IMG/VR virus record: IMGVR_UViG_3300020580_000001
Location: 18,781-82,780 of that record
DNA: 64,000 nt
From: a virus
Direction: 5' to 3' (one strand)
How positions within the stretch are numbered: the stretch's first letter is position 1; each line of letters begins with the position of its first letter. Positions 1 through 64,000 of this stretch are shown here, one piece after another. The position numbers were made by a program, and so were the translations under genes. The notes beneath the pieces are model-generated. The model did no database searches. It had not been told where the DNA came from and saw only the letters and a program-made list of their open reading frames with translations.

Positions 1-63
1 CCATTCGCGAATTTTGTTGCGCTTCGTCAATTCGGCATAATCGAAGAAGCGCCAGACAGCCAT
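1..63 (-). CDS. 5' end of an unidentified protein, cut by the window edge
   Basis: Reading leftward from the ATG at 61-63 there are 21 open codons (MAVWRFFDYAELTKRNKIRE...) that run off base 1 without a stop. The start resembles short phage or toxin-like proteins that begin with a WRFFDY motif, but 21 residues are too few to assign a family. The ribosome binding site is weak. The codons fit the AT-moderate composition of the neighbours. This is a tentative call. Confidence 0.4.
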   Translation of the reverse strand, partial: MAVWRFFDYAELTKRNKIREW

Positions 64-101
64 AAGCTATCACATAAAACGGATAAAAGTCAAGAATTTA
101 C

Positions 102-130
102 TTGACGGGCGAATATCACTTATATATGAT
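102..130 (+). promoter_or_regulatory. sigma70-type promoter upstream of the tRNA-like gene
   Basis: TTGACG at 102-107 and TATGAT at 125-130 are separated by exactly 17 bases, in an AT-rich stretch. The expected start point is near 137, which places the 13-bp hairpin (149-187) and the tRNA-like sequence (204-275) in one short transcript. The match is good on sequence alone; activity is inferred. Confidence 0.6.
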
Positions 131-148
131 AATCGAACTTCCGGAATT

Positions 149-187
149 GGTTCGACGTTTCAAGTAGTTAGCAAGAAACGTCGAACC
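149..187 (+). repeat. perfect 13-bp hairpin in the leader of the tRNA-like gene
   Basis: GGTTCGACGTTTC at 149-161 is the exact reverse complement of 175-187, with a 13-base spacer. It lies between the promoter and the tRNA-like gene and has no T-run behind it, so it does not look like a simple intrinsic terminator. It could be an RNA-processing stem, an operator or an attachment-type palindrome. Confidence 0.6.
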
Positions 188-203
188 GTCCGATTCGCAT
201 AAA

Positions 204-275
204 TGGGGGATGGTCTAACGGTAGGACGGCCCGATTTACCCCGAGGCAATCCCGGTTCGAATCCGGGTCCCCCAT
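204..275 (+). tRNA. tRNA-like gene with an abnormal anticodon arm
   Basis: The acceptor stem (TGGGGGA 204-210 with TCCCCCA 268-274), the D arm (213-227, with GG in the loop) and the T arm (CCCGG-TTCGAAT-CCGGG, 251-267) are all well formed. The U1-A72 pair is as in tRNA-Gln. The anticodon arm is not normal: GCCCG (229-233) pairs with 242-247 only if A244 is bulged, which leaves an 8-base loop ATTTACCC and a 3-base variable region. Depending on which T is U33, the anticodon is UUA (would read the stop codon UAA) or UAC (Val). C37 is also unusual. It could be a suppressor tRNA, a decayed tRNA or a tRNA mimic. No CCA end is encoded. Confidence 0.6.
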
Positions 276-437
276 CAACCCGAATGGCGGGGCCGAGGTG
301 TTCCAGCACCCCGACCCCTGATCAAAAACCCAGGGATTTGGCCCCCTGAGCATGACCGTCCGATGCATATAACACGAACGGCGCGGACTTTCCAGAGTCC
401 AGCTCATCGCCAATCCCGCAATCCATGGATTGGCCCC

Positions 438-1316
438 ATGAACATTCTTTCTCACGACCAACAGGTTAGCGTCATAGCCGCCCTCACCGAAGGCTGTAGC
501 ATTCGCTCCGTCGAGCGCTTGACCGGCATTCACCGCGATACGATCATGCGGCTAGGCGTCCGCGTCGGACGCGACTGCGCGGCCTTGCATGACCGCCTAA
601 TGCAAAACCTGCATGTCAATCTACTTGAGTTTGACGAGGTATGGTCATTCATCGGCAAGAAGCAAAAGCGGCTTGCCCCAAGCGACCTTCGAGAAAAGGG
701 CGACTGCTATATCTTCACGGCGTTGTCGGCTACGCACAAGGCGATCATTTCTTATCAAATCGGTAAGCGGAGCGGAGCGAATGCGAATACCTTCGCTATG
801 GACGTTCGCCAACGGATTCTCGGGCGTCCGCAAATCAGTTCCGATGGCTTTAGTCCTTACGTTGATGCCATTGAACTGGCCTTCGGCTCGGACGTCGATT
901 ACGGGCAAATCGTGAAGGTATATGCTGGCGAGCCTGGCCCTGATGCCGCGCGGCGCTATTCGCCGGGCGTCGTAGTAGATGTAAGGAAGGCGGTCATCGC
1001 CGGCGGCCCAGATCGGAAGAAGATCAGCACGTCTTTTGTCGAGCGATCGAACCTAACAATCCGGATGCAATGCCGCCGGCTTACGAGGCTTACAAATGCC
1101 TTCAGCAAGAAGCTTGAGAACCATGCGGCGGCTGTGGCGCTGTTTGTGGCGCATTATAACTTTTGCCGTGTTCATGAGACTTTGCGCGTTACGCCAGCCA
1201 TGGCGCTGGGCGTGACCGATCACATTTGGACGATTGGTGAGTTAATTGACGCCGCCTCGGCAGGCCCCCAGCCCCGCATGCGTCCATTCACGGTGATCCA
1301 TGGAGGGCGCGCCTAG
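438..1316 (+). CDS. IS1-like family transposase
   Basis: The product is a DDE transposase of the IS1-like type common in alphaproteobacteria. An N-terminal helix-turn-helix (ERLTGIHRDTIMRL) is followed by the catalytic Asp in EFDEVWSF, a second Asp in SSDGFSPY and the Glu in TSFVERSNLT. The C-terminal motif KLENHAAAVALFVAHYNF...HETLRVTPAMA is typical. I start at the ATG at 438; an in-frame ATG at 363 would add 25 residues with no family resemblance. I did not find convincing terminal inverted repeats or a target duplication, so it may be an immobile remnant that marks a recombination boundary at the left of the phage genes. Confidence 0.85.
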   Translation: MNILSHDQQVSVIAALTEGCSIRSVERLTGIHRDTIMRLGVRVGRDCAALHDRLMQNLHVNLLEFDEVWSFIGKKQKRLAPSDLREKGDCYIFTALSATHKAIISYQIGKRSGANANTFAMDVRQRILGRPQISSDGFSPYVDAIELAFGSDVDYGQIVKVYAGEPGPDAARRYSPGVVVDVRKAVIAGGPDRKKISTSFVERSNLTIRMQCRRLTRLTNAFSKKLENHAAAVALFVAHYNFCRVHETLRVTPAMALGVTDHIWTIGELIDAASAGPQPRMRPFTVIHGGRA

Positions 1317-1332
1317 CGCCTTTCTCGCGAGT

Positions 1333-1368
1333 GTCCTAATCTGAGAAATCGAGTGTCCGAATTAGGAC
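1333..1368. repeat. short inverted repeat downstream of the transposase
   Basis: GTCCTAAT at 1333-1340 is mirrored by ATTAGGAC at 1361-1368. It may be part of the right end of the insertion sequence or a weak terminator. No matching copy was found left of the transposase. Confidence 0.4.
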
Positions 1369-1467
1369 AGCACCTCATTTTGCTTCGTTTTGCCTGCCAG
1401 CCGTGCTATAAAGGCGAACCCGCCAAGTGGCGTTCGGTCAAGTGACCGATAGGAGGAGTCACCCACT

Positions 1468-1623
1468 TTGAAAGGATTTATTTATTCGTCATTAGGTTTC
1501 GATACAGCATTATTGATAATTCATATGTGGGGTTTTCCTCCAGCCCCATGGAATGTGATTATTTTCCAAATATGTTTTCTCCCTATTGTAGCTATTATTG
1601 ACAACTATCTACCTCGGAGATAG
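1468..1623 (+). CDS. 51-residue hydrophobic small protein
   Basis: A TTG start at 1468 is preceded by a strong ribosome site (AGGAGGAG, 1451-1458). The 51-residue product starts MKGFIYSSLGFDTALLII and has two hydrophobic segments (about 5-20 and 29-45), so it is probably a small inner-membrane protein. Its 3' end overlaps the end of the opposing gene by 15 bases. No family is recognised. The Shine-Dalgarno match is the main support. Confidence 0.5.
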   Translation: MKGFIYSSLGFDTALLIIHMWGFPPAPWNVIIFQICFLPIVAIIDNYLPRR

Positions 1624-1797
1624 CAGCGCGCGCTTCACGATCGTCTTTGCGATTTCCTTGATATCATCATGGCGAATTGTGCTCTTCCATGTAATTTCAT
1701 CAGCGCCAATACCATAAAGTTCATCGCGAATAATATCGCGGAGATCGCGGGCGCTGATCATGACGTGTGGAGAAGGTTTTCCACTAGATTTTGACAT
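1609..1797 (-). CDS. small hypothetical protein (62 aa)
   Basis: A soluble, charged, helical protein starting MSKSSGKPSPHVMISARD. The ATG at 1797 lies 14 bases inside the end of the upstream coiled-coil gene, an overlap typical of phage operons. A longer reading to 1869 is possible but would overlap the neighbour further. The function is unknown. It is the last gene of the left minus-strand operon. Confidence 0.5.
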   Translation of the reverse strand: MSKSSGKPSPHVMISARDLRDIIRDELYGIGADEITWKSTIRHDDIKEIAKTIVKRALLSPR

Positions 1798-2608
1798 ATG
1801 TAAATCTGTGCGTTCCGGAGCCATCATTATAGTGTTGCCGCTGTGGCGTATGTATGGAAGACCCGTCATAAATAACTTGTGGCGGTGATGTTCTCATGAT
1901 AGAATACAATGAGATCATAATACTCACAAAGACACCGACAGCCATAGCAATACCGATAAGATTTTGATTGCCGCCATGTTGAGCTGCGGCCCCCTGTAGT
2001 CGCAATGTTTCAGCAACGATTTGAGATGCCGTTGTTCCGCTTGCTCCGCCGCGCTCACCAGCCTCTCTAGTCACGGAGAGCTTAAGAGCCGCCAAATCTG
2101 AGGCGATCTGAGACATTGCCGGATCTGACACCGATGTTCTGCCCCCTGTCTCATAACGAAATTGCTCAACACCAGCGAGGCGCTTGTCCATCGTTGCCAG
2201 CGTTGCAGCAATGTTGTCGGCTGTTTTGTTGATCGTATCAGAGAGGGAGGTGGTAACTTTATCGAGCTGCGTCGAGACTAAGTCCGAGGTCGTTTTCATT
2301 TGACCTGTCTGGGTCTCAGAAATTTGCTTGTCATAATCCTTTTTGAGATCAGCGAGATTATCGACTCGTCGCCTTTCGGCCTCAATAACCATACTGAAAT
2401 ATTCAGAAACATGTTTTACTTCTGCGGCATTAAATTTAGCAGTCAAGGTGTCGAATTTTTCCTGGAATTGCTGATTAGCATCGACAAGCGCAAGGACATT
2501 TTCGGAAGGATCAATTGCGCCAGCGCCATATCTATCGACGCTAAGGCCAGCACCGGGCGATATTATGCCGTTTGATTTCGGAGAACGCCTTATCTGCCGT
2601 GCCGCCAT
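1784..2608 (-). CDS. coiled-coil protein with one C-terminal membrane anchor
   Basis: Residues about 40-215 are highly charged, helical and coiled-coil-like (VDANQQFQEKFDTLTAKF, AERRRVDNLADLKKDYDK). They are followed by a hydrophobic segment at about 217-238 (NLIGIAMAVGVFVSIMISLY) and a short polar tail. Proteins with this pattern (NVL.LV.A start, long coiled coil, one late membrane span) are common in proteobacterial phages next to lysis genes. Their function is not established. The position downstream of endolysin and small membrane proteins suggests a lysis-associated or envelope-anchored role. Confidence 0.7.
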   Translation of the reverse strand: MAARQIRRSPKSNGIISPGAGLSVDRYGAGAIDPSENVLALVDANQQFQEKFDTLTAKFNAAEVKHVSEYFSMVIEAERRRVDNLADLKKDYDKQISETQTGQMKTTSDLVSTQLDKVTTSLSDTINKTADNIAATLATMDKRLAGVEQFRYETGGRTSVSDPAMSQIASDLAALKLSVTREAGERGGASGTTASQIVAETLRLQGAAAQHGGNQNLIGIAMAVGVFVSIMISLYSIMRTSPPQVIYDGSSIHTPQRQHYNDGSGTHRFTYVKI

Positions 2609-2613
2609 TGAGC

Positions 2614-2814
2614 TTATGATCTCCTTGACAACTTAGCCGCCGCGCGCATGATAACCTCTGGCTTGCGCTGAATTAAACTCCGCGTCGTATAACGGATTAT
2701 GTATCGATATACGATCCAGCGAAACCATGGTTCACGCCACATGCTGGCGCCATAGGCACAGCGCCACACAAATCTTGCGCCGATGTCACGGGAGTGAGGA
2801 AGCTTGTCTTTCAT
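2614..2814 (-). CDS. small basic hypothetical protein (66 aa)
   Basis: An Arg- and Trp-rich protein (WREPWFRWIVYRYIIRY) with one possible amphipathic or membrane segment. It is preceded by AAGAGGAAA about 13 bases before the ATG and ends five bases before the next gene, which fits operon organisation. No family is recognised. Confidence 0.45.
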   Translation of the reverse strand: MKDKLPHSRDIGARFVWRCAYGASMWREPWFRWIVYRYIIRYTTRSLIQRKPEVIMRAAAKLSRRS

Positions 2815-2832
2815 TGTCAGTCATGTTTCCTC

Positions 2833-3072
2833 TTAATGTAATGACAGATGCATCCCGCCAGCGCCTAATAGGCACTTGAGAAGATCGAAGATGATCTTGA
2901 TTGCTATAATCGCCACGATGACCCACAGAACGATCCTAATTATAGCGGTAACGATCGCGGGCAAGAACTGTGTTAGATATGGCAACAAGAGTTGAATCAG
3001 TGACCATATACCGATTATGACCACTATCATAATACAAACTTGCTCCCAGAATCCTAAATCAAAACAGCCCAT
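2833..3072 (-). CDS. two-span membrane protein (79 aa)
   Basis: Starts MGCFDLGFWEQVCIMIVVII, with two strongly hydrophobic segments (about 12-38 and 42-70) and a short polar end. The ribosome site AGGAG lies seven bases upstream. The same layout occurs in small conserved phage proteins of alphaproteobacteria near lysis genes. A holin-like role is possible but unproven. Confidence 0.6.
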   Translation of the reverse strand: MGCFDLGFWEQVCIMIVVIIGIWSLIQLLLPYLTQFLPAIVTAIIRIVLWVIVAIIAIKIIFDLLKCLLGAGGMHLSLH

Positions 3073-3174
3073 GCTGATCTCCTATGTGAATTTTCTGTTG
3101 CGCAGACGCGCTGGATATGGTAGGTTTTGCAGGTGAGCGGCGGCGTGGAAATGCAGACACGCGGGTCGGCGGTT

Positions 3175-3206
3175 AAAAGAGTCCTTGATCTGCCTATGGG
3201 TCAAGG
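3175..3206 (-). terminator. possible weak terminator at the end of the lysis cluster
   Basis: On the minus strand CCTTGA (3206-3201) pairs with TCAAGG (3188-3183) around a 12-base loop, followed by CTCTTTT. It lies between the end of the 57-residue membrane gene and the next minus-strand gene. The six-base stem is short. Confidence 0.3.
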
Positions 3207-3255
3207 CCGCTAGGTCAAATAGGCAGCCGGGATTGCGTCCGGCCCGCTCATGCCT

Positions 3256-3429
3256 TCATATGGGTTGCTTATGATGCTGATCATTGGCTGGCGGCGGTGC
3301 CGGCGCGATTTCTTCGATTGTAGAGCTGATAACATCAGAGTTAGGACCGCGCGAAGCAAAGAAACTCATAACTGTCATCACAATCCCGACTATGATGAGA
3401 ACAATACCTATTGCGTCAATGAGTTTCAT
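3256..3429 (-). CDS. 57-residue membrane-anchored small protein
   Basis: The start codon overlaps the stop of the upstream gene (ATGA, 3426-3429). The product starts MKLIDAIGIVLIIVGIVMTV, one membrane span at residues 5-24, followed by a polar tail rich in Ala/Pro (EEIAPAPPPAND). Its size and anchor suggest an accessory lysis protein such as a holin partner, but no signature is present. The reading frame and overlap make it more likely than the plus-strand readings over the same bases. Confidence 0.5.
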   Translation of the reverse strand: MKLIDAIGIVLIIVGIVMTVMSFFASRGPNSDVISSTIEEIAPAPPPANDQHHKQPI

Positions 3430-3608
3430 GCAAATGACCGCTCAAGTAATACTAGCATTCCGGCAACACCAAGCGGGAGAGGGGTTAAGAATTCATCCAT
3501 AATCCCGTGCTTGCCATTGATTGTTTCCAACCAGCGCCCGAGGACCATCAAACCAGATACGAATGCAAAGCCAATTACAAGCTGAACGCTAATCCCAAGC
3601 TCACACAT
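3426..3608 (-). CDS. small membrane protein, holin candidate (60 aa)
   Basis: The ATG at 3608 follows AAGGGGTAAGCAC, a good ribosome site. There are two hydrophobic segments (residues about 6-24, QLVIGFAFVSGLMVLGRW, and 42-57) with a charged turn and a short end. The location between endolysin-side genes and other membrane proteins, and the size, fit a holin, but this is inference. It is translationally coupled to the next gene through ATGA. Confidence 0.55.
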   Translation of the reverse strand: MCELGISVQLVIGFAFVSGLMVLGRWLETINGKHGIMDEFLTPLPLGVAGMLVLLERSFA

Positions 3609-3612
3609 GTGC

Positions 3613-3828
3613 TTACCCCTTTGCGATTTTGTGCATAACAATCGCCTGCCCGACTGTCCATCCGATAAGGTGCCATGCCCAATCTTGATCCGATGCCCAA
3701 TCGGTTGATGTCGGTGGCTTGTCCGACTCGACGTCGGCAAGTTCATGTTCAAGCATAGACATGGAAAATGCTGGGGGTTGACCATCATGACCAAGCCGGT
3801 ATCCGGCAACGAAGGCTTCAACGTTCAT
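3613..3828 (-). CDS. hypothetical phage protein (71 aa)
   Basis: A soluble acidic protein starting MNVEAFVAGYRLGHDGQPPA. Its start overlaps the upstream stop (ATGA) and its stop lies only four bases before the next start, so it is embedded in the lysis-region operon. No known domain was recognised. Confidence 0.55.
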   Translation of the reverse strand: MNVEAFVAGYRLGHDGQPPAFSMSMLEHELADVESDKPPTSTDWASDQDWAWHLIGWTVGQAIVMHKIAKG

Positions 3829-4136
3829 AGGAATTTGCCTGTTTTTGGATCATACCGGCTATTTGAATCCGGCACCCATGATATACCGTCACCGGCGAGC
3901 ACAAGTGGCGCGCGTGGCGCGGTCATTTTGTTTAGCAACAAGAAGATTTCAAGGGCCTTCTCGGCCATAGCGGCGGGCGGAAAAATAAGTCCGGTTTCCG
4001 ACAGCATATGTTCCGTGAAGGCCACTTGGCTATCGTACTTGCCTTTAGCTAGTCCTGTTAAAAGAGCCGCCGCCATTGCCGACAGCATCCTTGCATGCGA
4101 TTGGATCTCGCCAACAGTAATTGGACGATCTGGCAT
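3825..4136 (-). CDS. conserved phage hypothetical protein (103 aa)
   Basis: A helical N-terminal two-thirds (VGEIQSHARMLSAMAAALLTGL) is followed by a C-terminal sequence ISWVPDSNSRYDPKTGKFL that recurs in small proteins of other phages. The role is unknown. It sits in an uninterrupted minus-strand operon, with ATGA coupling to the following gene. Confidence 0.6.
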   Translation of the reverse strand: MPDRPITVGEIQSHARMLSAMAAALLTGLAKGKYDSQVAFTEHMLSETGLIFPPAAMAEKALEIFLLLNKMTAPRAPLVLAGDGISWVPDSNSRYDPKTGKFL

Positions 4137-4462
4137 TATTGCGGACCTGGCGTAGCCCCTGGAACCGGAACCGCCGCAATGGCCGATTTGATTTCGCCAT
4201 TTGTGTCCTTCATAGTTGCAAGCATACTGGCTTGATCAGCAACGATCACGTCCAAAACTGCCGCATGACCGGCGGCGCCGGTTGCAGTTAAGTCAGCGAG
4301 AGCTTTGTGGACATCTGTTTTTAGAGATTCCAATTCAGTTTTCATTGCTGCATGATTTGCTTGTACGTCTGCCAAAGTCGCCATGATTCTTTCATTCCTT
4401 TGTGTTGCGATCTCGAAATAATCGTAGACCGTGGTTGCGAAATCGTCATCGAGGCGCCTCAC
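4136..4462 (-). CDS. coiled-coil hypothetical protein
   Basis: A helical heptad-like protein (ADVQANHAAMKTELESLKTD) with a Pro-rich end (VPVPGATPGPQ). Two starts are plausible: the ATG at 4462, which overlaps the stop of the homing endonuclease gene (ATGA), or the internal ATG at 4384 (MATLADVQANHAA) behind an AAGGA. The second would leave an 82-residue protein and suggests the endonuclease gene was inserted just upstream of an existing start. Confidence 0.5.
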   Translation of the reverse strand: MRRLDDDFATTVYDYFEIATQRNERIMATLADVQANHAAMKTELESLKTDVHKALADLTATGAAGHAAVLDVIVADQASMLATMKDTNGEIKSAIAAVPVPGATPGPQ

Positions 4463-4950
4463 ATTATCCTCGCATATTGCCCAAATAATTTATTGGCTGC
4501 CTCTATATAAGCCGAATGCGCCTCTTCAGCTGTAGAAAAATAACCAAGATTATAAAGCTTTCTCTTGCACCTTATAGCCGCCGTCCATTTTCTCTGATGC
4601 TTATGCCAAAATGCCCCTTTCAGACCAGATGTATTAGAGCACATAATAGCAATATTTGCGTGGTTCTGAGAATTTGTAGCCTCACGAAGATTGCACCAGC
4701 GATTATTCGACGGATCTAGATCGCGATGATCGATCTGGTTACATGGCCATTCACCAGTCATATAAAGCCACGCAAGGCGATGCGATAAATAACGGCGCCT
4801 ATCAATTACTATTCCGCGATATCCAGCTGCGTCTATTGTCGTTCCAGCCGGCTTGTCTTTGGGAGCGCCAAGGCGTTTGCCAAGCCATGTAAATACGCCA
4901 GTTTCTTGATCGTAATGCAAAATTTCGCGAAGGCGTTCAGACGTTAGCAT
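4459..4950 (-). CDS. HNH homing endonuclease with AP2-type DNA-binding domain
   Basis: A free-standing selfish endonuclease. The HNH core lies at about residues 55-100 (SHRLAWLYMTGEW, then QIDHRDLDPSNNRWCNLREATNSQNHAN). It is followed by an AP2-like DNA-binding domain (SGLKGAFWHKHQRKWTAAIR...LGYFSTAEEAHSAYIEAA). The length of 163 residues is normal for the family. It sits between endolysin and small operon genes with a one-base overlap (TAATG) upstream and ATGA downstream, so it is tightly fitted into the operon rather than within a gene. Confidence 0.9.
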   Translation of the reverse strand: MLTSERLREILHYDQETGVFTWLGKRLGAPKDKPAGTTIDAAGYRGIVIDRRRYLSHRLAWLYMTGEWPCNQIDHRDLDPSNNRWCNLREATNSQNHANIAIMCSNTSGLKGAFWHKHQRKWTAAIRCKRKLYNLGYFSTAEEAHSAYIEAANKLFGQYARIM

Positions 4951-6044
4951 TACGCGCCGACACGTCTTTTAGCTTCCGGCGTTGCCGGAACCGTACCGCC
5001 GGTTACGTCACCATCCTTAGCGGCCATCAAGCCAACGCCGGCGGAGATGCCCATAATAGTGGTGAGAATGTCAGCATACGGCTGCAATGACGGGATGACC
5101 TTAGCCGCCCCCGTTAACGCGGCGATGATACCAGGGATCGTGGTTTTCCAGTTTATCATTCCAAGAACTTTGTTCATTGGTTGAGTTCCTTGTGTGGTCG
5201 GTGCCGTCGGTTCGGCGGCCTTAATTTGCAAAACTGGAGGAGGCGGAGGAGGAGGGGTGAATATCTCCTCAAGTTTTGCAAAATCTGTTGCTTGCGCTTC
5301 GATCTTCGCAATTCGGATATTGATTGCGTCGCGTTGTGCAACAAGCGCATCGCGAATCGCGCCGAAATGATCGAGAATCGCCGCATCTAGCCCAGCAATC
5401 GTTGCCGATATCGTGGGAGGCCCAGCGGGCGGCGCTGGCTGGGAAGGACTTGGAGCTGGCGTTGGTGGGGGCGAGGCTGGCTGGGGCGCGGGAGGGGCTT
5501 TAAGCAGCCTTGCTTTTGCAACAACCGCCTCAGCATGGGCAATGCGATTGTCGAGGTTTGCGGTCGGCCCTAGCTTTGGCCGCTCATAGACCATCATAAA
5601 ATTAGCGGTGAGATTTGCGATTGATCTTGACCCGCCCGTCAATTGCTTGTATAGTGTTTCATACTCAGGAGTGGTTTGCAATTCATAAACAACGAAATCG
5701 CACTGTGTGCCCAAGTCGTTCAGTAATGCCCCCTTGGGTAATCCGAGACGTGTTTCAGCGCGGCCGGAAAAGGCGATATATGCAGTTTTTCGGTCGCCAA
5801 GCCATTCGGCAATTCCGCCGGATTTTAGCGCGTCTGGAACGCCGCCAGAGGCGTCTGGATGCGCACGAAACATCGTGGCAATTAGAAATTCTCCTGACTC
5901 CTGGCAAAAGTTCCCAACCGCCGCCCCCGCTCCATTCTCAATGAATCCAACAGACATAAAATGATTGAACGCCGCGATCATTGGTGCTGTAACATGAACT
6001 GTCATGATGTTGTCTAAGTCCCTGGGATGTAGAACAACATCCAT
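4950..6044 (-). CDS. endolysin (phage tail-lysozyme domain) with Pro-rich linker and membrane-like C-terminal domain
   Basis: The N-terminal domain (about 15-165) resembles the phage tail-lysozyme family: APMIAAFNHFMSVGF, then NFCQESGEF with likely catalytic Glu49, so it should cleave peptidoglycan. Two Pro-rich linkers follow (PAPQPASPPPTPAPSPSQ and FTPPPPPPPV) around a helical segment. The C-terminal 75 residues (MNKVLGMINWKTTIPGIIAALTGAAKVIP...GGTV) look like a small protein that is often separate in other phages, so this appears to be a fusion. The start at 6044 is uncertain; the ATG at 6005 is the alternative. Confidence 0.75.
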   Translation of the reverse strand: MDVVLHPRDLDNIMTVHVTAPMIAAFNHFMSVGFIENGAGAAVGNFCQESGEFLIATMFRAHPDASGGVPDALKSGGIAEWLGDRKTAYIAFSGRAETRLGLPKGALLNDLGTQCDFVVYELQTTPEYETLYKQLTGGSRSIANLTANFMMVYERPKLGPTANLDNRIAHAEAVVAKARLLKAPPAPQPASPPPTPAPSPSQPAPPAGPPTISATIAGLDAAILDHFGAIRDALVAQRDAINIRIAKIEAQATDFAKLEEIFTPPPPPPPVLQIKAAEPTAPTTQGTQPMNKVLGMINWKTTIPGIIAALTGAAKVIPSLQPYADILTTIMGISAGVGLMAAKDGDVTGGTVPATPEAKRRVGA

Positions 6045-6358
6045 CTCAACTCATTATGCGCGACGGCGATAGTTGCTAACCAGTTCGCATCTAGTCCCCA
6101 GAAAAGTCCCAATAAAATGCCGGCAGGACTCCACCAGTTAATCTTTAGCCAAGCCAAAAAGGGCGCATATTTTACCTTGCCTTTTGGATAAATTTTGGAT
6201 AGGATTTTTTGGTGAGCGGGGCGCTAGCCTGGATTTTTCGATGTTTGACTTTCTAATTTTCCGCGTGTACCCAGTGATAATTGCGCTAATGATATTAATT
6301 TTTGTATTTGGGGTATTGACTGGGCGATTTCATTAAATTTATGCGCCTAAGTTTGCTA
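6045..6358. other. 314-base intergenic region; only a 31-codon hydrophobic reading frame
   Basis: The region separates the endolysin gene from the large fibre gene and is AT-rich toward 6360. The only notable content is a plus-strand 31-codon frame at 6241-6336 (MFDFLIFRVYPVIIALMILI...), a possible membrane peptide, but it lacks a good ribosome site. No clear terminator or promoter was seen. Confidence 0.3.
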
Positions 6359-9300
6359 TCAAGGATTATTGCTGAACATCGTACCGTCGACTAGATTTAT
6401 ATTGTTCGAAAAAGTCGATGAACCGCCGCCGCTGCACGTAAGGCACGAACTGCCGGGAAGTGCGAATCTAGGGGAGCCAAAAGCCCCCGCACGGATATCA
6501 GCGTAATTATTGCTCACTTGTACCGCGCCTGTCGTCTGCGTCGGGTCAACTGCATAATGATAGGAAATATTAGCTCCGGTCTGCCCGATCGTTGTATTAA
6601 AGCGCGCCTCGCTCGTTCCAATATTTCCGTTAATATTAGTTCCGAATGTTACACCCTGGCTTCCGGTCCCTGATGTCTGATTGACCGTATTGAAGTCCCA
6701 GGTAATATGGCTAACGGCTCCAGGACCTCCGCCGGTCTGGAACCAATCCGAATGAGTGCCGCCACCTGGGCCTGTGAATAAATTATACTTAACTACCGCA
6801 GTTAGCGATCCTATATCAATAAAATCAAGGCTGGCATTAAGAAAATAGTTATACGTAAATGTACAGGAGTCTCCGGTAACGTTCTCATTACAAAAGACAT
6901 TCCCATCTGAGCCGCCGGTTATGCTATGTGCATCGAACTTGTTATATGACGCCGTCAGGCTGGTGCAAGATGACGTTCCGACAAGCATATCTTGCGCATT
7001 TGTTCCTCTCCCGAAATTGGAATTAGTAACGATAAGTGTGCCGCCGGTACAAATAAGCTGCCAGCCGCCATTGGGAGAAAAATCTATACTATCGACTGTC
7101 GCATTTGTGCATGTCCACTGAAAAGTCCCAGCATTACGAGAGCACCCGGCCGGCACTGTAGCCGTAGCCGCGCTAACCGGCGTAATATTGCTTGGGATAC
7201 CGACCGCATAATCGACACCCGCCACGTCCCAAGGTGGCCGAACCGAGTAGCCGGCGGCGCTTAGCAAGGTGGGGAATTGAATCGCCGCATTCGGGGCCGC
7301 GCCGCATCCGTCCGAATATCCGGCGCCGGCAAACGGACATGCTCCACTGCTACCGACGACGGCGCTTGTCGGCACACTATTCGCGGGCGAACTCGTCCCG
7401 GCTGAATTCGAGGCCACCACGGAAACCGTCAATGTATTGCCGATATCTGCTGAAACCGGAGCATACGTGTTAGATGGGCCGTAAGTGCCGGTCGGCCCAA
7501 CGAATGTAACGGCGTTACTGACATGGTTCCGAATGTTCGGCTTGCCTACCGCATAAACTACCGCAGTATAACTCACTCCTGGTGTAAATCCATGTGGCGC
7601 AAGATTAAATGTATGCGTGCCAGAAGCCACATTGCCAATAAAGGCGGAGTTGGCTCCATCAGGCGAGGCATATATTTCATAATGATCTACTGTCGTTTCA
7701 CTCGCCGTTCCGGTCAACAAGTTTGGCGTCCAATTCAATGTAGTCCCTGCCGCTGATGCGGTCACGGAGATATCATTCTCATAGGCAGGCTCCGATCCGG
7801 TTCCCTCCGGATAATCGTTCCATGTAGCCCAGTGCATGATATGAATATTAGACGGAATATTCGTATTGATATAAGCGGCACGCTGAACAATCGTCTTTCC
7901 GCTGTCTTGCTGAAGATAAGCGCCGTTTGGCCTGGCAAGTGTTTCGTTATATCCGCCGGCCATGGCCCCAATACCAGCTTTGGCTGGATGCGCGCCAACA
8001 CAGCTAAGGAAAGTTCCTATAGCGCCCAAGTTATATGGATCACCCCCATTAACACCGCCAAACCATGCATCATGCCAATCATAAGGAGCGTCCTCCCATG
8101 CTTCATTTATATAGGTGCAGTTCGTATCGACATCAGACCAGAACATATTCCCGCCCTGATTCGCTTTGACGGTATTCATCGCGGCTTGCCCACCGCCTGC
8201 GACGGAATTCATGGAGTTTCTAACCCCATACATGAGCACTGCTGGGTTCCCATTCACATGCAGCCATGCCGGATCGGAAAAATAAGTTGATTTGAGATGA
8301 GCAATCGCCGCTTCCAAGGTTGCGACCTTGTCGGGGGCGTTTGTAATAGTTCCTTCATCAATATTTACTACATAATGGAATGTCCCGGCTGGCAATGTAT
8401 CAACATAGGTTTTTATTTTCTGAAGTATGCTTTCCGCATTAGGATCGGAAAAATTCCAACTGAGTTCGATACCATTGAACCCTCTTGAGATAAGATCAGT
8501 AACCCATGCCTGGACATAGGCCGTGGTATTCATGTTGATCCCCATATGAATCGGCTCGTTCGATGTCCCCCACCATGTCATCGAGTGCATGAGCCAAATA
8601 TCTGTTGCGTGCGTTGGCGATGGAATTAGGGAGTGCACATTTACATGAGATACATGACCAGGCGTGACCGGATTCAGTGATCTATCCTGCTTGGTTGGAT
8701 CGGTTGCCATGGTGGTTGGGCCGGGTCCGATATTGGTCGTCGCAGGCGTAAAATTAGCGACATTCAATCCGGCTGGATTAGGCGTATTGAAATTCGTCTG
8801 ATTATAGGCTGGATTTGCCGACGTATTATGTGCAGACAATGATGCGGTAGTCAAGCTTACCGCGGGACTACTATTCCACTGATAAGCAAGATTTGTCGGA
8901 TTATTCGTCCAATCCGAAAGAAGGCTATGGGCAGTAAGTGTGCTATTCACTTGCGGTGGTGATAAGCCGGAGATGGTCGGTGGATTTATGTTTACGGGTG
9001 GGTTGCCGCTTGGGCCTATTACTGTAGCTGACTGACCGCTTGTCGAGGGGGCGCTCGTGCCTCCCGAGTTAGTAGCCGTTACCGTGATCGTTAGCTTATT
9101 ACCAATGTCGGCAGTGACTGGAGTATATGTTAGAGTTGTGGCGCCTGGACCGGTCGCGTTTATCCCCCCAGGATTCTTCCATTGATAGGCCGTGCTCGTG
9201 ACGGTATTGTTCCAGGTCGCATCAACCGCCGTTATCGGCACCCCCACTTGCGGAGTGCCAGGGATCGAGGCCACTGTGTTGATCGTTGGCGGGAGGTCGA

Positions 9301-10204
9301 TTATGGCGACCGTGGAGGCGCTGGTTGCCGGGGCACTCGCGCCAGCAATATTGGAGGCCGTAACAGAGACGGTAATAAACTCCCCAACATCCTCGGCAAT
9401 AGGCACATATGTCGAAGCCGTCCCGTTGACAGTGATCGCAGCCGGAGCAAAGTCTATCGAGGCAACAAAATGATCTGTATTTGTCTGCTGCGACCATGAT
9501 CCTGGATAGGTAGGCGGCATGGTTACGCTAGCATCCAAATCCGTGCAACTGGTCCATGTACTATTATTTGTGCTCGACCTATCCACATTTGAATTAATCT
9601 GCGTTCCGCCCCATACGGCGGACACAACCAGAGATTTTGTCGGATCGAGAGCAAAATTAACCCGGTCTGACACAAAGATACTAGGTCCATTCAAACCTGT
9701 AACCGTATTGGCTCCGCTAAATGTGAGCCTAACCTGATTGCTGTCAAAGCTAACCCCGTCTCCAGGTCCAAGTTCCCCAACATAGGCACCTGTCAAGGAG
9801 CCGGCAGAAGTTCCGGTTCCGACGCTAAATGCAACCTTGATCGTTCCATTGATCATGCCTGGATTGGTTAAATTAGCAGGAGGAATAATGACCCGGACCT
9901 GACATCCATTAAACGTTCCTCCTACTAATGGAAGGGAGGAGTTGAAAACGTTTGCTGGCTCGCCCCACTGATAGGCGAGACTTGTCGGGTTATTTGCCCA
10001 ATCCGTGAGAAGACTATGAGCTGTGAGAGTTTGACCTACCTGCGCGGTTCCCGTAATGGTCGGAAGGATAATATTTGTCGGCGTCATAGTGACTGACACC
10101 GGCTGTCTCGTAATAATTAGAACATTAGCCGATGCCGATATACCTATTAGGAGGGTTAGAGCAACACAGAAACGTTTAAACCAGATCAAAGCGTATAACC
10201 CCAT
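6359..10204 (-). CDS. giant secreted-type fibre protein: Ig-like modules, GH71/99-like glycosidase and beta-helix
   Basis: 1281 residues. It starts with a Sec-like signal (RFCVALTLLIGISASA). Ig-like module 1 is split (48-80 and 262-302) around an insert. Module 2 is intact (306-396). Module 3 is split (408-443 and 912-950) around a glycosidase-like domain (about 525-812; MTWWGTSNEP, NGIELSWNFSD, TWNDYPEGTGSEP) and a fibronectin-III-like segment. A parallel beta-helix fills 955-1281. The WNDY-EGT-EP motif is known from GH71/GH99-type enzymes acting on glucan or mannan. It is likely a polysaccharide depolymerase for adsorption. The start overlaps the preceding stop. Confidence 0.75.
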   Translation of the reverse strand: MGLYALIWFKRFCVALTLLIGISASANVLIITRQPVSVTMTPTNIILPTITGTAQVGQTLTAHSLLTDWANNPTSLAYQWGEPANVFNSSLPLVGGTFNGCQVRVIIPPANLTNPGMINGTIKVAFSVGTGTSAGSLTGAYVGELGPGDGVSFDSNQVRLTFSGANTVTGLNGPSIFVSDRVNFALDPTKSLVVSAVWGGTQINSNVDRSSTNNSTWTSCTDLDASVTMPPTYPGSWSQQTNTDHFVASIDFAPAAITVNGTASTYVPIAEDVGEFITVSVTASNIAGASAPATSASTVAIIDLPPTINTVASIPGTPQVGVPITAVDATWNNTVTSTAYQWKNPGGINATGPGATTLTYTPVTADIGNKLTITVTATNSGGTSAPSTSGQSATVIGPSGNPPVNINPPTISGLSPPQVNSTLTAHSLLSDWTNNPTNLAYQWNSSPAVSLTTASLSAHNTSANPAYNQTNFNTPNPAGLNVANFTPATTNIGPGPTTMATDPTKQDRSLNPVTPGHVSHVNVHSLIPSPTHATDIWLMHSMTWWGTSNEPIHMGINMNTTAYVQAWVTDLISRGFNGIELSWNFSDPNAESILQKIKTYVDTLPAGTFHYVVNIDEGTITNAPDKVATLEAAIAHLKSTYFSDPAWLHVNGNPAVLMYGVRNSMNSVAGGGQAAMNTVKANQGGNMFWSDVDTNCTYINEAWEDAPYDWHDAWFGGVNGGDPYNLGAIGTFLSCVGAHPAKAGIGAMAGGYNETLARPNGAYLQQDSGKTIVQRAAYINTNIPSNIHIMHWATWNDYPEGTGSEPAYENDISVTASAAGTTLNWTPNLLTGTASETTVDHYEIYASPDGANSAFIGNVASGTHTFNLAPHGFTPGVSYTAVVYAVGKPNIRNHVSNAVTFVGPTGTYGPSNTYAPVSADIGNTLTVSVVASNSAGTSSPANSVPTSAVVGSSGACPFAGAGYSDGCGAAPNAAIQFPTLLSAAGYSVRPPWDVAGVDYAVGIPSNITPVSAATATVPAGCSRNAGTFQWTCTNATVDSIDFSPNGGWQLICTGGTLIVTNSNFGRGTNAQDMLVGTSSCTSLTASYNKFDAHSITGGSDGNVFCNENVTGDSCTFTYNYFLNASLDFIDIGSLTAVVKYNLFTGPGGGTHSDWFQTGGGPGAVSHITWDFNTVNQTSGTGSQGVTFGTNINGNIGTSEARFNTTIGQTGANISYHYAVDPTQTTGAVQVSNNYADIRAGAFGSPRFALPGSSCLTCSGGGSSTFSNNINLVDGTMFSNNP

Positions 10205-10749
10205 GCTTGGATATTTTGCACGGTATTACCGGCTCCAAATGCACCGAGAGTAAGCTGAATATTAACGTTCGTGGCGTTTGCTTGTAATGGGGGATTGAAC
10301 GTAAGCAATAGTGGGGCTATTGGAGTTGTAACCCCAGCCGGAACTGTGATGTAATATGTAAAAGTACCTCCAGCAAGGCCGCCAATAGTGAATGTTACAG
10401 TTGACGCCCCCGTCGCTCCCAGTCCAGTAATTTGCACTCCGCATAGAAATGATGTCCTTCCCACAACACCGGTTATGCTGGTGGTGGTAATTGCATTCGC
10501 CTGAGTTCCCACCGGAGCATTAACAATCGCGCCAACTGGATATGGTATCGATGCCGATGAAACCGGATTTCCGGCAACAACACCCTGCACCGTGACAACA
10601 TTAGATCCGGCTGGAGGAACCCCCGGTGTCCCGCCCTGAATTCCATTATTAAACGATGCCCCGCCACCTTGGCCTATGGCTTGAGCATGCGCGCCTATCA
10701 CTCCAAAAAATAAGAGCGAAACCGCACACCAAACTCCGGTAAATCGCAT
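10186..10749 (-). CDS. secreted-type fibre-region protein (187 aa)
   Basis: I place the start at the ATG at 10749, seven bases after AGGAGG. A longer frame upstream is only the shadow of the neighbouring gene. The product begins with a Sec signal (MRFTGVWCAVSLLFFGVIGAHA) and continues as a Gly/Thr/Val-rich beta protein without charged clusters. The role is unknown. The position and composition suggest a fibre, cap or adhesin subunit. Confidence 0.6.
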   Translation of the reverse strand: MRFTGVWCAVSLLFFGVIGAHAQAIGQGGGASFNNGIQGGTPGVPPAGSNVVTVQGVVAGNPVSSASIPYPVGAIVNAPVGTQANAITTTSITGVVGRTSFLCGVQITGLGATGASTVTFTIGGLAGGTFTYYITVPAGVTTPIAPLLLTFNPPLQANATNVNIQLTLGAFGAGNTVQNIQAWGYTL

Positions 10750-10774
10750 AGGCTGGCCTCCTCGAAACTTTCGT

Positions 10775-11455
10775 TCAATCGACGAGGCCATGATAAGCAA
10801 CAACGGCCGCTGGTGCTGTATATGTAAATGGTGTCGCCGCAACTGTTTCGGCACAAGTGATACCAGTAGAATACGCGGCCGGAGGACCGGGGCTATAGCT
10901 AATACCAACTGTGGTCGGCCCCGCGCCCATGGCAACAAAATCAACAGGAGTAATCGCCCCCGCCGTGATCGTAGTTGCATTCACGCAAACAAGGAACCCA
11001 GCCACACCACTCGCGGTCGATGTCGCATAGACGGAATAGAGATTTCCGGCTCCTGCTTTAAGAGTATGACTAGCTTCTAGCGCAGCGCTGAACACAGGGG
11101 TGAGATTGCCGCCCTGAGCATTAGTGAGAGGAACAAGGGCGACGGCGTTTGTGACGCCTTGGGTGGTTTGGTCGATGCCAAACTTCCCGACTATATTTGA
11201 TCCCGCATTCAGCCCAACTGTGCCAAGGCTCGCAACTCCCGTCGTCAGCTGTACGAACATAGGGTTTCCAATGGCATTTGCCGCACCTCCTATCGTCGGC
11301 ACAGTCGGCCACGCATTTGCAGATGATGCCTGCGTGCCCTGATTAACCGTTCCGCCACCGGCACCACCCGTGCCGATGCCGCCGATTTCTTGCGCGAATA
11401 CGCCCAAAGGAAAAACGGCAAATAGGAAGATTGCAAGAAGTCTATTGAGTATCAT
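10775..11455 (-). CDS. secreted-type fibre-region protein with a repeated C-terminal domain
   Basis: Begins with a signal peptide (ILNRLLAIFLFAVFPLGVFA), then a Gly-rich stretch. The C-terminal ~110 residues (ALEASHTLKAGAGNLYSVYATSTASGVAGFLV...) align with the C-terminus of the next upstream gene product (ALESSHIFKTSAGSLLDAYC...), so the two are paralogous there. The start overlaps the upstream stop (ATGA). It is probably a receptor-contact or decoration domain. Confidence 0.6.
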   Translation of the reverse strand: MILNRLLAIFLFAVFPLGVFAQEIGGIGTGGAGGGTVNQGTQASSANAWPTVPTIGGAANAIGNPMFVQLTTGVASLGTVGLNAGSNIVGKFGIDQTTQGVTNAVALVPLTNAQGGNLTPVFSAALEASHTLKAGAGNLYSVYATSTASGVAGFLVCVNATTITAGAITPVDFVAMGAGPTTVGISYSPGPPAAYSTGITCAETVAATPFTYTAPAAVVAYHGLVD

Positions 11456-12093
11456 TGTATCCTCGCTGAAAGGAATGCAGTTGCAGAAGCAGTCTTTGTG
11501 AATGGGCCGGTTGAGGAAAACACACCGACCAAACCGGAAGCAAAAGAAAGCGGAAAATATGTAGGATAAGCAATAGAACCAGACGCGCCGGCTCCGACAT
11601 TGACAACAATAAGAGGCGTTACCGCCCCATCGGCCGGAACCGTAGTTTGGTCAAAAAGCATATAAAAGCCGCCAACGCTCGTTGTAAGGCAGTAGGCATC
11701 TAAAAGACTTCCGGCGCTAGTCTTGAATATATGACTTGATTCCAGTGCTCCCGATCTAATGGCCGCGACCGGAGTGGTGCCGGTAGCAGCGCCGGATGGA
11801 AGCGGCAACGAGACTGCGGAAATCGGCTGTGTCGCCTGGAAGAATGTTCCGGTAACGGCTATCGATGCATTGAGCTTGGACCAAATACTAGAAAGCCAGC
11901 CTCTAATTCCAATAGCCCCGGCTGGGGGCGTGACTCCAGTTGCATCGACACCGTCCTGGGCCGGAATAATAAATGTTCCGCCAGCCGGCTCCGTAAGCGC
12001 AATTTTCTGAACTTTATTTGTAGTCGCCGAGTCCTGCCCCATATCGAGAGTGAATGAAGAGCCGGATGCTGTCGGGCTGTTAGTTATAGTCAT
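11452..12093 (-). CDS. fibre-region structural protein (213 aa)
   Basis: No signal peptide; it begins MTITNSPTASGSSFTLDMGQ. The C-terminal half shares the ALESSHIFKTSAGSLLDAY domain with the downstream gene product. An internal stretch (GTFFQATQPISAVSLPLP) is common in virion surface proteins. AAAGG lies upstream of the ATG. It may assemble with its signal-bearing paralogue. Confidence 0.6.
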   Translation of the reverse strand: MTITNSPTASGSSFTLDMGQDSATTNKVQKIALTEPAGGTFIIPAQDGVDATGVTPPAGAIGIRGWLSSIWSKLNASIAVTGTFFQATQPISAVSLPLPSGAATGTTPVAAIRSGALESSHIFKTSAGSLLDAYCLTTSVGGFYMLFDQTTVPADGAVTPLIVVNVGAGASGSIAYPTYFPLSFASGLVGVFSSTGPFTKTASATAFLSARIQ

Positions 12094-12105
12094 TAATGGT
12101 AACCT

Positions 12106-12792
12106 TTAGGCGGCAATCGGCAGCGAATTAGCAGTAATTTGAAGCGCAATTTTTAGCACATCACTACTAGCCGCAATAACTGGAGATGATGGAGCGCTAA
12201 TTGACGGTTGGCTTTGCCCAGCACTATTTGCTGCCGTCACTGTGATCGTAAGAGTTAAACCAAGATCGCCACTCCCCGGCCTATAAGTCAGGCTTGTAGC
12301 GCCGAGTCCAGTTGCATTGATACCACCGGCCTGCCATTGATAAGTTAGACTTGTAACAGTATTAATCCATGTTGCATCAATTGCCGTAATAGGACTTCCA
12401 ACCACCGGTATGGTTGGAATCGATGGAGGCGTATTGATATGGGGGAGAGCCTGAACTTCGTTGATTTTAAGGTGCGTAGTATGAGGCGAATTTGGCGATC
12501 CGCTTAACATTTCCATAAGTTCAATATCAAATACGCCTTGGCCTGCGGGTGGCGCCGGACCAACTTGGATTACGCCATCAGCAAGTTGCACAGCGCCGAA
12601 ATTAGAATCCGTCAATAGCAATGTAGAGCCGCTTGAGATCCCCTGAATGATTCCGATTACTGTTCCCTGAGGATCTCCGGTCATAAATTGATTTGCGCTA
12701 AGAGTTAGTGGAGAAAGTGGCATGAAAATTGGTGTGTGAACGGCTACCTTATTTCCGAATGACAGTCCCCTAACTGGCGGAGGAGCAATCAT
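12106..12792 (-). CDS. two-module surface protein: cadherin-like plus Ig-like
   Basis: Residues about 28-115 (LTLSANQFMTGDPQGTVIGI...GAVQLADGVIQVGPAPPAG) match a module found after the GH16 domain in the fibre gene at 19.4 kb. Residues about 118-207 are an Ig-like module (PTIPVVGSPITAIDATWINT, TYQWQAGGINATGLG, LTITVTAANSAG) like those in the 1281-residue protein. GAGGAAAAA precedes the ATG. It is a small mosaic assembled from the same parts as the large fibres. Confidence 0.65.
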   Translation of the reverse strand: MIAPPPVRGLSFGNKVAVHTPIFMPLSPLTLSANQFMTGDPQGTVIGIIQGISSGSTLLLTDSNFGAVQLADGVIQVGPAPPAGQGVFDIELMEMLSGSPNSPHTTHLKINEVQALPHINTPPSIPTIPVVGSPITAIDATWINTVTSLTYQWQAGGINATGLGATSLTYRPGSGDLGLTLTITVTAANSAGQSQPSISAPSSPVIAASSDVLKIALQITANSLPIAA

Positions 12793-12822
12793 TTTTTCCT
12801 CGACCAGCTTAAAAATGGCGCA

Positions 12823-13071
12823 TTATTTTGGCTCCGGAGGGATTGTCTCAGGTGGTGCCTGCATTGGCTTAACGTCAGGTGGGCAAGTGACCGGCGGCGG
12901 CTGATGTTGCACTTCGTTTTGAAGCATCCCCACTACTCCGGTAACCGATAGCCTCTGAAACAGCTCCTCGACTAGCGGAGCACTCAGAACGATGGTCTTT
13001 TGCGGCAGCACCGTCTGGGCCATGGCCACAGTCGGGATGAAGAGTAGGAACGCGATCAATAGATGCTTCAT
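12823..13071 (-). CDS. small exported Pro-rich protein (82 aa)
   Basis: The ATG at 13071 follows GGAGGAAAAGCCA and overlaps the upstream stop (ATGA). A clear signal peptide (MKHLLIAFLLFIPTVAMAQ) precedes a short helical segment (PLVEELFQRLSVTGVVGMLQ) and a Pro-rich tail with one Cys (TCPPDVKP). Similar exported peptides occur in other phages, where the role is unknown. A spanin-like function is conceivable but the distance to lysis genes argues against it. Confidence 0.6.
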   Translation of the reverse strand: MKHLLIAFLLFIPTVAMAQTVLPQKTIVLSAPLVEELFQRLSVTGVVGMLQNEVQHQPPPVTCPPDVKPMQAPPETIPPEPK

Positions 13072-13328
13072 TGGCTTTTCCTCCACCATGCCTTGACGTG
13101 ACCACCCCTGATGTTGTTGCCCTCGTCTTCCGCTGCCTTCCGATGCGCGTACGCCGTTTCGTCAAGCGCGCAATGCTCAAACCCAGCATCCCAGGTTACG
13201 CCAATACGCGGGTTCGATATGTGTCGGTACGGCCGGCAAGCCGCGTAGGCGGCGTCGAGGTCATCGGCTCGAGCCGCTAGAATCATCACTGTCCACACTA
13301 GTAGCAAGATCGTCGCAAAAAGTTTCAT
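13068..13328 (-). CDS. small exported protein (86 aa)
   Basis: Signal peptide MKLFATILLLVWTVMILAARA, then a ~65-residue mature part with two Cys (AACRPYRH and EHCALDE) that could form a disulfide in the periplasm. Coupled by ATGA to the next exported protein, so the two may work together. No family is recognised. Confidence 0.6.
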   Translation of the reverse strand: MKLFATILLLVWTVMILAARADDLDAAYAACRPYRHISNPRIGVTWDAGFEHCALDETAYAHRKAAEDEGNNIRGGHVKAWWRKSQ

Positions 13329-13337
13329 CGGTATCCC

Positions 13338-14579
13338 TCAGCTCGTCTGAATCCAGTTAGGTCCGGCGATGCACTCGAACGAATGGCCTAAGTAAGGAGC
13401 GACAAGGTACGGCCCAGCATAAAGAACTCCTCCCGCCGTCGCGGTTACCGTCAACGTGGTGATTTGCTGATTGCTAACAAATCCGGCCCGCTTCCCAAAA
13501 ACTGCCGACGCGCATGTCGGAAGCTGCAAAGTCAAAGTGGCGATTGTCCCGGCAGGGGACAATATCTGAAAGTCCTTATTGTCTGCCAGGATCACCGTCT
13601 GTCCGGTAGTTGGTGCGGTGTTCGTATAGCTTTGGTCTACGATCGCCGCGTTGATTAAGAGAATGCCGCCGCTGGAATATGTCCCGGTAAGCGAGAGACC
13701 CCACGGGGACGTGCTGGCATCTTGCATCCCAGACGACGACTTTGTGCCGCTGGAGAAAAACCCTATTGGAGTCGTCGCGGCATCCCAAAATCCGGCAGAC
13801 CCATGTGACCCGCTATCGTAATAACTATAGGATGAAGAGCTTGCATCATGAATAACATAATCTTTAATCGTCCAGGCATTAGGAGGAATATAAATCAAAT
13901 CATGGGCTGCATATGTCGAGGTATTGATGGTGCCTACATTTATCATTGCAGCAATAGGTTGCAAAGATGCGGCAAGAATGCTAAGTCCAACTCCGACAGC
14001 GCCGGATACCCCCGCCTCAGGATAAGGAATATTATTATTATTTAGGTCTATTTCCGGCCCCGACATCGAAAAGTTTCCGACGCCGGAATCCATAATTGTC
14101 ACAAAATTTGCAACATAGGTGTTTGTCGTGCCCACATGGCCTATTGACTGAACCGCCAGAGGCATCTTAAATGCCGCCGTATTCGGAGCATTCCCGGACG
14201 CCGCTCCGGTACTGGACTGCATTTGAATAAATGTTGTAAGTTCTGGGGTAGCCGCCGAAGCGGCTGTGACATTGAAATACGCAGCAGCATTCTCGGAAAG
14301 TCCGGAGAATGCAACCGTCTGAGCCGGTGCCCCGGACATGATCATATTGGCGAGAGTGGAAAGACCGGTAAGTGTAGGAGCCGCACTAAATACGACATTG
14401 CCGCTGCCCGTCGTCCCTATTGAGGCAAAATCCGAGGTGCATAATAGACGGCCCTTAAAAAATCCAGTTGCTCCACATGGTGACGCCATAAATGTTCCAG
14501 CCGGCTGTGCCGCTTTTTGTGCTAGCGCGATTGACGGCATTAGAAATACAAGGATTACTGCAATAAAATATTTCATCAC
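13338..14579 (-). CDS. secreted-type tail-fibre-like protein (413 aa)
   Basis: Starts with a Sec signal (MKYFIAVILVFLMPSIALAQ). It then carries the phage-fibre motif IGTTGSGNVVFSAAPTLTG, common at the start of fibre shafts. The central and C-terminal parts are Ser/Gly/Ala-rich beta structure (GVGLSILAASLQPIAAMINVG, ending in GHSFECIAGPNWIQTS). The start overlaps the upstream stop by ATGA-type coupling. A signal peptide on a fibre-type protein is unexpected. Confidence 0.65.
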   Translation of the reverse strand: MMKYFIAVILVFLMPSIALAQKAAQPAGTFMASPCGATGFFKGRLLCTSDFASIGTTGSGNVVFSAAPTLTGLSTLANMIMSGAPAQTVAFSGLSENAAAYFNVTAASAATPELTTFIQMQSSTGAASGNAPNTAAFKMPLAVQSIGHVGTTNTYVANFVTIMDSGVGNFSMSGPEIDLNNNNIPYPEAGVSGAVGVGLSILAASLQPIAAMINVGTINTSTYAAHDLIYIPPNAWTIKDYVIHDASSSSYSYYDSGSHGSAGFWDAATTPIGFFSSGTKSSSGMQDASTSPWGLSLTGTYSSGGILLINAAIVDQSYTNTAPTTGQTVILADNKDFQILSPAGTIATLTLQLPTCASAVFGKRAGFVSNQQITTLTVTATAGGVLYAGPYLVAPYLGHSFECIAGPNWIQTS

Positions 14580-14980
14580 GATCCCACCGGCGCATCTGTT
14601 GATACAACTCTCCAGGATCCTGCCGAATAATAAACCGGAACACCGGTTCCTGATCCGGTAGTCTCGCCGATCTTCAATCCGTTTGTTGCAAATGCTCGTA
14701 GTCCCTCACTGCCAGCCGGAAGCCCTGCCACGGAGGTAATTATTCCAGTCCCTCCGGCAGATGCCGCAGCGGCAGAAGCCGAGGCCTGCGCCGAGGCCGC
14801 CGCTGCCAACGCCACCGCTTCAGCGCTATTGCAAATAGCCGCCGCGGCAATGGCAGCATCATTAGCCGTTTTGGTCTGACTGCCATATAATTGCGCAGCC
14901 GCAATTGCATCGCTCAATGTGGGCTGAAGAACCGCAAGCGCCGAGTCCGGAGCGGTGACGACAACTGTGTCGGCACACAT
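14576..14980 (-). CDS. Ala-rich helical fibre-associated protein (134 aa)
   Basis: Residues about 20-75 are an Ala/Ser-rich helix (EAVALAAAASAQASASAAAA) followed by a short beta C-terminus (GLPAGSEGLRAFATNGLKIG...GVPVYYSAGSWRVV). The last part resembles the parameter-like module found at the ends of many tail-fibre proteins. The role is probably structural. Confidence 0.55.
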   Translation of the reverse strand: MCADTVVVTAPDSALAVLQPTLSDAIAAAQLYGSQTKTANDAAIAAAAICNSAEAVALAAAASAQASASAAAASAGGTGIITSVAGLPAGSEGLRAFATNGLKIGETTGSGTGVPVYYSAGSWRVVSTDAPVGS

Positions 14981-14992
14981 TATGGGACAGGC

Positions 14993-15349
14993 CTATTCAT
15001 AAGTAACCCCACCGGTAATCACAAATGCACCGCCGGTCAGAATTTTAACAAATCCGGAAAATATCAATGCCAAGTCCCACTCATAATTTCCTGGCACAAG
15101 AAGAATCATGTCGGAATACGGCGCCGAAAGATAAAGTAATCCGGTTGCATCGGTGTATGTAATTGTACCATTGCCCCAATTATCTACCGGATTGGATGAC
15201 CATGCATAAATAATAGGAGGAACTTTTACGGGCATCGATCTAATCTGCATATGAAATACACAAGCAGTCAGTGGGTAGATCGGCTTCCATTGCGCGATAT
15301 TGAGCGATAGTGCAAAAGATTGGTTATTCTCAAATGATAGATCCATCAC
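14993..15349 (-). CDS. baseplate/fibre attachment-like protein (118 aa)
   Basis: The pattern of a polar beta N-terminus (ENNQSFALSLNIAQWKPIYP), CVFHMQIRSMP, then LYLSAPYSDMILLVPGNYEWDLAL and a terminal LTGGAFVITGGVTYE is common in phage proteins encoded beside tail fibres. These resemble the N-terminal domain of upper-baseplate proteins. The assignment rests on pattern resemblance only. Coupled by overlap to the 61-residue gene upstream. Confidence 0.5.
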   Translation of the reverse strand: MMDLSFENNQSFALSLNIAQWKPIYPLTACVFHMQIRSMPVKVPPIIYAWSSNPVDNWGNGTITYTDATGLLYLSAPYSDMILLVPGNYEWDLALIFSGFVKILTGGAFVITGGVTYE

Positions 15350-15531
15350 AGTCCATATGTCGCTAACATAGCCAGCATCTCGGCTTCTGTCGCAATGAAG
15401 CTAGGTACTCCGAATGTTGCTTTCCATGTCACATAAGTAGCGTCACTAATAGCGAAATAAGCATGGCGCTTGCTTGAATATACATGTGAGACATCGCCGG
15501 CGACGATCCAATACCAATCAAATGGGAACAT
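15346..15531 (-). CDS. tail-fibre-associated small protein (61 aa)
   Basis: FDWYWIVAGDVSHVYSSKRH and YFAISDATYVTWKATFGVPS match a recurrent small domain that follows fibre genes in many phages (W.V...VWSS...Y....D..Y..W). It may help fibre folding or attachment. The start overlaps the fibre stop by one base. Confidence 0.6.
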   Translation of the reverse strand: MFPFDWYWIVAGDVSHVYSSKRHAYFAISDATYVTWKATFGVPSFIATEAEMLAMLATYGL

Positions 15532-17219
15532 TAGATATATTGCCCTCCGGTTGCCGTCGCCCCTGCAATGCTCCCAGGATAATAATTCACCCCTGATCCA
15601 TTAGTGTTGATCGTTCCGTTAAGGCTCGCCGAAAATCGCTGTCCAGTTGCCGGGCCGGTAATCGAAGAAAATGGAATTTGGATCGACGCAACTTGTTGTA
15701 CAACCGCAAATGCTGCGGAAAAATTAGGAGTTCCGACGAGCGTCAATGCAGTTTGGCCGGTCGATATTATTCCGCCGACCGCCGCAAACATGAATGCCGG
15801 CGCCGAACCTACAATATTTATGAAAGCTGATGGATTCCCGGTGGCTGTCCCGAGAAAATTAGTGGTTGCCCCAAATTCGCTCTGTACGTGAGAATAAAAA
15901 CACGCACCAAAAGACATGTTATATAATGTAACAGGAACGCTTTGTGTTCTAACTCCACATCCTAAATGGGGCGCGGTGCCATTCGCAGCACTAGATACTG
16001 TCATCCCGGATATTGTATAACCCGCCCCAGTAACATAAATTGCTTCTCCGGTTGTCGCGCTAACAATCACATTGGCCGGAGTAGTGTTATTCCCAACTAT
16101 AAGAACCGTTCCCGAGCCGTTCAATACCGGACATGTAAATGGTGCATATGTACCATTAGCGACATTAACCGTAACAGTAAAATTGTTCATATTCAATGAC
16201 AGGATGGTATTAATAGATTTTTGGATAGTAGCAAAAGCATGTCCGGACCCAGCCGCCAGACCATTGTTAGAATCGTTTCCGGCAGACGCATCGACATAAT
16301 AAGTTCTAGGCGCCAACAACGGAGCCGGCGTACCTGGAACAATAAACGATGCCGGACTTACGACACTTAGTAGTCTGTAATTTCCATCATAGACAACTTC
16401 ACCGTCAGCACCTGCCGGCCATTCCGGCCCAAGACCAGATAATGGCGTTCCATCGCCCCATGTTAGCGCCGCGTTAGTACCGACAAGATTTAAGGTTACA
16501 GCACCTGTATTCGCCGCCGCTCCTTTCTTGATAACAAATTGCATGCCGGTAGTAACGGCCGCGATTCCAGGTGACACAGTAGAAACCAGCATGGCATTAG
16601 CGGTGCCGACATCAGCGCCATAATGATCCAATGCCGCCTGGGGGACTGCCGATGCGCTAATAATTCTCCACTTCGAAGCTGTTGCATCATATTCAAAAAC
16701 AATCGCGGTATTTATGGAAATATCGCCAGGGTTAAGCGCTGTCCCATCCGAATGAACAATAACTGTCGCCGCCAACCCGTTGGCACTGAGAGTCGGATTT
16801 GTGGTGGTATTGCTAAATTGCGGGAATGTTGATAAAGTCATCCCGTCGGCATATGCCGTGATGATTGGCGATGCCGCCACCTGCATCACATTTACCGGCC
16901 CAGCATCATGGCCAAAATGCCATAGAGATGCCTGCGCAGGAGATCCAACAGAGAGCTGAATTGCACTAATAAATTGGGCTTCGAGAGTTGCTATGTTGCC
17001 ATTATCGGCAACGCTTTGTGCAAGTGTGTCAGAAATAAACTGAGCAATTGCCGAGGTAATCTCACTGACTTGTCTGATCGCGGTATTCGTCTGGGCCGAC
17101 GATGCTGTTCCGCTCTGGAACCCGGTAAATCGCGATGTCGTTGTTGCCCACGTTGCGGGAGCAATTACATTCGCGCCTGACCCAGTAGCGAAAGGCTGGA
17201 AATCATTTGTAACAGGCAT
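15531..17219 (-). CDS. tail fibre with pectin-lyase-like beta-helix
   Basis: 562 residues. The N-terminal ~90 residues (MPVTNDFQPFATGSGANVIA) are a typical virion-attachment start for fibres. The middle is a shaft (QAALDHYGADVGTANAMLVS). From about 305 the sequence TYYVDASAGNDSNNGLAAGS opens a right-handed beta-helix (TIQKSINTI, NVANGTYAPFTCP, AIYVTGAGYTISGMTV) as in pectin-lyase-fold tailspikes. It could bind or cut surface polysaccharide. It follows DUF2612, so it is probably the main fibre attached to the baseplate. Confidence 0.75.
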   Translation of the reverse strand: MPVTNDFQPFATGSGANVIAPATWATTTSRFTGFQSGTASSAQTNTAIRQVSEITSAIAQFISDTLAQSVADNGNIATLEAQFISAIQLSVGSPAQASLWHFGHDAGPVNVMQVAASPIITAYADGMTLSTFPQFSNTTTNPTLSANGLAATVIVHSDGTALNPGDISINTAIVFEYDATASKWRIISASAVPQAALDHYGADVGTANAMLVSTVSPGIAAVTTGMQFVIKKGAAANTGAVTLNLVGTNAALTWGDGTPLSGLGPEWPAGADGEVVYDGNYRLLSVVSPASFIVPGTPAPLLAPRTYYVDASAGNDSNNGLAAGSGHAFATIQKSINTILSLNMNNFTVTVNVANGTYAPFTCPVLNGSGTVLIVGNNTTPANVIVSATTGEAIYVTGAGYTISGMTVSSAANGTAPHLGCGVRTQSVPVTLYNMSFGACFYSHVQSEFGATTNFLGTATGNPSAFINIVGSAPAFMFAAVGGIISTGQTALTLVGTPNFSAAFAVVQQVASIQIPFSSITGPATGQRFSASLNGTINTNGSGVNYYPGSIAGATATGGQYI

Positions 17220-17234
17220 TGATTATTCCCGAAT

Positions 17235-18032
17235 TCATGCAGCAAGCTGTTCCGGAGTGACGCCCCATGCGCCATTATCCCAGCCAGAAATATACTGGTT
17301 TTCCACATCCCATCCAAAGATTGGAGTACCGTCGACGGATGTTACTTTTACATCCGATCGCACGCCCTCTGGCTTGATCTCTATGAGACCTTGTTCAAGT
17401 ATAGAGAGTAGTACAATCGACGGGATCTTACCGGAAACTGCAATCGTCATAGATGGATCGTTAGCCGGCTGATTTTGAATCGCTAGCGATGGTTCGAACC
17501 ATACACCAGCATCCCATCCATTTAGCGGACCGGCATCCCAAATGAAAAAATTTGATGGCTGAGAAAATGTTGTATGATCGTCTATAAATACGAATGTCGA
17601 TGGATAAGAGGCAAAGAAATTATTCAAAATCGCCTGGGCAGATGAAATGCTTCCGTCCCACGCATTTGCCAACACGATTGTTTTTAGCAGTAGTCTATAT
17701 GTGTCATCATCGAGAGCGCTAAGGCCATTAACTGTTGCATAAGGCCCCTGCCAAACTCCACGATCCCAACCTTTTGCTAGATTGGCGCTGTCCCAGCTAA
17801 AGAATATATTCGGCAACTGGACGGAGATATTTCTCGATTGCCCAACCCAAAGGCCGACTATATCGAGTTGCGCACCGATCGCTTGATCGATGTCAAATTG
17901 TTGCGGGAGCCCATTAAGAAACGCTTGCAAGTCGGAAAACGGTTGTAAAACCGCCGAGAGCATGCTATTGTATTTAGGCTGGCTTGCATGAAGGCGAGTG
18001 ACTTTGGCTAGATAATCACTTACGAGGCGCAC
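17235..18032 (-). CDS. DUF2612 family baseplate/tail protein
   Basis: MRLVSDYLAKVTRLHASQPKYNSMLSAVLQPFSD...FDIDQAIGAQLDIVGLWVG is the family signature of DUF2612 proteins encoded between gpJ-like baseplate and fibre genes in myoviruses. Its role is comparable to gpI, linking the baseplate to fibres. The start is a GTG at 18030-18032. The length of 265 residues fits. Confidence 0.8.
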   Translation of the reverse strand: MRLVSDYLAKVTRLHASQPKYNSMLSAVLQPFSDLQAFLNGLPQQFDIDQAIGAQLDIVGLWVGQSRNISVQLPNIFFSWDSANLAKGWDRGVWQGPYATVNGLSALDDDTYRLLLKTIVLANAWDGSISSAQAILNNFFASYPSTFVFIDDHTTFSQPSNFFIWDAGPLNGWDAGVWFEPSLAIQNQPANDPSMTIAVSGKIPSIVLLSILEQGLIEIKPEGVRSDVKVTSVDGTPIFGWDVENQYISGWDNGAWGVTPEQLAA

Positions 18033-18218
18033 ATGATCACCACAAAGCTAACCGCAGAAATCACAATAACCGGCGATGATGACTATGCATCCGACCAATT
18101 GGAAACGATCGAAGATGATATCGAAAGCGGTCTACTTGATAGTTGCGGGTTCCCAGATGGCTTGCAAATTAAAGTCAAAATTTTGGATAGAATAGTCATA
18201 TCACAATTATATTTATAA
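18033..18218 (+). CDS. small plus-strand gene between baseplate genes (61 aa)
   Basis: An acidic protein (ITGDDDYASDQLETIEDDIE) with ATG at 18033 and GAGG six bases upstream. It fills an otherwise empty 163-base gap between two minus-strand genes and overlaps the end of the gpJ-like gene. No family is recognised. Its opposite orientation matches other single-gene insertions in the late block. Confidence 0.5.
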   Translation: MITTKLTAEITITGDDDYASDQLETIEDDIESGLLDSCGFPDGLQIKVKILDRIVISQLYL

Positions 18219-19371
18219 ATGACACTTGGGTAAAAGGTGCCTCATCGAAGGCTAAAATGATATCGTTTGGCACCGGCATTAAGCCATCTCTTGCTATAGT
18301 GATCGAGACAAGCTCGAAAGTTCCGCTACCGAAACCACCGCTGAGCTGAGCCGGCATGTAGATGCGCGGAAGAAGTATCGCCGCTCCGATCGGAAGCGCA
18401 TTGATCCACGCAATTAGAGAAGCTTGGATATTTGATTGAACGACAAACGTAAATCCGACGAGTGCCCTAACGATCACATTGATTGAGATATTGATAATTT
18501 CAGGCGGGAAATATGCAATGTTATGAACGATCCCATAAGCATCTATAATCGGCGTGATTATCGATCCATATGTGGAACATGCACCTGGAGGTTTTTTAAG
18601 AGCGATCGTAGTCGCTATTGCAGTTGTATCCCCGCCATCGACTATAAACGCCACACTATGTCCGGGTAGGCCGTTCACATCCGGAAATGCCGTGTCGTTT
18701 TCATAGGCGACAATTCGATTGACATTTGGGAGTGCGGCGAGCGCGCTAATCGTTCCCTCAAGCGAGGTCTTGGAGGGAATAGCGGTCGAGATAGCCTGCC
18801 GCTGCCGCAAGGCCGCGTCGCTCTCCACAGGGGCTCCAGGAGTGGCCGCAGCGAAGAAAACAGCGCTCTGCCAGCCAAAAGATGGATTGCCTATTGTAGC
18901 GGGCCCCGCAGTCGTCGTAATGGCCCCAAGAACCGCGCATGTTGCGGTGACCGTGATTTGACCCAATGATGGAATCGTGACCAAGGTAGGGAGATTCCAC
19001 CGAACTCCGTTAATGTCCGTAACAAATCCATTGTTTATCACAGTTCCGGCTTGGCCCCCGATTATAACCGGAACTGTGCTAAAGGACGGCACTTTACGAG
19101 CTATGCCGTTTATTTTGACATTAGAGGCAAGCCCAGTCCCTTGCGCGGTAGCGGGCGAGAAAGAATTATAGACCTCGATTGCTTGATTGTTGACGTCGTC
19201 TAGAGTGAGCGCTAAGAGACCGACGAATTGACCGTCCTGAGAGTCGTTGCCAAGATATATATCGGCGCCGAAAATTGATTGGAACTGTGAGGTAAAATAC
19301 GCTAACTCTGTCGGAAAGTCCGGTTTGTGAATTCCAAATGAATCAATAAAAGCTATCGGAGTAGCGCCCAT
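18196..19371 (-). CDS. baseplate J-like protein
   Basis: 391 residues with the gpJ-like features: an N-terminal DGQFVGLLALTLDDVNNQAIEVYNS segment, APVESDAALRQRQAISTAIP, PSKTSLEGTISALAALPNVN and VAYENDT, and a C-terminal oligomer domain. It forms the wedge or periphery of the contractile-tail baseplate. It lies between the GH16 fibre and DUF2612 genes as in related phages. Confidence 0.9.
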   Translation of the reverse strand: MGATPIAFIDSFGIHKPDFPTELAYFTSQFQSIFGADIYLGNDSQDGQFVGLLALTLDDVNNQAIEVYNSFSPATAQGTGLASNVKINGIARKVPSFSTVPVIIGGQAGTVINNGFVTDINGVRWNLPTLVTIPSLGQITVTATCAVLGAITTTAGPATIGNPSFGWQSAVFFAAATPGAPVESDAALRQRQAISTAIPSKTSLEGTISALAALPNVNRIVAYENDTAFPDVNGLPGHSVAFIVDGGDTTAIATTIALKKPPGACSTYGSIITPIIDAYGIVHNIAYFPPEIINISINVIVRALVGFTFVVQSNIQASLIAWINALPIGAAILLPRIYMPAQLSGGFGSGTFELVSITIARDGLMPVPNDIILAFDEAPFTQVSFINIIVI

Positions 19372-19384
19372 GATAAATGCCGTC

Positions 19385-22066
19385 TTATGCTAGCGTAGCA
19401 GCAAATATTGTCACGTTTTGTCCGATTGATGTATTGTTCAACCACTGAATTGTTAGAGTCTGCGCTGCAGACGCGGCCTTATAGACGATTGTATATGTCG
19501 CCAGTCCGTTATTAACACCGCCTGAAACGCTCGTATCAGTATAAGGAATAGCAGCCCCATCGCTTAGAGATGCTGTCAATTTTCCATTTGAAAATGCCGC
19601 ACTACCGCCAACGCTAGTTCCAACATATATTTTGAGAGTTCTTGTTGTGGTATCAGCCGGCACAGTAAACGACATTCCCGGTCCTGAAGTTGATGATTGG
19701 CTATAGACCAAATACCCCTCGCCGGTAACTGAGGCATCCGGACTTCCGTCTGTCCAGGTTGAAGCAAAACCACCACTTGCCGCGTTATAATTCAACAAAG
19801 CAACCGCACCAACTTGGCTAAGCGCACTTATCTGTGAGCCTCCAGTGCTTTTGCGCTCGATCGAAGCAGCGTTGACATTATAGCCAAAAGCCGCCCAGTC
19901 ACTCGTGCCAAGCGTCGTAAGATTAATAGCTTGTCCAGTCGTAAACAAGACAACCGACCCAGACAGTGTCCCGCCACCTGCCAGCTCGTTTATCGAAAGC
20001 GTCGTCACATTCGGGGAATTTGGAGCCGCTGCAAGAGTTTCAGTGAGCGATATATTAAATGTGCCCGCCGTTGCTGGAGGCGTAGGGCCGACCTGAATAA
20101 CTCCAGACACGAGCTGTACCGCACCGGAGTGTGAATCAGTCAGCGCCAGCGATGAAGATGGAGTCAGCCCCTGCACCGTTCCAATCACGGAACCTTGCGG
20201 ATTGTTGCCATGCGCGAATACATTAGCACTTAATGTGAGAACGCTTAGCGTGTAGTTGGCATAATACCTAACATAATCAATCCACATATCGTAATAGCCA
20301 GCCGGTGGCGCATTATCAGGCCAGCCACTGCCCATGGCCAAATTGAGCATAAGGAATACATTAATCTGCAAGCCGCCTGGCAAGGCGCTTTTTGCTACGG
20401 TTCCCTTTAGTACGTCATCGAAATATGCCGAGACCGTAGTATTCGTGACTTGCAATCCATAACGGTGGAAATCCCACGAAAGATCAGCGCCGCCCGGTGC
20501 CGGGGCACCTGAAAATATAGCTGTATTTGGCCCCGTCGCAGGTGAGTAGCTGTGCACGTTGGCGTGCCATATAGTACCATCCACTCCATACCATTCACCA
20601 ATATCCCACTCGACGTTGCCAATCGAGGTATTGGTGACGGCATCCTTATCAAGAGTCCAGAACGCCGGCCATGTCCCGCCACTCGCTGGAATGTTAAAAC
20701 TCGTATCAGCAGTTGGTATCATGATACGGGATTCATAATATCCATTGCTCAGCAACGGAAGATTAGATGTTCCATCAGGAAAAGCAGTTGCAAGAAGTCC
20801 GGAGCGCCAGTGCCGGCCAAAGCCATATGGATCAACATAATTTGGATCATAGGTTGAGCGGATGCGAAGGAAACTATTTATGATTGTATAAGGATTGTAG
20901 ACGGAATCGGTGTGCTCGAAAGCCGCGTCACCGAAATCGCCACCACCTGGCTTATTTTCATACCAAGTGAATCCATCGGATGCCGTAGGGGCCAAACCGG
21001 TAGGCCATACCCCAGTGCCCGGCTTAACTGGCGTTGCACTGAGTGATGTAAATTCATCACTCCAAGTAAGAGGCATCCCACTTGCACCAACCGGAAGCGA
21101 CCCGATACCAGCCGGCGTGCCCTGGACTTGCAGTATCATCCGCGCAGAAAGATGAACTGTATAGGTATTATCACCAGGCGGCTTGTTCCAAGTAAAAACA
21201 GCCATCAATAATGGCCCTACAGCCTCAGCCGTAAGGTCAAGATTTCCGGTGAAATTTCCAGCCACGTCACCAGTAAGTCGGACCGCAAATGCGCCATGGG
21301 TCCAAACCTCTACATTGACTTGCCCAGGCGCTAATACGTGAACAGCTAATGGCGCTCTAGGCACCCCAGCATTTGCATCGGATATTGCAATATATTGCAA
21401 TGCCGGCGCCGTGACTTGGTTAGCATTGACAACCGTTGGTGAGAACGGTGTCATAATTATCATCGTGTTGATTGCATTAATAACCACTGCAGATGCGGCG
21501 CTTGTCGATGGCGCGCTAGCCCCACCTGTATTTGTTGCCGTCACGGTAAGTGTTAAAGTTAACCCAATATCGGCGGTGATGGGAGTATAAGTTAACGTTG
21601 CCGATCCGGGGCCCATCGCATTGACGCCGCCCGCTTTCCATTGATACGCGCTACTTGTGACGGTATGATTCCATACCGCATCTGTTGCGGTAATTGGAGC
21701 GCCTACCTGCGGAGTGCCGGAAATTATTGCTGGGGTAGCAATTGTCGGACTGACATCAATTACAGGAACGGTAGCTTCACTAGTCGCAGCAGAGCTTGAA
21801 CCAATAGAATTAATTGCAATAACGGAAACCGTCAAGGTCTTACCAACGTCGGCAGCTACAGGCGTATAGGTCGAATTCGTAGCTCCCCTAATCGGAGCCC
21901 CAGAACGGTTCCATTGATATGTGAAACTCATCGTATATCCGACCACGTTGCGGCTAGTATTTGACCATCCTGCGCAATTACAGAAAGTTGCAACAATTGA
22001 AGTTCCTACCTTCGGAGTGCCAGAAATTATTATTAAAGTAACTGTATTCATCTTATATTCGTCCAC
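19385..22066 (-). CDS. modular fibre with GH16 beta-glucanase domain
   Basis: 893 residues from a GTG at 22066 (ATG six codons later is an alternative). Order: Ig-like (7-100), Ig-like (107-197), a beta domain (205-315), GH16 (about 330-615) with catalytic ExDxxE as Glu486-Asp488-Glu491 in NVEWDIGEW, a cadherin-like module (about 617-710) and a C-terminal module (about 710-893) shared with the 911-residue protein. GH16 enzymes cut beta-1,3/1,4-glucans or galactans, so this fibre should degrade host polysaccharide. It has no signal peptide, unlike its paralogue at 53.5 kb. Confidence 0.85.
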   Translation of the reverse strand: MDEYKMNTVTLIIISGTPKVGTSIVATFCNCAGWSNTSRNVVGYTMSFTYQWNRSGAPIRGATNSTYTPVAADVGKTLTVSVIAINSIGSSSAATSEATVPVIDVSPTIATPAIISGTPQVGAPITATDAVWNHTVTSSAYQWKAGGVNAMGPGSATLTYTPITADIGLTLTLTVTATNTGGASAPSTSAASAVVINAINTMIIMTPFSPTVVNANQVTAPALQYIAISDANAGVPRAPLAVHVLAPGQVNVEVWTHGAFAVRLTGDVAGNFTGNLDLTAEAVGPLLMAVFTWNKPPGDNTYTVHLSARMILQVQGTPAGIGSLPVGASGMPLTWSDEFTSLSATPVKPGTGVWPTGLAPTASDGFTWYENKPGGGDFGDAAFEHTDSVYNPYTIINSFLRIRSTYDPNYVDPYGFGRHWRSGLLATAFPDGTSNLPLLSNGYYESRIMIPTADTSFNIPASGGTWPAFWTLDKDAVTNTSIGNVEWDIGEWYGVDGTIWHANVHSYSPATGPNTAIFSGAPAPGGADLSWDFHRYGLQVTNTTVSAYFDDVLKGTVAKSALPGGLQINVFLMLNLAMGSGWPDNAPPAGYYDMWIDYVRYYANYTLSVLTLSANVFAHGNNPQGSVIGTVQGLTPSSSLALTDSHSGAVQLVSGVIQVGPTPPATAGTFNISLTETLAAAPNSPNVTTLSINELAGGGTLSGSVVLFTTGQAINLTTLGTSDWAAFGYNVNAASIERKSTGGSQISALSQVGAVALLNYNAASGGFASTWTDGSPDASVTGEGYLVYSQSSTSGPGMSFTVPADTTTRTLKIYVGTSVGGSAAFSNGKLTASLSDGAAIPYTDTSVSGGVNNGLATYTIVYKAASAAQTLTIQWLNNTSIGQNVTIFAATLA

Positions 22067-22542
22067 ATTCCATCTGTTGCAACAAGCGTCTGGCCTACTT
22101 GCACAATTCCAGAAATAGTGGGGATCATCACATTCACTGGGATTAGAGAAGATATATTTGCCGGAGATGTCGGAATAGATATTGCTCCATAAATTGTGTC
22201 AATCTCGGCGTTGACCGTGAAAGCCCGTGTATCGCGCGCCACATTTGACGAATAGACGAGAATCGCCTTAACACCTTGCGTCCCGAGAATGCGCGATTGA
22301 ATTGCTGGATCACGAGTGTTCCTGGTGTAATGACCTAGAACCTGAGTATTCCATGGAGTACCGTCAGAGGTATCAAGGAACCAATCACCGAGAAAAAGAT
22401 ACATGCGGGTTAGAGCGGCTTGCGCCGGCGCATCCGGGACATTAATCCAGAAATCTGACGATCCATGACCCATTACATAATCACCGCCTTGATAGTTAAA
22501 TACATTTATATTAGGCGGTTGCGCAAGTTTTCGATATCTCAT
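22048..22542 (-). CDS. baseplate wedge-like protein ending in a half Ig module
   Basis: Residues 1-125 (FNYQGGDYVMGHGSSDFWIN, ALTRMYLFLGDWFLDTSDGT, ILGTQGVKAILVYSS) match the small gp25-like/baseplate proteins found after Gp138 spikes in related myoviruses. The last ~30 residues (MIPTISGIVQVGQTLVATDG MWTN) are the first half of an Ig-like module that stops abruptly at TGA. The next gene starts inside this end and begins with a similar half module. Confidence 0.75.
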   Translation of the reverse strand: MRYRKLAQPPNINVFNYQGGDYVMGHGSSDFWINVPDAPAQAALTRMYLFLGDWFLDTSDGTPWNTQVLGHYTRNTRDPAIQSRILGTQGVKAILVYSSNVARDTRAFTVNAEIDTIYGAISIPTSPANISSLIPVNVMIPTISGIVQVGQTLVATDGMWTNIR

Positions 22543-22545
22543 CGG

Positions 22546-23757
22546 TTAACCCGCCACCCAAGCCACACCGTTGCAAAAAGCCGGGCATACAACTGAACCG
22601 CCGCCGGTTAGTGTGCTCAAAAAAGCGGGCGCAGGAACCGAATCTGTCACGTAGGCCCGCATGCCTACATTGCTAGCCGGTGGAAACGCGGCATTGAGTG
22701 ATGCTACCGTAAACCCCGTCGTTTGAATCGTGGCCCCTGCAACCGCCCCGGTTACCGCAACACTCGATCCAGTAACCGCCCCGCCGCCCGAAATCCCGCC
22801 ACCTCCGCCACCCGATATACCGCCAAGCGCGCTAAGAATTCCACTGATGTTCGTGTTGCCGGCAATGTTCGTATTGCCGTTGATGTTGTTTTGCGGCGCC
22901 GTGATATTTGTATTGTTACTGCCAGTCAAACTAACACTAGGCGCGCTATGCGATATTTCGGCATTCGACGTGCTGTCTATTCCGCCGCTTCCAAGCTTGA
23001 TTTTATGCTGGCCGTTGAAAAGGCTATGAACGATCGTATTTGCGACACTATCCAGCGTTATAGAATGCTGGCCATTTTTCAACGAATGAGTGATTTGATT
23101 ATGATCAACCGTTGATTGATGCGTTGTGTTTCCATCAACCGCCTGATGGTAAACTCCGGTTTGCCCAAGGACGAAAGATTGGAAATATTTTTTGGCGTCT
23201 TTCCAGGGATTATCGGCTTTATCGTCCTTGTCGACGGATTTTGTCGTGATCCCGTTGACCGGATGCACATCATGAGTATGCTTGCCATCCTCACTGCGAT
23301 TTTGCGCCGATACATTGGATACATTTTTGATCTTGCGCGGATCGCTGCGATATCCGCGGATCGTGAACCCATCGCTCATATGATGAGTGCGCGAATCAAT
23401 TGGATTATTTTCCGTGCCGCCGTTTTGATGCCACGTATCATGCGGGCGCGAGGAAAACACAACAAGTGTTTCGTCGCCCTTCACAACCGGCATTGTGTGG
23501 ACATTCTTTCCGCCGCCATGATGATGAATTGGGACGTCATCTATAAGCGGATAGGCGGGATTAGTCTTCTTTCCATCTCCATCAATGACCGTACCGTTAA
23601 CCGCAATTTGCAATTGCGCAATATGCCCGTCCGTGGTATCCTTTGCCACGATTGCAGGCATTGCTGACCATATTTGAGTCAAATGCGAGCGGATTGCATT
23701 TGCAATCACCTCGTCATCGGTAGTGCCTGGAATTTCGGCAAAGAATGGGCTAGTCAT
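22546..23757 (-). CDS. Gp138-like baseplate spike (membrane-puncturing) protein
   Basis: The N-terminal OB-like domain (DGHIAQLQIAVNGTVIDGDG, IDDVPIHHHGGGKNVHTMPV, KGDETLVVFSSRPHDTWHQN) is the Gp138 N-terminal signature. It is followed by a histidine-rich segment and a beta-helical region (GQHSITLDSVANTIVHSLFN, NINGNTNIAGNTNISG) that forms a needle. The Gly-rich GGGGGISGGG precedes a C-terminal cap. It should pierce the outer membrane at contraction. Confidence 0.85.
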   Translation of the reverse strand: MTSPFFAEIPGTTDDEVIANAIRSHLTQIWSAMPAIVAKDTTDGHIAQLQIAVNGTVIDGDGKKTNPAYPLIDDVPIHHHGGGKNVHTMPVVKGDETLVVFSSRPHDTWHQNGGTENNPIDSRTHHMSDGFTIRGYRSDPRKIKNVSNVSAQNRSEDGKHTHDVHPVNGITTKSVDKDDKADNPWKDAKKYFQSFVLGQTGVYHQAVDGNTTHQSTVDHNQITHSLKNGQHSITLDSVANTIVHSLFNGQHKIKLGSGGIDSTSNAEISHSAPSVSLTGSNNTNITAPQNNINGNTNIAGNTNISGILSALGGISGGGGGGISGGGAVTGSSVAVTGAVAGATIQTTGFTVASLNAAFPPASNVGMRAYVTDSVPAPAFLSTLTGGGSVVCPAFCNGVAWVAG

Positions 23758-24074
23758 AGCGTCTCAAAATATAAATGTGACGTCGTCCCTAGATTGGCAA
23801 ACGTCGGCACGGCATCCCTATTTCCATCCGTAAAGCAATACAAAATAAATCCGAAATTAAGATATTTATATTGTCCAATCATATCGGCACCTGGAACAAG
23901 CGGGATGCCGCAAACCATGGGAATATTGTTCGCGTCGTTTATATCCAAAAGCCAACATGCGCTTGAATCGAGAGTTTGATTATAAATCAATCTCAAATTA
24001 TAAGTTACGCCGGCAATTGCTATATTCAATAGCGTATTTGCACTTGTCAGCGGAATCTCGAATTTCTGTGACAT
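23754..24074 (-). CDS. baseplate plug-like protein (DUF6983 type)
   Basis: MSQKFEIPLTSANTLLNIAI...CWLLDINDANNIPMVCGIPL...FANLGTTSHLYFETL follows the pattern of the small baseplate plug family (W.LDI.D..G.P...GIPLV.G, F.NLG.TS.L.F). The 106-residue length is usual. Encoded between the Dit-like and spike genes, it probably closes the baseplate hub. Confidence 0.8.
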   Translation of the reverse strand: MSQKFEIPLTSANTLLNIAIAGVTYNLRLIYNQTLDSSACWLLDINDANNIPMVCGIPLVPGADMIGQYKYLNFGFILYCFTDGNRDAVPTFANLGTTSHLYFETL

Positions 24075-24653
24075 TCATTGAAAAACCGGAGTTGACGGAG
24101 ATAGACCACCGGCAGCAAATGCATTCACCTGCGCGAAATTATTACCGGCTCCTTGACTTATAGGCTGCTCCGGTCCAAAATTTTGCGGTGCCGATGTCTG
24201 ATCAGGCAATGCCTGATTTGCTGTCGTTGCACCACCACCGGATGTATTGGTAATGATGACCATCTTCAGGCCGACAACGACATTGAGAGCATATTCGCTT
24301 TCCTGATCGGTTGTGACCAGGAGTGACGAAACCATCATATTGCTATATTGTCGCTTCCCGGTCGTAACGTTGAACGGCTGTAGGCCGTCCTGCAAGTCGA
24401 GAAGCAATCCATAAACTTGCTGAACATATCCTTCGGATTGCACCGTACTGTTCGAAAACCCACAGCGCATAATGATTTCAGGAGGGCGCTTGTAAGCGTG
24501 ATCAGAAATCGGGGCACCCGATTCAACCGGAAATTCCGTTATTTGAAGTTGATCGTGCCCGATTTCTTCGACCACAATATCAGGAATAATAGTTCCTATA
24601 ATGCGCGGATTTGGATGAGTTATTAAAGCGAAATTGGTATCAAGAATAGCCAT
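24075..24653 (-). CDS. Dit-like/baseplate protein
   Basis: Residues about 25-140 (DIVVEEIGHDQLQITEFPVE, SGAPISDHAYKRPPEIIMRC, GLLLDLQDGLQPFNVTTGKR, YSNMMVSSLLVTTDQESEYA) have the hallmarks of phage proteins with a Dit-like N-terminal fold. The Ala/Pro/Gly-rich C-terminus is variable. It connects the tube end to the hub. Confidence 0.75.
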   Translation of the reverse strand: MAILDTNFALITHPNPRIIGTIIPDIVVEEIGHDQLQITEFPVESGAPISDHAYKRPPEIIMRCGFSNSTVQSEGYVQQVYGLLLDLQDGLQPFNVTTGKRQYSNMMVSSLLVTTDQESEYALNVVVGLKMVIITNTSGGGATTANQALPDQTSAPQNFGPEQPISQGAGNNFAQVNAFAAGGLSPSTPVFQ

Positions 24654-24656
24654 CTG

Positions 24657-25586
24657 TTAGCCATTCCCGGACCGCAATTGGCTCAATGTCCCAGATCCGC
24701 TTTGCGCAACACATGATAGCTCCATGAACCAAGGATCACCTCTAGAGTCGCCAACATGCTCTATAAATGTAACACGATATATCCCAGCCGGATCAAAGCC
24801 GCCCTGAAACAAGCTATTGTCTATCTTGATCTGTCCCTCGCGGGTTAGTTCTGGCGTAAATCCCTGAATTGATTTCGAGTCGAGATGGATGAGCGAATTC
24901 AGCTTGATTTGCGGATTTATCAATATCCGCACATTTATTCCGCGCGGTGTCTGCGTCGGCAGCCCAATCATTCCAGTCGCCCGATTGACAATAACCGGAG
25001 ATCCGGTTCCTTTATCATCCGGTTTTGTTATATGAAGCTTAGAGTCGGTATGATCATAATGCGCGACGCCTCCAACGCTATTTGCCAGGATATGCATGTA
25101 ATGCTTTGCCATCCCAAACATTGACACAGCACGCGGATATTTGAGACTCATCAAATCGTCTGTCGGTATATTCCCGGCGTTCATGCCATTCATGGTCGAC
25201 AACAGATATTTATAATGATCTAGTCCGGTACTGCCTGCCTTAAAGCTCTTATTGGCGACAGCCGTATTATGTGGTTCATCCATAGCAGCGGCAAAAACTG
25301 TCGTTGTCGTATCGGTTGCGTTATCCTTTCCGAGGTTCACCCACTTTATGTCACCGGAAAATATTTTCCCCATATTATCTCGATAGCCGGCCGAAAAGTC
25401 AGCCTTCTTGCCCATGGCAGCAAGGATCGCCTTTGCAGTGCTTGGCGCAAGATTGTAAACACATATAGATGCGGCGATAGGCTGAAATTCCGTCATCCCC
25501 TTAATGTCGAAGACGACTCTCAGATCACCGCCACAGCTTACGCCGCCGGCCGAGAGATTCCAGGCACGCAGCCATTGCCGGCCCAT
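24657..25586 (-). CDS. baseplate hub protein (gpD/gp27-like)
   Basis: 309 residues. LRVVFDIKGMTEFQPIAASI and CVYNLAPSTAKAILAAMGKK, VFAAAMDEPHNTAVANKSFK, and LTREGQIKIDNSLFQGGFDP...ISYRVTFIEH-type segments (here GIYRVTFIEHVGDSRGDPWF) match hub proteins of related myoviruses. It forms the trimeric platform for the spike. It is the first baseplate gene after the tape measures, separated from them by a plus-strand cassette. Confidence 0.8.
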   Translation of the reverse strand: MGRQWLRAWNLSAGGVSCGGDLRVVFDIKGMTEFQPIAASICVYNLAPSTAKAILAAMGKKADFSAGYRDNMGKIFSGDIKWVNLGKDNATDTTTTVFAAAMDEPHNTAVANKSFKAGSTGLDHYKYLLSTMNGMNAGNIPTDDLMSLKYPRAVSMFGMAKHYMHILANSVGGVAHYDHTDSKLHITKPDDKGTGSPVIVNRATGMIGLPTQTPRGINVRILINPQIKLNSLIHLDSKSIQGFTPELTREGQIKIDNSLFQGGFDPAGIYRVTFIEHVGDSRGDPWFMELSCVAQSGSGTLSQLRSGNG

Positions 25587-25603
25587 TTATTATCCGATTG
25601 TGC

Positions 25604-25632
25604 TTGACAAACTGCAAAAAGGGGTGCTGAAT
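25604..25632 (+). promoter_or_regulatory. promoter of the plus-strand cassette
   Basis: A perfect TTGACA (25604-25609) is followed after 17 bases by CTGAAT (25627-25632), which matches the -10 box only in its second half. The predicted start is about 25639-25640, at the GTG of the next gene, so the message may be leaderless. Confidence 0.4.
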
Positions 25633-25639
25633 AGAACCC

Positions 25640-25774
25640 GTGAGACAGAAGCGATCGATTGCACTGACTGCCCAGCAACTTGATTTCCTTGAAAAGGAAG
25701 CTGCGCGGCTTGGAATAACGGTCTCGGACCTCATTCGGAGAATTATCGATCAATATCGGGAGGAAAAGAAATGA
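25640..25774 (+). CDS. ribbon-helix-helix DNA-binding protein (44 aa)
   Basis: MRQKRSIALTAQQLDFLEKE then AARLGITVSDLIRRIIDQYR is the beta-alpha-alpha pattern of small CopG/Arc-type repressors. The GTG at 25640 is the only reasonable start after an upstream in-frame stop. The stop overlaps the next start (ATGA, 25771-25774). It is likely an autoregulator of this three-gene plus-strand cassette. Confidence 0.65.
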   Translation: MRQKRSIALTAQQLDFLEKEAARLGITVSDLIRRIIDQYREEKK

Positions 25775-26007
25775 AAAACTTACTTATTGCTGTCGCAATC
25801 TCGGCGGCGCTAATTTCTGGCACAACAGCAAAAGAAACCTGGAATGTTATAGGCGATTCTCAGTGCTGGTTTCCAAAGACCTCTAATTATGACGACGGTG
25901 AAGTCACCGTCCAATCAGGACATGGCTTGACATTGATATGCAAAATCAAACGGCCATTCTGTCTTCCGCCGGAATGCACCACATACGGTCATTCAGACCT
26001 GGAGTAA
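25771..26007 (+). CDS. small exported Cys-containing protein (78 aa)
   Basis: Signal peptide MKNLLIAVAISAALISGTTA; the mature part has four Cys (SQCWF, LICKI, PFCLP, PECTT) that could form two disulfides in the periplasm. GGGAGGAAAAGAA precedes the ATG. It is cotranscribed with the RHH protein. A superinfection-exclusion or envelope-modifying role is possible; no family is recognised. Confidence 0.65.
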   Translation: MKNLLIAVAISAALISGTTAKETWNVIGDSQCWFPKTSNYDDGEVTVQSGHGLTLICKIKRPFCLPPECTTYGHSDLE

Positions 26008-26012
26008 GAACA

Positions 26013-26396
26013 ATGATTATAGCCATGCTTGCCTTAATCCTCTTCGCAATCCTGTTTCCGAAGGCGCTGCGATTTCTATTTGCGCTGTTGTTCATTGGTG
26101 CTATTGTGATATCGGCGCACGCCGAAACAAATGTTTCGTGCAACCCAGACAGCATGGTCGCTAATGGATATTTTACGCACGGGTCAATGGTATGCAATGA
26201 CAACTGGCTTGACCGCCCGGCAGGCATTGCAATGGAGACACTTGCTAGACGGTGCGGCCATTTGTCAGAAGATACCCTGTTTTATCTCGCAATGAGTGGC
26301 GGAAAAGCCTTTGATAATTATGTCGCCAAAGTAGGCAAAAAAATAGCGTGCAAGGCCTTAGATAAAGAAATGTCAATCATCGACAACGCCAACTAA
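26013..26396 (+). CDS. membrane-anchored or exported protein (127 aa)
   Basis: The ATG at 26013 follows GGAGTAAGAAC. A long hydrophobic N-terminus (MIIAMLALILFAILFPKALR, FLFALLFIGAIVISAHAE) may be a membrane hairpin or an extended signal. The ~90-residue remainder has Cys in SCNPDS, MVCNDN, RRCGHL and IACKAL. It ends four bases into the tape-measure gene on the other strand. It probably acts in the envelope together with the preceding exported protein. Confidence 0.6.
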   Translation: MIIAMLALILFAILFPKALRFLFALLFIGAIVISAHAETNVSCNPDSMVANGYFTHGSMVCNDNWLDRPAGIAMETLARRCGHLSEDTLFYLAMSGGKAFDNYVAKVGKKIACKALDKEMSIIDNAN

Positions 26397-28339
26397 GCCG
26401 CATAGCTCGTCGTGTTCCTGATCGAATCCGCATTGCGCGGACGACTTAATGGACGCTCTGTCTTTTCAACTGGGAAGTCGCCAGCAATGTGAATATTCAC
26501 ATCATTAGTTACGGCGCGGTGATCATGAATTTCATTCATTGACTGCTGCCATGGCGTTGATGGCTTGGCCCGAATTGTTTCAAGCGCCTTATGAAAATCT
26601 GATGCTGGTGGAATATGCGCAAGAGGGTTTGTAATTGGATGATGTCCGAAAGCAGCCCTCACATGCGGAATTCGCTGTCCGCTATTATCAACCAATGGCC
26701 CTTCAAAATTAGGTGTTATCACATGTGTAGCTGATGCTAGACCAGATTCGCTTGCTCTCATAAGCTGATTGCGCGTCCTCACAAATCGTGGGTCCGTCAT
26801 GGCCGCATGAATCATTTGACGCGACTGCCCCTCCAAAGAATTCTTTGCGTAGCCATGTGCAGCTAGCCATTCCAACATTCTGGTCTTTCTGCGAAAATCG
26901 GGATTGCGTTCATTTCGAGGATCACGCGCACCATAGATGCCAAAGCCAGTACCTTGATCGTGCACGGCATTGGGATCTAATGAAGACTCAGACATGGCTT
27001 GCCCAACCATGAGGGCCGCCGCCGCATGAATACTAGCTTCCGGTACTCCTTCCTTGCGTAGCTGATCTTTCATCGCGGCCATTGCTGTAGCAATCCTTTC
27101 TCGCGATGTTCCGCCTGTATTTACGCCGCCAGCGTCTGCGCCGCCACCCCCTCCTCGAGCGCCGCCATGCCCAAACCTGCCGCGGCGCTGAGCGCCATGG
27201 CCGCCAGATTCCGTGCCTTCCCCTGGCCCAAAGCCGCCGCCAGCACCCCCAGCACCAGCGCCGCCGCCCAACCAACCCCGGACAGCCTCGCCGGCCGCAT
27301 AGGCACCAACCCCAATGATCCCGAGCGCCGCTAGCCCCGCCAGCAACGCCGTCAGTGGCGCAAACGCGGCAATGAAGCCAGCTACCATGCTGGCCACGAA
27401 CCGAACCATCACGATGCCACTAATAAGTTCTAGGAGATGCCTTACACCGGCAAGACCGGTTCCGTCCGGCTGCCCGATGATTTTTTGTAGCCAGCCGCCG
27501 ACCTCTTTTAGTGCATCCCATAGGAACACAAAAACCGGGCCAAGTTTGGAAAGATCCGTAAAAACATGGCCGATCTGCGTAACAAGCTCTGTGAAAAACT
27601 TGACGATACGGTCGGAATCATCATTAAGCCAGCTTGTAATCCGATCAAGAATGGCCATGAACTTGTCGAATAGCGCAGCATCGGCTTTCCGCGCGACTGT
27701 TTGAATCGCATCCGACAATGCATTATATGCGCGGGTAAGCGCTGCAGCCTTCTCGGCCTCTATGCCTAAATTGCTAGCTAATTGCTTTTCGAAATATGGA
27801 CCAAAAATATCTTGCCGATGTTTTATTAAGGCATCTTCTTCAATGCTAAGCGCACTAGCCCTTGCGATCGCACGCCCCTTGCCTTCCTTGTCCGTTGCCT
27901 CATTATATTCTTTTGCGGCCTTCTCTCGTGCCTTCAGGAAGGCGCCGAAGCTATCCTTGGGATCATATTTGATGCCATATAAATTTTGTAGTTGTCTTGC
28001 GGCCGCGTCGCCAAATTTACGAAATGTCTCGGACCAGCCCTCCCACGAGCGCTGGGCATTATCCGCCCCCTCACCGCTCTGTACTGCCGCCTTGCGCAAT
28101 GCATCTATTTGTTCCGCCGATGCGCCGGTCTTCTGCGATGCATACCATAATTCGCTAAGCGAGAATGAAATTCGCTTTGTTGCATCACTAACAATTGTCG
28201 GCAGCTCACCAATCTTTGCGCCGAATTCCTCGGCACGAGTTTGGACCCGCTTTAAGCCCTCATCAAAATCTTTGCGGCTTTTTTGATCCTGGTCGTACGC
28301 TATCTTGACCAAAAAACTTGAAAGGATATCGTCGGCCAT
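26393..28339 (-). CDS. tape-measure-like protein 2 with tail-lysozyme domain
   Basis: 648 residues. Residues 1-340 are helical and align nearly without gaps with the upstream 644-residue gene product (AALFDK at 221 versus 219; PDG at 291 versus 290). Hydrophobic helices lie at about 300-350, a Gly-rich linker at 357-410, and a tail-lysozyme domain at 412-535 (GVPEASIHAAAALMVGQAMS, likely catalytic Glu451). It sets tail length and/or opens the peptidoglycan during DNA entry. The frame overlaps the upstream gene by one base. Confidence 0.8.
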   Translation of the reverse strand: MADDILSSFLVKIAYDQDQKSRKDFDEGLKRVQTRAEEFGAKIGELPTIVSDATKRISFSLSELWYASQKTGASAEQIDALRKAAVQSGEGADNAQRSWEGWSETFRKFGDAAARQLQNLYGIKYDPKDSFGAFLKAREKAAKEYNEATDKEGKGRAIARASALSIEEDALIKHRQDIFGPYFEKQLASNLGIEAEKAAALTRAYNALSDAIQTVARKADAALFDKFMAILDRITSWLNDDSDRIVKFFTELVTQIGHVFTDLSKLGPVFVFLWDALKEVGGWLQKIIGQPDGTGLAGVRHLLELISGIVMVRFVASMVAGFIAAFAPLTALLAGLAALGIIGVGAYAAGEAVRGWLGGGAGAGGAGGGFGPGEGTESGGHGAQRRGRFGHGGARGGGGGADAGGVNTGGTSRERIATAMAAMKDQLRKEGVPEASIHAAAALMVGQAMSESSLDPNAVHDQGTGFGIYGARDPRNERNPDFRRKTRMLEWLAAHGYAKNSLEGQSRQMIHAAMTDPRFVRTRNQLMRASESGLASATHVITPNFEGPLVDNSGQRIPHVRAAFGHHPITNPLAHIPPASDFHKALETIRAKPSTPWQQSMNEIHDHRAVTNDVNIHIAGDFPVEKTERPLSRPRNADSIRNTTSYAA

Positions 28340-30273
28340 CAGGCTAGCCTATCTAACGAACGCAATGTGCCGGCATGTATGGATTTCATATGCCTTGCTA
28401 TCTCGGATGCCGCGGTATGCGGATCGGTCGACGCTAGTTGTATATTTGTGACCTGCTTCCTAGATCCGATATTATTCACCCACTGCTTGCGAACTTGATG
28501 CGGATGCCCGAACGAATGCCGCAAAGGGGCTCCGTGTCTAACAAATATATCCAAGAAATCATTTAGAGTCCGCCCTTGAAGGTGGCCCTCCTTCCGCGTA
28601 ATCCCATAAGCAACTTTTGCTGCAACTTCTGGATTATTTAAATCCAACTTAGCGTGCCGTGGAAGCCCCGTCCATTGCTCAACCTGACGCGCATATTCAG
28701 CCGGGTCATTGCGGTCCGCGCGTGGGGCATATTTCTTAAGCTCGCCGGCTAATGTATCAACACCCTTCATATTTGCAAACATTGTTTTGTATCGAGATAA
28801 TTGTTCAATTATTGCATGCGCAGCATCCGCCGGTGTCTCAAATTTCTTAAATCCTCCTTCCTTGGCTCTAATATTGCCTAGATTAAATCCTCGAATATCA
28901 CTAGCTGCACCAGCGATTGGATGGAATGCGCCTTGTGCACCAGGAATGTTAAAATCCTGCCCTGCCCCCACGTTCTGATCGTGAGAAAATGGACCATAAC
29001 CGCCTTTCTTGATGTAATCTTGCGTTCCAGGCTCTGGCATGGCAAGTAGTGGTGTGGTTGGAGCTTTCTGAGCGTGCGTTTCCTCCTTCGGCATTCCCGG
29101 ATGCCAGCCGGGATGATCGAGGCCATAAGGATCGTCTCCCTCGGCCTTCCCAATGCCAGGAGTTCTATTCCAAAGCCGTTCCGCAGCAGCAGCTCCAGAG
29201 CCGCCAAGCGCATGCCCAGGATCTCCGGCAAATGCTTCGGCGCCTTCATATGCCGCCAGAAAGGCCACGCCACCAGGCAAGAGCCGGATCAATGCGCGGA
29301 TTCCAAGAAGTCCAGCAAGCTTCAGCGCCCACTTACCGGCGATGTAAACCGCCAGCGCGTCCAGCACATAGCGAACCGCATGCAAGCCACCATGCTGGCC
29401 GTCCGGCGAGCCCAGAAGTCGGTCGAGCGCCGCCGTTGTCCTATCTAGCCCGGCAGCGATTAGATGCACCGCAGGAACCGCTACAGGCTCGATGTCCCTC
29501 CAGGCAAGCACAAGCTGGTCGACAACCGTTGTTAGATCGGCAACGATCTCCTCGGAATGCTCATTGACCCACTTCGTCATGTCGTCGAGGACGATGCCAT
29601 ATTTGTCAAATAGCGCCGCGGCCATTTTGCGGCCAAGAGTCTCAAGCGAATCGCCAAGCGCGTCCAATGACCGGATTAGAGCAACCGCCTTCTCGGCCGC
29701 CTCCGGAAGATATTCATTGCTCTCCATCTGTTTTTGAAAATACGGATCGTAGACGGCACGGCCGCGGGCGAGAATAACATCCTCGTCCGTCTTCATCAGC
29801 TCGAGCATGCCGACCTGCATGTCGCCATGTTTGCGGCGCTCGGCCATCGCTTTCAAATATGCTTGATGGGCGGTTGCCGCATCTTTAAAATCTTCGTCTC
29901 TCAGTCCTAATTGCCTTTTTAACACATCCTTGTATTGAGGGTATAATCTAAGCTTTTCTGAGAATTTATCAAAATCAGCGTGAAATTTCTCTAAGGTCGT
30001 GCCGGACTGCACCATCGCCTTGCCGGCGGCATCAAGAGTCCTAATCGAGACATTTGCTTTTTGGGCTTCATAATATAGCTTGCTTAATCCGGCCGCGATC
30101 TTATCCGTCGCATATACAATTGCTGTAGCCGCCGCGGTAATTGTCGGCACAACAATGGCAACCGCCTCGGCGAGCGCATCAAATGCCTTCTCCGCCTCGC
30201 GCACTTCCGTCGAGGTCGGCCCCTTCATCGAGAGGCTGACCAAGTAATGTTCTAGTATATTAGGGGCGGCCAT
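28339..30273 (-). CDS. tape-measure-like protein 1 with lytic domain
   Basis: 644 residues. A helical N-terminal half (REAEKAFDALAEAVAIVVPT, DKIAAGLSKLYYEAQKANVS) with hydrophobic helices at about 300-345. The C-terminal part (about 455-590: GFNLGNIRAKEGGFKKFETP, AIIEQLSRYKTMFANMKGVD, KYAPRADRNDPAEYARQVEQ) matches the structural-lysozyme domain present in many podovirus and myovirus internal proteins. The two adjacent paralogues thus carry different muralytic domains. Confidence 0.8.
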   Translation of the reverse strand: MAAPNILEHYLVSLSMKGPTSTEVREAEKAFDALAEAVAIVVPTITAAATAIVYATDKIAAGLSKLYYEAQKANVSIRTLDAAGKAMVQSGTTLEKFHADFDKFSEKLRLYPQYKDVLKRQLGLRDEDFKDAATAHQAYLKAMAERRKHGDMQVGMLELMKTDEDVILARGRAVYDPYFQKQMESNEYLPEAAEKAVALIRSLDALGDSLETLGRKMAAALFDKYGIVLDDMTKWVNEHSEEIVADLTTVVDQLVLAWRDIEPVAVPAVHLIAAGLDRTTAALDRLLGSPDGQHGGLHAVRYVLDALAVYIAGKWALKLAGLLGIRALIRLLPGGVAFLAAYEGAEAFAGDPGHALGGSGAAAAERLWNRTPGIGKAEGDDPYGLDHPGWHPGMPKEETHAQKAPTTPLLAMPEPGTQDYIKKGGYGPFSHDQNVGAGQDFNIPGAQGAFHPIAGAASDIRGFNLGNIRAKEGGFKKFETPADAAHAIIEQLSRYKTMFANMKGVDTLAGELKKYAPRADRNDPAEYARQVEQWTGLPRHAKLDLNNPEVAAKVAYGITRKEGHLQGRTLNDFLDIFVRHGAPLRHSFGHPHQVRKQWVNNIGSRKQVTNIQLASTDPHTAASEIARHMKSIHAGTLRSLDRLA

Positions 30274-30472
30274 CGCGCTTGTTCATCGCCTCGTGCGCCC
30301 TGAATTGATTCTCGGCGTCCGCTTCGATCGCCTCGTTCAATTCGGCAATTTTGCAAAGATCATATGTTCCATCAAACAATTCACTGAACTTAATATGCCG
30401 GCTTATAACTGGCCGCATGATCCAATCTCGCCCATTCGGCAAAGATACAACATCATAATCTAGGTGCGGCAC
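30260..30472 (-). CDS. DUF6889-like tail assembly protein (70 aa)
   Basis: RDWIMRPVISRHIKFSELFD...AELNEAIEADAENQFRAHEA matches the small proteins that follow the tail assembly chaperone in related myoviruses (W.MRPV, ...N.A.....EN..RA.EA). It overlaps the tape-measure start by 14 bases. It probably assists tail assembly. Confidence 0.7.
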   Translation of the reverse strand: MPHLDYDVVSLPNGRDWIMRPVISRHIKFSELFDGTYDLCKIAELNEAIEADAENQFRAHEAMNKRDGRP

Positions 30473-30486
30473 ATGACTAGTAAATT

Positions 30487-30909
30487 CTAGCCTGTGCCTG
30501 GTAAAAAATTTTGGAAATTATCCTGTAGCACAGCAATGACAATACCGCCTATTTCCATCAGGCCGATATCGTCAAACATTGGCTGGTGCGCCGCTTCATT
30601 CCATACCTTTGCCCAGCCTTTGCCTGCAACCATTTTGCGTTCGCACGAACCCATGCATACGGCAATGAGAGCATGTGTCTTCTCCCGCGGCATATCTGCT
30701 ATTGAGGTTGCGATTTGCGAAACCACCTTTATTTGCAAAGTCCGTTTTGCTTCGCCAGAATCAACATCAGAGGAGGAATCTTTATCTAAGCCGATAAGAT
30801 CCTTAACGCTGACCAAAAGCGGCGATAGATCGAGCATTAAATCCAATTGATCCATTGCGGACAATTTTTTATTTTTGTAAGTTATTCCATTAATCTCGAA
30901 TTCAGCCAT
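30487..30909 (-). CDS. tail assembly chaperone
   Basis: MAEFEINGITYKNKKLSAMD then QLDLMLDLSPLLVSVKDLIG and a C-terminal MEIGGIVIAVLQDNFQNFLP fit the chaperone encoded between tail tube and tape measure. The product coats the tape measure before tube polymerisation. The 14-base gap to the next gene leaves little room for a classic frameshift, so the two chaperone-type products appear to be made separately. Confidence 0.7.
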   Translation of the reverse strand: MAEFEINGITYKNKKLSAMDQLDLMLDLSPLLVSVKDLIGLDKDSSSDVDSGEAKRTLQIKVVSQIATSIADMPREKTHALIAVCMGSCERKMVAGKGWAKVWNEAAHQPMFDDIGLMEIGGIVIAVLQDNFQNFLPGTG

Positions 30910-30910
30910 A

Positions 30911-31381
30911 TCACCCCGCTAGAATTGTCGTACTACCGGGACTGCCATCTCCGAGAGTTTCGTCAATAACCCCGGCATTAAATACCCAATCAAGCATCCC
31001 TCCTTCCCTGGCATTGACATTGTCAGGAATCTTTTTGATCGAGCACAAAAGACAAACGATCGTATCGCCACGGGTCGGATTGCGGACGGTAATCGTGCTG
31101 TTTCCGCAATTCGCGGAACTGTTCGTGGTTTGCTTATAAAGCGACGACATCAAAGAATTTGTGGGACTTGTTTTTTGTAGACGTATGGACACTGTACCTC
31201 CCTGTGCCGCATGAAGCGAGGTCATTGGTGTACCATCACAGCCCCATACGATTGTTGTCTTATCGCCTTCGAGCGCAATCGTAACTCCCTCTTCGGCAAT
31301 GCCTCCTCCGGGAGATATAGAGAATGATCCGGCCGGATCGGTAATCGCGACATTGACATCTGAAAAAGAATAAGTTGCCAT
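30911..31381 (-). CDS. tail tube protein (DUF3277)
   Basis: MATYSFSDVNVAITDPAGSF, GIAEEGVTIALEGDKTTIVW and GDGTVMHSLHA-type GCDGTPMTSLHAAQGGTVSI are diagnostic of DUF3277 tube proteins. The 156-residue length and position directly after the sheath gene agree. Confidence 0.85.
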   Translation of the reverse strand: MATYSFSDVNVAITDPAGSFSISPGGGIAEEGVTIALEGDKTTIVWGCDGTPMTSLHAAQGGTVSIRLQKTSPTNSLMSSLYKQTTNSSANCGNSTITVRNPTRGDTIVCLLCSIKKIPDNVNAREGGMLDWVFNAGVIDETLGDGSPGSTTILAG

Positions 31382-31385
31382 TTGA

Positions 31386-33206
31386 TTACCTATTCACGGT
31401 GATGATGACATTTACATAATGTACGGCCCCAGCGAGCTTAATCGCGCATTGGATCGGCACCGACTTACGAGCTTCTCGATCTGCCTGTGCCTGCGTTGCT
31501 ACTGGCGGCGCAAAGACGTAATAACCAAGGGTTAACGTATCCCCGGTATTTAACTGACCGAACGGAGGTCCGGTCCATCTTCCAGGTGCCACAAGACCAT
31601 TATTGACGGCTCCCTGCAAAGTATCATTGATCTCATTGACGATCTGATGCATACCTGGATCAGTTTGGGGAATTTTGGTTGGAGACTGATAAAGGAGATT
31701 ATAAACATTGGTCTGCACTGCATTCGCAAGCCAATCTGTTCCGTGGACCTCGTCAAAGAAAAATCCGTTAGCCATCACGCCTTGCTGAATAATTGCAGTA
31801 GCGTTTTGGAAGTTCACGAAGACATTACAATTTTTATTGGTTAATGTCTGGGCCTGCGATTCCGTTATGAATTCTGCAACAATCCCTGGCTCTTGCTTGA
31901 ATTTAAGAGTTATAACAGAATTATTAGCACTGAAATTGACAGTGAATGCACGACCGAATACTGAAGCCGCAGAATATGGGCTGGAAGACGAATATTGCTC
32001 AAACGTACGTTTGTATCCCAACACCTTTATGGAGCTGGCGATATCAGAGTTGTTTGTTGGATCGAGGACTCCCGGCGCCTGCGTCGAGACGCCAAATATG
32101 TGCGCCCTATTAGCGCCCTCGATATATCCAGCGACAGCAATATAGTCTGAATCGGCCGGCGGAGTTGCAGTGGCGAATGTTGCTCCGTACCACACACCGG
32201 AAAGATTATCTAGCACTCCGATGCATGCGAGAGCCGTCTCGGGATTTACGCCGATCACCGGAGCAGAAGCAGTACTCAATGTCGTATTAGTCAACACCGA
32301 AAGGTCTGTACCGCTTCCCCCGGTCAGCGTAGCGCCTGATACCGTAGCGGCTGATGCAGCCAATGTATAGGCATTTCCAGCCGTACCAGCCAAATCCGAA
32401 ACGACATAAACCTTTGTTCCGACCACATTCGGTATTGAAAGCGTCACTTTAGAAATATTAACATCTAATGACGGATTAGCAAACGCTACTAAATTAGCCA
32501 TTGTTGCGGCTGTCGTGCCACCAATCAGCACCTGATTGCCAGTCGGCCCAGAAGAAACAAATGTTACAACTGTGCCATTGATGGTAACCGAGGCACCAGC
32601 TAGTGGATTCACCGGGAAACTAATCCATCCACTTGCGGTTGGCGCACGTGCTGCGCTTACGGAGCTTGTAACTCCGGTCGTTCCAGAAGTAATATCAAAT
32701 CTTTGAATGTTGCTATTCCAAACAAATGTTGCCCCTGCCGCCAAAGTTTGCAATTCTGTTTGAATAGCCGATGCCACACCGTTGAGATTAAGCGCGCCAG
32801 TAAGTCCTATACCAGTCAATGAGCATGGCACGCCATCAACATAAACCAAAAAACCGCCATTAGATATTGATGTGAAATTGGAGAGAAGTTGCATAGTAGG
32901 CGACATCACACCACTATGAAGAATGCCGCTTGTGGCGAATTGTGCCCAGCGGCCGATATAACAAAACGCCGGCTGTGGACTTTGTGAAAAGAAGAGATCC
33001 GCCGCTAGCCACTCTGGAGAGGTTGTGCCAAAATCGCTTGTCACACCCGCAAGCGTCGTGTAGAGACGAATACGCTCGGTCGTATCGATTACCGGCGACG
33101 AGCCAATAATCACAAGACTGCCAAAATTAGAAAACGTCGCGGCGAGTGGCGCAATATTAACTTGAACATTGACGACGTCGGAGACGTTGAGGCCCGTGGG
33201 CGCCAT
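31386..33206 (-). CDS. tail sheath protein (DUF3383)
   Basis: 606 residues. The DUF3383 start (VSDVVNVQVNIAPLAATFSN, FGSLVIIGSSPVIDTTERIR) is followed by a central region (YIGRWAQ..., FWNSNIQRF-type VWNSNIQRFDITSGTTGVTS) and a C-terminal subdomain (FDEVHGTDWLANAVQTNVYN, LAPGRWTGP-type LVAPGRWTGPPFGQLNTGDT). It forms the contractile sheath and establishes the myovirus morphology. AAGGAAA precedes the ATG, and a terminator hairpin sits 14 bases upstream of the start. Confidence 0.9.
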   Translation of the reverse strand: MAPTGLNVSDVVNVQVNIAPLAATFSNFGSLVIIGSSPVIDTTERIRLYTTLAGVTSDFGTTSPEWLAADLFFSQSPQPAFCYIGRWAQFATSGILHSGVMSPTMQLLSNFTSISNGGFLVYVDGVPCSLTGIGLTGALNLNGVASAIQTELQTLAAGATFVWNSNIQRFDITSGTTGVTSSVSAARAPTASGWISFPVNPLAGASVTINGTVVTFVSSGPTGNQVLIGGTTAATMANLVAFANPSLDVNISKVTLSIPNVVGTKVYVVSDLAGTAGNAYTLAASAATVSGATLTGGSGTDLSVLTNTTLSTASAPVIGVNPETALACIGVLDNLSGVWYGATFATATPPADSDYIAVAGYIEGANRAHIFGVSTQAPGVLDPTNNSDIASSIKVLGYKRTFEQYSSSSPYSAASVFGRAFTVNFSANNSVITLKFKQEPGIVAEFITESQAQTLTNKNCNVFVNFQNATAIIQQGVMANGFFFDEVHGTDWLANAVQTNVYNLLYQSPTKIPQTDPGMHQIVNEINDTLQGAVNNGLVAPGRWTGPPFGQLNTGDTLTLGYYVFAPPVATQAQADREARKSVPIQCAIKLAGAVHYVNVIITVNR

Positions 33207-33219
33207 GATATTTCCTTAT

Positions 33220-33253
33220 AAAAAAAGCCCCGCTTGCTTTCGCAATGGGGCTT
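33220..33253 (-). terminator. intrinsic terminator immediately upstream of the sheath gene
   Basis: On the minus strand AAGCCCC and TTGC pair with GCAA and GGGGCTT around a GAAA loop, followed by seven T. It lies between the neck-terminator gene and the sheath gene start (33206), leaving no room for a separate promoter. It therefore acts within the late transcript as a partial terminator or as a 5'-end processing or stabilising hairpin. Confidence 0.8.
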
Positions 33254-33281
33254 AGAATTATCGATGATTGAATTTTAGCTG

Positions 33282-33911
33282 TTAAACCTGCGGGGGATTA
33301 GGCCCGGCACTGAATGCATTCGTATTGCCGGTATCGCCCTCAATCGTAATTGGAGCTGATAGAATATTGAGAACTGGATATGTGCGATCGATCTCGCGCC
33401 GGACACAAAATGTCAGATCGACACGGCGAAACCAAACCTCATTGATCAATTCCGATGTGTTGATTATTTTGCAATCCGAAGCGACGATATTCATGTTTTG
33501 TAAAAAGAACGATTCCCGATTTTGATCGACCGCAAGCCCGGCTCGGAACATGTTTGCATTGCCCCGTGAGTTCGGGCCATAGAAGCTCGCCATGACCTCC
33601 AGCACTTCATGACGGCGCTGCTCGTCATAGCCTTGCCCGGCCGGATCATTGGGATTGGATGGCTCGCCACGCCAATGCCGTGTATATGCGCTATATTCCG
33701 GCGTTTCGGAAAGGATGCCTACCCCACACCAATCAACCGTTGCCTCCGGCTGCTTGGGCGACGGTGTTTGCCAGCGCGGCCGAACCATAGGCCCAGGCAG
33801 GCCTGTCATGCCAACCACGGCGCCTTGCAAAAACGCATCGAGCGCGATATCTTCGATAGGTGGCGCACTTGACGGAACAAGATAGCCGCCGGTTGAGGAA
33901 TCGTTTGACAA
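33282..33911 (-). CDS. neck/tail terminator-like protein (LIC_12616 type)
   Basis: 209 residues. DIALDAFLQGAVVGMTGLPG, PMVRPRWQTPSPKQPEATVD and WCGVGILSETPEYSAYTRHW match the family that caps the tail or neck in related phages. RREIDRTYPVLNILSAPITI ends the fold. It sits between the connector genes and the sheath gene. Confidence 0.8.
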   Translation of the reverse strand: MSNDSSTGGYLVPSSAPPIEDIALDAFLQGAVVGMTGLPGPMVRPRWQTPSPKQPEATVDWCGVGILSETPEYSAYTRHWRGEPSNPNDPAGQGYDEQRRHEVLEVMASFYGPNSRGNANMFRAGLAVDQNRESFFLQNMNIVASDCKIINTSELINEVWFRRVDLTFCVRREIDRTYPVLNILSAPITIEGDTGNTNAFSAGPNPPQV

Positions 33912-33932
33912 GGCATGTCCTAAATTGATAAG
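33905..33932 (+). promoter_or_regulatory. promoter of the plus-strand gene at 33956
   Basis: A perfect TTGACA at 33905-33910, a 16-base spacer, then GATAAG at 33927-33932 (four of six matches to TATAAT). The -35 box overlaps the start region of the neck gene. A ribosome site follows at 33943. Confidence 0.45.
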
Positions 33933-33955
33933 GAGTGATTACAAGGATACAAAAA

Positions 33956-34246
33956 ATGAGCAAAACATCAAAAATGATCCCGATCCCCAAAGGCGCAATA
34001 TTTACTATCACTACTGGAGAATATAGTGACTATTCCGTGCATGGCGTTTTCCGAGCTAAGGAAGATATCGATGTAGAGACATTGCGTGATTTATGGATCG
34101 TGGCCCACCCAGATCAGCAAGAAGATTACCATTTTGACGAGATTAAATTCCTAGCCTCGCTTAGCGGTATCTTGGAGCCAATTGATGCATTCGAATGGCA
34201 TCTGTCCAATTATTCATGTGTAAAAGAAATGAATGTATATAGATGA
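33956..34246 (+). CDS. plus-strand single-gene insertion (96 aa)
   Basis: MSKTSKMIPIPKGAIFTITT then GEYSDYSVHGVFRAKEDIDV, an acidic soluble protein (ETLRDLWIVAHPDQQEDYHF). The ATG at 33956 has AAGGA eight bases upstream. It has its own promoter inside the late minus-strand block. No family is recognised. It may modulate host functions during lysogeny or early infection. Confidence 0.65.
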   Translation: MSKTSKMIPIPKGAIFTITTGEYSDYSVHGVFRAKEDIDVETLRDLWIVAHPDQQEDYHFDEIKFLASLSGILEPIDAFEWHLSNYSCVKEMNVYR

Positions 34247-34257
34247 GTCGTTACTCA

Positions 34258-34473
34258 TCAGCGCTGTTGACCATGAAGACAGACTTCGTCATATAGCGCC
34301 TTATGAAGCGCCTCGCTGAGTTCCTTAGCGGTAGCCATCCATGTTGCAGATATATCTGCCTCGACATAGGCGAGCATGGCTTCGTGAACCATGCGCTGCT
34401 TCGCTTCCAATGTGGCAATTCGCTGTTCGTAATGATGAAAATCAACGAACTTGGACTGATCATGATCGATCAT
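34258..34473 (-). CDS. small hypothetical protein in the connector operon (71 aa)
   Basis: A helical protein (HHYEQRIATLEAKQRMVHEA) starting at an ATGA overlap with the upstream head-tail gene. Its C-terminal end points at the opposing plus-strand gene, from which it is separated by 11 bases. Function unknown. Confidence 0.55.
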   Translation of the reverse strand: MIDHDQSKFVDFHHYEQRIATLEAKQRMVHEAMLAYVEADISATWMATAKELSEALHKALYDEVCLHGQQR

Positions 34474-34841
34474 GGGCTTACCACCTTCAGCACACAGAGA
34501 GCCTCAATGAACCCAGCGCCCCATCCACTCCAGTCGCCAGTTGTCTTGACTTGATATTGACGACCATGCCATGTCACAACATCTGCATCCGTGGTGCCGG
34601 CGCCGTTGGTCAATCTAAATTTGGTAATGATGGTTATCGATCCGGAAAGCAATTCACCATCCGGCATCTTTATCAAATCAATATCGTCATTGGCGGTGAC
34701 GACGCCGGATATATTATTATAGATAACTGACGAATCGCTTGCTATCCCACCAAGCGTAATAGTCTGAGTAAATCTAGCAACCGAAAATCTGTCGGCAAAA
34801 TCAGGATCTGTTAGAATATCCGTAACGTCAAGGGATGGCAT
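34470..34841 (-). CDS. head-tail joining protein (123 aa)
   Basis: MPSLDVTDILTDPDFADRFS and an internal beta domain (GGIASDSSVIYNNISGVVTA, VTWHGRQYQVKTTGDWSGWG) match the stopper/adaptor-type proteins that precede the HK97 gp10-like gene product in this gene order. Coupled by one-base overlap. Confidence 0.65.
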   Translation of the reverse strand: MPSLDVTDILTDPDFADRFSVARFTQTITLGGIASDSSVIYNNISGVVTANDDIDLIKMPDGELLSGSITIITKFRLTNGAGTTDADVVTWHGRQYQVKTTGDWSGWGAGFIEALCVLKVVSP

Positions 34842-35323
34842 TATCGCACGATATAGGTAATGGCCCGCCTGAGCTGGCCAGTGTCAAGTAAGGGAGCAGT
34901 TCCGGTTCGTCCGCGAGCGCGCCGTGCCGCCAGCGTAGCTGGCTTCAATGGCTCAAACGGTCCATCTGTTATCTTCTTCTGAACCGATACTTGCGCAATA
35001 AGCCCGACCTTTTCTAGTTCCTGGTCGATTTGATCTTGCTTGCCGTGAAGCGCTAGTTGACCGGCTTTTTTCATATGAATTTCGATGTCGGCTCGCGCAT
35101 TGGCAATGCCCGGATGTAAAAATGGGCGAGCAGGAATATTTTTAGCGGGAGACCCATACTCATGAACATAGCCAAGGAGTGCATTTGTCGCCACCGTTGT
35201 CTCCCCCGGTTCCGGATCGCGCGCCGCGTTGGCCGCCGGAATGCCGACAAGGACCTCGCGTTTTAAAAGTCCTTCAAGAGCTTTTCGGAATTGCGCGGTA
35301 TGGCTTTTCTGTTCAATGTTCAT
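34841..35323 (-). CDS. HK97 gp10-like/virion morphogenesis neck protein
   Basis: VLVGIPAANAARDPEPGETT, LGYVHEYGSPAKNIPARPFL and the C-terminal PLKPATLAARRARGRTGTAP, LLDTGQLRRAITYIVR form the classic pattern of tail-completion proteins. The role is in the neck between connector and tail. Confidence 0.85.
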   Translation of the reverse strand: MNIEQKSHTAQFRKALEGLLKREVLVGIPAANAARDPEPGETTVATNALLGYVHEYGSPAKNIPARPFLHPGIANARADIEIHMKKAGQLALHGKQDQIDQELEKVGLIAQVSVQKKITDGPFEPLKPATLAARRARGRTGTAPLLDTGQLRRAITYIVR

Positions 35324-35763
35324 GGAACAAATTGCCAGTTAGGCGTTGGCCATCTATTCAGCGCCGCTGTTTGTCTGCCAGGAAAATAGACAAACCCACC
35401 ATTCGATATCATCATCCTATAAAGGCGCTGGCCATAAGAAGTCGCATTCCACATGCCGGCCCCCGGACTCTGATTGGCCGTAGTATCATAGCCAGCATGA
35501 ACTTTATCAACGCCTTTTGAATTAAGCGGCCCTGACGACTGGCCAGGAATGCCACCATTAGCCGTAATAGCCGCATCCCGCGCGGACAATACAAGATTAT
35601 GAGCAACAAAAAGCATTGCGGCTAAATCAAGTGTTACTCCGAAGCGGCATGCATTGAGTTGATTATATGCTTGTGGAATCCAGAAATTGATTTGCGCAAT
35701 TGGATAAGAGGGCGTATTAAATTCCGGGAACGCTGCGATAAAATCGGTTGCCAATATCGTCAT
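35320..35763 (-). CDS. DUF4054 head-tail connector protein
   Basis: FIAAFPEFNTPSYPIAQINF WIPQAY followed by LAAMLFVAHNLVLSARDAAI and MNDATSYGQRLYR-type WNATSYGQRLYRMMISNGGF is the DUF4054 signature (small connector bound below the portal). ATGA coupling on both sides. Confidence 0.85.
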   Translation of the reverse strand: MTILATDFIAAFPEFNTPSYPIAQINFWIPQAYNQLNACRFGVTLDLAAMLFVAHNLVLSARDAAITANGGIPGQSSGPLNSKGVDKVHAGYDTTANQSPGAGMWNATSYGQRLYRMMISNGGFVYFPGRQTAALNRWPTPNWQFVP

Positions 35764-36260
35764 GCAATCAATGGCCCATCATTTGGATCGATAACATGTG
35801 GAATACGTGGATCTGCGGGGACGCGCTGACCATTCCTGATGATCTTTTCAGGATTCAGCGGCTCTAGCCCACTACGCGCGGACTTGGCATTATTTTTCGC
35901 TCTATCTTCCACATCGGCCGGTTTTTCATTAGCAAACACTAACCTATTTACAATGAAATCAGACTTCTTGTTATCTTCTAACCATGCCTTCCATATATCG
36001 ATAGGCACATTATGAGTTATCGCATATCCTCCGATAATCTGCGCTTGATCCTCGCGCCGTGTTTTTGGAGGAGTACCGAGACCATTTATCGTGACCGTCT
36101 CCGGACGTTGCTGTGCAACTTTGATTAGGCGCTTGCCGCCATCATCGTATTTCTCAACCATATCAAAAGTGCGAAGTATCAATGGAAAAGGAAGTCGCGA
36201 CGCCACACTGACAGTTTGATTTGATGAGGAAGCGATCGGAGGATTAATGCCTTGCGCCAT
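35760..36260 (-). CDS. conserved head-region protein (166 aa)
   Basis: VASRLPFPLILRTFDMVEKY, IIGGYAITHNVPIDIWKAWL and LVFANEKPADVEDRAKNNAK recur in proteins encoded right after the DUF2184 capsid gene. It is likely a structural or decoration protein; its exact role is unknown. Confidence 0.6.
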   Translation of the reverse strand: MAQGINPPIASSSNQTVSVASRLPFPLILRTFDMVEKYDDGGKRLIKVAQQRPETVTINGLGTPPKTRREDQAQIIGGYAITHNVPIDIWKAWLEDNKKSDFIVNRLVFANEKPADVEDRAKNNAKSARSGLEPLNPEKIIRNGQRVPADPRIPHVIDPNDGPLIA

Positions 36261-36262
36261 TA

Positions 36263-37354
36263 TTAGACCCCAACCATTTGGGCAATCGCAATCGGCATCT
36301 TGATCACGGCCCCCCAGGTTCCGGCAACAAGCTTTTGCTTGAAGCTGGAAGTCGCCCGAATCATCGGAGAAGCGCGCATTTTATCGGAGAATGCACAAAA
36401 CCCAGTATCTTGCCCATCAACCGAGTCTGCAATCAACTGTACAAGATTGCCGGCAAGGTTCCCTTGTGGATTCAATGTGGACTGTGCGCCGTATTGAACT
36501 GCGTCCTCGATTCTGATGTTCGGGAAATTATCCGCCATCAATTGCTTGGTAGTTACACCAAAGGAGTTCTCGGCGTTCATCGCCATTTTAGATACCGGCG
36601 ACATTGCAAGAACCATCTTAGATTCTGCATTCACCAACCCGGCTGTTTGCGAGACGAGTTGCGTAATGAGAGTTAGAATATCGTTATAAACCTCATTCGG
36701 CGAAGCATTAGGCGCATTTGTCGTGGTCATCCATGCCGTGCCGCCATTTTGTTTTGCCGCCGGAGTCAATGCCGCCGACAGGCTTGGGTCATTCAACAGA
36801 CCATAATTTCGCAAACCACTAATCCCGAAGAAATATGAGAAATTCAGAAACTTGTCGAGATTGTAGGCCGCCGCGCCATTGACCTCGGACACATAGTTTA
36901 ACCGAGCGAGGCCGGCAACTTCAAGCTCGCGATCGCCGACTTCCATCATCGTTTGATAGATATAATTCTGGCGATATTCCCATTGCGTGTTAATACCAGC
37001 ACGGCCATTTTCATTATAATCGCCGTAGGTCGAAACCTCGCCCGTGACTTCCAGCATTTGGATTTGCCAAGTGCTATCGATCCACGTCCCACGCTTGGTT
37101 TCACCAAAAATCTGCGCCGCCTTATTGAGCGCGAATTTCACCCGGACGATCTCCGGATCGAAATACGTAGTCAAATAGGCCGGAACGGATGAGTTAGGCG
37201 TTGTGAATAATGCGGGCTGCGCATCCATCGCCATTTGGAAGTTATGTCGATATTCATCCGGCAAATAGGCTTTGACATCCGGCAGCACAATACCGCGCGC
37301 TTCATGCATCGCCGCATGAGAGCGCCATGCCTGCATTGATTCCTGAACGTTCAT
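36263..37354 (-). CDS. major capsid protein (DUF2184)
   Basis: 363 residues. MNVQESMQAWRSHAAMHEAR, ALFTTPNSSVPAYLTTYFDP, VSTYGDYNENGRAGINTQWE and YRQNYIYQTMMEVGDRELEV are diagnostic of the DUF2184 HK97-fold capsid family. It is expected to be the most abundant virion protein. The ribosome site AAGGAG precedes the ATG, and an intrinsic terminator-type hairpin lies about 20 bases upstream. Confidence 0.9.
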   Translation of the reverse strand: MNVQESMQAWRSHAAMHEARGIVLPDVKAYLPDEYRHNFQMAMDAQPALFTTPNSSVPAYLTTYFDPEIVRVKFALNKAAQIFGETKRGTWIDSTWQIQMLEVTGEVSTYGDYNENGRAGINTQWEYRQNYIYQTMMEVGDRELEVAGLARLNYVSEVNGAAAYNLDKFLNFSYFFGISGLRNYGLLNDPSLSAALTPAAKQNGGTAWMTTTNAPNASPNEVYNDILTLITQLVSQTAGLVNAESKMVLAMSPVSKMAMNAENSFGVTTKQLMADNFPNIRIEDAVQYGAQSTLNPQGNLAGNLVQLIADSVDGQDTGFCAFSDKMRASPMIRATSSFKQKLVAGTWGAVIKMPIAIAQMVGV

Positions 37355-37375
37355 TTAAAAGGACTCCTTAACAAT

Positions 37376-37397
37376 AAAAAACCCCGCTATTGCGGGG
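37376..37397 (-). terminator. intrinsic terminator immediately upstream of the major capsid gene
   Basis: On the minus strand CCCCGC-AATA-GCGGGG is followed by TTTTTT. It is a six-base GC-rich stem with a four-base loop and lies between the cement-protein gene and the capsid start at 37354. As at the sheath gene, there is no room for a promoter after it. Confidence 0.85.
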
Positions 37398-37424
37398 CCG
37401 CTTCCACGTTGCTTATATAATTAT

Positions 37425-38363
37425 TTATCCGAGTGTGTGAGTTGACATTTTAATCAACCCGCCCGCTGGGCCTTGTGAGCGCGCACGCCATTTCGTCTGA
37501 TATGACAGCGCAGCCGTAATAGTTGTCGAGGAGACAACAGTGTTATTGCTGACGATATATGTCCCGAGACCGCCGGTACCAGTGCCTAGCGCGGAGATAT
37601 AAGTGCCGGCAACAACACTTGCGCCTGAAAGCACGTCGCCGGCGCCGAACAGCCCGACAAGTGCGGAAGCCGCCGTGAATGTGCCATAGGTTTCGGAAAT
37701 CGTCGTTGACGCCACGACCTGGTCGGGGATCGATACCGAATATGTACCGATGCCGCCTGCCGTTCCGGTGAGCTGCGCAACGACCATCGTGCCGGTGGCA
37801 ACTGCCGTTCCAGAGAGCGTACCGCCCGGAACAACTACGCCGGAACCTACTGCCGTAATCGTCATCACATTGCCGGCAATAGAGCCAGTAAATGATCCGG
37901 TCGACGCCGCTATCGAGCCGGTAGCACTTGCCGTTGCGCCGGCCGCGGCCGCCGCAAATGATATTCTGCCATCGGCATAATTCGCATAGGCGAACTGATC
38001 ATAAAGAGCTTCGGTCGTCCCATCGTTTTTGACCCAAACATCACCGCCGCTTATTAAGGTGACGCCAAACCCAGGGGGGATCAAGAAACTAGTTTCTGCG
38101 AGATAAATCGTGAGAAGGCCTTGCTGTTCACGATGGACGAACCCTGCTGGCTGACCATTGCCAAAGTTATTGACAATCATCGGAGTTTCGTTTGGATCTA
38201 GTGGCGATGGCTGAAGCCAGGCAAACCTGCCAATGGTAAGGCCGGCCGCCCCGGTTACGAGTCCACCTGGACCAGCCGGAACAAACATCCGAACATTAGA
38301 GCTTGCCCAATCACCCGGGACAGCCGGTGCCGGAACAGTTGCAACAGAAGTTTGGAAAGGCAT
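37425..38363 (-). CDS. structural cement/capsid decoration protein with beta-repeat insert
   Basis: The N-terminal 150 residues (GDWASSNVRMFVPAGPGGLV, GRFAWLQPSP, NNFGNGQPAGFVHREQQGLL) match the cement-type proteins encoded next to DUF2184 capsids. Residues about 160-285 are a Gly/Thr/Val-rich insert with repeated units (TGTMVVAQLTGTAGGIGTYS, AGTYISALGTGTGGLGTYIV). AAAGGAG precedes the ATG. Confidence 0.7.
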   Translation of the reverse strand: MPFQTSVATVPAPAVPGDWASSNVRMFVPAGPGGLVTGAAGLTIGRFAWLQPSPLDPNETPMIVNNFGNGQPAGFVHREQQGLLTIYLAETSFLIPPGFGVTLISGGDVWVKNDGTTEALYDQFAYANYADGRISFAAAAAGATASATGSIAASTGSFTGSIAGNVMTITAVGSGVVVPGGTLSGTAVATGTMVVAQLTGTAGGIGTYSVSIPDQVVASTTISETYGTFTAASALVGLFGAGDVLSGASVVAGTYISALGTGTGGLGTYIVSNNTVVSSTTITAALSYQTKWRARSQGPAGGLIKMSTHTLG

Positions 38364-38430
38364 AATACTTGATCTCCTTTAGCAATTATGCTAGTGTTTT
38401 TAGAGAGATTGATACAGATGGGAAACGCGA

Positions 38431-38703
38431 ATGAACCGGGCTGATCATAAACATATCGCAGATATGCTGAAGCATATCTTAGACAAGAAATTGAAGAATC
38501 TTACTGTCTCAGATAAGAAATGGCTTGATGCTGCATCGAACGCCATGGTTGCACTTATGAATGAAGATGCCGAATCGGCAATTACCATTCTCAGTTCAAT
38601 TGGAGAACATGAGGCTGCCGATTTTATTAGAATGAATGGATGTAACATCGCAAAGTTCATGGCTAATAGCCGTTCATTTCGCAATGTAACATCAAGCCAT
38701 TGA
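38431..38703 (+). CDS. plus-strand single-gene insertion (90 aa)
   Basis: A helical, Lys-rich protein (MNRADHKHIADMLKHILDKK) that fills the 340-base space between the cement and protease genes on the opposite strand. It ends directly at the convergent stop of the protease gene. The reading on the other strand is weaker in codon pattern. No family is recognised. Confidence 0.6.
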   Translation: MNRADHKHIADMLKHILDKKLKNLTVSDKKWLDAASNAMVALMNEDAESAITILSSIGEHEAADFIRMNGCNIAKFMANSRSFRNVTSSH

Positions 38704-40215
38704 TTACATTATTCGAATGCGAGCTGCATCTGGGAACATTTCGGAAAAGCTCTTTACCCCTGCAGCATCCATAGCAACCCTCGGCTTTGACTTAGGATCG
38801 GATGCTTTCGGCTGCATTTCCAAGATAGTTTTGAGCGCGATAAGCTCATTGATGCCTTCGGTTTTGATCCCCATGGCGTCAAGAGCGGTGCGGTAAACTT
38901 CATCCGCGCTATCATGCGCCATCGCGAGGTCGCCAACATAGGGGCGAACCGCGCGCTCGGCATCGCGAATATCTTTCTGTGTTTTGATTGCTGACGCCGT
39001 TGCTGCTCTCACAGCCGATGCAATTGCCGCATCCATTGCCGGCTTTGTCACAAGATCGTCAGGCTCGCCATCCTTGGCGCCTTTCTTTTTGTCCTTGGCC
39101 TTACCCTTTGGTTCTTGCTCTTCCTCGTCCTTATCGTCTCCCTTGTCATCATCAAGATCAGCATCTTTTGCGGACTTCTTTTTGTCCTTAGCCTTTTTCT
39201 TGTCGTCCTCGTCCTCGTCGTCCCACTCGTCCTCGCCCTTGGCCTTATCTTTGTCCTTATCTGGCCATTCGTCCTCGGCAATGCTAAGCGCATCGATCGA
39301 ATCGAGAAGTGAGCCGGCGTCATCTAGGGACGCATCCTGAGCGAGCTTTCCTTTAGTCCGCTCTGTCAGCGCCGTAATGATGCTCGGCTTGCTGTCCTTG
39401 AAATTGTCTTTAGTGATCTTTGCAAGAATTGGCGTAAGATCAATCTTTGCATCCTGTGCCAGCTTTGGCCGCAGATAAACAAGCAACGCGCCTTGGGCCA
39501 CTGCGGCCTTGCGGCTCAATACGGTCTTTGACATGATTATTTCTCCATTGGAATCGCCGACAACGACATCGGGACCGGCGCGCCCCTCAGCAACCAACGC
39601 AACATGGTTGGCTTGAATTTCTCGCATAACGCCATCATAAGCCTGCCCTTGATAAACACCGGGCGTCATATCGGCTTTATAGCGATAGCCACATGACAGC
39701 TCTTGCTTCGAGCCATCTTCGATTGCATCAATGGCCTTGCCGGGCCACACAACCAGCTCGGCTTTTAAAAATGGCGCATCGAATACCGGATTATAAACGG
39801 CACCGACAACCGTATTATAAGCATGATCTTCGGCATCTACCGGGCGATGCTGGAATAACAGCGGCTTGCCATCGAATGTGTCGACAGCCTTTTTTAATTC
39901 CTCCGGATCGCGGAGCAGATGATAGATTCGATCGCCATCGAGACCGAGCTCTTTCCAGTCCGGGATTTCACGGCCGAGGTATGGATTAACCGTGGCTTTA
40001 GAGATATTGCTTTCGGCAATGTGGAGATGGCCATCCTGGTCGACGGTGCGAACGGATGCCTTGTCTAGCGCTAGAGCGTCATCTCCCGTGTATCCATTAG
40101 CATGCGCTGCCGCGGCCTGCTTCTCAGCATCCGCGCGATCAGCATAGCATTTGCCGGAATCGCCCCATTGCCAACCATCACTACCACTCGGGAGTTTGCA
40201 TTGTTTGATGGGCAT
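38704..40215 (-). CDS. DUF2213 prohead protease fused to charged scaffold-like region
   Basis: 503 residues. Residues about 1-225 carry the DUF2213 pattern (VRTVDQDGHLHIAESNISKA, TVNPYLGREIPDW, LPFQHRPVDAED-type PLLFQHRPVDAEDHAYNTVV, SCGYRYKADMTPGVYQGQAY), a capsid maturation protease. From about 305 comes a ~75-residue stretch of almost only Asp, Glu and Lys. A helical C-terminus follows (MDAAIASAVRAATASAIKTQ). It probably combines protease and scaffold functions. Confidence 0.85.
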   Translation of the reverse strand: MPIKQCKLPSGSDGWQWGDSGKCYADRADAEKQAAAAHANGYTGDDALALDKASVRTVDQDGHLHIAESNISKATVNPYLGREIPDWKELGLDGDRIYHLLRDPEELKKAVDTFDGKPLLFQHRPVDAEDHAYNTVVGAVYNPVFDAPFLKAELVVWPGKAIDAIEDGSKQELSCGYRYKADMTPGVYQGQAYDGVMREIQANHVALVAEGRAGPDVVVGDSNGEIIMSKTVLSRKAAVAQGALLVYLRPKLAQDAKIDLTPILAKITKDNFKDSKPSIITALTERTKGKLAQDASLDDAGSLLDSIDALSIAEDEWPDKDKDKAKGEDEWDDEDEDDKKKAKDKKKSAKDADLDDDKGDDKDEEEQEPKGKAKDKKKGAKDGEPDDLVTKPAMDAAIASAVRAATASAIKTQKDIRDAERAVRPYVGDLAMAHDSADEVYRTALDAMGIKTEGINELIALKTILEMQPKASDPKSKPRVAMDAAGVKSFSEMFPDAARIRIM

Positions 40216-40221
40216 AATTGC

Positions 40222-40989
40222 TTAATCCGACCCAATAACAACCAATGGAACGCATCGGCAATTCGGCAGCGCCCCCGCGTGCCCTGTCATATTATCCAGC
40301 GTAGGCGGATTATCCCATCGCACGAATTTGCCTTCCATTTTCTTGTGAGAAGGCCGTACATCGCTATCCCGCACGGTCGCCCAGGTATACCCCTCGGAGC
40401 CAACAAACTGCGCCCTTGCCTGCGTGAGCGCGGTTGCGGTACGGCCTACCTCAGTCCTCGCGATCAGCGTTGCCCGACTTTTGCTAACTTCGCCAGTTCG
40501 CATGATCTCGGCGGCGATGTCCTTTGCTCGCGTGCCTTGCTGGATGCCCTCTATAGTGAGCTCATGCACCCGCTGCGCGGCATCCAATGGCAGGCTTTTG
40601 ATTAAATGAACCTGCTCTTGAAGAAGCTGCTGCATTGTGGCACCGATAGGAGCATATTCGATTTCCTGATGCAGCGCGCGGCCCATCTGAGCCGATACCT
40701 CACGCCACGTTTGCTTATCGCGAGCCGCGACTTCCGTGATCATCCGATTCGCAACCGCGCGCGCCCAAGGCTCGATTAGCTGCGCATAGCGATCAAGCGC
40801 CGCATGCATTTGAATCCATCCGTCACTTGTCGATGGATCAAAGCCGCGAACAATGTCTCCGATATGCGAGGCTATTTTGCGAAGCCGGATTGCAAATTGT
40901 GTTTCCGCTTTCCGCGCCCGCATAAACGCGGCCTTTAATGGCGGGATATCACGGCGACGTTTATTGAACCCAGTATTGTGAACGTTCAT
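40222..40989 (-). CDS. SPP1 gp7/Mu gpF-like head morphogenesis protein
   Basis: KSRATLIARTEVGRTATALT, WATVRDSDVRPSHKKMEGKF and GHAGALPNCRCVPLVVIGSD form the minor head protein signature. It binds the portal and takes part in genome delivery. Its position downstream of portal is typical. Confidence 0.9.
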   Translation of the reverse strand: MNVHNTGFNKRRRDIPPLKAAFMRARKAETQFAIRLRKIASHIGDIVRGFDPSTSDGWIQMHAALDRYAQLIEPWARAVANRMITEVAARDKQTWREVSAQMGRALHQEIEYAPIGATMQQLLQEQVHLIKSLPLDAAQRVHELTIEGIQQGTRAKDIAAEIMRTGEVSKSRATLIARTEVGRTATALTQARAQFVGSEGYTWATVRDSDVRPSHKKMEGKFVRWDNPPTLDNMTGHAGALPNCRCVPLVVIGSD

Positions 40990-41459
40990 TAAGCCTGCGT
41001 ATAATTAATAACAAGCATTCCGGCACCAACTGCGGTTGGTGTGGTACTTTGCGCAATCCTGATAAATACATTAGGTGTTCCGACCGGCATGGCAAGCAGT
41101 GCAGCAGCCGCAGCATTTACCAATGTCAATTGAACAATTCCAATTGAGGCTATAGAAGTAGCAGCCACATATTGCGCACCACCTTGCGCGCTGCCAATAG
41201 AGATGTTAGCGGTTGTTCCGGTATATGCCGTAGTCGTATAAACGGCGATCGACTCAATCGTAGCGCCGGCCGGAACCGACATAGTAAAATCCGTATTGGT
41301 CACGGCCGTAACCGGCAGACTCAATCTCTGGATAAAATCAGTCTTCCCGGCAATGCCGCTAGCCGAATCTATTAGACCGCCACCATCAACGCCAATACTA
41401 GCAAATACCGGATTTGTCACATTGCCGAGGTTCGGATCCCATATCGTATTCATAATCAT
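40989..41459 (-). CDS. probable head decoration/structural protein (156 aa)
   Basis: An Ala/Thr/Ile-rich beta protein (SLPVTAVTNTDFTMSVPAGA TIESIAVYT) with no Cys and few charges, as in capsid-surface proteins. It sits between portal and gp7-like genes. AAGGAATAAAATATA precedes the ATG. Confidence 0.6.
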   Translation of the reverse strand: MIMNTIWDPNLGNVTNPVFASIGVDGGGLIDSASGIAGKTDFIQRLSLPVTAVTNTDFTMSVPAGATIESIAVYTTTAYTGTTANISIGSAQGGAQYVAATSIASIGIVQLTLVNAAAAALLAMPVGTPNVFIRIAQSTTPTAVGAGMLVINYTQA

Positions 41460-41472
41460 TATATTTTATTCC

Positions 41473-41712
41473 TTATTTAGAAACCACGACTTCGCCGGTT
41501 CCGATTACCCAAAGATGACTTACAGTGGCAGTTGAATATGGGCCAAAATCAGGATTGATGCGAAATCCGAATGTTGGCGACAAGCCAGGCTTAACATCGG
41601 CAATCGCGAATAGGTTGTTAGCCTCGCCTGATTCAACCGCAAGAAATGGCCCAGCCCCCAAATCAGTCCAATCGGTTATCGCTGCCTGAACGAGCGTTGT
41701 CGCAACAGCCAT
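41473..41712 (-). CDS. small structural protein (79 aa)
   Basis: MAVATTLVQAAITDWTDLGA followed by FRINPDFGPYSTATVSHLWV, a beta-type protein probably on the virion surface together with the next gene product. No family is recognised. Confidence 0.6.
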   Translation of the reverse strand: MAVATTLVQAAITDWTDLGAGPFLAVESGEANNLFAIADVKPGLSPTFGFRINPDFGPYSTATVSHLWVIGTGEVVVSK

Positions 41713-41714
41713 GT

Positions 41715-43475
41715 TTAATCCTCACCACCATTGCCGGCTGATTTATTTACATTAGCTTCAAGATTGCCGCTTCCACTACCTGGTGGCTTCATCTTGAGTT
41801 CCGCCTCTGCTTGCATCATATCCATTTCGCTTGGCGGCGGAGGTTCTGCCTCGGCCTCCTCGATATCCTCGGGCGTGATAGTCGTAAAAATACCAGACTC
41901 CTTCGAGGATTCAAGAAGCTCCTTCAAGCCCTGAGCATGACTGATCAAACCGGCCGTAAACGCCTCGACTACCGCCGTAGTCGCCTTAGCCCCATATTCA
42001 ACCTTCTTATCCGGAGCGCCCGGCTCATCACTCAAGTTCAGCCCGGCATAAGGCGTGTCTGGATCGCCCGCAACCCGCTGGCGTGCCTCCGATGGCGCTA
42101 TAACCCCAGTAGCAATATGAACCTGATCTGTCTCCGCCTCAATCTTTTGCTTCTCGGCAAGAGCCTTCTCGTCGAGTGACCAAAGCGGCTCATATTCAAA
42201 GGTGATATCTGGATCTACCGAGCCGAATTCATTGAGTTGTATAAACCCTAGAACTGTTGTTATTTTCGATGAGAATAGCAATTCCTGATAGGAATGAATC
42301 CAGTCATAGAACGATCTGATTTCGTCTTCCGATGACGCATTAAGCCCGGATGGCGTGATGCCTGTATATTTAATTAATGGAAGTCCACTAGTACTGCATA
42401 TATGCTCTTGTGACTGGGCCTGCAAATGATCAAGCGTACCTAACGGCGTCGAGACGTTAAAGAACTCTTCACCGTCTACGCCGGCCTGATTGTTTAGAAC
42501 CATCAAGCCTTTGTTATCACGCAAATTGTTAAATAGTTGGACTCGCCTATGTAGGCTAGTTGCAGAGTCCGGATTGGCATTCAATTGATCCGTAAGATTG
42601 GTTGTTATACCACTCACAGAAAACGAATGAATAAGATCCTCTACGCTTCGTTTGGTTCTAAGCCAACTCTCGACTGTCGGCATTACCATTTGCGATAGAG
42701 AGAGACCGCCAAATGAATAAGCTGGCTTGAGAAGATCAGGAACCTCGCGGCCAATAAATGTTAATAACCTAGATTTGTGAATTTCCTTCCCCATAACGAA
42801 CCATGAGGCGGGATTATACCAATCGTCGCTTAGCGGGTCCTGGGCATTGTAATTCATCGGATAGCACCAGACCGCCTCGACAGCCTTAAACCCTTTCAGC
42901 CCTCCTTTGCCTACTTTCGCCGCGCTAACCTTATCGTGCCCATCTCCGATCGGTGTCTTAAGCTCATCAGGATCATCGGTTGTCCCAAGATCGATATATA
43001 TATGCCCGCGGCCAAATTCACCATCCGCCTGGGCCGCCTCACGAAAGATATCCCGAATGCGAAATTTCTTGAATGCTGCTTCTATCTTTGATATTTTATC
43101 GGTTTTGTCCGCATCTCCGACGGCTTGAAAGCGAATCCACTTCCGCGTCATCTCCGTTGCGATGGTTTCGGAAATACGGCGATATTCAGGACGCTGGGCA
43201 AGCAGCGCTAGTTCCGGATATCCGATAAAATGATCGGCACCTCCGGCATACATCGATGTCGTTAAAGCCGATCCAGCCCACGACATGGAGCCAGACAAGG
43301 CATCGTCCATCGCCATGCCGCGACCAGATGGCGCTACACCAGGAGGATGCTCCGGCACAGTAAATGGTTGAATTGATCTTCGTTGCGGCCCAGACGAAAA
43401 TGCAAGAACTGAATCACTAATAACAGCGGTTTGTACCGGTAGACTTTTGCGCCGGCTAGTTACAGCTCCTTTCAT
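41715..43475 (-). CDS. portal protein (DUF1073 type)
   Basis: 586 residues. FIGYPELALLAQRPEYRRIS ETIATEMTRKW and AVWCYPMNYNAQDPLSDDWY plus SGLPLIKYTGITPSGLNASS EDEIRSFYDW are diagnostic of the DUF1073 portal family. Some database models label this family after an anti-CBASS (Acb1) domain fused in other members; no such domain is visible here. It forms the dodecameric DNA gate. Confidence 0.9.
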   Translation of the reverse strand: MKGAVTSRRKSLPVQTAVISDSVLAFSSGPQRRSIQPFTVPEHPPGVAPSGRGMAMDDALSGSMSWAGSALTTSMYAGGADHFIGYPELALLAQRPEYRRISETIATEMTRKWIRFQAVGDADKTDKISKIEAAFKKFRIRDIFREAAQADGEFGRGHIYIDLGTTDDPDELKTPIGDGHDKVSAAKVGKGGLKGFKAVEAVWCYPMNYNAQDPLSDDWYNPASWFVMGKEIHKSRLLTFIGREVPDLLKPAYSFGGLSLSQMVMPTVESWLRTKRSVEDLIHSFSVSGITTNLTDQLNANPDSATSLHRRVQLFNNLRDNKGLMVLNNQAGVDGEEFFNVSTPLGTLDHLQAQSQEHICSTSGLPLIKYTGITPSGLNASSEDEIRSFYDWIHSYQELLFSSKITTVLGFIQLNEFGSVDPDITFEYEPLWSLDEKALAEKQKIEAETDQVHIATGVIAPSEARQRVAGDPDTPYAGLNLSDEPGAPDKKVEYGAKATTAVVEAFTAGLISHAQGLKELLESSKESGIFTTITPEDIEEAEAEPPPPSEMDMMQAEAELKMKPPGSGSGNLEANVNKSAGNGGED

Positions 43476-43484
43476 TACCCCGGC

Positions 43485-43700
43485 CTATCTTTTGAGCTTT
43501 TTCCACACAATAAAAAAGCATACCGAAAAGGTAGCGACGGCGACAGCGATAAGCCAAGGAAACAGTCTTTCCTCGTTGCCTGGGAAAAAGAATATGACGA
43601 CTAATCCCGCAATCCAGAAAGCCAAGCCAAGAACGAAGGGCCAGGCGCGCAGAGGCAAGCCAAAAATTCTTACCACCTTCGGCCACTCATAGCCGACCAC
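43485..43700 (-). CDS. two-span membrane protein between terminase and portal (71 aa)
   Basis: GTG at 43698-43700 inside the end of the terminase gene. There are two hydrophobic segments (about 20-38 and 47-66; VLGLAFWIAGLVVIFFFPGN, WLIAVAVATFSVCFFIVWKK). A membrane protein at this place is unusual and its role is unknown; exclusion or lysis regulation is possible. Confidence 0.5.
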   Translation of the reverse strand: MVGYEWPKVVRIFGLPLRAWPFVLGLAFWIAGLVVIFFFPGNEERLFPWLIAVAVATFSVCFFIVWKKLKR

Positions 43701-44932
43701 CGTAGCACATCATCACTAATCACGATCGGACGCGATGCATGTGCTTTATGCTGCACGGCAAGCGCCAATGCACACACACAGTCGTCGTGGAATCCCTCAG
43801 GAGCCGTATAGCGACAACCTGTCCGAGTATATTCATACTCGAAATTTTCCAATTCCATCCGAATCGGGCCGTCCGGAAATGTTACTTCCCGTTTTTGAAT
43901 TGCAACAGCAAGGCCTTCCATTAGCTTTTGCTTGGAGGCGGAATTAAAGTTATACCCTTCAAATCTTGTGCCTGGGCGTTTTTGCAGCATCTCAACAATT
44001 GGGTCGCCGACTCCGGTCGAATCAACAAGTGCTGGCGTTGATCCGGTTGCGGCGATGATTTGCTCCATAGTGTTGTCCCATGGTCCTTGAAATCTATGGA
44101 AACGACACACACGCCCATATTCATCAAGAGCAATCCCCACGGTCCAATCGATATGCTTCGCAAGATCCCAGCCCCAAACTACCGGATTCGTCAGTGCCAA
44201 TGGTTCGAGACATCTCGCTATCGCCGCAAGCCCGAATGGGTTGCCGCCGTCGTCCGAAGGTTCGGCAAGATATAGTTCACGAAATACCGCATCCGGGAGA
44301 ATGCGGCGCGCGTCCTCGACCTCTTCATCGGCGAGCACACCCGCATCAACCGCATCAGCCGCGATCAGCTTATGATAACTCAGCCCCGCCTCACCAGCCT
44401 CGGCACGTCGACAAAGCGCATAAAACCAGTTCTTGCGGCCCTTGACATTGCCTATAATGCGAGCCGGACCTCGCGTCGCGGTAAGCGTCGAGCGCAGCGC
44501 ATGCCAGGCCTCCTCGCGCATACGAGAGGCTTCATCAATGACAGCCGCAAAAACGTCCTCGCCATAAAGCCCGTCTGGTTTTTCGCCAGACTTGAAAGTG
44601 ATAATAGCCCCATTCATCAATACTATAGATGGAGGGACTTCAACACTTGTATAAAGATCTCTTGGGATTGCCAATTTCATACGCCGAAAGGCAATTTGTG
44701 CCTGCCCGAACACGGGCGCAATCCACCAATAGTTCTGACCAGATTTCCCCTTCAATGCCTGCTCGAACAGCCATGCTATACAGCCGACGGTTTTGCCTGT
44801 CTTGGTCGACGCCTCCGTTAATGAATAACGGGCCGGGCTCCCAAGCGCGTCCACCGGCTGAAATATAGCAGCAAATTGTTTTCCATAAAGCGGCGGCCGC
44901 TCATAATGCCACGAATCACCCTTGCTCTGCAT
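43670..44932 (-). CDS. terminase large subunit
   Basis: 420 residues. Walker A ASTKTGKT (41-48), Walker B VFAAVIDEAS (about 122-131), then an RNase-H-like nuclease with Asp in VWGWDLAKHID, PALVDSTGVGDP and a final HDDCVCALAL. It cuts and pumps DNA into proheads. It overlaps the small subunit gene by 17 bases. Confidence 0.9.
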   Translation of the reverse strand: MQSKGDSWHYERPPLYGKQFAAIFQPVDALGSPARYSLTEASTKTGKTVGCIAWLFEQALKGKSGQNYWWIAPVFGQAQIAFRRMKLAIPRDLYTSVEVPPSIVLMNGAIITFKSGEKPDGLYGEDVFAAVIDEASRMREEAWHALRSTLTATRGPARIIGNVKGRKNWFYALCRRAEAGEAGLSYHKLIAADAVDAGVLADEEVEDARRILPDAVFRELYLAEPSDDGGNPFGLAAIARCLEPLALTNPVVWGWDLAKHIDWTVGIALDEYGRVCRFHRFQGPWDNTMEQIIAATGSTPALVDSTGVGDPIVEMLQKRPGTRFEGYNFNSASKQKLMEGLAVAIQKREVTFPDGPIRMELENFEYEYTRTGCRYTAPEGFHDDCVCALALAVQHKAHASRPIVISDDVLRWSAMSGRRW

Positions 44933-45404
44933 GCTCTATTAGTCTCGTCTCCTGACCGTTGAGCTTAGCATTCCCAATGGTAATTGTAAAGGTCCGATTA
45001 TCCTGAATATTGTTCGTCGGAGATTGGTCACGCCATATTTCCGGGCGCCTATTCTTCAGCCAGAAAAAGCAAGACACAGGATCCGGAGGAACATGCTCGC
45101 GATATGGAACGGTAACCGTTCCCTTTGGGCCATTGAATATCTTAACCGCATCAAATGTATAGCCACAGGCTCTTTGATATAAACTGCGCTGCACACGACC
45201 GTCGGCAAATTCTTTCTCAACTTTATTTATGGCTAGTAAAAAATCTTGATGTTCCACCTTCCAATTCCAAATCGTTTTAATCGACACATCAAAAAAATCT
45301 GCTAACTCCGCATCCGTGGCTCCCATATAGCAAAGCTTTAATGCCTGCTTTGCATATTCGGGTTTATATTTGCTTGGCCGGCCTACAGGATTTGTCATTG
45401 ACAT
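44916..45404 (-). CDS. terminase small subunit
   Basis: Begins with GRPSKYKPEYAKQALKLCYM and a helix-turn-helix (ATDAELADFFDVSIKTIWNW), then PVSCFFWLKNRRPEIWRDQS, all usual in small terminases of this type. It recognises the packaging site. Confidence 0.85.
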   Translation of the reverse strand: MSMTNPVGRPSKYKPEYAKQALKLCYMGATDAELADFFDVSIKTIWNWKVEHQDFLLAINKVEKEFADGRVQRSLYQRACGYTFDAVKIFNGPKGTVTVPYREHVPPDPVSCFFWLKNRRPEIWRDQSPTNNIQDNRTFTITIGNAKLNGQETRLIEHAEQG

Positions 45405-45426
45405 TCTCGGACGAACATATTATCTA
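45398..45426 (+). promoter_or_regulatory. possible divergent promoter for the wHTH gene
   Basis: A perfect TTGACA at 45398-45403 followed after 17 bases by TATCTA (45421-45426). It overlaps the terminase start codon and points at the plus-strand gene at 45473. The -10 box is weak. Confidence 0.3.
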
Positions 45427-45472
45427 GCTCGCTTCACAATTCCCTAACATCAGCACAAGGAGTGAATACGTT

Positions 45473-45991
45473 ATGCCTACGGTACAAGATATGCTCGATC
45501 AAGCCTTTCAGGCCGGTCGAGATGCCGAACGTAAGATGGCTGCAATTGCAGCTTCTGGCGCCGTGACTTTCTCTAGCGAAAAACCTTCACCCACGCAAGT
45601 GGTGATCGCAAATGCGCCGAGCGGCAACGGCGCCCGCAAGCGTGGGCGCGTCAAAACCGAACTTACTGAAACCGTCAGCTATGATCCACCGCTAAAGCCA
45701 GCCAAGACCACCATCGTCGCCCGTGGCGTCAAGAAAGCCGGCGCGCCCCGCACAAAAGGCGTTAAAAGTGCGATCATATCTCTAATTGGCGAACAGCAAG
45801 ACGGAGCAACCACCGCCGATATCATTGCTAAGCTGGGATTTAAAGCAACCTCCGTCAATGCAACTCTAATGAGCCTGAAGAAAAAAGGCCTCGCTGCACA
45901 GGATGGAAAGGTTTGGTTTCTCACCGCATCAGCCACCAAATCTAGTGACAGCAACTCCGAAACTGAGGCTAGCGCCGATTACGGCTTTTGA
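45473..45991 (+). CDS. winged-helix DNA-binding protein (172 aa)
   Basis: A basic, disordered N-terminal half (GARKRGRVKTELTETVSYDP) is followed by a winged helix-turn-helix at about 97-150 (GVKSAIISLIGEQQDGATTA DIIAKLGF, SVNATLMSLKKKGLAAQDGK). AAGGAG precedes the ATG. Divergent from terminase and convergent with the fibre block, it may regulate late transcription or bind DNA near the packaging region. Confidence 0.7.
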   Translation: MPTVQDMLDQAFQAGRDAERKMAAIAASGAVTFSSEKPSPTQVVIANAPSGNGARKRGRVKTELTETVSYDPPLKPAKTTIVARGVKKAGAPRTKGVKSAIISLIGEQQDGATTADIIAKLGFKATSVNATLMSLKKKGLAAQDGKVWFLTASATKSSDSNSETEASADYGF

Positions 45992-46017
45992 AACTCGAGT
46001 AACCTAAACAACAGCGA

Positions 46018-46049
46018 GGCGCGTGAAGTTTTGTTTTAAATCACGCGCC
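46018..46049. terminator. bidirectional terminator-like hairpin between convergent genes
   Basis: GGCGCGTGA (46018-46026) and TCACGCGCC (46041-46049) form a perfect 9-bp stem. The loop is T/A-rich. It lies between the stops of the plus-strand wHTH gene and the minus-strand fibre-adaptor gene. Confidence 0.65.
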
Positions 46050-46077
46050 GCGCCTTAAATATAAATACTTGCTAGCT

Positions 46078-46392
46078 TTAGGTAATTGTAACACACATTT
46101 GATGCGCATTAGTGGTTAAAATCTGCCCTGTACTCGTTGTTACAGTTGCGAGGACATCGTATGTTACGCCGGCCTGATAAGTGCCGACTTGCTGCAATAC
46201 GATTGTTCCGGATATTGTCGTCGGTCCTATTAGCCTTAAGGACGGAGTCGAGTCGGTTCCAGATACAACGGTTATTGATGTTGTCGCGGTTGAGATTGTT
46301 TCCCCTGTCGCGAGCGATGGCGAAAAATCAAACGAAAGCGTGACTTGCTCATTTGAATATATTGGCGAGAAATCCAGGGCGGCTCTGGGCAT
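46078..46392 (-). CDS. fibre-tail adaptor-like protein (104 aa)
   Basis: ALDFSPIYSNEQVTLSFDFS, ITVVSGTDSTPSLRLIGPTT and TYDVLATVTTSTGQILTTNA follow the pattern of phage fibre-adaptor proteins (an N-terminal Lys/Asp-type start, S..T.W........ then Y.V...VTTS.GR). It lies right after the repeat fibre gene, as expected for an adaptor. Confidence 0.6.
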   Translation of the reverse strand: MPRAALDFSPIYSNEQVTLSFDFSPSLATGETISTATTSITVVSGTDSTPSLRLIGPTTISGTIVLQQVGTYQAGVTYDVLATVTTSTGQILTTNAHQMCVTIT

Positions 46393-46402
46393 TCGCCATG
46401 TC

Positions 46403-49138
46403 CTAATATGTTGGATATGATATCATTCTAATCGGCGCTGGATATTGCACCATTCTGATCGGCTCTGATCGCACCATTCTGATCGGCGCCGGATATCGCA
46501 CCACATAGTCTGGATCAACGAAAATACGGCGCTTAAGAAAAAGCAGCGCAATCGAATTCGCGACCGACCGGCCAAAAGACGATAACGCGGTAAACGGAGT
46601 AAATAGCGATGGTTTTGCAACGCTTGCACTTCGTGCCGACGATGTGCTCGTAATAGTCAGAATGCCGGTTATTTGTGCCGGAGCTTGTGTTCGGCCTAAC
46701 GAGCGAGAGACCAAATTGGCGACAAACGAAGCGGCGGCATATCCTCTAGGGCTAACAGGTCCGCGGGAAACAAGCTGCACAATGCCTGAGGGAATCCCAA
46801 TCCCTTCGGCGATACCCCGTGAGAATGCAGCAAAACCGGTCTTCACGGCCATGGCTGCACGTGCCGCCGCAACCACACCAGATCGTGCCGAGATTTGGAT
46901 TTTACCTGCAGGCCCAGCGAGACTTGAGCTTATAGCCGACGCCCGTGAGCTAAGCTTTAAGGCGCCTGCCGATAATGCCCGCCCTGCCGCGCTGGACCTC
47001 GATGAGGTAACTAGGAATATAAACCCGGCAGCAATAATAGATATGCCAGCCCTAGCGATCGCAGCGGCGCCGGCCCGTGCCGCAAGAAATATCTTTCCTG
47101 TAGTGGATGCCCTGGCAAGTCCAGTGGCCGTTGCAGAGGCTTGTAGTGCCGTCTTGAAAATAGCGCCAGCACGGCTAGTCGCCACTGTGGCCGATCGCGC
47201 GACAACCTGGACTATCCAGGATTGTCCGACGAGCGAGACCGCGTTGGCGGCAGTCCTAGCTGCCAGCGCCGTTTTGCCTACGCTAGACGCCTTGGGGGCC
47301 GCCGCAACGGCTGCAGTTATCGCCTGCAAAGCAGCACGGACCACACTGGCTACGCGCCCAGCCGCCAGCCCGATGCCGATGGCTTTTAGATTAATTGCGC
47401 CAAACAATTGCGACGCGGAAAATCCAGCCGATTTACTAGCTGATTTAAGTGTTAGCTTACCAGCCGAGACCGCACCGCCCATGCTCCTCGCTGACGATAT
47501 GGCAACAAGAAAGACGGATGGGGCAACCGATATGACAGTTCGCCCAAGCGACACGGCTGCAGAACGGGCAGATAGACCAACCGCGCCTATAAAACCATCA
47601 AGACGACCTGAGCCGGTCGACATGGAGACAGCTTTAAGCGCTATCTTTCCGACGAAACCATCCAGCCTACCGATAGCAATGCCAAGCGCTGACGTGCTCA
47701 ATATGGCACGAACAGACATCGCCACGCGGCCAGCGGACGAGGCAACTGCCGAAATAACAAGTAAAACCTTGCCGCTAATTGGCGCTTGGCCTGCTCCGCG
47801 CGACACACTAGCGCTACGCAATGCTGCGCTGAACAAACCAGCTGCGCGAGCTGGGCCGATCACCACAGAACGAGCAACAAGCCTCCCCATCGTGGCAGCA
47901 GCAGCACGCGCCGGTCCTACAGCCACGCTATATGCCGCAAGCGCCGCCTTTCCTGAGAAACCATCAAGCCGGCCGACGCTAAACGCCATGCCTTTTACGA
48001 CAAGCCCTACTTTCCCGGCAAACCCATCAAGCCTAGCGGTACTTATAGGCGCCGATGAGCCACTTAATGCCGTCTTGATAACCCCAAGCGCTCTGGCCGC
48101 GCCCACAGCCATTCCACCTGCACGCAGGCCAATCGCACCGATAAACGTGGCCACGCCAATTGCTGCTGATTTACCGACGGACCGAAGTCCTAATTTAACC
48201 GACGTGCCGGCTAGCCCATTGCCAACTACAGCGGCGCTTGTCATAAACGACGCGCGCCCCGCAATGGTCACTAAACCAATCGTGTTGCTAGCAGCCAGCG
48301 CAAAAAGCGTAATAGGTCCAACCGCTGAATTTAATACCGCCGCATAAATTTGCACATTTTGTGCATTCGATGTATTATTAACCCAAGAGACGGTCAGTGT
48401 TTGGTTGTCTGATGACGCCGAGAAAATTATGGTATATTTGCCAAGTAAATTTGCCACTCCGTTTGTCATTTGAACGGATGTGTCGACATAAGGAGACACA
48501 CTTGCGTCGCTCAATGTTGCCGTCAATTTTCCTTGTGTAAAGGCAGTGAAATTATAGCTTACCGAAACATAAACGGTAAGCGTCTGCACCACAAGACCAG
48601 CCGGGACCGTAAATGACATCCCGGCACCAAGAGCTGGGCCATTACTATAAACAACGTACTTCTCATTAGATATAGAGGCGTCAGGATTTCCATCGGTCCA
48701 TGTTGACGAAAAGAACGGTCCGGCAGGACTATTATCATAATTCAGCAGTGTAACGCCGCCGACTTGGCTTAGAGCGCTTATTACCGAACCTCCGGTTAGC
48801 TTTCTTTCGATCGATGCGGCGCTTGCGGCATATCCAAAAGCGGCCCAATCCTTGCCGCCAAGAGAGGTAAGATTGATATTCTGAGATGTCGTGTAGGTAG
48901 CTACTGAACCAGTGAGCGACGCTGTCGAGACACGTCCAAGCGCACGAGCCACTGAGCGGGTAAATAGACCAACAGCACCGGCGAGCAGCGTCGACTCGCC
49001 GCCGCGCGCCTTCGTGGCCGCTTGCAATGGAGTATTGCCAGAAAACGCTACTGTGGCAAACGACCTGGAATTTGAGGCCGAAGTCAGTGCGACGGCTATT
49101 GCGCCCTGGTTATTCCTATAGAGCAGCAGTAACGACAT
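46403..49138 (-). CDS. 911-residue basic repeat protein with fibre module
   Basis: Residues about 75-275 match the C-terminal module of the GH16 fibre (DWAAFGYAASAASIERKLTG, STWTDGNPDASISNE). From about 290 to 840 come roughly 25 degenerate repeats of 21-22 residues with the pattern GK..L..RS......R, including four RLDGF.G copies, and almost no acidic residues. The end has four PIRM units (residues about 880-911). The composition suggests a long basic shaft or DNA/LPS-binding surface. It is encoded beside the fibre adaptor gene. Confidence 0.7.
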   Translation of the reverse strand: MSLLLLYRNNQGAIAVALTSASNSRSFATVAFSGNTPLQAATKARGGESTLLAGAVGLFTRSVARALGRVSTASLTGSVATYTTSQNINLTSLGGKDWAAFGYAASAASIERKLTGGSVISALSQVGGVTLLNYDNSPAGPFFSSTWTDGNPDASISNEKYVVYSNGPALGAGMSFTVPAGLVVQTLTVYVSVSYNFTAFTQGKLTATLSDASVSPYVDTSVQMTNGVANLLGKYTIIFSASSDNQTLTVSWVNNTSNAQNVQIYAAVLNSAVGPITLFALAASNTIGLVTIAGRASFMTSAAVVGNGLAGTSVKLGLRSVGKSAAIGVATFIGAIGLRAGGMAVGAARALGVIKTALSGSSAPISTARLDGFAGKVGLVVKGMAFSVGRLDGFSGKAALAAYSVAVGPARAAAATMGRLVARSVVIGPARAAGLFSAALRSASVSRGAGQAPISGKVLLVISAVASSAGRVAMSVRAILSTSALGIAIGRLDGFVGKIALKAVSMSTGSGRLDGFIGAVGLSARSAAVSLGRTVISVAPSVFLVAISSARSMGGAVSAGKLTLKSASKSAGFSASQLFGAINLKAIGIGLAAGRVASVVRAALQAITAAVAAAPKASSVGKTALAARTAANAVSLVGQSWIVQVVARSATVATSRAGAIFKTALQASATATGLARASTTGKIFLAARAGAAAIARAGISIIAAGFIFLVTSSRSSAAGRALSAGALKLSSRASAISSSLAGPAGKIQISARSGVVAAARAAMAVKTGFAAFSRGIAEGIGIPSGIVQLVSRGPVSPRGYAAASFVANLVSRSLGRTQAPAQITGILTITSTSSARSASVAKPSLFTPFTALSSFGRSVANSIALLFLKRRIFVDPDYVVRYPAPIRMVRSEPIRMVQYPAPIRMISYPTY

Positions 49139-49182
49139 ATTCCGCCGCCCCTCATAATATCCTTCCTAGTTTATGCGGGCCG

Positions 49183-49947
49183 CTACCTGACCCAGAATCC
49201 AATCTCGGGAGCGTATGTCGCAGCACTCGGCGCCGTCATGACTGGATACCAGATATAGATCAATGCAGAATTGCCGGGACCGATAATGATTGGCGGAAAC
49301 GCTTGCGGCATGATATTGGCATTGGCAACGGTGATCGATCCGACTGCCCCCTCGACACTCCCAAACGTAAGCAGATGCTGGTCACCGACTACATTGATAA
49401 CCGTCGCGCTGACTGCCGGACGAATATTTCTAAGGCCGCATACCGCGCGCACCGAACCGGACGCGGCAGGAGCCACAATCGCCCCGCAATAAATAGATGC
49501 GGCAGAGCTATTGCCAGTCACCATGTTAGGACTGACGATATTCGCTGTGAGATTTGTTCCGCCGGATGTGTAGCGGTTAATATTGTCGATATAGACGGCA
49601 ATAGCGGTATAGCCAGCCGTCGTGGTTGATGCTCCGGCTACGATAGCCGAGAGTGATATATAGTCCAGGGAAAGCCTCTGTGATGCACTGCCGTTGACTA
49701 TCACGATAAACGGTGAGGTTGCTACAAGCGAAGTTCCATATGTCGGAACAATCGCCGTTTGCGCATTGTTGCACACATAGTAGGAGCCTTCATCGGCAAG
49801 CGTATGCTGCTTGCGGACGATCGGCATCGTGGTGAGTTCGCCATAGGTCCACTGTCTGAACGCAGCATCGTTATTTGTAGCATCGGCATTCGGAACGGGA
49901 AGCGCGCGGTTGATTAGCCCGCGTATTAAGGCCTGCGGTGAAATCAT
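49183..49947 (-). CDS. virion-type structural protein (254 aa)
   Basis: MISPQALIRGLINRALPVPN then a beta-rich body (YVCNNAQTAIVPTYGTSLVA, SQRLSLDYISLSAIVAGAST, LIYIWYPVMTAPSAATYAPE). The repeated hydrophobic-polar alternation and lack of charge fit a surface protein. No family is recognised. Confidence 0.6.
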   Translation of the reverse strand: MISPQALIRGLINRALPVPNADATNNDAAFRQWTYGELTTMPIVRKQHTLADEGSYYVCNNAQTAIVPTYGTSLVATSPFIVIVNGSASQRLSLDYISLSAIVAGASTTTAGYTAIAVYIDNINRYTSGGTNLTANIVSPNMVTGNSSAASIYCGAIVAPAASGSVRAVCGLRNIRPAVSATVINVVGDQHLLTFGSVEGAVGSITVANANIMPQAFPPIIIGPGNSALIYIWYPVMTAPSAATYAPEIGFWVR

Positions 49948-49967
49948 TTGTTCTCCTTCCTAAACAT

Positions 49968-51203
49968 TTAAAGCAGCCGGCGAGGATAGCTCTGGTTGGC
50001 CGCGACATAAGAATAATAAGGGCCTGTAACAACTCCCCAATCACTCGCAAATATTACTCTTGCTCCAGCGCGATCAGGACACGCTTCAGTTGCATACCCA
50101 GTACCAGATGTATTAGAATTACGTGAATGAGCAAAATGCTCCATTGTGCCGGATGCATCTAGTTTTACCGCCGCAACTTCTTTTTCGAAGCCCAGTCCCG
50201 CCCCTAATCTATATGAACTAACATAGATCCATCCTGGCCTTTTATTAGCACGCCCGGAGATGTGCATATCGCCAGTCCATTGCGTGGTTAAGTTCCTGGT
50301 CTTTGGCGCGCCACTCAAGGGCCATGATTCTATATAATTATTTGTGGAATCCTCATAAAGGGCCACGAACACTTCCGCCCCCGATTGATCCCACCCGAAA
50401 TCACCGTGATCATGATTATTTGTCCACAAGTCACGCAAGAACGTCATGTTGTTATCAAATACTGAAAATTTATGAAGAGTATTATATAAGATCCCGACAT
50501 AGAGGCCGGAATGGGACATGCCGAACCAGTCTATATCCGTAACATCACCACCTAATGTGGTCAGATTGAAAGACCCCGAGGAAACACTATCATGCCATAG
50601 GTCATAAACAGCTAATGTATAATTTCCGCCCGCCGTTTTTCCCATAATGGTAAAATATCTGTCGTCATCGCTTTGGTTACCCTCTTGATATCCATTGCTG
50701 ACTAATGTATATGCGGCAAACGTATGTAGGGTAGTGTGGGCTCCGGTAGTCGCATCTATTGAAATAAGAGTGTTCCCGACGGTCGAATATATCACATTAG
50801 GTTTTGTATTGGACCATTTTGCATCGTCACATGTCCCCGATATCCCATCAGTGACTAGATTAGTTCCGGTTAGATCAATAACATTCAAAAGAGCATATGT
50901 GTTTCCATCAAGCACAAATGCTCTCGCCGCATCAAAATTTAACAGCATTTTTGTTCCGTCGCAATTCCAAGGTTGCGTCTTCGCGTAAAAATGCCGTATT
51001 CTATTGCCGCCGCTTGACATCGCAGTGGCATCGCCGACACGAATTATTTCCGCATTGAATTCCGGTTGATAGCTCCATGTCAAATATGTGGGAATACGCC
51101 CCGTCCAGGCAGGAGTAGCAATTATGGCGAGCTGTACACCCGGAGGAAACACCCCTTTTACGGGCGGAAGAAATACGGATGTAAGTTGCGCGTTAGAGGT
51201 CAA
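49968..51203 (-). CDS. beta-propeller protein (411 aa)
   Basis: Repeating blade-like units (TQPWNCDGTKMLLNFDAARA, DDAKWSNTKPNVIYSTVGNT, DIDWFGMSHSGLYVGILYNT, ACPDRAGARVIFASDWGVVT) resemble TolB/oligogalacturonate-lyase-type propellers, in which a late PDG..I.F.SD.G motif and a preceding His (HFAHSRN) are typical. It could bind or cleave acidic polysaccharide. The evidence is motif resemblance only. It is coupled to the upstream gene by overlap. Confidence 0.6.
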   Translation of the reverse strand: MTSNAQLTSVFLPPVKGVFPPGVQLAIIATPAWTGRIPTYLTWSYQPEFNAEIIRVGDATAMSSGGNRIRHFYAKTQPWNCDGTKMLLNFDAARAFVLDGNTYALLNVIDLTGTNLVTDGISGTCDDAKWSNTKPNVIYSTVGNTLISIDATTGAHTTLHTFAAYTLVSNGYQEGNQSDDDRYFTIMGKTAGGNYTLAVYDLWHDSVSSGSFNLTTLGGDVTDIDWFGMSHSGLYVGILYNTLHKFSVFDNNMTFLRDLWTNNHDHGDFGWDQSGAEVFVALYEDSTNNYIESWPLSGAPKTRNLTTQWTGDMHISGRANKRPGWIYVSSYRLGAGLGFEKEVAAVKLDASGTMEHFAHSRNSNTSGTGYATEACPDRAGARVIFASDWGVVTGPYYSYVAANQSYPRRLL

Positions 51204-52267
51204 TTCAAAATTTCCGGAATCACCGTGAATGTTTGGCTAGCAATTGGGTTTGCTTGGTTCTGCATCTGAATATCCACAAACACAGAGGTGCCCGAGGCGA
51301 GCTTTATCGACGCCTGATTGGCATTAGCGAGCCCTCCCCCGCCCGCTGCCCCGTCGCCACATTGATGCGTCAATATTACTAAATAGGCCCCTAACCAGTT
51401 CGCAGCTCCAGTCGCCGGATTATACGCCCCTCCGTCACCCCCAGTGTACGTCGGTGGGGCACTCCACAGCGTCACTAACAGATTGACACCAGCCCATCCT
51501 GAGGTGATATTCGTTACGACTCTTACGCGAGGGATAAGGCATCCACCTGCGTACGTTGCAATCGAAAAGGAATGAGACCCAGGTGAGGTCGCAGAGTCTG
51601 CAATCAGGGAGTTAGGCGGATAGGTAAGAGTTACTGTAAGAGATGTCCCGGTTGATGTAGACGATAACGACGCTCCGCCAGATGTTGCAGCGAGCTGGAA
51701 TGTGTTGGTTGCGATGACCGAAACCCAATAAGTTACACCTAGGACAAAGTTTCCGCCAGTTGGCGCTGTCGTCCCGCTGAGAACTACAGCTTGACCTACT
51801 TGAAGCGGATGCCCCGTCCATGTGAATACGCATGGAGTGGCACTCGTAGCGGTAACAGCGGAAGAAACTGCACTCGCCGGACGTGTGATAACAGTTGCTA
51901 ATGGATTGGTGATTGCACCTGAGTTAAGCGAAGTTTGTCCAATACTTTGAATCTCTAGCCATGTGGATCTGATATTTTGCGCCAATTGCTCAAATGGAGA
52001 CCATATCCCCCTTTCGGCCGGAAGCAGCTGGCTTAACAAATCCGCAATTTTAATTAACGTCGGGTCCGATGGCTGATCGCCAGCCAAAGCCACGGGCATG
52101 GATTGCGCCATTAGCGCTTGACCGGCAGCAATCAGGTTTTCCGGATTTCCTGAGACACCCCCTAGATCAAGCGCAACAACTTGGGTCTTGACGGCGCCGC
52201 CTTGCCTGGCCACATCACGAATAGAATCGCCGCCTGAACCAACATTAATGACGGTATTATCAGCCAC
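51200..52267 (-). CDS. structural/fibre-region protein (355 aa)
   Basis: Begins MADNTVINVGSGGDSIRDVA, a start common in virion surface proteins, with an internal Ig-like insert (CVFTWTGHPLQVGQAVVLSG, YWVSVIATNTFQLAATSGGA) and a jelly-roll-like C-terminus (GGDGGAYNPATGAANWLGAY). No enzymatic motif is seen. Confidence 0.6.
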   Translation of the reverse strand: MADNTVINVGSGGDSIRDVARQGGAVKTQVVALDLGGVSGNPENLIAAGQALMAQSMPVALAGDQPSDPTLIKIADLLSQLLPAERGIWSPFEQLAQNIRSTWLEIQSIGQTSLNSGAITNPLATVITRPASAVSSAVTATSATPCVFTWTGHPLQVGQAVVLSGTTAPTGGNFVLGVTYWVSVIATNTFQLAATSGGASLSSTSTGTSLTVTLTYPPNSLIADSATSPGSHSFSIATYAGGCLIPRVRVVTNITSGWAGVNLLVTLWSAPPTYTGGDGGAYNPATGAANWLGAYLVILTHQCGDGAAGGGGLANANQASIKLASGTSVFVDIQMQNQANPIASQTFTVIPEILN

Positions 52268-52270
52268 GTT

Positions 52271-53170
52271 TTACGCCATCGTCAGAGTCATTTGCGCGGC
52301 ATTAAAGGTAACCGTATTATTAATTACTATAGGCTGCTGAACGATCTTGCGAATCGAGCCACCACCTGAAGCCGATGCCGCATTGACACCAACATTAAAG
52401 GTGTCGGTCGTAATACCGGCAACCGTGAGAACTCCGGAGAATGATCCGGCTTGCGGTAGCACACCACCAAATTTTTGCGTGACAACCACTGGGTCGCCAT
52501 TGGAAAATCCATGTGCTGGAACAGTTAGTACGCTCGGGCTGGCTAATGTTCCGGTGAACGGTAGCCATTTGAAATTGCCCATATAATCCCACCAAATAAC
52601 ATTGGTGTTCCCAGACGAAGCATCGGCGAGGAACCATGAATTTACAGTTCCCCACGCAGTGGTTGCGCCGACTAATGGAAATGTTATAATAGTATTAGTG
52701 TTTGCGATGCTTGCAGGAGTCGTGACCGGTTCCGTTCCCGAAGATGCAACCGCCTGGGCAAATGCCGAAAAGCGGATAACTTCACCACTGGCCACCGTAA
52801 CGGTCGTGCTAATAACCACAGTTGTCGCGGAGGTTGACACAACCGTGATATTAGCGCCAATATTCCCTGGAGTGGTAATGCTTCGGACATACATTCCAGC
52901 GACGATCCATGATGGAACAGTCGCCGCGAAATTCAGGGTGGCTGATGCGGTGGAAACCGCATTCGTCGTGAGTGAGCCGGAAACCTGCACGCGGGCATAG
53001 GTGCCTACAGCAACCTCCGAGGCCCCATTAGTGGCAAGCGAGCCGGTATCCGACGTCGGGGCAGTTGTCATAAGCCCTAGCCACTCACCGGTTGGCAACG
53101 CCGGCATAGCAATACCACCAGTCCAATAATTCAGTGACGCCAACGTGGCGTAGTCAGCTAATCCAGCCAT
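52271..53170 (-). CDS. phage tail/structural protein (299 aa)
   Basis: MAGLADYATLASLNYWTGGI AMPALPTGEWLGLMTTAPTS is the start of a widespread tail-associated family (short ruler-like GL.DY....L..). Two Ig-like inserts follow (ATVPSWIVAGMYVRSITTPG and VLTVPAHGFSNGDPVVVTQK). The C-terminal NNTVTFNAAQMTLTMA closes the outer fold. Confidence 0.65.
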   Translation of the reverse strand: MAGLADYATLASLNYWTGGIAMPALPTGEWLGLMTTAPTSDTGSLATNGASEVAVGTYARVQVSGSLTTNAVSTASATLNFAATVPSWIVAGMYVRSITTPGNIGANITVVSTSATTVVISTTVTVASGEVIRFSAFAQAVASSGTEPVTTPASIANTNTIITFPLVGATTAWGTVNSWFLADASSGNTNVIWWDYMGNFKWLPFTGTLASPSVLTVPAHGFSNGDPVVVTQKFGGVLPQAGSFSGVLTVAGITTDTFNVGVNAASASGGGSIRKIVQQPIVINNTVTFNAAQMTLTMA

Positions 53171-53171
53171 A

Positions 53172-53540
53172 CTATGAAAGCTCCGCTACTTCTAATTCGG
53201 CATTCTCTTTAGCCGTAAGACCGCCCCATTCTTCCGCCGATTGCTGCGCCATCTTCTCAAGTAGCAGCACACGCAGCGCGGCAAGCACATCCATACGGCT
53301 TCCATAATCACAACGCGCGAAGAAAAGATAACTTATGCGTCGCATATCGATATCGAAAAAATCACGAAGCTCTTCCAGGGCCGGAAAGCCTGGCTTGAAT
53401 CCAGCGGCAATAAAATATTCGTCTCGGCTGGCGTGACCGATGGCACATTGATGACAATGGCTAAGATTAAACTGGTCATCTGGAATATGATTCACAACGC
53501 GAATTAGGTTTTCGAGGTGCTTAATTGAAGATTTTGACAT
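53172..53540 (-). CDS. soluble hypothetical protein (122 aa)
   Basis: A helical protein with HCHQC (residues about 28-32) and a central EELRDFFDIDMRRISYLFFA. The Cys/His cluster might bind metal but too few ligands are seen. It sits between a structural gene and the exported GH16 gene. The charge pattern is unlike its structural neighbours. Confidence 0.55.
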   Translation of the reverse strand: MSKSSIKHLENLIRVVNHIPDDQFNLSHCHQCAIGHASRDEYFIAAGFKPGFPALEELRDFFDIDMRRISYLFFARCDYGSRMDVLAALRVLLLEKMAQQSAEEWGGLTAKENAELEVAELS

Positions 53541-53541
53541 T

Positions 53542-54861
53542 TTATTTTGCTCCGTAATACCTCACATAGTCCACCCACATATCATAATACCCGGCGAGCG
53601 GGGGAGTTACCGGCCACCCACTGCCCATTGCGAGGTCGAGCATCACGAACCAAGTCGGTACAACCCCGCCTGGCATAAATGCCCTGGGCAGCGAGCCCAT
53701 TAGTTTGTCATCAAAATATGCGCTAACTGTAGTTGTGGTTATCAGCAAACCGTAGCGGTGAAAATCCCAGGTTAGATCGCCACCAGGCTGATTATGATAG
53801 ATCGACCCGCTCGGTCCGGTTGCGCTGCCATAGGCATGCTGCGTGGCTGCAAAATAGGTTGGAAATGGCCCATTAGCCTCCATAATGTCTTCTTCAACAT
53901 TGGAGGTTTTTCCGACTGGTCCAAGCCCCTGGATGGTTAGCATCCAGAAAGCCGGGAAGGTGCCGCCACTCAAAGGAACTCGACCAGCAGCACTTGTCGA
54001 GCCATCAGGAATCAAAATGCGAGATTCATAATAGCCATTGCCGGCGGGAAGATTTGTCGAGCCATCCGGAAACGCCGACGAGAGGAGGCCGGAATACAAT
54101 TTCCGCCCGAATCCGTACGGGTCAGTGTAACTCGCATCATATTGAGCACGGATGCGCAGGAACCCGCCCTTGATCATAAATGGGTTATATGGACTGTCAG
54201 TATGCTCGAACGCGGCATCGCCGAAATCTCCACCACCAGTTTTATTTTCCCACCAGTTAAAACCATCTGTCGAAGTCGGAGAAGTACATTTCGGCCATAC
54301 GCCAGTCCCAGGCTTGCACGGCGTGGCCTTGAGCGTATCGAACTCGTCAGACCATTTGAGCGTCAGGCCGGTCGCGCCAACCGGGAACGAGGTCGGTGGC
54401 GGCACACTACTTCCCACCACAAACAGCGTCATCCTAGCGCCAAGGTTAACGGTGAAGCTATTATCACCTGGTGGCTTGTTCCAGGCGTAAATTGCCACGT
54501 TGAGCGGGCCATGCGGCTCGCTACGTAGATTTAGCTGGCCGATGAAGTCTCCTGCGCCATCGCTGGTAAGGCGAGCGTTGAACTTCCCATGTGTGTAGAC
54601 CTCAATGTTTTGCATCCCAGGCGCTTGAACTTCAATAATGTAAGGCGCTTGCGCCGATGCTATTGATGCGCCATCACTTAACGGAACATTGAGTGTGGTT
54701 GGCGCGACAACCTGGTTGTCTTTGATGATCGCGCTAACACATGGGCTAAGTATCGCCATGGTATTAGGCATCGTCGCCCGCATCACGGGGCATGCCGAGC
54801 CTGAAAGCGGGAACAGAACGATAGCAATTAATGCTAAAATATTGCCGCCAAAATATTTCAT
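53542..54861 (-). CDS. secreted GH16 beta-glucanase
   Basis: I start at the ATG at 54861; the longer reading overlaps the neighbour and would hide the signal peptide (MKYFGGNILALIAIVLFPLS). Residues about 50-150 and 160-439 are closely similar to residues 205-315 and 330-615 of the GH16 fibre at 19.4 kb. The catalytic ExDxxE is Glu323-Asp325-Glu328 (NVEEDIME). It should be exported and free or envelope-bound rather than fixed in a fibre. The second copy suggests degradation of glucan outside the producing cell. Confidence 0.8.
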   Translation of the reverse strand: MKYFGGNILALIAIVLFPLSGSACPVMRATMPNTMAILSPCVSAIIKDNQVVAPTTLNVPLSDGASIASAQAPYIIEVQAPGMQNIEVYTHGKFNARLTSDGAGDFIGQLNLRSEPHGPLNVAIYAWNKPPGDNSFTVNLGARMTLFVVGSSVPPPTSFPVGATGLTLKWSDEFDTLKATPCKPGTGVWPKCTSPTSTDGFNWWENKTGGGDFGDAAFEHTDSPYNPFMIKGGFLRIRAQYDASYTDPYGFGRKLYSGLLSSAFPDGSTNLPAGNGYYESRILIPDGSTSAAGRVPLSGGTFPAFWMLTIQGLGPVGKTSNVEEDIMEANGPFPTYFAATQHAYGSATGPSGSIYHNQPGGDLTWDFHRYGLLITTTTVSAYFDDKLMGSLPRAFMPGGVVPTWFVMLDLAMGSGWPVTPPLAGYYDMWVDYVRYYGAK

Positions 54862-54865
54862 AATT

Positions 54866-55354
54866 TTACACTGGCGGGACGGCTTGCGGCGTGAAAACCG
54901 CATCGACAACATCCAGGGTGATGGCTTTTGGCGTGAGATCCATAACGATGTCGACCATCAACGCGAATGAGGTCAGCGCCGAAGTGTCGGTTACTGTGAC
55001 GGTAAGGCCGGAAGCCAGCTTAACCATTGGGGTGAGAATCAAAGCAACGGCGCCGGCCATTGGGCCGGATGGCATTGTGCCAATCGTGGCCGTTAATTTG
55101 GTGCCATCGCTAGAGAGCGCAGAAAAAATATCACCGACAGGAGCCGGAACCACGACGCCAGACGCATCGGTTACGTGGATTGCAATTGCAGCAACGGTAT
55201 CGTCCGCAAGCTCGAAATTCGCCATGAGGTTTCCATTTCTTGTGATGATTGGGAGCGCCAACACGATATGTGCTGGTTTATTCGTGGTGGTCAGAAGCGC
55301 TACGATCTTGTCGAGACTAGCGAGAAGCGCCGCCGCGAATTGCTCGACGGTCAT
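54866..55354 (-). CDS. structural protein, first gene of the minus-strand late block (162 aa)
   Basis: A helical N-terminal ~30 residues (MTVEQFAAALLASLDKIVAL) followed by a beta sandwich (ANFELADDTVAAIAIHVTDA, TKLTATIGTMPSGPMAGAVA, ASGLTVTVTDTSALTSFALM). It is divergent from the XRE repressor with a 60-base control region between. Probably virion-associated. Confidence 0.6.
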   Translation of the reverse strand: MTVEQFAAALLASLDKIVALLTTTNKPAHIVLALPIITRNGNLMANFELADDTVAAIAIHVTDASGVVVPAPVGDIFSALSSDGTKLTATIGTMPSGPMAGAVALILTPMVKLASGLTVTVTDTSALTSFALMVDIVMDLTPKAITLDVVDAVFTPQAVPPV

Positions 55355-55376
55355 GGGCTAACTCGCAATTTAATGA

Positions 55377-55406
55377 TTTACAAACGATAATCTGTTGGCG
55401 TATATA
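55377..55406 (+). promoter_or_regulatory. promoter of the XRE repressor gene, leaderless type
   Basis: TTTACA (55377-55382) and TATATA (55401-55406) are 18 bases apart. The expected start falls at about 55413, two bases before the ATG at 55415, and no ribosome site is present, reminiscent of the leaderless lambda cI message. Confidence 0.5.
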
Positions 55407-55414
55407 GGCTTATA

Positions 55415-55618
55415 ATGACACCGGAATCTCTAAGAGCCTGGCGGGAGCGTATGCGCTGGTCACAGGCGAATGCAGCGGATGCCCTCGGCCTGTCGGCCGT
55501 TGGCTACCGTGACTATGAAAAGGGCAAGCCTCTCAAGGGAGCAAAACCGCGGTCAATCCCAAAAACCGTCGCGCTTGCCTGCGCCGCAATCACGCATCGA
55601 ATACCGCCAGAGGAATAA
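55415..55618 (+). CDS. XRE-family helix-turn-helix regulator (67 aa)
   Basis: ESLRAWRERMRWSQANAADA LGLSAVGYRDYEKGKPLKGA is a complete Cro/cI-type HTH (residues 4-42). At 67 residues it is DNA-binding domain only, so it is Cro-sized. It lies between the two divergent blocks and directly upstream of an operator-like palindrome and the early promoter. Confidence 0.8.
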   Translation: MTPESLRAWRERMRWSQANAADALGLSAVGYRDYEKGKPLKGAKPRSIPKTVALACAAITHRIPPEE

Positions 55619-55632
55619 GGCTTATGGTCAAG

Positions 55633-55647
55633 TTTATGTTACATAAA
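55633..55647. promoter_or_regulatory. operator-like palindrome
   Basis: TTTATGT (55633-55639), one central base, and ACATAAA (55641-55647) form a perfect 7-1-7 palindrome between the XRE gene and the early promoter. Size and place fit a binding site for a dimeric XRE regulator. Confidence 0.5.
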
Positions 55648-55682
55648 GTGATAATTAATTTGTAGAAATATGCAATTACCTC

Positions 55683-55711
55683 TTGACTTCCTGCAACTAA
55701 TGTCCTATATT
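55683..55711 (+). promoter_or_regulatory. strong early promoter
   Basis: TTGACT (55683-55688), 17-base spacer, TATATT (55706-55711). The predicted start at about 55718 gives a ~155-base leader without ATG (rich in GGCC and CCCGGG) before the first small gene. It should transcribe the whole plus-strand early chain. Confidence 0.65.
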
Positions 55712-55873
55712 GTGATTATAGACAGAGACGAGCCCGGGCTTCCGGCTAAAGGAGCAAAAACCCCAACTGAGGCCGGTAAGACAGGCCCAGAGAGCCCCGC
55801 AAAAGCTAAGAAGCGAGAAGCGAGAGAAAGAAACAAGCTTTGCTAGGCCGCCAAGCTATGGAGGAGAACGAAA

Positions 55874-56050
55874 ATGGCATTCACCGGAACATCCAAGGGA
55901 AAACTAGAGCCCTTAACTCACGAAGGAAAAATCATCAGATATACGAGGAAGCTTGCGGAAGCCCGCAACAACAACAAACCGGAAATGATCGCGCTGTTCG
56001 AGAGACAGCTCGCCGAACTTACAAGCCGCGAAAAGATCAAAAGCAAATGA
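55874..56050 (+). CDS. first early gene, small helical protein (58 aa)
   Basis: GAGGAGAACGAAA precedes the ATG. MAFTGTSKGKLEPLTHEGKI is followed by a basic helical body. Another reading frame over the same bases is open for longer but lacks a ribosome site. The same GGAGAACGAAA leader recurs before later early genes. Confidence 0.6.
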   Translation: MAFTGTSKGKLEPLTHEGKIIRYTRKLAEARNNNKPEMIALFERQLAELTSREKIKSK

Positions 56051-56128
56051 GCCCAACCCACGGCGGCCTAGCAAAGCTTGGATTTCTCAACCAAGCCTAA
56101 CAGTAAGCCAAACTAAGGGAGAACGAAA

Positions 56129-56374
56129 ATGGCTGACTATTACCTGACAACGGACCATTCCGCATCCAGCTATGGCATGCCAGTGCTTGTTGATCCATCA
56201 ACGGGAACGGCATATGGCCCAGCCGATAAATTGCCGGATGATGTTACAAGCGCCCCATCAGCATGGGACTATGTGTGGCGCAAGCAGGATGCTGGCAGAT
56301 ACGCATGGCTCGATGAAGTTAGCAACAATACAGAAGCATCTAATATGGCTGCCAAGTTTTTGGCAATCAAATGA
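56129..56374 (+). CDS. early small protein (81 aa)
   Basis: AAGGGAGAACGAAA then ATG. MADYYLTTDHSASSYGMPVL followed by a Tyr/Trp-rich, acidic protein (SAPSAWDYVWRKQDAGRYAW). Function unknown. Its stop codon is the first part of intergenic element A. Confidence 0.65.
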   Translation: MADYYLTTDHSASSYGMPVLVDPSTGTAYGPADKLPDDVTSAPSAWDYVWRKQDAGRYAWLDEVSNNTEASNMAAKFLAIK

Positions 56375-56440
56375 CCCTTCGAAGCGCGACCTTACGGGGC
56401 CGCGTCACGAAAGGCCAAGACAAACCAAGGGAGAACGAGA
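56372..56440 (+). ncRNA. structured intergenic element A (minimal copy)
   Basis: Begins with the upstream stop in TGACCCTTC and continues directly with GAAGCG, so CTTC and GAAG touch without the variable hairpin seen in the other copies. The ATGCGCGGATA and GCTTCACC boxes are absent. It is the simplest member of the family and may be degenerate. Confidence 0.45.
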
Positions 56441-56608
56441 ATGACGGAACAAGACGCCCACCGAGCCGTCGAATGGTACAAAGAACATAAACGGCATGTT
56501 GAACGGCTAATCAAAGAAGCGCGTGGAAAATTTGAACCAAGTGGCTCCGATGCTATACGGCCGGAGCTTTGGAAAGCAGAACATTGGTTCTGGTTCCTGA
56601 CCAAATGA
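56441..56608 (+). CDS. early small protein (55 aa)
   Basis: AAGGGAGAACGAGA precedes the ATG at 56441. MTEQDAHRAVEWYKEHKRHV then a basic helix and a Trp-rich end (AEHWFWFLTK). Its stop is the start of element B. Function unknown. Confidence 0.6.
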   Translation: MTEQDAHRAVEWYKEHKRHVERLIKEARGKFEPSGSDAIRPELWKAEHWFWFLTK

Positions 56609-56714
56609 CCCTTCCCCATCGGGGCTTAACCTCCCCGATCCAGAAGCGCCAGACGGAGCTAAGACAACATACCGTCTGTCTGGGTTGCCCAGGGCTTTAG
56701 ACTGGTGCTTCACC
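56606..56714 (+). ncRNA. structured intergenic element B
   Basis: The stop-overlapping TGACCCTTC is followed by a TCGGGG/CCCCGA hairpin (56619-56638), then GAAGCG (56643-56648), a CAGACGG/CCGTCTG hairpin (56650-56678) and GCTTCACC (56707-56714). CTTC-GAAG closes the first hairpin; GAAGC can alternatively pair with GCTTC. The core box is shortened to CCAGACGGAGC. Confidence 0.55.
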
Positions 56715-56752
56715 TTCCCCGCGCCTCGGGGTTTCAGGGGCAGAGAACGAAA

Positions 56753-57001
56753 ATGGTAAATCATCCAAATAGAAGCAGCCAATTTAAGTCTCAACGGGAA
56801 CCTGAATTCCATCTCCAGCACTTCGGTCCTTGCGAGCCACATTGGCCTAAAGGCGGCTGGTCTATTTACCAAATCACGGGGGATGAAATAGCCCAGCGCA
56901 TCACATTCGATATAACCGGAAAGGTAGTTCGCCGCGATTCTTGGTGTGGCTATATCGGCATTTTCGAAACGTTGCCGGAAGTCATGGAGGCTATGCAATG
57001 A
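56753..57001 (+). CDS. early small protein (82 aa)
   Basis: AGAGAACGAAA then ATG at 56753. A soluble protein (SQREPEFHLQHFGPCEPHWP, GWSIYQITGDEIAQRITFDI, TGKVVRRDSWCGYIGIFETL) of alpha/beta type. Two Cys. The start of the next gene overlaps its stop (ATGA). Confidence 0.6.
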   Translation: MVNHPNRSSQFKSQREPEFHLQHFGPCEPHWPKGGWSIYQITGDEIAQRITFDITGKVVRRDSWCGYIGIFETLPEVMEAMQ

Positions 57002-57306
57002 CCCAGTTTCACGAAGGCCAGGATGTAGAGGTTTGGAAAGAAGTCCGCACTCGCGGAACTGACCTTCACCAAAACTACGTTCGCCGCTGGTGCAAGGCGA
57101 AGATCGTTTATGCGCTAAAAGAAACACCAAGATATCTTGTCCAATTCCCAGAGCCCAACGGCAAATATGACGTTGACGGAACCCGCGCCGTATTCGACGC
57201 GGAGCATATCCGGGCGGTAGAGCGTGACATCGGCTTGCCTGATTATGCCCTCGATGATCGCCAATGGTGCGACCGGTGGAATAGGCGGATAGGGGAAACC
57301 ACATGA
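56998..57306 (+). CDS. MTQF-family small protein 1 (102 aa)
   Basis: MTQFHEGQDVEVWKEVRTRG ... RRWCKAKIVYALKETPRYLV QFPEPN...TRAVFDAEHIRAV is one of three paralogues in this region. The shared pattern MTQF..GQ.VEV ... A.KIV .... Y.VQFPD.SRAVFDA.HIR suggests an SH3/Tudor-like small beta-barrel, a fold often used to bind RNA or protein. Function unknown. Confidence 0.65.
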   Translation: MTQFHEGQDVEVWKEVRTRGTDLHQNYVRRWCKAKIVYALKETPRYLVQFPEPNGKYDVDGTRAVFDAEHIRAVERDIGLPDYALDDRQWCDRWNRRIGETT

Positions 57307-57353
57307 CCCGCCGTTCAATCGAGTCCATCTACTTGTTGCCAACAAAAGACTGA
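57303..57353 (+). CDS. 16-codon frame ending at element C
   Basis: ATG at 57303 overlaps the upstream stop (ATGA) and has GGGGAAA upstream. It encodes MTRRSIESIYLLPTKD and ends at the TGA of the TGACCCTTC that opens element C, just as whole genes end at elements A, B and E. It could be a leader peptide whose translation affects the element. Confidence 0.35.
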   Translation: MTRRSIESIYLLPTKD

Positions 57354-57475
57354 CCCTTCGACACTGGCGGTTTCGGCCGCCAGCACGAAGCGCCAGAAAT
57401 GGAGCCGCACGCGAAGCCTGCAACGGCTAGCTCACATGGCTTAAATGCGCGGATAGTGGCCCGCGCCGCTTCACC
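57351..57475 (+). ncRNA. structured intergenic element C
   Basis: TGACCCTTCG, hairpin CTGGCGG/CCGCCAG (57364-57383), core GAAGCGCCAGAAATGGAGC (57387-57405), ATGCGCGGATA (about 57445-57455), hairpin GCGCGG/CCGCGC, CGCTTCACC (57467-57475). CTTCG-CGAAG closes the first hairpin; GAAGCG (57387-57392) is also complementary to CGCTTC (57467-57472). The two pairings exclude each other. Confidence 0.65.
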
Positions 57476-57499
57476 TAAACACAACAAAAAGGAAACCTA

Positions 57500-57865
57500 A
57501 TGCGTAAAATACTTCTTGCGACACTAACATTCACGGCCTTGGCTTTTCCAGCATTGGCCAAGAATACCATGGTTATGGTTAATCTATCCGGCGTCGTCAA
57601 ATCTTCCGGCGCCAATGCAGCATCAACAATAGTTAATGTTGGGGTTGTGGATCTTATCGCGACCGGCAACCACGTTGACGTCTATAATCCTATTACTCAC
57701 TCCTTGATACCAGCCCTTAGCGGCGTTGTCGTGCCTCTTGGAACGATATCCGATATGGTGTTTAATGCTCCTGCATTTTTAACGGTTCAAGGCGCGGGTC
57801 CGTTTGCGGTAACTATCGATTACTCGACAGTTCCGCCAACTGTTGGACCGGCGGTTTCGCTCTAA
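57500..57865 (+). CDS. exported early protein (121 aa)
   Basis: AAAAAGGAAACCTA precedes the ATG. Signal peptide MRKILLATLTFTALAFPALA, then a beta-rich mature part (NLSGVVKSSGANAASTIVNV, FNAPAFLTVQGAGPFAVTID). An exported protein among early cytosolic genes is unusual; envelope modification or exclusion is possible. Confidence 0.6.
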   Translation: MRKILLATLTFTALAFPALAKNTMVMVNLSGVVKSSGANAASTIVNVGVVDLIATGNHVDVYNPITHSLIPALSGVVVPLGTISDMVFNAPAFLTVQGAGPFAVTIDYSTVPPTVGPAVSL

Positions 57866-57867
57866 TT

Positions 57868-57978
57868 TGACATTTCTTCTGCGGACCGGTGCAAGCCAGC
57901 CCGCACGAGAAGCGCCAGAAATGGAGCTGTCTGCCAATGGCGGAAGAATGCGCGGATATAACGCCCGCACCGCTTCAC
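57868..57978 (+). ncRNA. structured intergenic element D
   Basis: TTGACATTTCTTCT, GCGG...CCGC hairpin with CTTCT-AGAAG closure, the same 19-base core GAAGCGCCAGAAATGGAGC as element C (57909-57927), ATGCGCGGATA, a TGCG(C)GG/CCCGCA hairpin with one bulge, and CGCTTCACC (57971-57979). Here the upstream stop is TAA, a few bases before the element. Confidence 0.6.
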
Positions 57979-57998
57979 CTAAATCAGGAGGAATGAAC

Positions 57999-58205
57999 AT
58001 GACCCAGTTTAACGAAGGCCAAGAAGTTGAGGTCTTAACCGACCCAGCATTCCCGCGCGGGACGTTTGCATGGCGCAAGGCGAAGATCGTCGCGCCGACC
58101 ATGCACACACATCGCGAACTTTATACCGTCCAATTCCCCGACAACTCCCGCGCCGTGTTCGACGCGGCTCATATACGGAGCACACCATTCTGGAGCACAC
58201 CATGA
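57999..58205 (+). CDS. MTQF-family small protein 2 (68 aa)
   Basis: ATG at 57999 seven bases after AGGAGG (an ATG two codons earlier is too close to the ribosome site). MTQFNEGQEVEVLTDPAFPR ... FAWRKAKIVAP ... YTVQFPDNSRAVFDAAHIRS is the shortest of the three paralogues. Coupled to paralogue 3 by ATGA. Confidence 0.65.
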   Translation: MTQFNEGQEVEVLTDPAFPRGTFAWRKAKIVAPTMHTHRELYTVQFPDNSRAVFDAAHIRSTPFWSTP

Positions 58206-58564
58206 CCCAATTTCACAAAGGCCAGGAGGTTGAGGTTTTCAAGCCGTACTTTGACGAAACCCGCACGATTGAGGCGTCAACACGATGCGACTGGCGCGGC
58301 GCAAAAATCGTGGAGATAGGATTGCGCAGCTACCCGGTGCTGGGCAAAATGGATAGGCAATGGAAGCCTGCCAAGTTCGTTGTCCAATTCCCAGACGGCT
58401 CACGCGCCGTGTTCGATGCGGAGCATGTCCGCTTATCGAAAGAGCAAGTCGAGCAAGAGTTGGCCGACAATGGACAGCGATTCGTTGACTCGATGAGCCG
58501 CGCCAAGAAAGTCGCACACGATCTTGGCGAAGGACTCATGGGCCGCGGAAAATATGCAGACTGA
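58202..58564 (+). CDS. MTQF-family small protein 3 (120 aa)
   Basis: MTQFHKGQEVEVFKPYFDET ... DWRGAKIVEIG ... FVVQFPDGSRAVFDAEHVRL followed by a helical C-terminal extension (DSMSRAKKVAHDLGEGLMGR). It shares the small beta domain with paralogues 1 and 2. Its stop is the TGA of element E. Confidence 0.65.
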   Translation: MTQFHKGQEVEVFKPYFDETRTIEASTRCDWRGAKIVEIGLRSYPVLGKMDRQWKPAKFVVQFPDGSRAVFDAEHVRLSKEQVEQELADNGQRFVDSMSRAKKVAHDLGEGLMGRGKYAD

Positions 58565-58692
58565 CCCTTCGGCATGTAGCGAGCCTGACCAGGCAGGCGT
58601 GAGAGCGCTACATTGCGAAGCGCCAGAAATGGGGCCGAGGCCTCGACAAATGCGCGGATACACCAGCGAGGATGGCCCGCGACGCTTCACCC
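58562..58692 (+). ncRNA. structured intergenic element E
   Basis: TGACCCTTCGG, a long nested hairpin (ATGTAGCG/CGCTACAT with GCCTG/CAGGC inside), CGAAG closure, core GAAGCGCCAGAAATGGGGC (58617-58635), ATGCGCGGATA (about 58650-58660), CGCGG/CCGCG hairpin, CGCTTCACC (58683-58691). The sequences of the hairpins differ from C and D while pairing is kept. Confidence 0.65.
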
Positions 58693-58694
58693 CA

Positions 58695-58756
58695 CCGGAC
58701 CGCTGCAATATGCGGACACCGCATGCTGCACTGCTAGCCGCGTTGCAGCGGTCCGG
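58695..58756 (+). repeat. 14-bp perfect hairpin upstream of a ribosome site
   Basis: CCGGACCGCTGCAA (58695-58708) pairs exactly with 58743-58756. Inside it ATGCGG-ACA-CCGCAT (58710-58724) forms a second stem. It ends only nine bases before AAAGGAGG of the next gene, so it could insulate that ribosome site or stabilise a processed 5' end. Confidence 0.65.
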
Positions 58757-58774
58757 AATTAAAAAGGAGGATTA

Positions 58775-58987
58775 ATGCAACAGGCAGTTACACGCCTAAA
58801 GGCCGGAACGCTCGCGGCCACCACCGAAACCATCGAGCTAAACGACGTCGAGACGGACCTGGAAAAGGCCCGCTTCGATCACCAGGCCAAGCTTTTTGCG
58901 CTCCAGCAGGAGTTCAACGGAAAGCGCGACAAGCTACGGCAGGAATACCACGAACGTGTTCAGGCAATTACGGGAGATTCAGCGTAA
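58775..58987 (+). CDS. coiled-coil early protein (70 aa)
   Basis: Strong AAAGGAGG upstream. ETIELNDVETDLEKARFDHQ then AKLFALQQEFNGKRDKLRQE, a long heptad-like helix. Probably dimeric. Function unknown. Confidence 0.6.
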   Translation: MQQAVTRLKAGTLAATTETIELNDVETDLEKARFDHQAKLFALQQEFNGKRDKLRQEYHERVQAITGDSA

Positions 58988-59098
58988 TTGACTGGAGATC
59001 TTTGGGTAGATTACTTGCCGCAACGCCTCATCTTATACGCCGCGGCTTTTTGTATTGGCGCAGCGTTGACGGCAATTTATTTTCTCTGGCATAATTAA
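58988..59098 (+). CDS. 36-residue membrane peptide
   Basis: TTG start directly after the upstream stop (TAATTG). MTGDLWVDYLPQRLILYAAA then FCIGAALTAIYFLWHN, one membrane span. Translation would depend on coupling, since the ribosome site is weak. Confidence 0.45.
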   Translation: MTGDLWVDYLPQRLILYAAAFCIGAALTAIYFLWHN

Positions 59099-59102
59099 CT
59101 CA

Positions 59103-59131
59103 GCGGGACGACGTTCACAGCGTCGCCCCGC
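59103..59131. terminator. hairpin between convergent early and replication blocks
   Basis: GCGGG-CGACG pairs with CGTCG-CCCGC with one A-C mismatch. There is no T-run. It lies between plus- and minus-strand gene ends, where a bidirectional terminator is expected. Confidence 0.5.
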
Positions 59132-59151
59132 CTATATGGCACCTACTTGAA

Positions 59152-59361
59152 TTACCGCGAAAGCTTACGAAAGTCAAACGGCTCTTTCTCAAGCCGCGCC
59201 TCGACATTCGCATCAGAAGCGCCAGCTTGTCCGAGGTAATGCGCCAATATTCCATCTTGCATACAGCCAGGACCTTCGGCTTCGATGATCTTAAGCGAAT
59301 CGCGCATGGCTAAATTGAGAATATGCCGCTCTTCTCGCGTAAGGTGCCGTGCCGCTACCAT
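59152..59361 (-). CDS. small helical protein (69 aa)
   Basis: I use the ATG at 59361 (MVAARHLTREERHILNLAMR), which overlaps the stop of the membrane-anchored gene upstream by seven bases. A longer reading to 59397 would overlap it by 43. Helical, acidic. Function unknown. Confidence 0.5.
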   Translation of the reverse strand: MVAARHLTREERHILNLAMRDSLKIIEAEGPGCMQDGILAHYLGQAGASDANVEARLEKEPFDFRKLSR

Positions 59362-59525
59362 TTCAAGACCATCCATCCAATCAAGATAATAGCCCAAAAT
59401 ATGTTTGAAGTCAATAACTTGTCTTGTAGTTTCTCAATCTGTGCATTATTATGAGAGATATCGGAGGCAAGTCGGTCAGTGCGATTCACAAGAGAAGTGC
59501 CAAGCGCATTAAGCTCTTGCATCAT
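59355..59525 (-). CDS. membrane-anchored coiled-coil peptide (56 aa)
   Basis: MMQELNALGTSLVNRTDRLA then SDISHNNAQIEKLQDKLLTS and a terminal membrane span (NIFWAIILIGWMVLKW). The layout, helix plus C-terminal anchor, recalls a small version of the left-arm coiled-coil gene product. It overlaps neighbours on both sides by a few bases. Confidence 0.5.
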   Translation of the reverse strand: MMQELNALGTSLVNRTDRLASDISHNNAQIEKLQDKLLTSNIFWAIILIGWMVLKW

Positions 59526-59781
59526 GCATATGGACGCTGTTCGCGGCGCGCGCCTTCACTACATCAGATTTGGCGCGTGAAAGCACCTCTGGATTTGGGT
59601 CATCAGCGGCGACCAAGAGATATTCGCCAATGACTTTTTCATCATCGAGATAATCAGATATCTCAAAGGCCGAAAATTCGACAGTCATTGCCCGCGTTCC
59701 CTTTAGCGCTTTAGCCAATTCCTTTGCCCGTTCGATATCCCGCCTCTGAGAGCCCTTGTTCGCCTTGAAAAAGTTATTCAT
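59509..59781 (-). CDS. hypothetical protein (90 aa)
   Basis: A basic helical start (MNNFFKANKGSQRRDIERAK) followed by an acidic part (FEISDYLDDEKVIGEYLLVA). Coupled to its upstream gene through ATGA. No family is recognised. Confidence 0.55.
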   Translation of the reverse strand: MNNFFKANKGSQRRDIERAKELAKALKGTRAMTVEFSAFEISDYLDDEKVIGEYLLVAADDPNPEVLSRAKSDVVKARAANSVHMHDARA

Positions 59782-59954
59782 GAAGAAGTCGGTATATCTT
59801 GAATTAACGCTTCGCCGAGCATCCGATAAAAAATCTCAATAACTATCAACGCATCCTGCTCCTGATCACGGTCCAATTCGCTAAGCGCTGCGACGCCAGC
59901 ACGAACCATGTCGATGTTCAGCTCAATTCTATCTTCGTTTTTTAGGCATGGCAT
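59778..59954 (-). CDS. small acidic helical protein (58 aa)
   Basis: ATG at 59954 (MPCLKNEDRIELNIDMVRAG). A longer frame to 60101 exists but has Pro/Cys-rich, unlikely sequence. ELDRDQEQDALIVIEIFYRM resembles the short phage proteins with V.AG..AL..LD. Function unknown. Confidence 0.45.
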   Translation of the reverse strand: MPCLKNEDRIELNIDMVRAGVAALSELDRDQEQDALIVIEIFYRMLGEALIQDIPTSS

Positions 59955-60354
59955 TGACACCAGTCCGGGCGCGCCAACGGTCGGCGCCGATTCATCGCTT
60001 GACCGCGACTCGCAGTCTACATATGGCGTGTGTGGTGCCAACGATATAATTGCCCAATGTTTGAATTGTGGAATCCCCGGCCCGCAACGACGGGTTACCA
60101 TGAGCCTAGCTGTAAAATTGTCCCGCGTTACCGTGGGCTTTCCGCCGCGAGCGTTGACGGCGCAGGGCTCATACCGGGGGCGGACGCGATGGACTGGTTA
60201 GAGCATCAACCAATAAACCACCAAGACGATCCTGCTGTGTTATTGGAGAAGGCAGCGGTTTTATAAACCATCCGGGGGCTCCAAGCTTTGATCGGCGATC
60301 GGGTCCTCCGTGGCTAAGGCCGACAACTTCCTGCGGGATGCAGGCATAAGGAGG
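59955..60354. other. 400-base region with no confident gene
   Basis: Several short plus-strand frames cross it. One contains a CLNCGIPGP stretch like half of a zinc-finger (Lar-type) protein, suggesting a decayed gene. A hairpin TTGGAG/CTCCAA (60243-60284) encloses GGTTT-TAT-AAACC. A 25-codon frame (60190-60266) lies between. None is convincing alone. Confidence 0.3.
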
Positions 60355-60600
60355 TTACGAAGATGCTTTGGTATCCTCTGCGATATTTGGGCTCATGCCC
60401 CCAAAATATCGCCGGCGCATGGCCAAATAAACCTCTCTTACCAAATCGTGTGGAGAAAAGTAGCCAACCCCATGGGTCAGCCCGTCCACAGAAAAAGCAG
60501 CCGCAATCCCCGCCTCAATCATCTCCGGCGTGATCTCAATCTCACTTGCGGGCGCGCCAGCCTCGACATGATCGAGACATGGTAAATGTACACCAGCCAT
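60355..60600 (-). CDS. small hypothetical protein (81 aa)
   Basis: MAGVHLPCLDHVEAGAPASE IEITPEMIEAGIAAAFSVDG ... DLVREVYLAMRRRYF follows the phage pattern ITPEMIEAG...A-LVRE-Y-AM. The start at 60600 is preferred; an ATG at 60624 is an alternative. Function unknown. Confidence 0.55.
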   Translation of the reverse strand: MAGVHLPCLDHVEAGAPASEIEITPEMIEAGIAAAFSVDGLTHGVGYFSPHDLVREVYLAMRRRYFGGMSPNIAEDTKASS

Positions 60601-60626
60601 TTGGCACCGAATCAGCATTAACAAAC

Positions 60627-60675
60627 AAAAATCCGATCTTGACTATAAAAATAGCCTTTGGGCCCAGCGATCGGA
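60627..60675 (-). terminator. possible terminator
   Basis: On the minus strand TCCGATC pairs with GATCGGA around a ~30-base loop and is followed by TTTTTG. It lies between the GIY-YIG-like gene and the next minus-strand gene. The long loop makes it weak. Confidence 0.35.
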
Positions 60676-60679
60676 AATG

Positions 60680-61222
60680 TCAAGAAGAATCTTGATCCAT
60701 ACGCCTTAACAATTCTACCATTGTCGAGTGTTCCACGAGCCTAGCCGCACCCGCAATCCGCGCCGCCTCTTCGTTTATGATTTTTTTTGCCTCAGTAGGG
60801 CTCACCTTAAACCATTCACCTCTAGTATTTTCTGTCTTTAAGCGATGATTAATAGACTTCTCGACAAGCTCTGCTATATTTTGATTAGGCATCCATAACG
60901 CATAATACAAATACAAATATTCCCAATGACCTATCTGTATTGTAGCTAACCTACCGTGAATATCACTTGATATCCCTATTTTAGTGTGAACCATTTCTTT
61001 TGTTGAAATTGCATAAACTGCTACGCGTCCAATACGTTTAAGGGTTCCCCTTGGATAGTCAACACTTAAAGGTTGCGACACCTCTTCTTCAAGAATTGGT
61101 AATCCAACTTTCGCAACCGCAAGTTTCTTCTCTATTGATTTACATAATGACTCACGGCGTCGCAAGATCTTCTGCCATTCGCGTCGCGTCGGCAATAGCT
61201 CCGTACCTACTTTCCAATACAT
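60680..61222 (-). CDS. T5orf172/GIY-YIG-like nuclease domain protein
   Basis: Residues about 68-165 (VAVYAISTKEMVHTKIGISS, DIHGRLATIQIGHWEYLYLY, LVEKSINHRLKTENTRGEWF) match the T5orf172 (MUG113) branch of the GIY-YIG fold, with GIS..-R and a Glu near the end. The basic helical N-terminal ~55 residues may bind DNA. Likely a nuclease of the replication/early block. Confidence 0.7.
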   Translation of the reverse strand: MYWKVGTELLPTRREWQKILRRRESLCKSIEKKLAVAKVGLPILEEEVSQPLSVDYPRGTLKRIGRVAVYAISTKEMVHTKIGISSDIHGRLATIQIGHWEYLYLYYALWMPNQNIAELVEKSINHRLKTENTRGEWFKVSPTEAKKIINEEAARIAGAARLVEHSTMVELLRRMDQDSS

Positions 61223-61879
61223 TCAGCCCCGCTGCCTTTTCCCACGAAAATCCGCGCCTGCGTCGTAAGTTGACCGGTATTTTTCCCCACGAAACATAAA
61301 ACCGATTCCTTCTATGTACACCCTGCCAGCCTCAAGACTATCCGGTGCCCCGGCCATCGTTGCCCTTTCCGTGAATCCCCTAATCCTCGCAGGCTTAAGC
61401 TCTGGCTCGTTTATCGATTCTATTTTAATATTTCCCCCTTGAAATTTCAAGAGAATCTTTGCTGCACTACGATCGATTCTATTGTGGATCGTCTTCTCCG
61501 TACACTGCTCACGTTGGGCCATTTTCCAGACTGGCACGCCGAAGCCCCATGCAGCCAATCGCCTAATCGAATATTCGTTTTCGGCCCGTCTTAGCCATGC
61601 CAGCCAGTCAAACACGATTTCCATCATGGAGATTGCCGCCGGCGTTGGCGTACCCTTCCAACTCGCCGGCGTGGCCCCATAGGCCGTATTAGCGTCCTGG
61701 ACAACCTTCAAAACCCATCCGCCGCCAAGTGGCCTGCGGTAGCGCGCGTCAGGATCCGGCAGCATGGATAGCGTTAGCCAGGCTTGCTTAATCGTAAGCT
61801 TGAGCTGTTCAAGATCGGCGTTCAATGACAGCCACCAAAATAATACGCCATTGCCATAGCAAGCAAGCCGAGCGACCAC
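61223..61879 (-). CDS. DUF6362 family protein
   Basis: WVLKVVQDANTAYGATPASW, AISMMEIVFDWLAWLRRAEN and VPVWKMAQREQCTEKTIHNR (helix-turn-helix) fit DUF6362, a phage family of unknown function with an HTH-like end. The start is uncertain: GTG at 61879 or a TTG at 61825 that overlaps the stop of a small upstream frame (ATTGA). Confidence 0.65.
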   Translation of the reverse strand: MVARLACYGNGVLFWWLSLNADLEQLKLTIKQAWLTLSMLPDPDARYRRPLGGGWVLKVVQDANTAYGATPASWKGTPTPAAISMMEIVFDWLAWLRRAENEYSIRRLAAWGFGVPVWKMAQREQCTEKTIHNRIDRSAAKILLKFQGGNIKIESINEPELKPARIRGFTERATMAGAPDSLEAGRVYIEGIGFMFRGEKYRSTYDAGADFRGKRQRG

Positions 61880-61914
61880 CCAACCAACGCGCAGCCAAAC
61901 CGTTCAGCGTTCAT
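61822..61914 (-). CDS. possible 30-residue membrane peptide
   Basis: ATG at 61914 preceded by GGAAACGAAAGGC, the same leader that precedes the peptide at 62030. MNAERFGCALVGWSLGLLAM then AMAYYFGGCH. It overlaps the start of the DUF6362 gene in another frame. Confidence 0.35.
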   Translation of the reverse strand: MNAERFGCALVGWSLGLLAMAMAYYFGGCH

Positions 61915-61940
61915 GCCTTTCGTTTCCTAGCTTGAGCTGT

Positions 61941-62030
61941 TCAAATACTAATCCATCCAGCTTTTACGAAAGTCCACATTAGATATGCTCCCATGAACAA
62001 TCCGATCACATACCAAGCGAAGCAGTCCAT
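61941..62030 (-). CDS. possible 29-residue membrane peptide
   Basis: ATG at 62030 after GGAAACGAAAGGCATAGTC. MDCFAWYVIGLFMGAYLMWT then FVKAGWISI, a single membrane span. It fills an otherwise empty gap. Confidence 0.4.
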   Translation of the reverse strand: MDCFAWYVIGLFMGAYLMWTFVKAGWISI

Positions 62031-62032
62031 GA

Positions 62033-62227
62033 CTATGCCTTTCGTTTCCTTCTCCCCCGCCATTCGATTAGAACGGCCCGTGGCTGGCCGCCCTTATCCT
62101 TGGGTATCATACGACATTCAATACTCAAAGCCCCACTCCACGACCGCCGCTGTGGCCTAAACACGCCTTTCAGGATAACCCGTGCCGCCGCTTCGCGAAT
62201 GGCCACCTGATCAACGCGATTCATCAT
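62033..62227 (-). CDS. small basic protein (64 aa)
   Basis: MMNRVDQVAIREAAARVILK and GGQPRAVLIEWRGRRKRKA; highly basic, likely nucleic-acid-binding. The start overlaps the stop of the upstream membrane gene (ATGA). Function unknown. Confidence 0.55.
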   Translation of the reverse strand: MMNRVDQVAIREAAARVILKGVFRPQRRSWSGALSIECRMIPKDKGGQPRAVLIEWRGRRKRKA

Positions 62228-62394
62228 TTAACTATTCGCCATAGGTAACAAGACAACAATCCAATCAAAACCCCCAAAAGAAATTTTATGTTCATAGCCA
62301 AATCGCAATTGATTTGGAAAACTGGCTGGAAAGTTCCAGCCATCAGACCGAGACCAATAATAATACACCATACCGCCCATGCTTGTATCGTCAA
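62224..62394 (-). CDS. small two-span membrane protein (56 aa)
   Basis: I prefer the TTG at 62394, which overlaps the upstream stop (TTGA). Product: MTIQAWAVWCIIIGLGLMAG TFQP... then NIKFLLGVLIGLLSCYLWRI. A longer reading to 62454 is possible. Function unknown. Confidence 0.45.
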   Translation of the reverse strand: MTIQAWAVWCIIIGLGLMAGTFQPVFQINCDLAMNIKFLLGVLIGLLSCYLWRIVK

Positions 62395-62591
62395 GTCGCA
62401 CCCATTGGAGGTTCCGGTCGAATCACGACAATCTGAACCGGCACGGTATCCCATACAATTGACCAGCTCAACCCATCCGGAGGCCCATTTGGATATTCAA
62501 CAATCGCGCGAAATACCTCCTTGCCAGTTGATTCATCGCATTCCCAGCCACAGCGCCGGACAAATCCAAATGGTTCTAACTGTTGTGTCAT
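62391..62591 (-). CDS. small hypothetical protein (66 aa)
   Basis: ATG at 62591 overlaps the upstream stop (ATGA). MTQQLEPFGFVRRCGWECDE followed by a beta-rich body (WSIVWDTVPVQIVVIRPEPP). Two Cys near the N-terminus. Function unknown. Confidence 0.55.
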   Translation of the reverse strand: MTQQLEPFGFVRRCGWECDESTGKEVFRAIVEYPNGPPDGLSWSIVWDTVPVQIVVIRPEPPMGAT

Positions 62592-62725
62592 TCCACAGCT
62601 TCCTTTGGCATTACACATCCAAGCTTTGCCAGCAATTCCTTACGAACAAGAGGAAGGGCTTTTTCGTCATATCGAGCCCTGAGTTCGGTAAGGCGAGGTT
62701 CCTCTATGGGTTGTTCAGCGGCCAA
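62588..62725 (-). CDS. small helical protein (45 aa), start uncertain
   Basis: The frame is open to 62827, but the first 34 residues are only the shadow of the replication gene. I therefore start at the TTG at 62725: AAEQPIEEPRLTELRARYDE then KALPLVRKELLAKLGCVMPK. Helical. Coupled downstream by ATGA. Confidence 0.4.
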   Translation of the reverse strand: MAAEQPIEEPRLTELRARYDEKALPLVRKELLAKLGCVMPKEAVE

Positions 62726-63588
62726 TCGATCTGGAAGTACCAGCCACGACGATGGGTCTCCGGGTGGCACATAACCGGCGGCCCTACATGTTTTGTTTTT
62801 CGATATAATTCGGCCAAGACGTTCCATTCGGGCGTTCCTTCTTCAACGAATTTTTTGGCGGGCCTTCCGTGGTTAACTGCGTGACCATTAGCCAACTCTA
62901 CATTACGCCGTGTCATCCACTCCGGTCTAAAGCCCTGCCATCCACGAGCCATCATTTCGCTAGCGGCCTGCTCGGCGTCTCCCCATTCAACGAACGCCTT
63001 TGCCAGACCCTCGGCGGAACCTTTCGTTAGTGGTTTTTTAAGAGCCTTCCTATGATCCACGATCTTAGCCGCAGTTTCGGCTGAAAGATATCTTTCCAAA
63101 ATATTGGAAACTTCTTCTTTTTTTTGTAAAACCGAAGGTTTTATTTTCTCTTTTGGAATTGGTTTAGGGTTATCCATAGCCTTATCCAGTTCCTTATCAT
63201 CACCCTTATCCGACGGAAAAATTCCTACGTTTTTACAAAGGCTTGGATTTCCTCCAAGCTTCCCATTTTTCCGTGCTGTAGCTGATTTCTTCTCGTCTCT
63301 CAACATCCGACGATTGTAGATCGCGCCATGCTGATCGCGGGAAAACACGCCGTTCAGACTCAACTCTCCAATCAACGATCGGACCTCGTCGACTCCGGCA
63401 CCGGCAATTTTGGCAATGCCTTCGGGATCGAGACCTACGCGGTTGACCGAGACGTAGCCGGTCGGGTCGTGCTGTGCCGCAATGCAAAGCATGCGCATCC
63501 ACAAACCTTGTGCAGCCAAGCTGCATGCTTTGAGAGCCATGTCTGACTCCCAATCTCTCCAGAACCAAAGTGAAGCAGTGCGGCCCAT
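62704..63588 (-). CDS. replication/primosome-type protein
   Basis: ATG at 63588: MGRTASLWFWRDWESDMALK ACSLAAQGLWMRMLCIA is the start of phage replication proteins with a DUF1376-like winged-helix N-terminus (W..D..AL..CSLAA-GLW--ML). It continues with RSLIGELSLNGVFSRDQHGA IYNRRM and a helical linker. The C-terminal EGTPEWNVLAELYRKTKHVG PPVMCHPETHR resembles DnaT-like ends. It probably recruits host helicase at the phage origin. A longer frame to 63699 overlaps the zinc-ribbon gene and is unlikely. Confidence 0.7.
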   Translation of the reverse strand: MGRTASLWFWRDWESDMALKACSLAAQGLWMRMLCIAAQHDPTGYVSVNRVGLDPEGIAKIAGAGVDEVRSLIGELSLNGVFSRDQHGAIYNRRMLRDEKKSATARKNGKLGGNPSLCKNVGIFPSDKGDDKELDKAMDNPKPIPKEKIKPSVLQKKEEVSNILERYLSAETAAKIVDHRKALKKPLTKGSAEGLAKAFVEWGDAEQAASEMMARGWQGFRPEWMTRRNVELANGHAVNHGRPAKKFVEEGTPEWNVLAELYRKTKHVGPPVMCHPETHRRGWYFQIDWPLNNP

Positions 63589-63631
63589 GAAGATTTTACT
63601 CTTCTTTGTTTCTAATCTTTCGCCAGCACAC

Positions 63632-63754
63632 TCACGACCCCCATCCAGCCCAGCACTCTTCACCGCAATCGAAACAATAATAAAAATATTCCTCAGCAAG
63701 TTCCCTATGGCAGTGCCAGCAATAAATTTCTGTCGTAACCAATAACTTATTCAT
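63632..63754 (-). CDS. zinc-ribbon small protein (40 aa)
   Basis: MNKLLVTTEIYCWHCHRELA EEYFYY then CFDCGEECWAGWGS. The CWHC and CFDC pairs, 11 residues apart, form a four-Cys zinc site. It overlaps the end of the dCTP deaminase gene by eight bases. Function unknown. Confidence 0.55.
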   Translation of the reverse strand: MNKLLVTTEIYCWHCHRELAEEYFYYCFDCGEECWAGWGS

Positions 63755-64000
63755 ATCGTTCACCAACCGGCATGTTTTCCTGATGTTGATATTTGCCGGA
63801 ATACGGTAGTTCAGTGGGCTCGTCGAGGAATTCGAATTTGATTTGACATAATGGAGAGTTTGGTTCTATAATCACCTTCCAATTGCCAAGATTAATTAAC
63901 TCGACGGTTAGCCATCCTTCCCAGCCTGGATCAAGATGAGTGTTCATCGCAGATATACCGCACCGCGCAAGGCTTGATTTATCAAGTACGGAACCACAGA
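63747..64000 (-). CDS. dcd: dCTP deaminase family protein, 5' part outside the window
   Basis: The frame continues through the last base. CGSVLDKSSLARCGISAMNT HLDPGWEGWLTVELINLG and LPYSGKYQHQENMP match the C-terminal half of dCTP deaminase/dUTPase-like trimeric enzymes (SSLAR, DPGW-G, E--N). It makes dUTP from dCTP for thymidylate synthesis, or controls dUTP in phage DNA metabolism. The internal Met previously read as a start (63947) is within the conserved motif, so the gene is cut by the window edge. Confidence 0.8.
   Translation of the reverse strand, partial: CGSVLDKSSLARCGISAMNTHLDPGWEGWLTVELINLGNWKVIIEPNSPLCQIKFEFLDEPTELPYSGKYQHQENMPVGERYE

Follow-up and report, generated by a model that had tools for sequence, protein, structure and literature searches.

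The window analysed here, a 64 kb stretch of viral DNA, carries a run of small genes with five related elements (A to E) at the joints between them. This five-site family is real, and chance is ruled out by a wide margin. About two dozen IMG/VR virus records carry members of the same family of intercistronic elements. From 5' to 3', the unit runs from a TGA through S1 (NYTTCG), at a near-fixed distance after the TGA, to a stable hairpin X that varies between copies, S2 (CGAAGCG), a domain Y and S3 (CGCTTCAC); the next start usually follows about 20 nt after S3, Shine-Dalgarno (SD) sequence included. S2 is shared by two pairings, forming hairpin H1 with S1 and helix P1 with S3. S3 is absent from some elements, the in-frame TGA from some, and the Y domain is altogether missing at many joints. 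We described the family with two models: R1, a covariance model of the core domain with C, D and E in its training, and R2, which models the 5' hairpin H1 and had C plus 39 copies from other viruses as its training set. The features of the region are as follows.

55683..55711, + strand: promoter-like TTGACT-17-TATATT, 5' of the small-gene run (consensus scan; chance expects equally many in the region)
56372..56416, + strand: element A, H1 alone, with S1 CCTTCG, a variant S2 CGAAAGG and no S3 (R2 E = 4e-5, outside training)
56606..56650, + strand: element B, H1, with S1 CTTC at 56611-56614 and S2 GAAGCG at 56643-56648 (R2 E = 2e-8, outside training)
56643..56714, + strand: element B, alternative interior closed by GAAGCGCCAG and CTGGTGCTTC, with CACC at the end (from the sequence; S3 5-mer present)
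57351..57394, + strand: element C, H1 (R2 55.2 bits, C being in the training set)
57387..57473, + strand: element C, core with P1 (GAAGCG 57387-57392 and CGCTTC 57467-57472), P2, P3 and P4 (R1 67.0 bits; fold)
57868..57916, + strand: element D, H1, with a shifted 5' arm CTTCT:AGAAG (R2 E = 0.02, outside training; sequence)
57909..57977, + strand: element D, core domain (R1 72.9 bits)
58562..58624, + strand: element E, H1 (R2 E = 4e-6, outside training)
58617..58689, + strand: element E, core domain (R1 67.9 bits)
58695..58756, + strand: extra hairpin adjoining the 3' side of element E, a second repeated motif with AATATGCGGACA...GCTAGCCGC within a variable stem (fold of -40 kcal/mol for 58691-58765)

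The initial annotation had described a shared CTTC, a variable hairpin and a GAAGCG core, and in B to E the sequence is as it said; R2 recovers B, D and E, as well as A, untrained. It had also noted a longer core in C, D and E, and this too is borne out: the core reads GAAGCGCCAGAAATGG(A/G)GC ... ATGCGCGGATA ... CGCTTCACC, and R1 scores it at 67-73 bits, with the next-best place in the window at 11 bits. The core and its downstream parts also occur in other IMG/VR contigs, which provides independent support. Elements C, D and E share a conserved domain as their Y (conserved parts CCAGAAATGG, AATGCGCGGAT and GCCCGCGA); at other sites Y is a tiny loop or a different insert. Element B, for example, keeps S1, S2 and S3 around an interior that differs from that of C, D and E. 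The further claim that all five elements have two mutually exclusive pairings holds for B to E, where S2 can pair with S1 or S3. Element A has H1 only; the GAAGCG beside its CTTC is part of the 5' arm rather than S2, and as A has no S3, the two pairings do not apply to it. Its variant S2 recurs in two further places (L302:7751, in G012, and L312:4501). Relatives of the extra hairpin after element E follow elements in L022, L229 and L230.

With the further copies on IMG/VR virus records we could examine the pairings across viruses. Compensatory change, which the annotation had suspected from the hairpins, is strongest in the X stem, where all 7 of 7 pairs have changes on both sides. It extends to P1 (4/6 pairs) and P4 (3/5), both well supported, and to S2:S3 (3/6), but not to P2 (0/3). 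The S1:S2 clamp covaries more weakly, with double changes in 2/7 pairs and one pair open in half of the copies. Both S1:S2 and S2:S3 exceed shuffles, S1:S2 less so. For H1 as a whole, the covariation score is 0.43, compared with 0.15 for shuffles and at most 0.16 for slid registers, and its fold beats dinucleotide shuffles in 39/39 copies. For the core domain folded by itself, the advantage over shuffles is only modest (mean z -1.7). Of 57 H1 elements, 43 have an exact 5-base S3 no more than 90 nt from S2; at random positions the figure is 14%. The X stems also contain 20 G-U and 7 A-C combinations, a modest excess in related sequences that favours pairing in the sense-strand RNA; in P1, P2 and P4 taken together the two are equal (5 vs 5). 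Comparative sequence data thus support two competing pairings that share S2, in a structured family on about two dozen virus records. The predicted H1 and P1 folds usually differ by no more than a few kcal/mol.

The elements are placed tightly between genes. In 25 of 42 elements the TGA is exactly where the upstream ORF ends, and where a downstream gene was called, its start lies 13-28 nt past the element in 24 of 34. As a frame control, we counted ORFs of at least 50 codons in the three frames, obtaining 23/39, 4/39 and 1/39. Within the window, the TGA of element B (56606-56608) is the stop codon of the listed ORF at 56441-56608, that of element C (57351-57353) ends a 16-codon ORF (57303-57353), and that of element E (58562-58564) is again the stop of the upstream ORF; at element D, the upstream gene stops at TAA 57863-57865. 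In three related genomes (G004, G008 and G010), the same small genes occur in different orders, and most of the joints carry an element. One distinctive X is found beside three different Y domains, with X and Y exchanged at S2. Judging from these arrangements, the genes joined by elements are modular and appear to have been reshuffled between phages. The recombination boundary suggested in the initial annotation, by which small gene cassettes would spread, therefore stands as a pattern, in the gene orders and in the exchange at S2.

To see how unusual the elements are, we searched for relatives. Rfam 15 gave no match in the window at the gathering threshold, a relaxed E-value adding one chance miRNA match, and no Rfam match to self-cleaving ribozymes; we know of no resemblance to these ribozymes either. 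BLASTN of the region and its relatives against isolated phages returned nothing usable, Tunturi_4 had no R1 match, the stretches of CcrColossus and Lumi examined had no H1, and the core sequence string was not found in the literature. The searches of bacterial genomes scored 12-17 candidates per genome and had no positive control, so their negatives are weak: R1 found nothing in 399 Acidobacteriota genomes or in 398 genomes from the order of a Bosea genome, and R2 found nothing in 385 genomes from the class of the Bosea genome. In 369 genomes from the class of a Rhodoferax genome, R2 gave two weak matches, both resembling coding sequence. At least 118 exact 16-mer matches occur in genome contigs, and none of those listed has the downstream core parts. 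Many viral 16-mer matches belong to a single unrelated repeated context, and one further candidate (L317) is a chance pattern match.

A shared middle strand recalls trp-type transcription attenuators, in which the middle strand pairs upstream (1:2) or downstream (2:3) and the first strand may be masked by a ribosome. S2 likewise has a possible partner on either side, although here the 2:3 form has no terminator, a leader peptide with regulatory codons is lacking, and the element is repeated at many joints. The put antitermination RNA of phage HK022 consists of two adjacent cis-RNA hairpins in the early transcript, which form at the same time and occur only a few times in a genome. Our elements are also phage cis-RNA with two adjacent hairpins, but these compete, and they sit between the stop and start of many genes.

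Small genes separated by repeats are also known from other phages. In Cluster K mycobacteriophages, Start-Associated Sequences (SAS) are 13 bp long, fixed in sequence and located at the start codon, and extended SAS (ESAS) have inverted repeats that carry SigA-like promoters and for which there was little support as hairpins in the mRNA (PMC3203893, PMC11373665). The likeness lies in intergenic repeats just 5' of many small-gene starts, in one orientation and sometimes overlapping the upstream stop. In contrast to SAS and ESAS, the elements here have arms that differ between copies in a compensatory way, and no promoter was seen in them. The 13-bp SAS (GGGATAGGAGCCC) is absent from the sequences between S3 and start codons, nor do the elements have the conserved 17-bp imperfect inverted repeats of ESAS; the X arms vary freely and covary. 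In T4-type phages, the promoter early stem-loops (PeSL) are composites of a promoter and a stem-loop terminator (Arbiol 2010, Comeau 2014, as cited in PMC4503421). They too are repeated stem-loops between small early genes, tied to modular shuffling of those genes (PMC4503421), but they differ from our elements, in which neither a promoter nor a coding-strand terminator was found. The shared S2 in a three-strand pairing, the exchangeable Y and the built-in stop codon do not appear in the part of the PeSL description in PMC4503421 available to us.

Could the elements nevertheless be PeSL-like cassettes, each closing one transcript and opening the next? The setting, with stem-loops between shuffled small genes, is the same. 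However, a scan of the + strand from 55300 to 59200 with a sigma-70 consensus gave only two promoter-like sites (55683 and 59066), both outside the elements, and the sole upstream site precedes the entire run. The element-bearing genes in L313 are likewise preceded by a similar promoter and leader. Stem-loops are present, but no T-run terminator-like site was found on the coding strand of the region. We consider this explanation very improbable. The switch-like RNA of the initial annotation, in which a ligand, ribosome position or temperature would pick H1 or P1 and so set downstream expression (a riboswitch, attenuator or thermosensor), fares only a little better and is improbable. Two exclusive pairings, usually no more than a few kcal/mol apart, are there, as a riboswitch or attenuator would have them; the S1-S2-S3 order resembles that of 1:2 vs 2:3 attenuators, and a ribosome at termination would be positioned over S1. 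No output was found. When 16 elements were folded, the unpaired fraction of the SD and start was 0.61 in H1 and 0.63 in P1, so we reject a switch by SD occlusion; a fold-dependent expression platform, by SD occlusion or a terminator, was not found. With neither of these nor a promoter, there is no support for a riboswitch-like output. Many joints also lack Y, the one domain that might bind a ligand, and no common function was recognised among the flanking genes.

A DNA-level recombination site or small mobile element, with inverted repeats acting as a cruciform or recombinase target and spread by insertion after stops without any RNA role, would fit the short repeats common to shuffled joints, the one X with three different Y domains and the tandem element copies (L041, L079 and L229). 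The single orientation relative to genes could also stem from insertion bias. We nonetheless think it rather unlikely, because two features, both modest and from related sequences, point to RNA: the compensatory changes in X and P1, and a coding strand in which G-U outnumbers A-C in the X stems. The tight spacing to the downstream start is also unexpected for indifferent insertion. A more credible alternative, though still a doubtful one, is that a protein or nuclease, from the phage or its host, recognises the H1 internal loop and the conserved Y parts and so processes, stabilises or regulates the polycistronic mRNA; a site common to all joints would then allow coordinated control. The sequence of Y is more conserved than its pairing requires, and recurrent sequence classes can be distinguished in the internal loop that separates S1:S2 from X. 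In 7 records, genes for small SH3/Agenet-like proteins lie close to elements; 0.55 Mb of other viral loci gave no match. However, the Agenet match is under the Pfam curated cut-off, most element-bearing records examined have no such protein in the stretches searched, and the many joints lacking a Y domain also speak against this explanation.

The reading we tentatively favour, while giving it somewhat less than an even chance, is that the elements are modular RNA joints between the genes of polycistronic phage mRNAs, insulating each cassette and perhaps remodelled by ribosomes. Each joint would be a self-contained folded spacer that keeps the next gene's ribosome-binding site free of any preceding gene. 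S1 would be covered by a ribosome that terminates on the TGA, which would favour P1, and after the ribosome leaves H1 could re-form; through this shift between H1 and P1, upstream translation may remodel the joint. Because S1, S2 and S3 are common to the joints, recombination at these short repeats could swap X, Y and whole gene cassettes. An SD equally open in both folds is as expected of an insulator, although this is a null result from folding and the absence of any translational function would fit it too. Insulation alone does not explain the strong sequence conservation of Y.

It is possible, though we would not count on it, that these joints represent a previously undescribed class of ribosome-responsive intercistronic RNA, a plug-in gene joint with a stop codon, an exchangeable hairpin, a three-strand exchange, an optional Y and a ribosome site. 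If so, the joint would let phages recombine small genes with each gene retaining its own translation context. Phage early regions show a fast turnover of small genes without known function, and how genes can be swapped without disturbing the expression of their neighbours is an open question, which these joints make testable. Together, R1 and R2 would also provide a marker for such early regions in metagenomes.

To follow the family beyond the window, we started from the sequence of the window itself and broadened the search patterns stepwise. The resulting collection is therefore not randomly sampled, and the family is at least as large as the set reported here. Each element reads TGAC-N-Y-TTCG, a short internal loop, a variable stem X, an internal loop, CGAAGCGCC, a domain Y and (C)GCTTCAC. 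Three strands organise it: S1:S2 closes hairpin X (H1) and S2:S3 closes Y (P1). In elements C, D and E and their relatives, Y comprises CCA-GNRA-TGG (P2), RGC, a variable P3 region, AAT, P4 (CGCGG/CCGCG) and A; other copies have a few-base loop (GAAGC-GCCAAT-GCTTC) or a different interior between the same closing strands. A second sequence class (TGACGCTAGCC ... CACGAGCGCC ... GCTCGAA) is present six times in locus L313 (3.7 kb). There, at ~2266-2060 (- strand), ~150 nt including a short ORF separates S2 from a later GCTCGAA (S3), as if, judging by sequence, a joint had taken up a small gene.

Two particular hairpins mark some copies. One, repeated directly 3' of elements in four viruses, has GCGGACA..GCAT..GC..CTAGCCGC enclosed by an outer stem that varies. 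The other is a long X hairpin with GAGGCATTGCTTGGATG(A/T)GAAGGGGAA...CCCGAGGCACAAACCAAG, near-identical in four viruses and perhaps an independent structured domain that was inserted.

Sites of these hairpins
Window 58695-58756, second hairpin family
L022 10306 (- strand), second hairpin family
L229 ~5640-5710, second hairpin family
L230 1741-1769, second hairpin family
L295:4972, long X hairpin
L072:5263 (- strand), long X hairpin
L297:7141, long X hairpin
L314:5300 (- strand), long X hairpin

The initial annotation described five elements with two exclusive pairings. Reading the sequence confirmed this for B-E; A has the family hairpin, matched by a model from which it was left out, but only H1 of the two pairings. 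That model (R2, the 5' hairpin, 40 sequences) recovers A, B, D and E, all excluded from its training. Across 95 control viral loci (0.89 Mb) it matched only L254, twice, and from their sequence we read both matches as true members. The exact core and its downstream parts also occur together in other IMG/VR contigs. A model of the core (R1; 25 cores, helices P1, P2 and P4, hand-drawn structure) found copies in 15/15 virus records searched whole, with a best E of 1e-18, most copies also being in the training set. The IMG/VR records searched are unannotated and often fragments; we count about two dozen carriers, of which G005 and G006 are nearly identical over a shared region. Rfam 15 gave no match in the window, and BLAST against isolated phages detected no carrier at that sensitivity. 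The nearest phage precedents we found are T4 PeSL (as cited in PMC4503421) and the Cluster K SAS/ESAS (PMC3203893, PMC11373665); as described in these sources, they differ in promoter content or in lacking arm covariation.

Support is strongest for stem X, which shows changes on both sides in 7/7 pairs (alignment A3, 40 hairpins); whole-H1 covariation scores 0.43 vs 0.15 +/- 0.02 in shuffles and <=0.16 in slid registers. Here and for the other helices below, many of the changes come from three related sequence classes, and the shuffles ignore relatedness. Of 50 hairpins of <=60 nt, A3 takes in 40 and omits ten, among them such atypical ones as B, D and a TTAAGCG copy; the paired percentage in A3 is for this reason a little too favourable. 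In 39/39 copies, H1 is predicted to fold more stably than its dinucleotide shuffles (mean z -3.8); for the isolated Y domain the margin is smaller (mean z -1.7). Double changes occur in 4/6 pairs of P1 (L229 has the variant GGGGTG/CACCCC) and 3/5 of P4, with none in P2 in the core alignment. In alignment A2, whose segments were cut and registered by hand with D and B shifted to fit, S2:S3 is 94.7% paired (covariation score 0.22 vs 0.11). The evidence is weaker for the S1:S2 clamp, which is 85.7% paired, has double changes in two pairs and leaves one pair unpaired in about half of the copies. Within 90 nt 3' of S2, 43/57 H1 elements have an exact 5-base S3, vs 14% of random positions. To ask whether the pairing is that of RNA and not of DNA, we counted G-U vs A-C pairs several ways. 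X stems, all scored alike, gave 20 to 7 (P = 0.02, though the sequences are related); by alignment the counts are 28 to 14 (A3), 6 to 1 (A2) and 5 to 5 (A1, the core helices).

This 64-kb window comes from a record of 82,780 bases, and most structural genes lie on the minus strand. The terminase-like protein has Tunturiibacter phage Tunturi_4 as top isolated-phage match (~30% identity), and ARAGORN calls a tRNA-like gene at 204-276, its two-base anticodon unreadable. The small plus-strand gene run follows an HTH gene at 55415, with a promoter-like site at 55683 upstream of the run; scanning the element region found none within elements. The run's first gene sits between arms of a long inverted repeat (55834-55852 / 56062-56080, CAAGCTTTGCTAGGCCGCC / GGCGGCCTAGCAAAGCTTG); L313 has a comparable layout with another sequence at ~2695 and ~2575 (- strand), downstream of a similar promoter and leader. 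Small SH3/Agenet-like proteins (MTQFxEGQEVEV...VFDAxHIR; Pfam match weak, below cut-off) are encoded near elements in seven records; a search of 0.55 Mb from other viral loci matched none.

SH3/Agenet-like proteins near elements
Window 56998-57306, paralogue
Window 57999-58205, paralogue
Window 58202-58564, paralogue
Other records: L293, L294, L295, L298, L072, L303

The element's TGA is the exact stop of the upstream ORF in 25/42 elements, and ORFs of >=50 codons end there in 23/39 vs 4/39 and 1/39 in the other frames. Some element lists, among them those behind the frame comparison and the S3 count, demanded an initial TGAC, so its conservation in them is by construction. Among cores found without that condition, tandem copies and the first copy in L019 lack TGAC; the remaining displayed copies have TGAC and S1 upstream. 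Where a downstream gene was called, by a caller demanding a Shine-Dalgarno, it starts 13-28 nt 3' of the element in 24/34.

Three related phages share small genes in different orders: MRRYL-LTKE-MTIRI-MTVSANP (G004), MTIRI-MRRYL-LTKE-MTAPE (G008) and MTIRI-LTKE-MSHND (G010). Most joints of these runs carry an element, one of them decayed (G008). One distinctive long X precedes a full core in G004, a minimal loop in G008 and another Y in G006. Together, these patterns indicate that recombination at the shared strands has exchanged X, Y and genes; the elements themselves may cause it.

By folding energy, H1 and P1 are mostly within a few kcal/mol of each other; in this comparison the value for G004:3846 rests on a wrong S3. 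Both folds leave the Shine-Dalgarno region exposed to the same degree, and a scan of the element region found no coding-strand terminator; these results therefore give no sign of a standard riboswitch output. S1 lies at a near-fixed position right 3' of the stop codon, which suggests that a ribosome terminating at the TGA would cover S1, letting P1 form. The joint may act as insulation, buffering the ribosome site of the following gene against neighbours that change.
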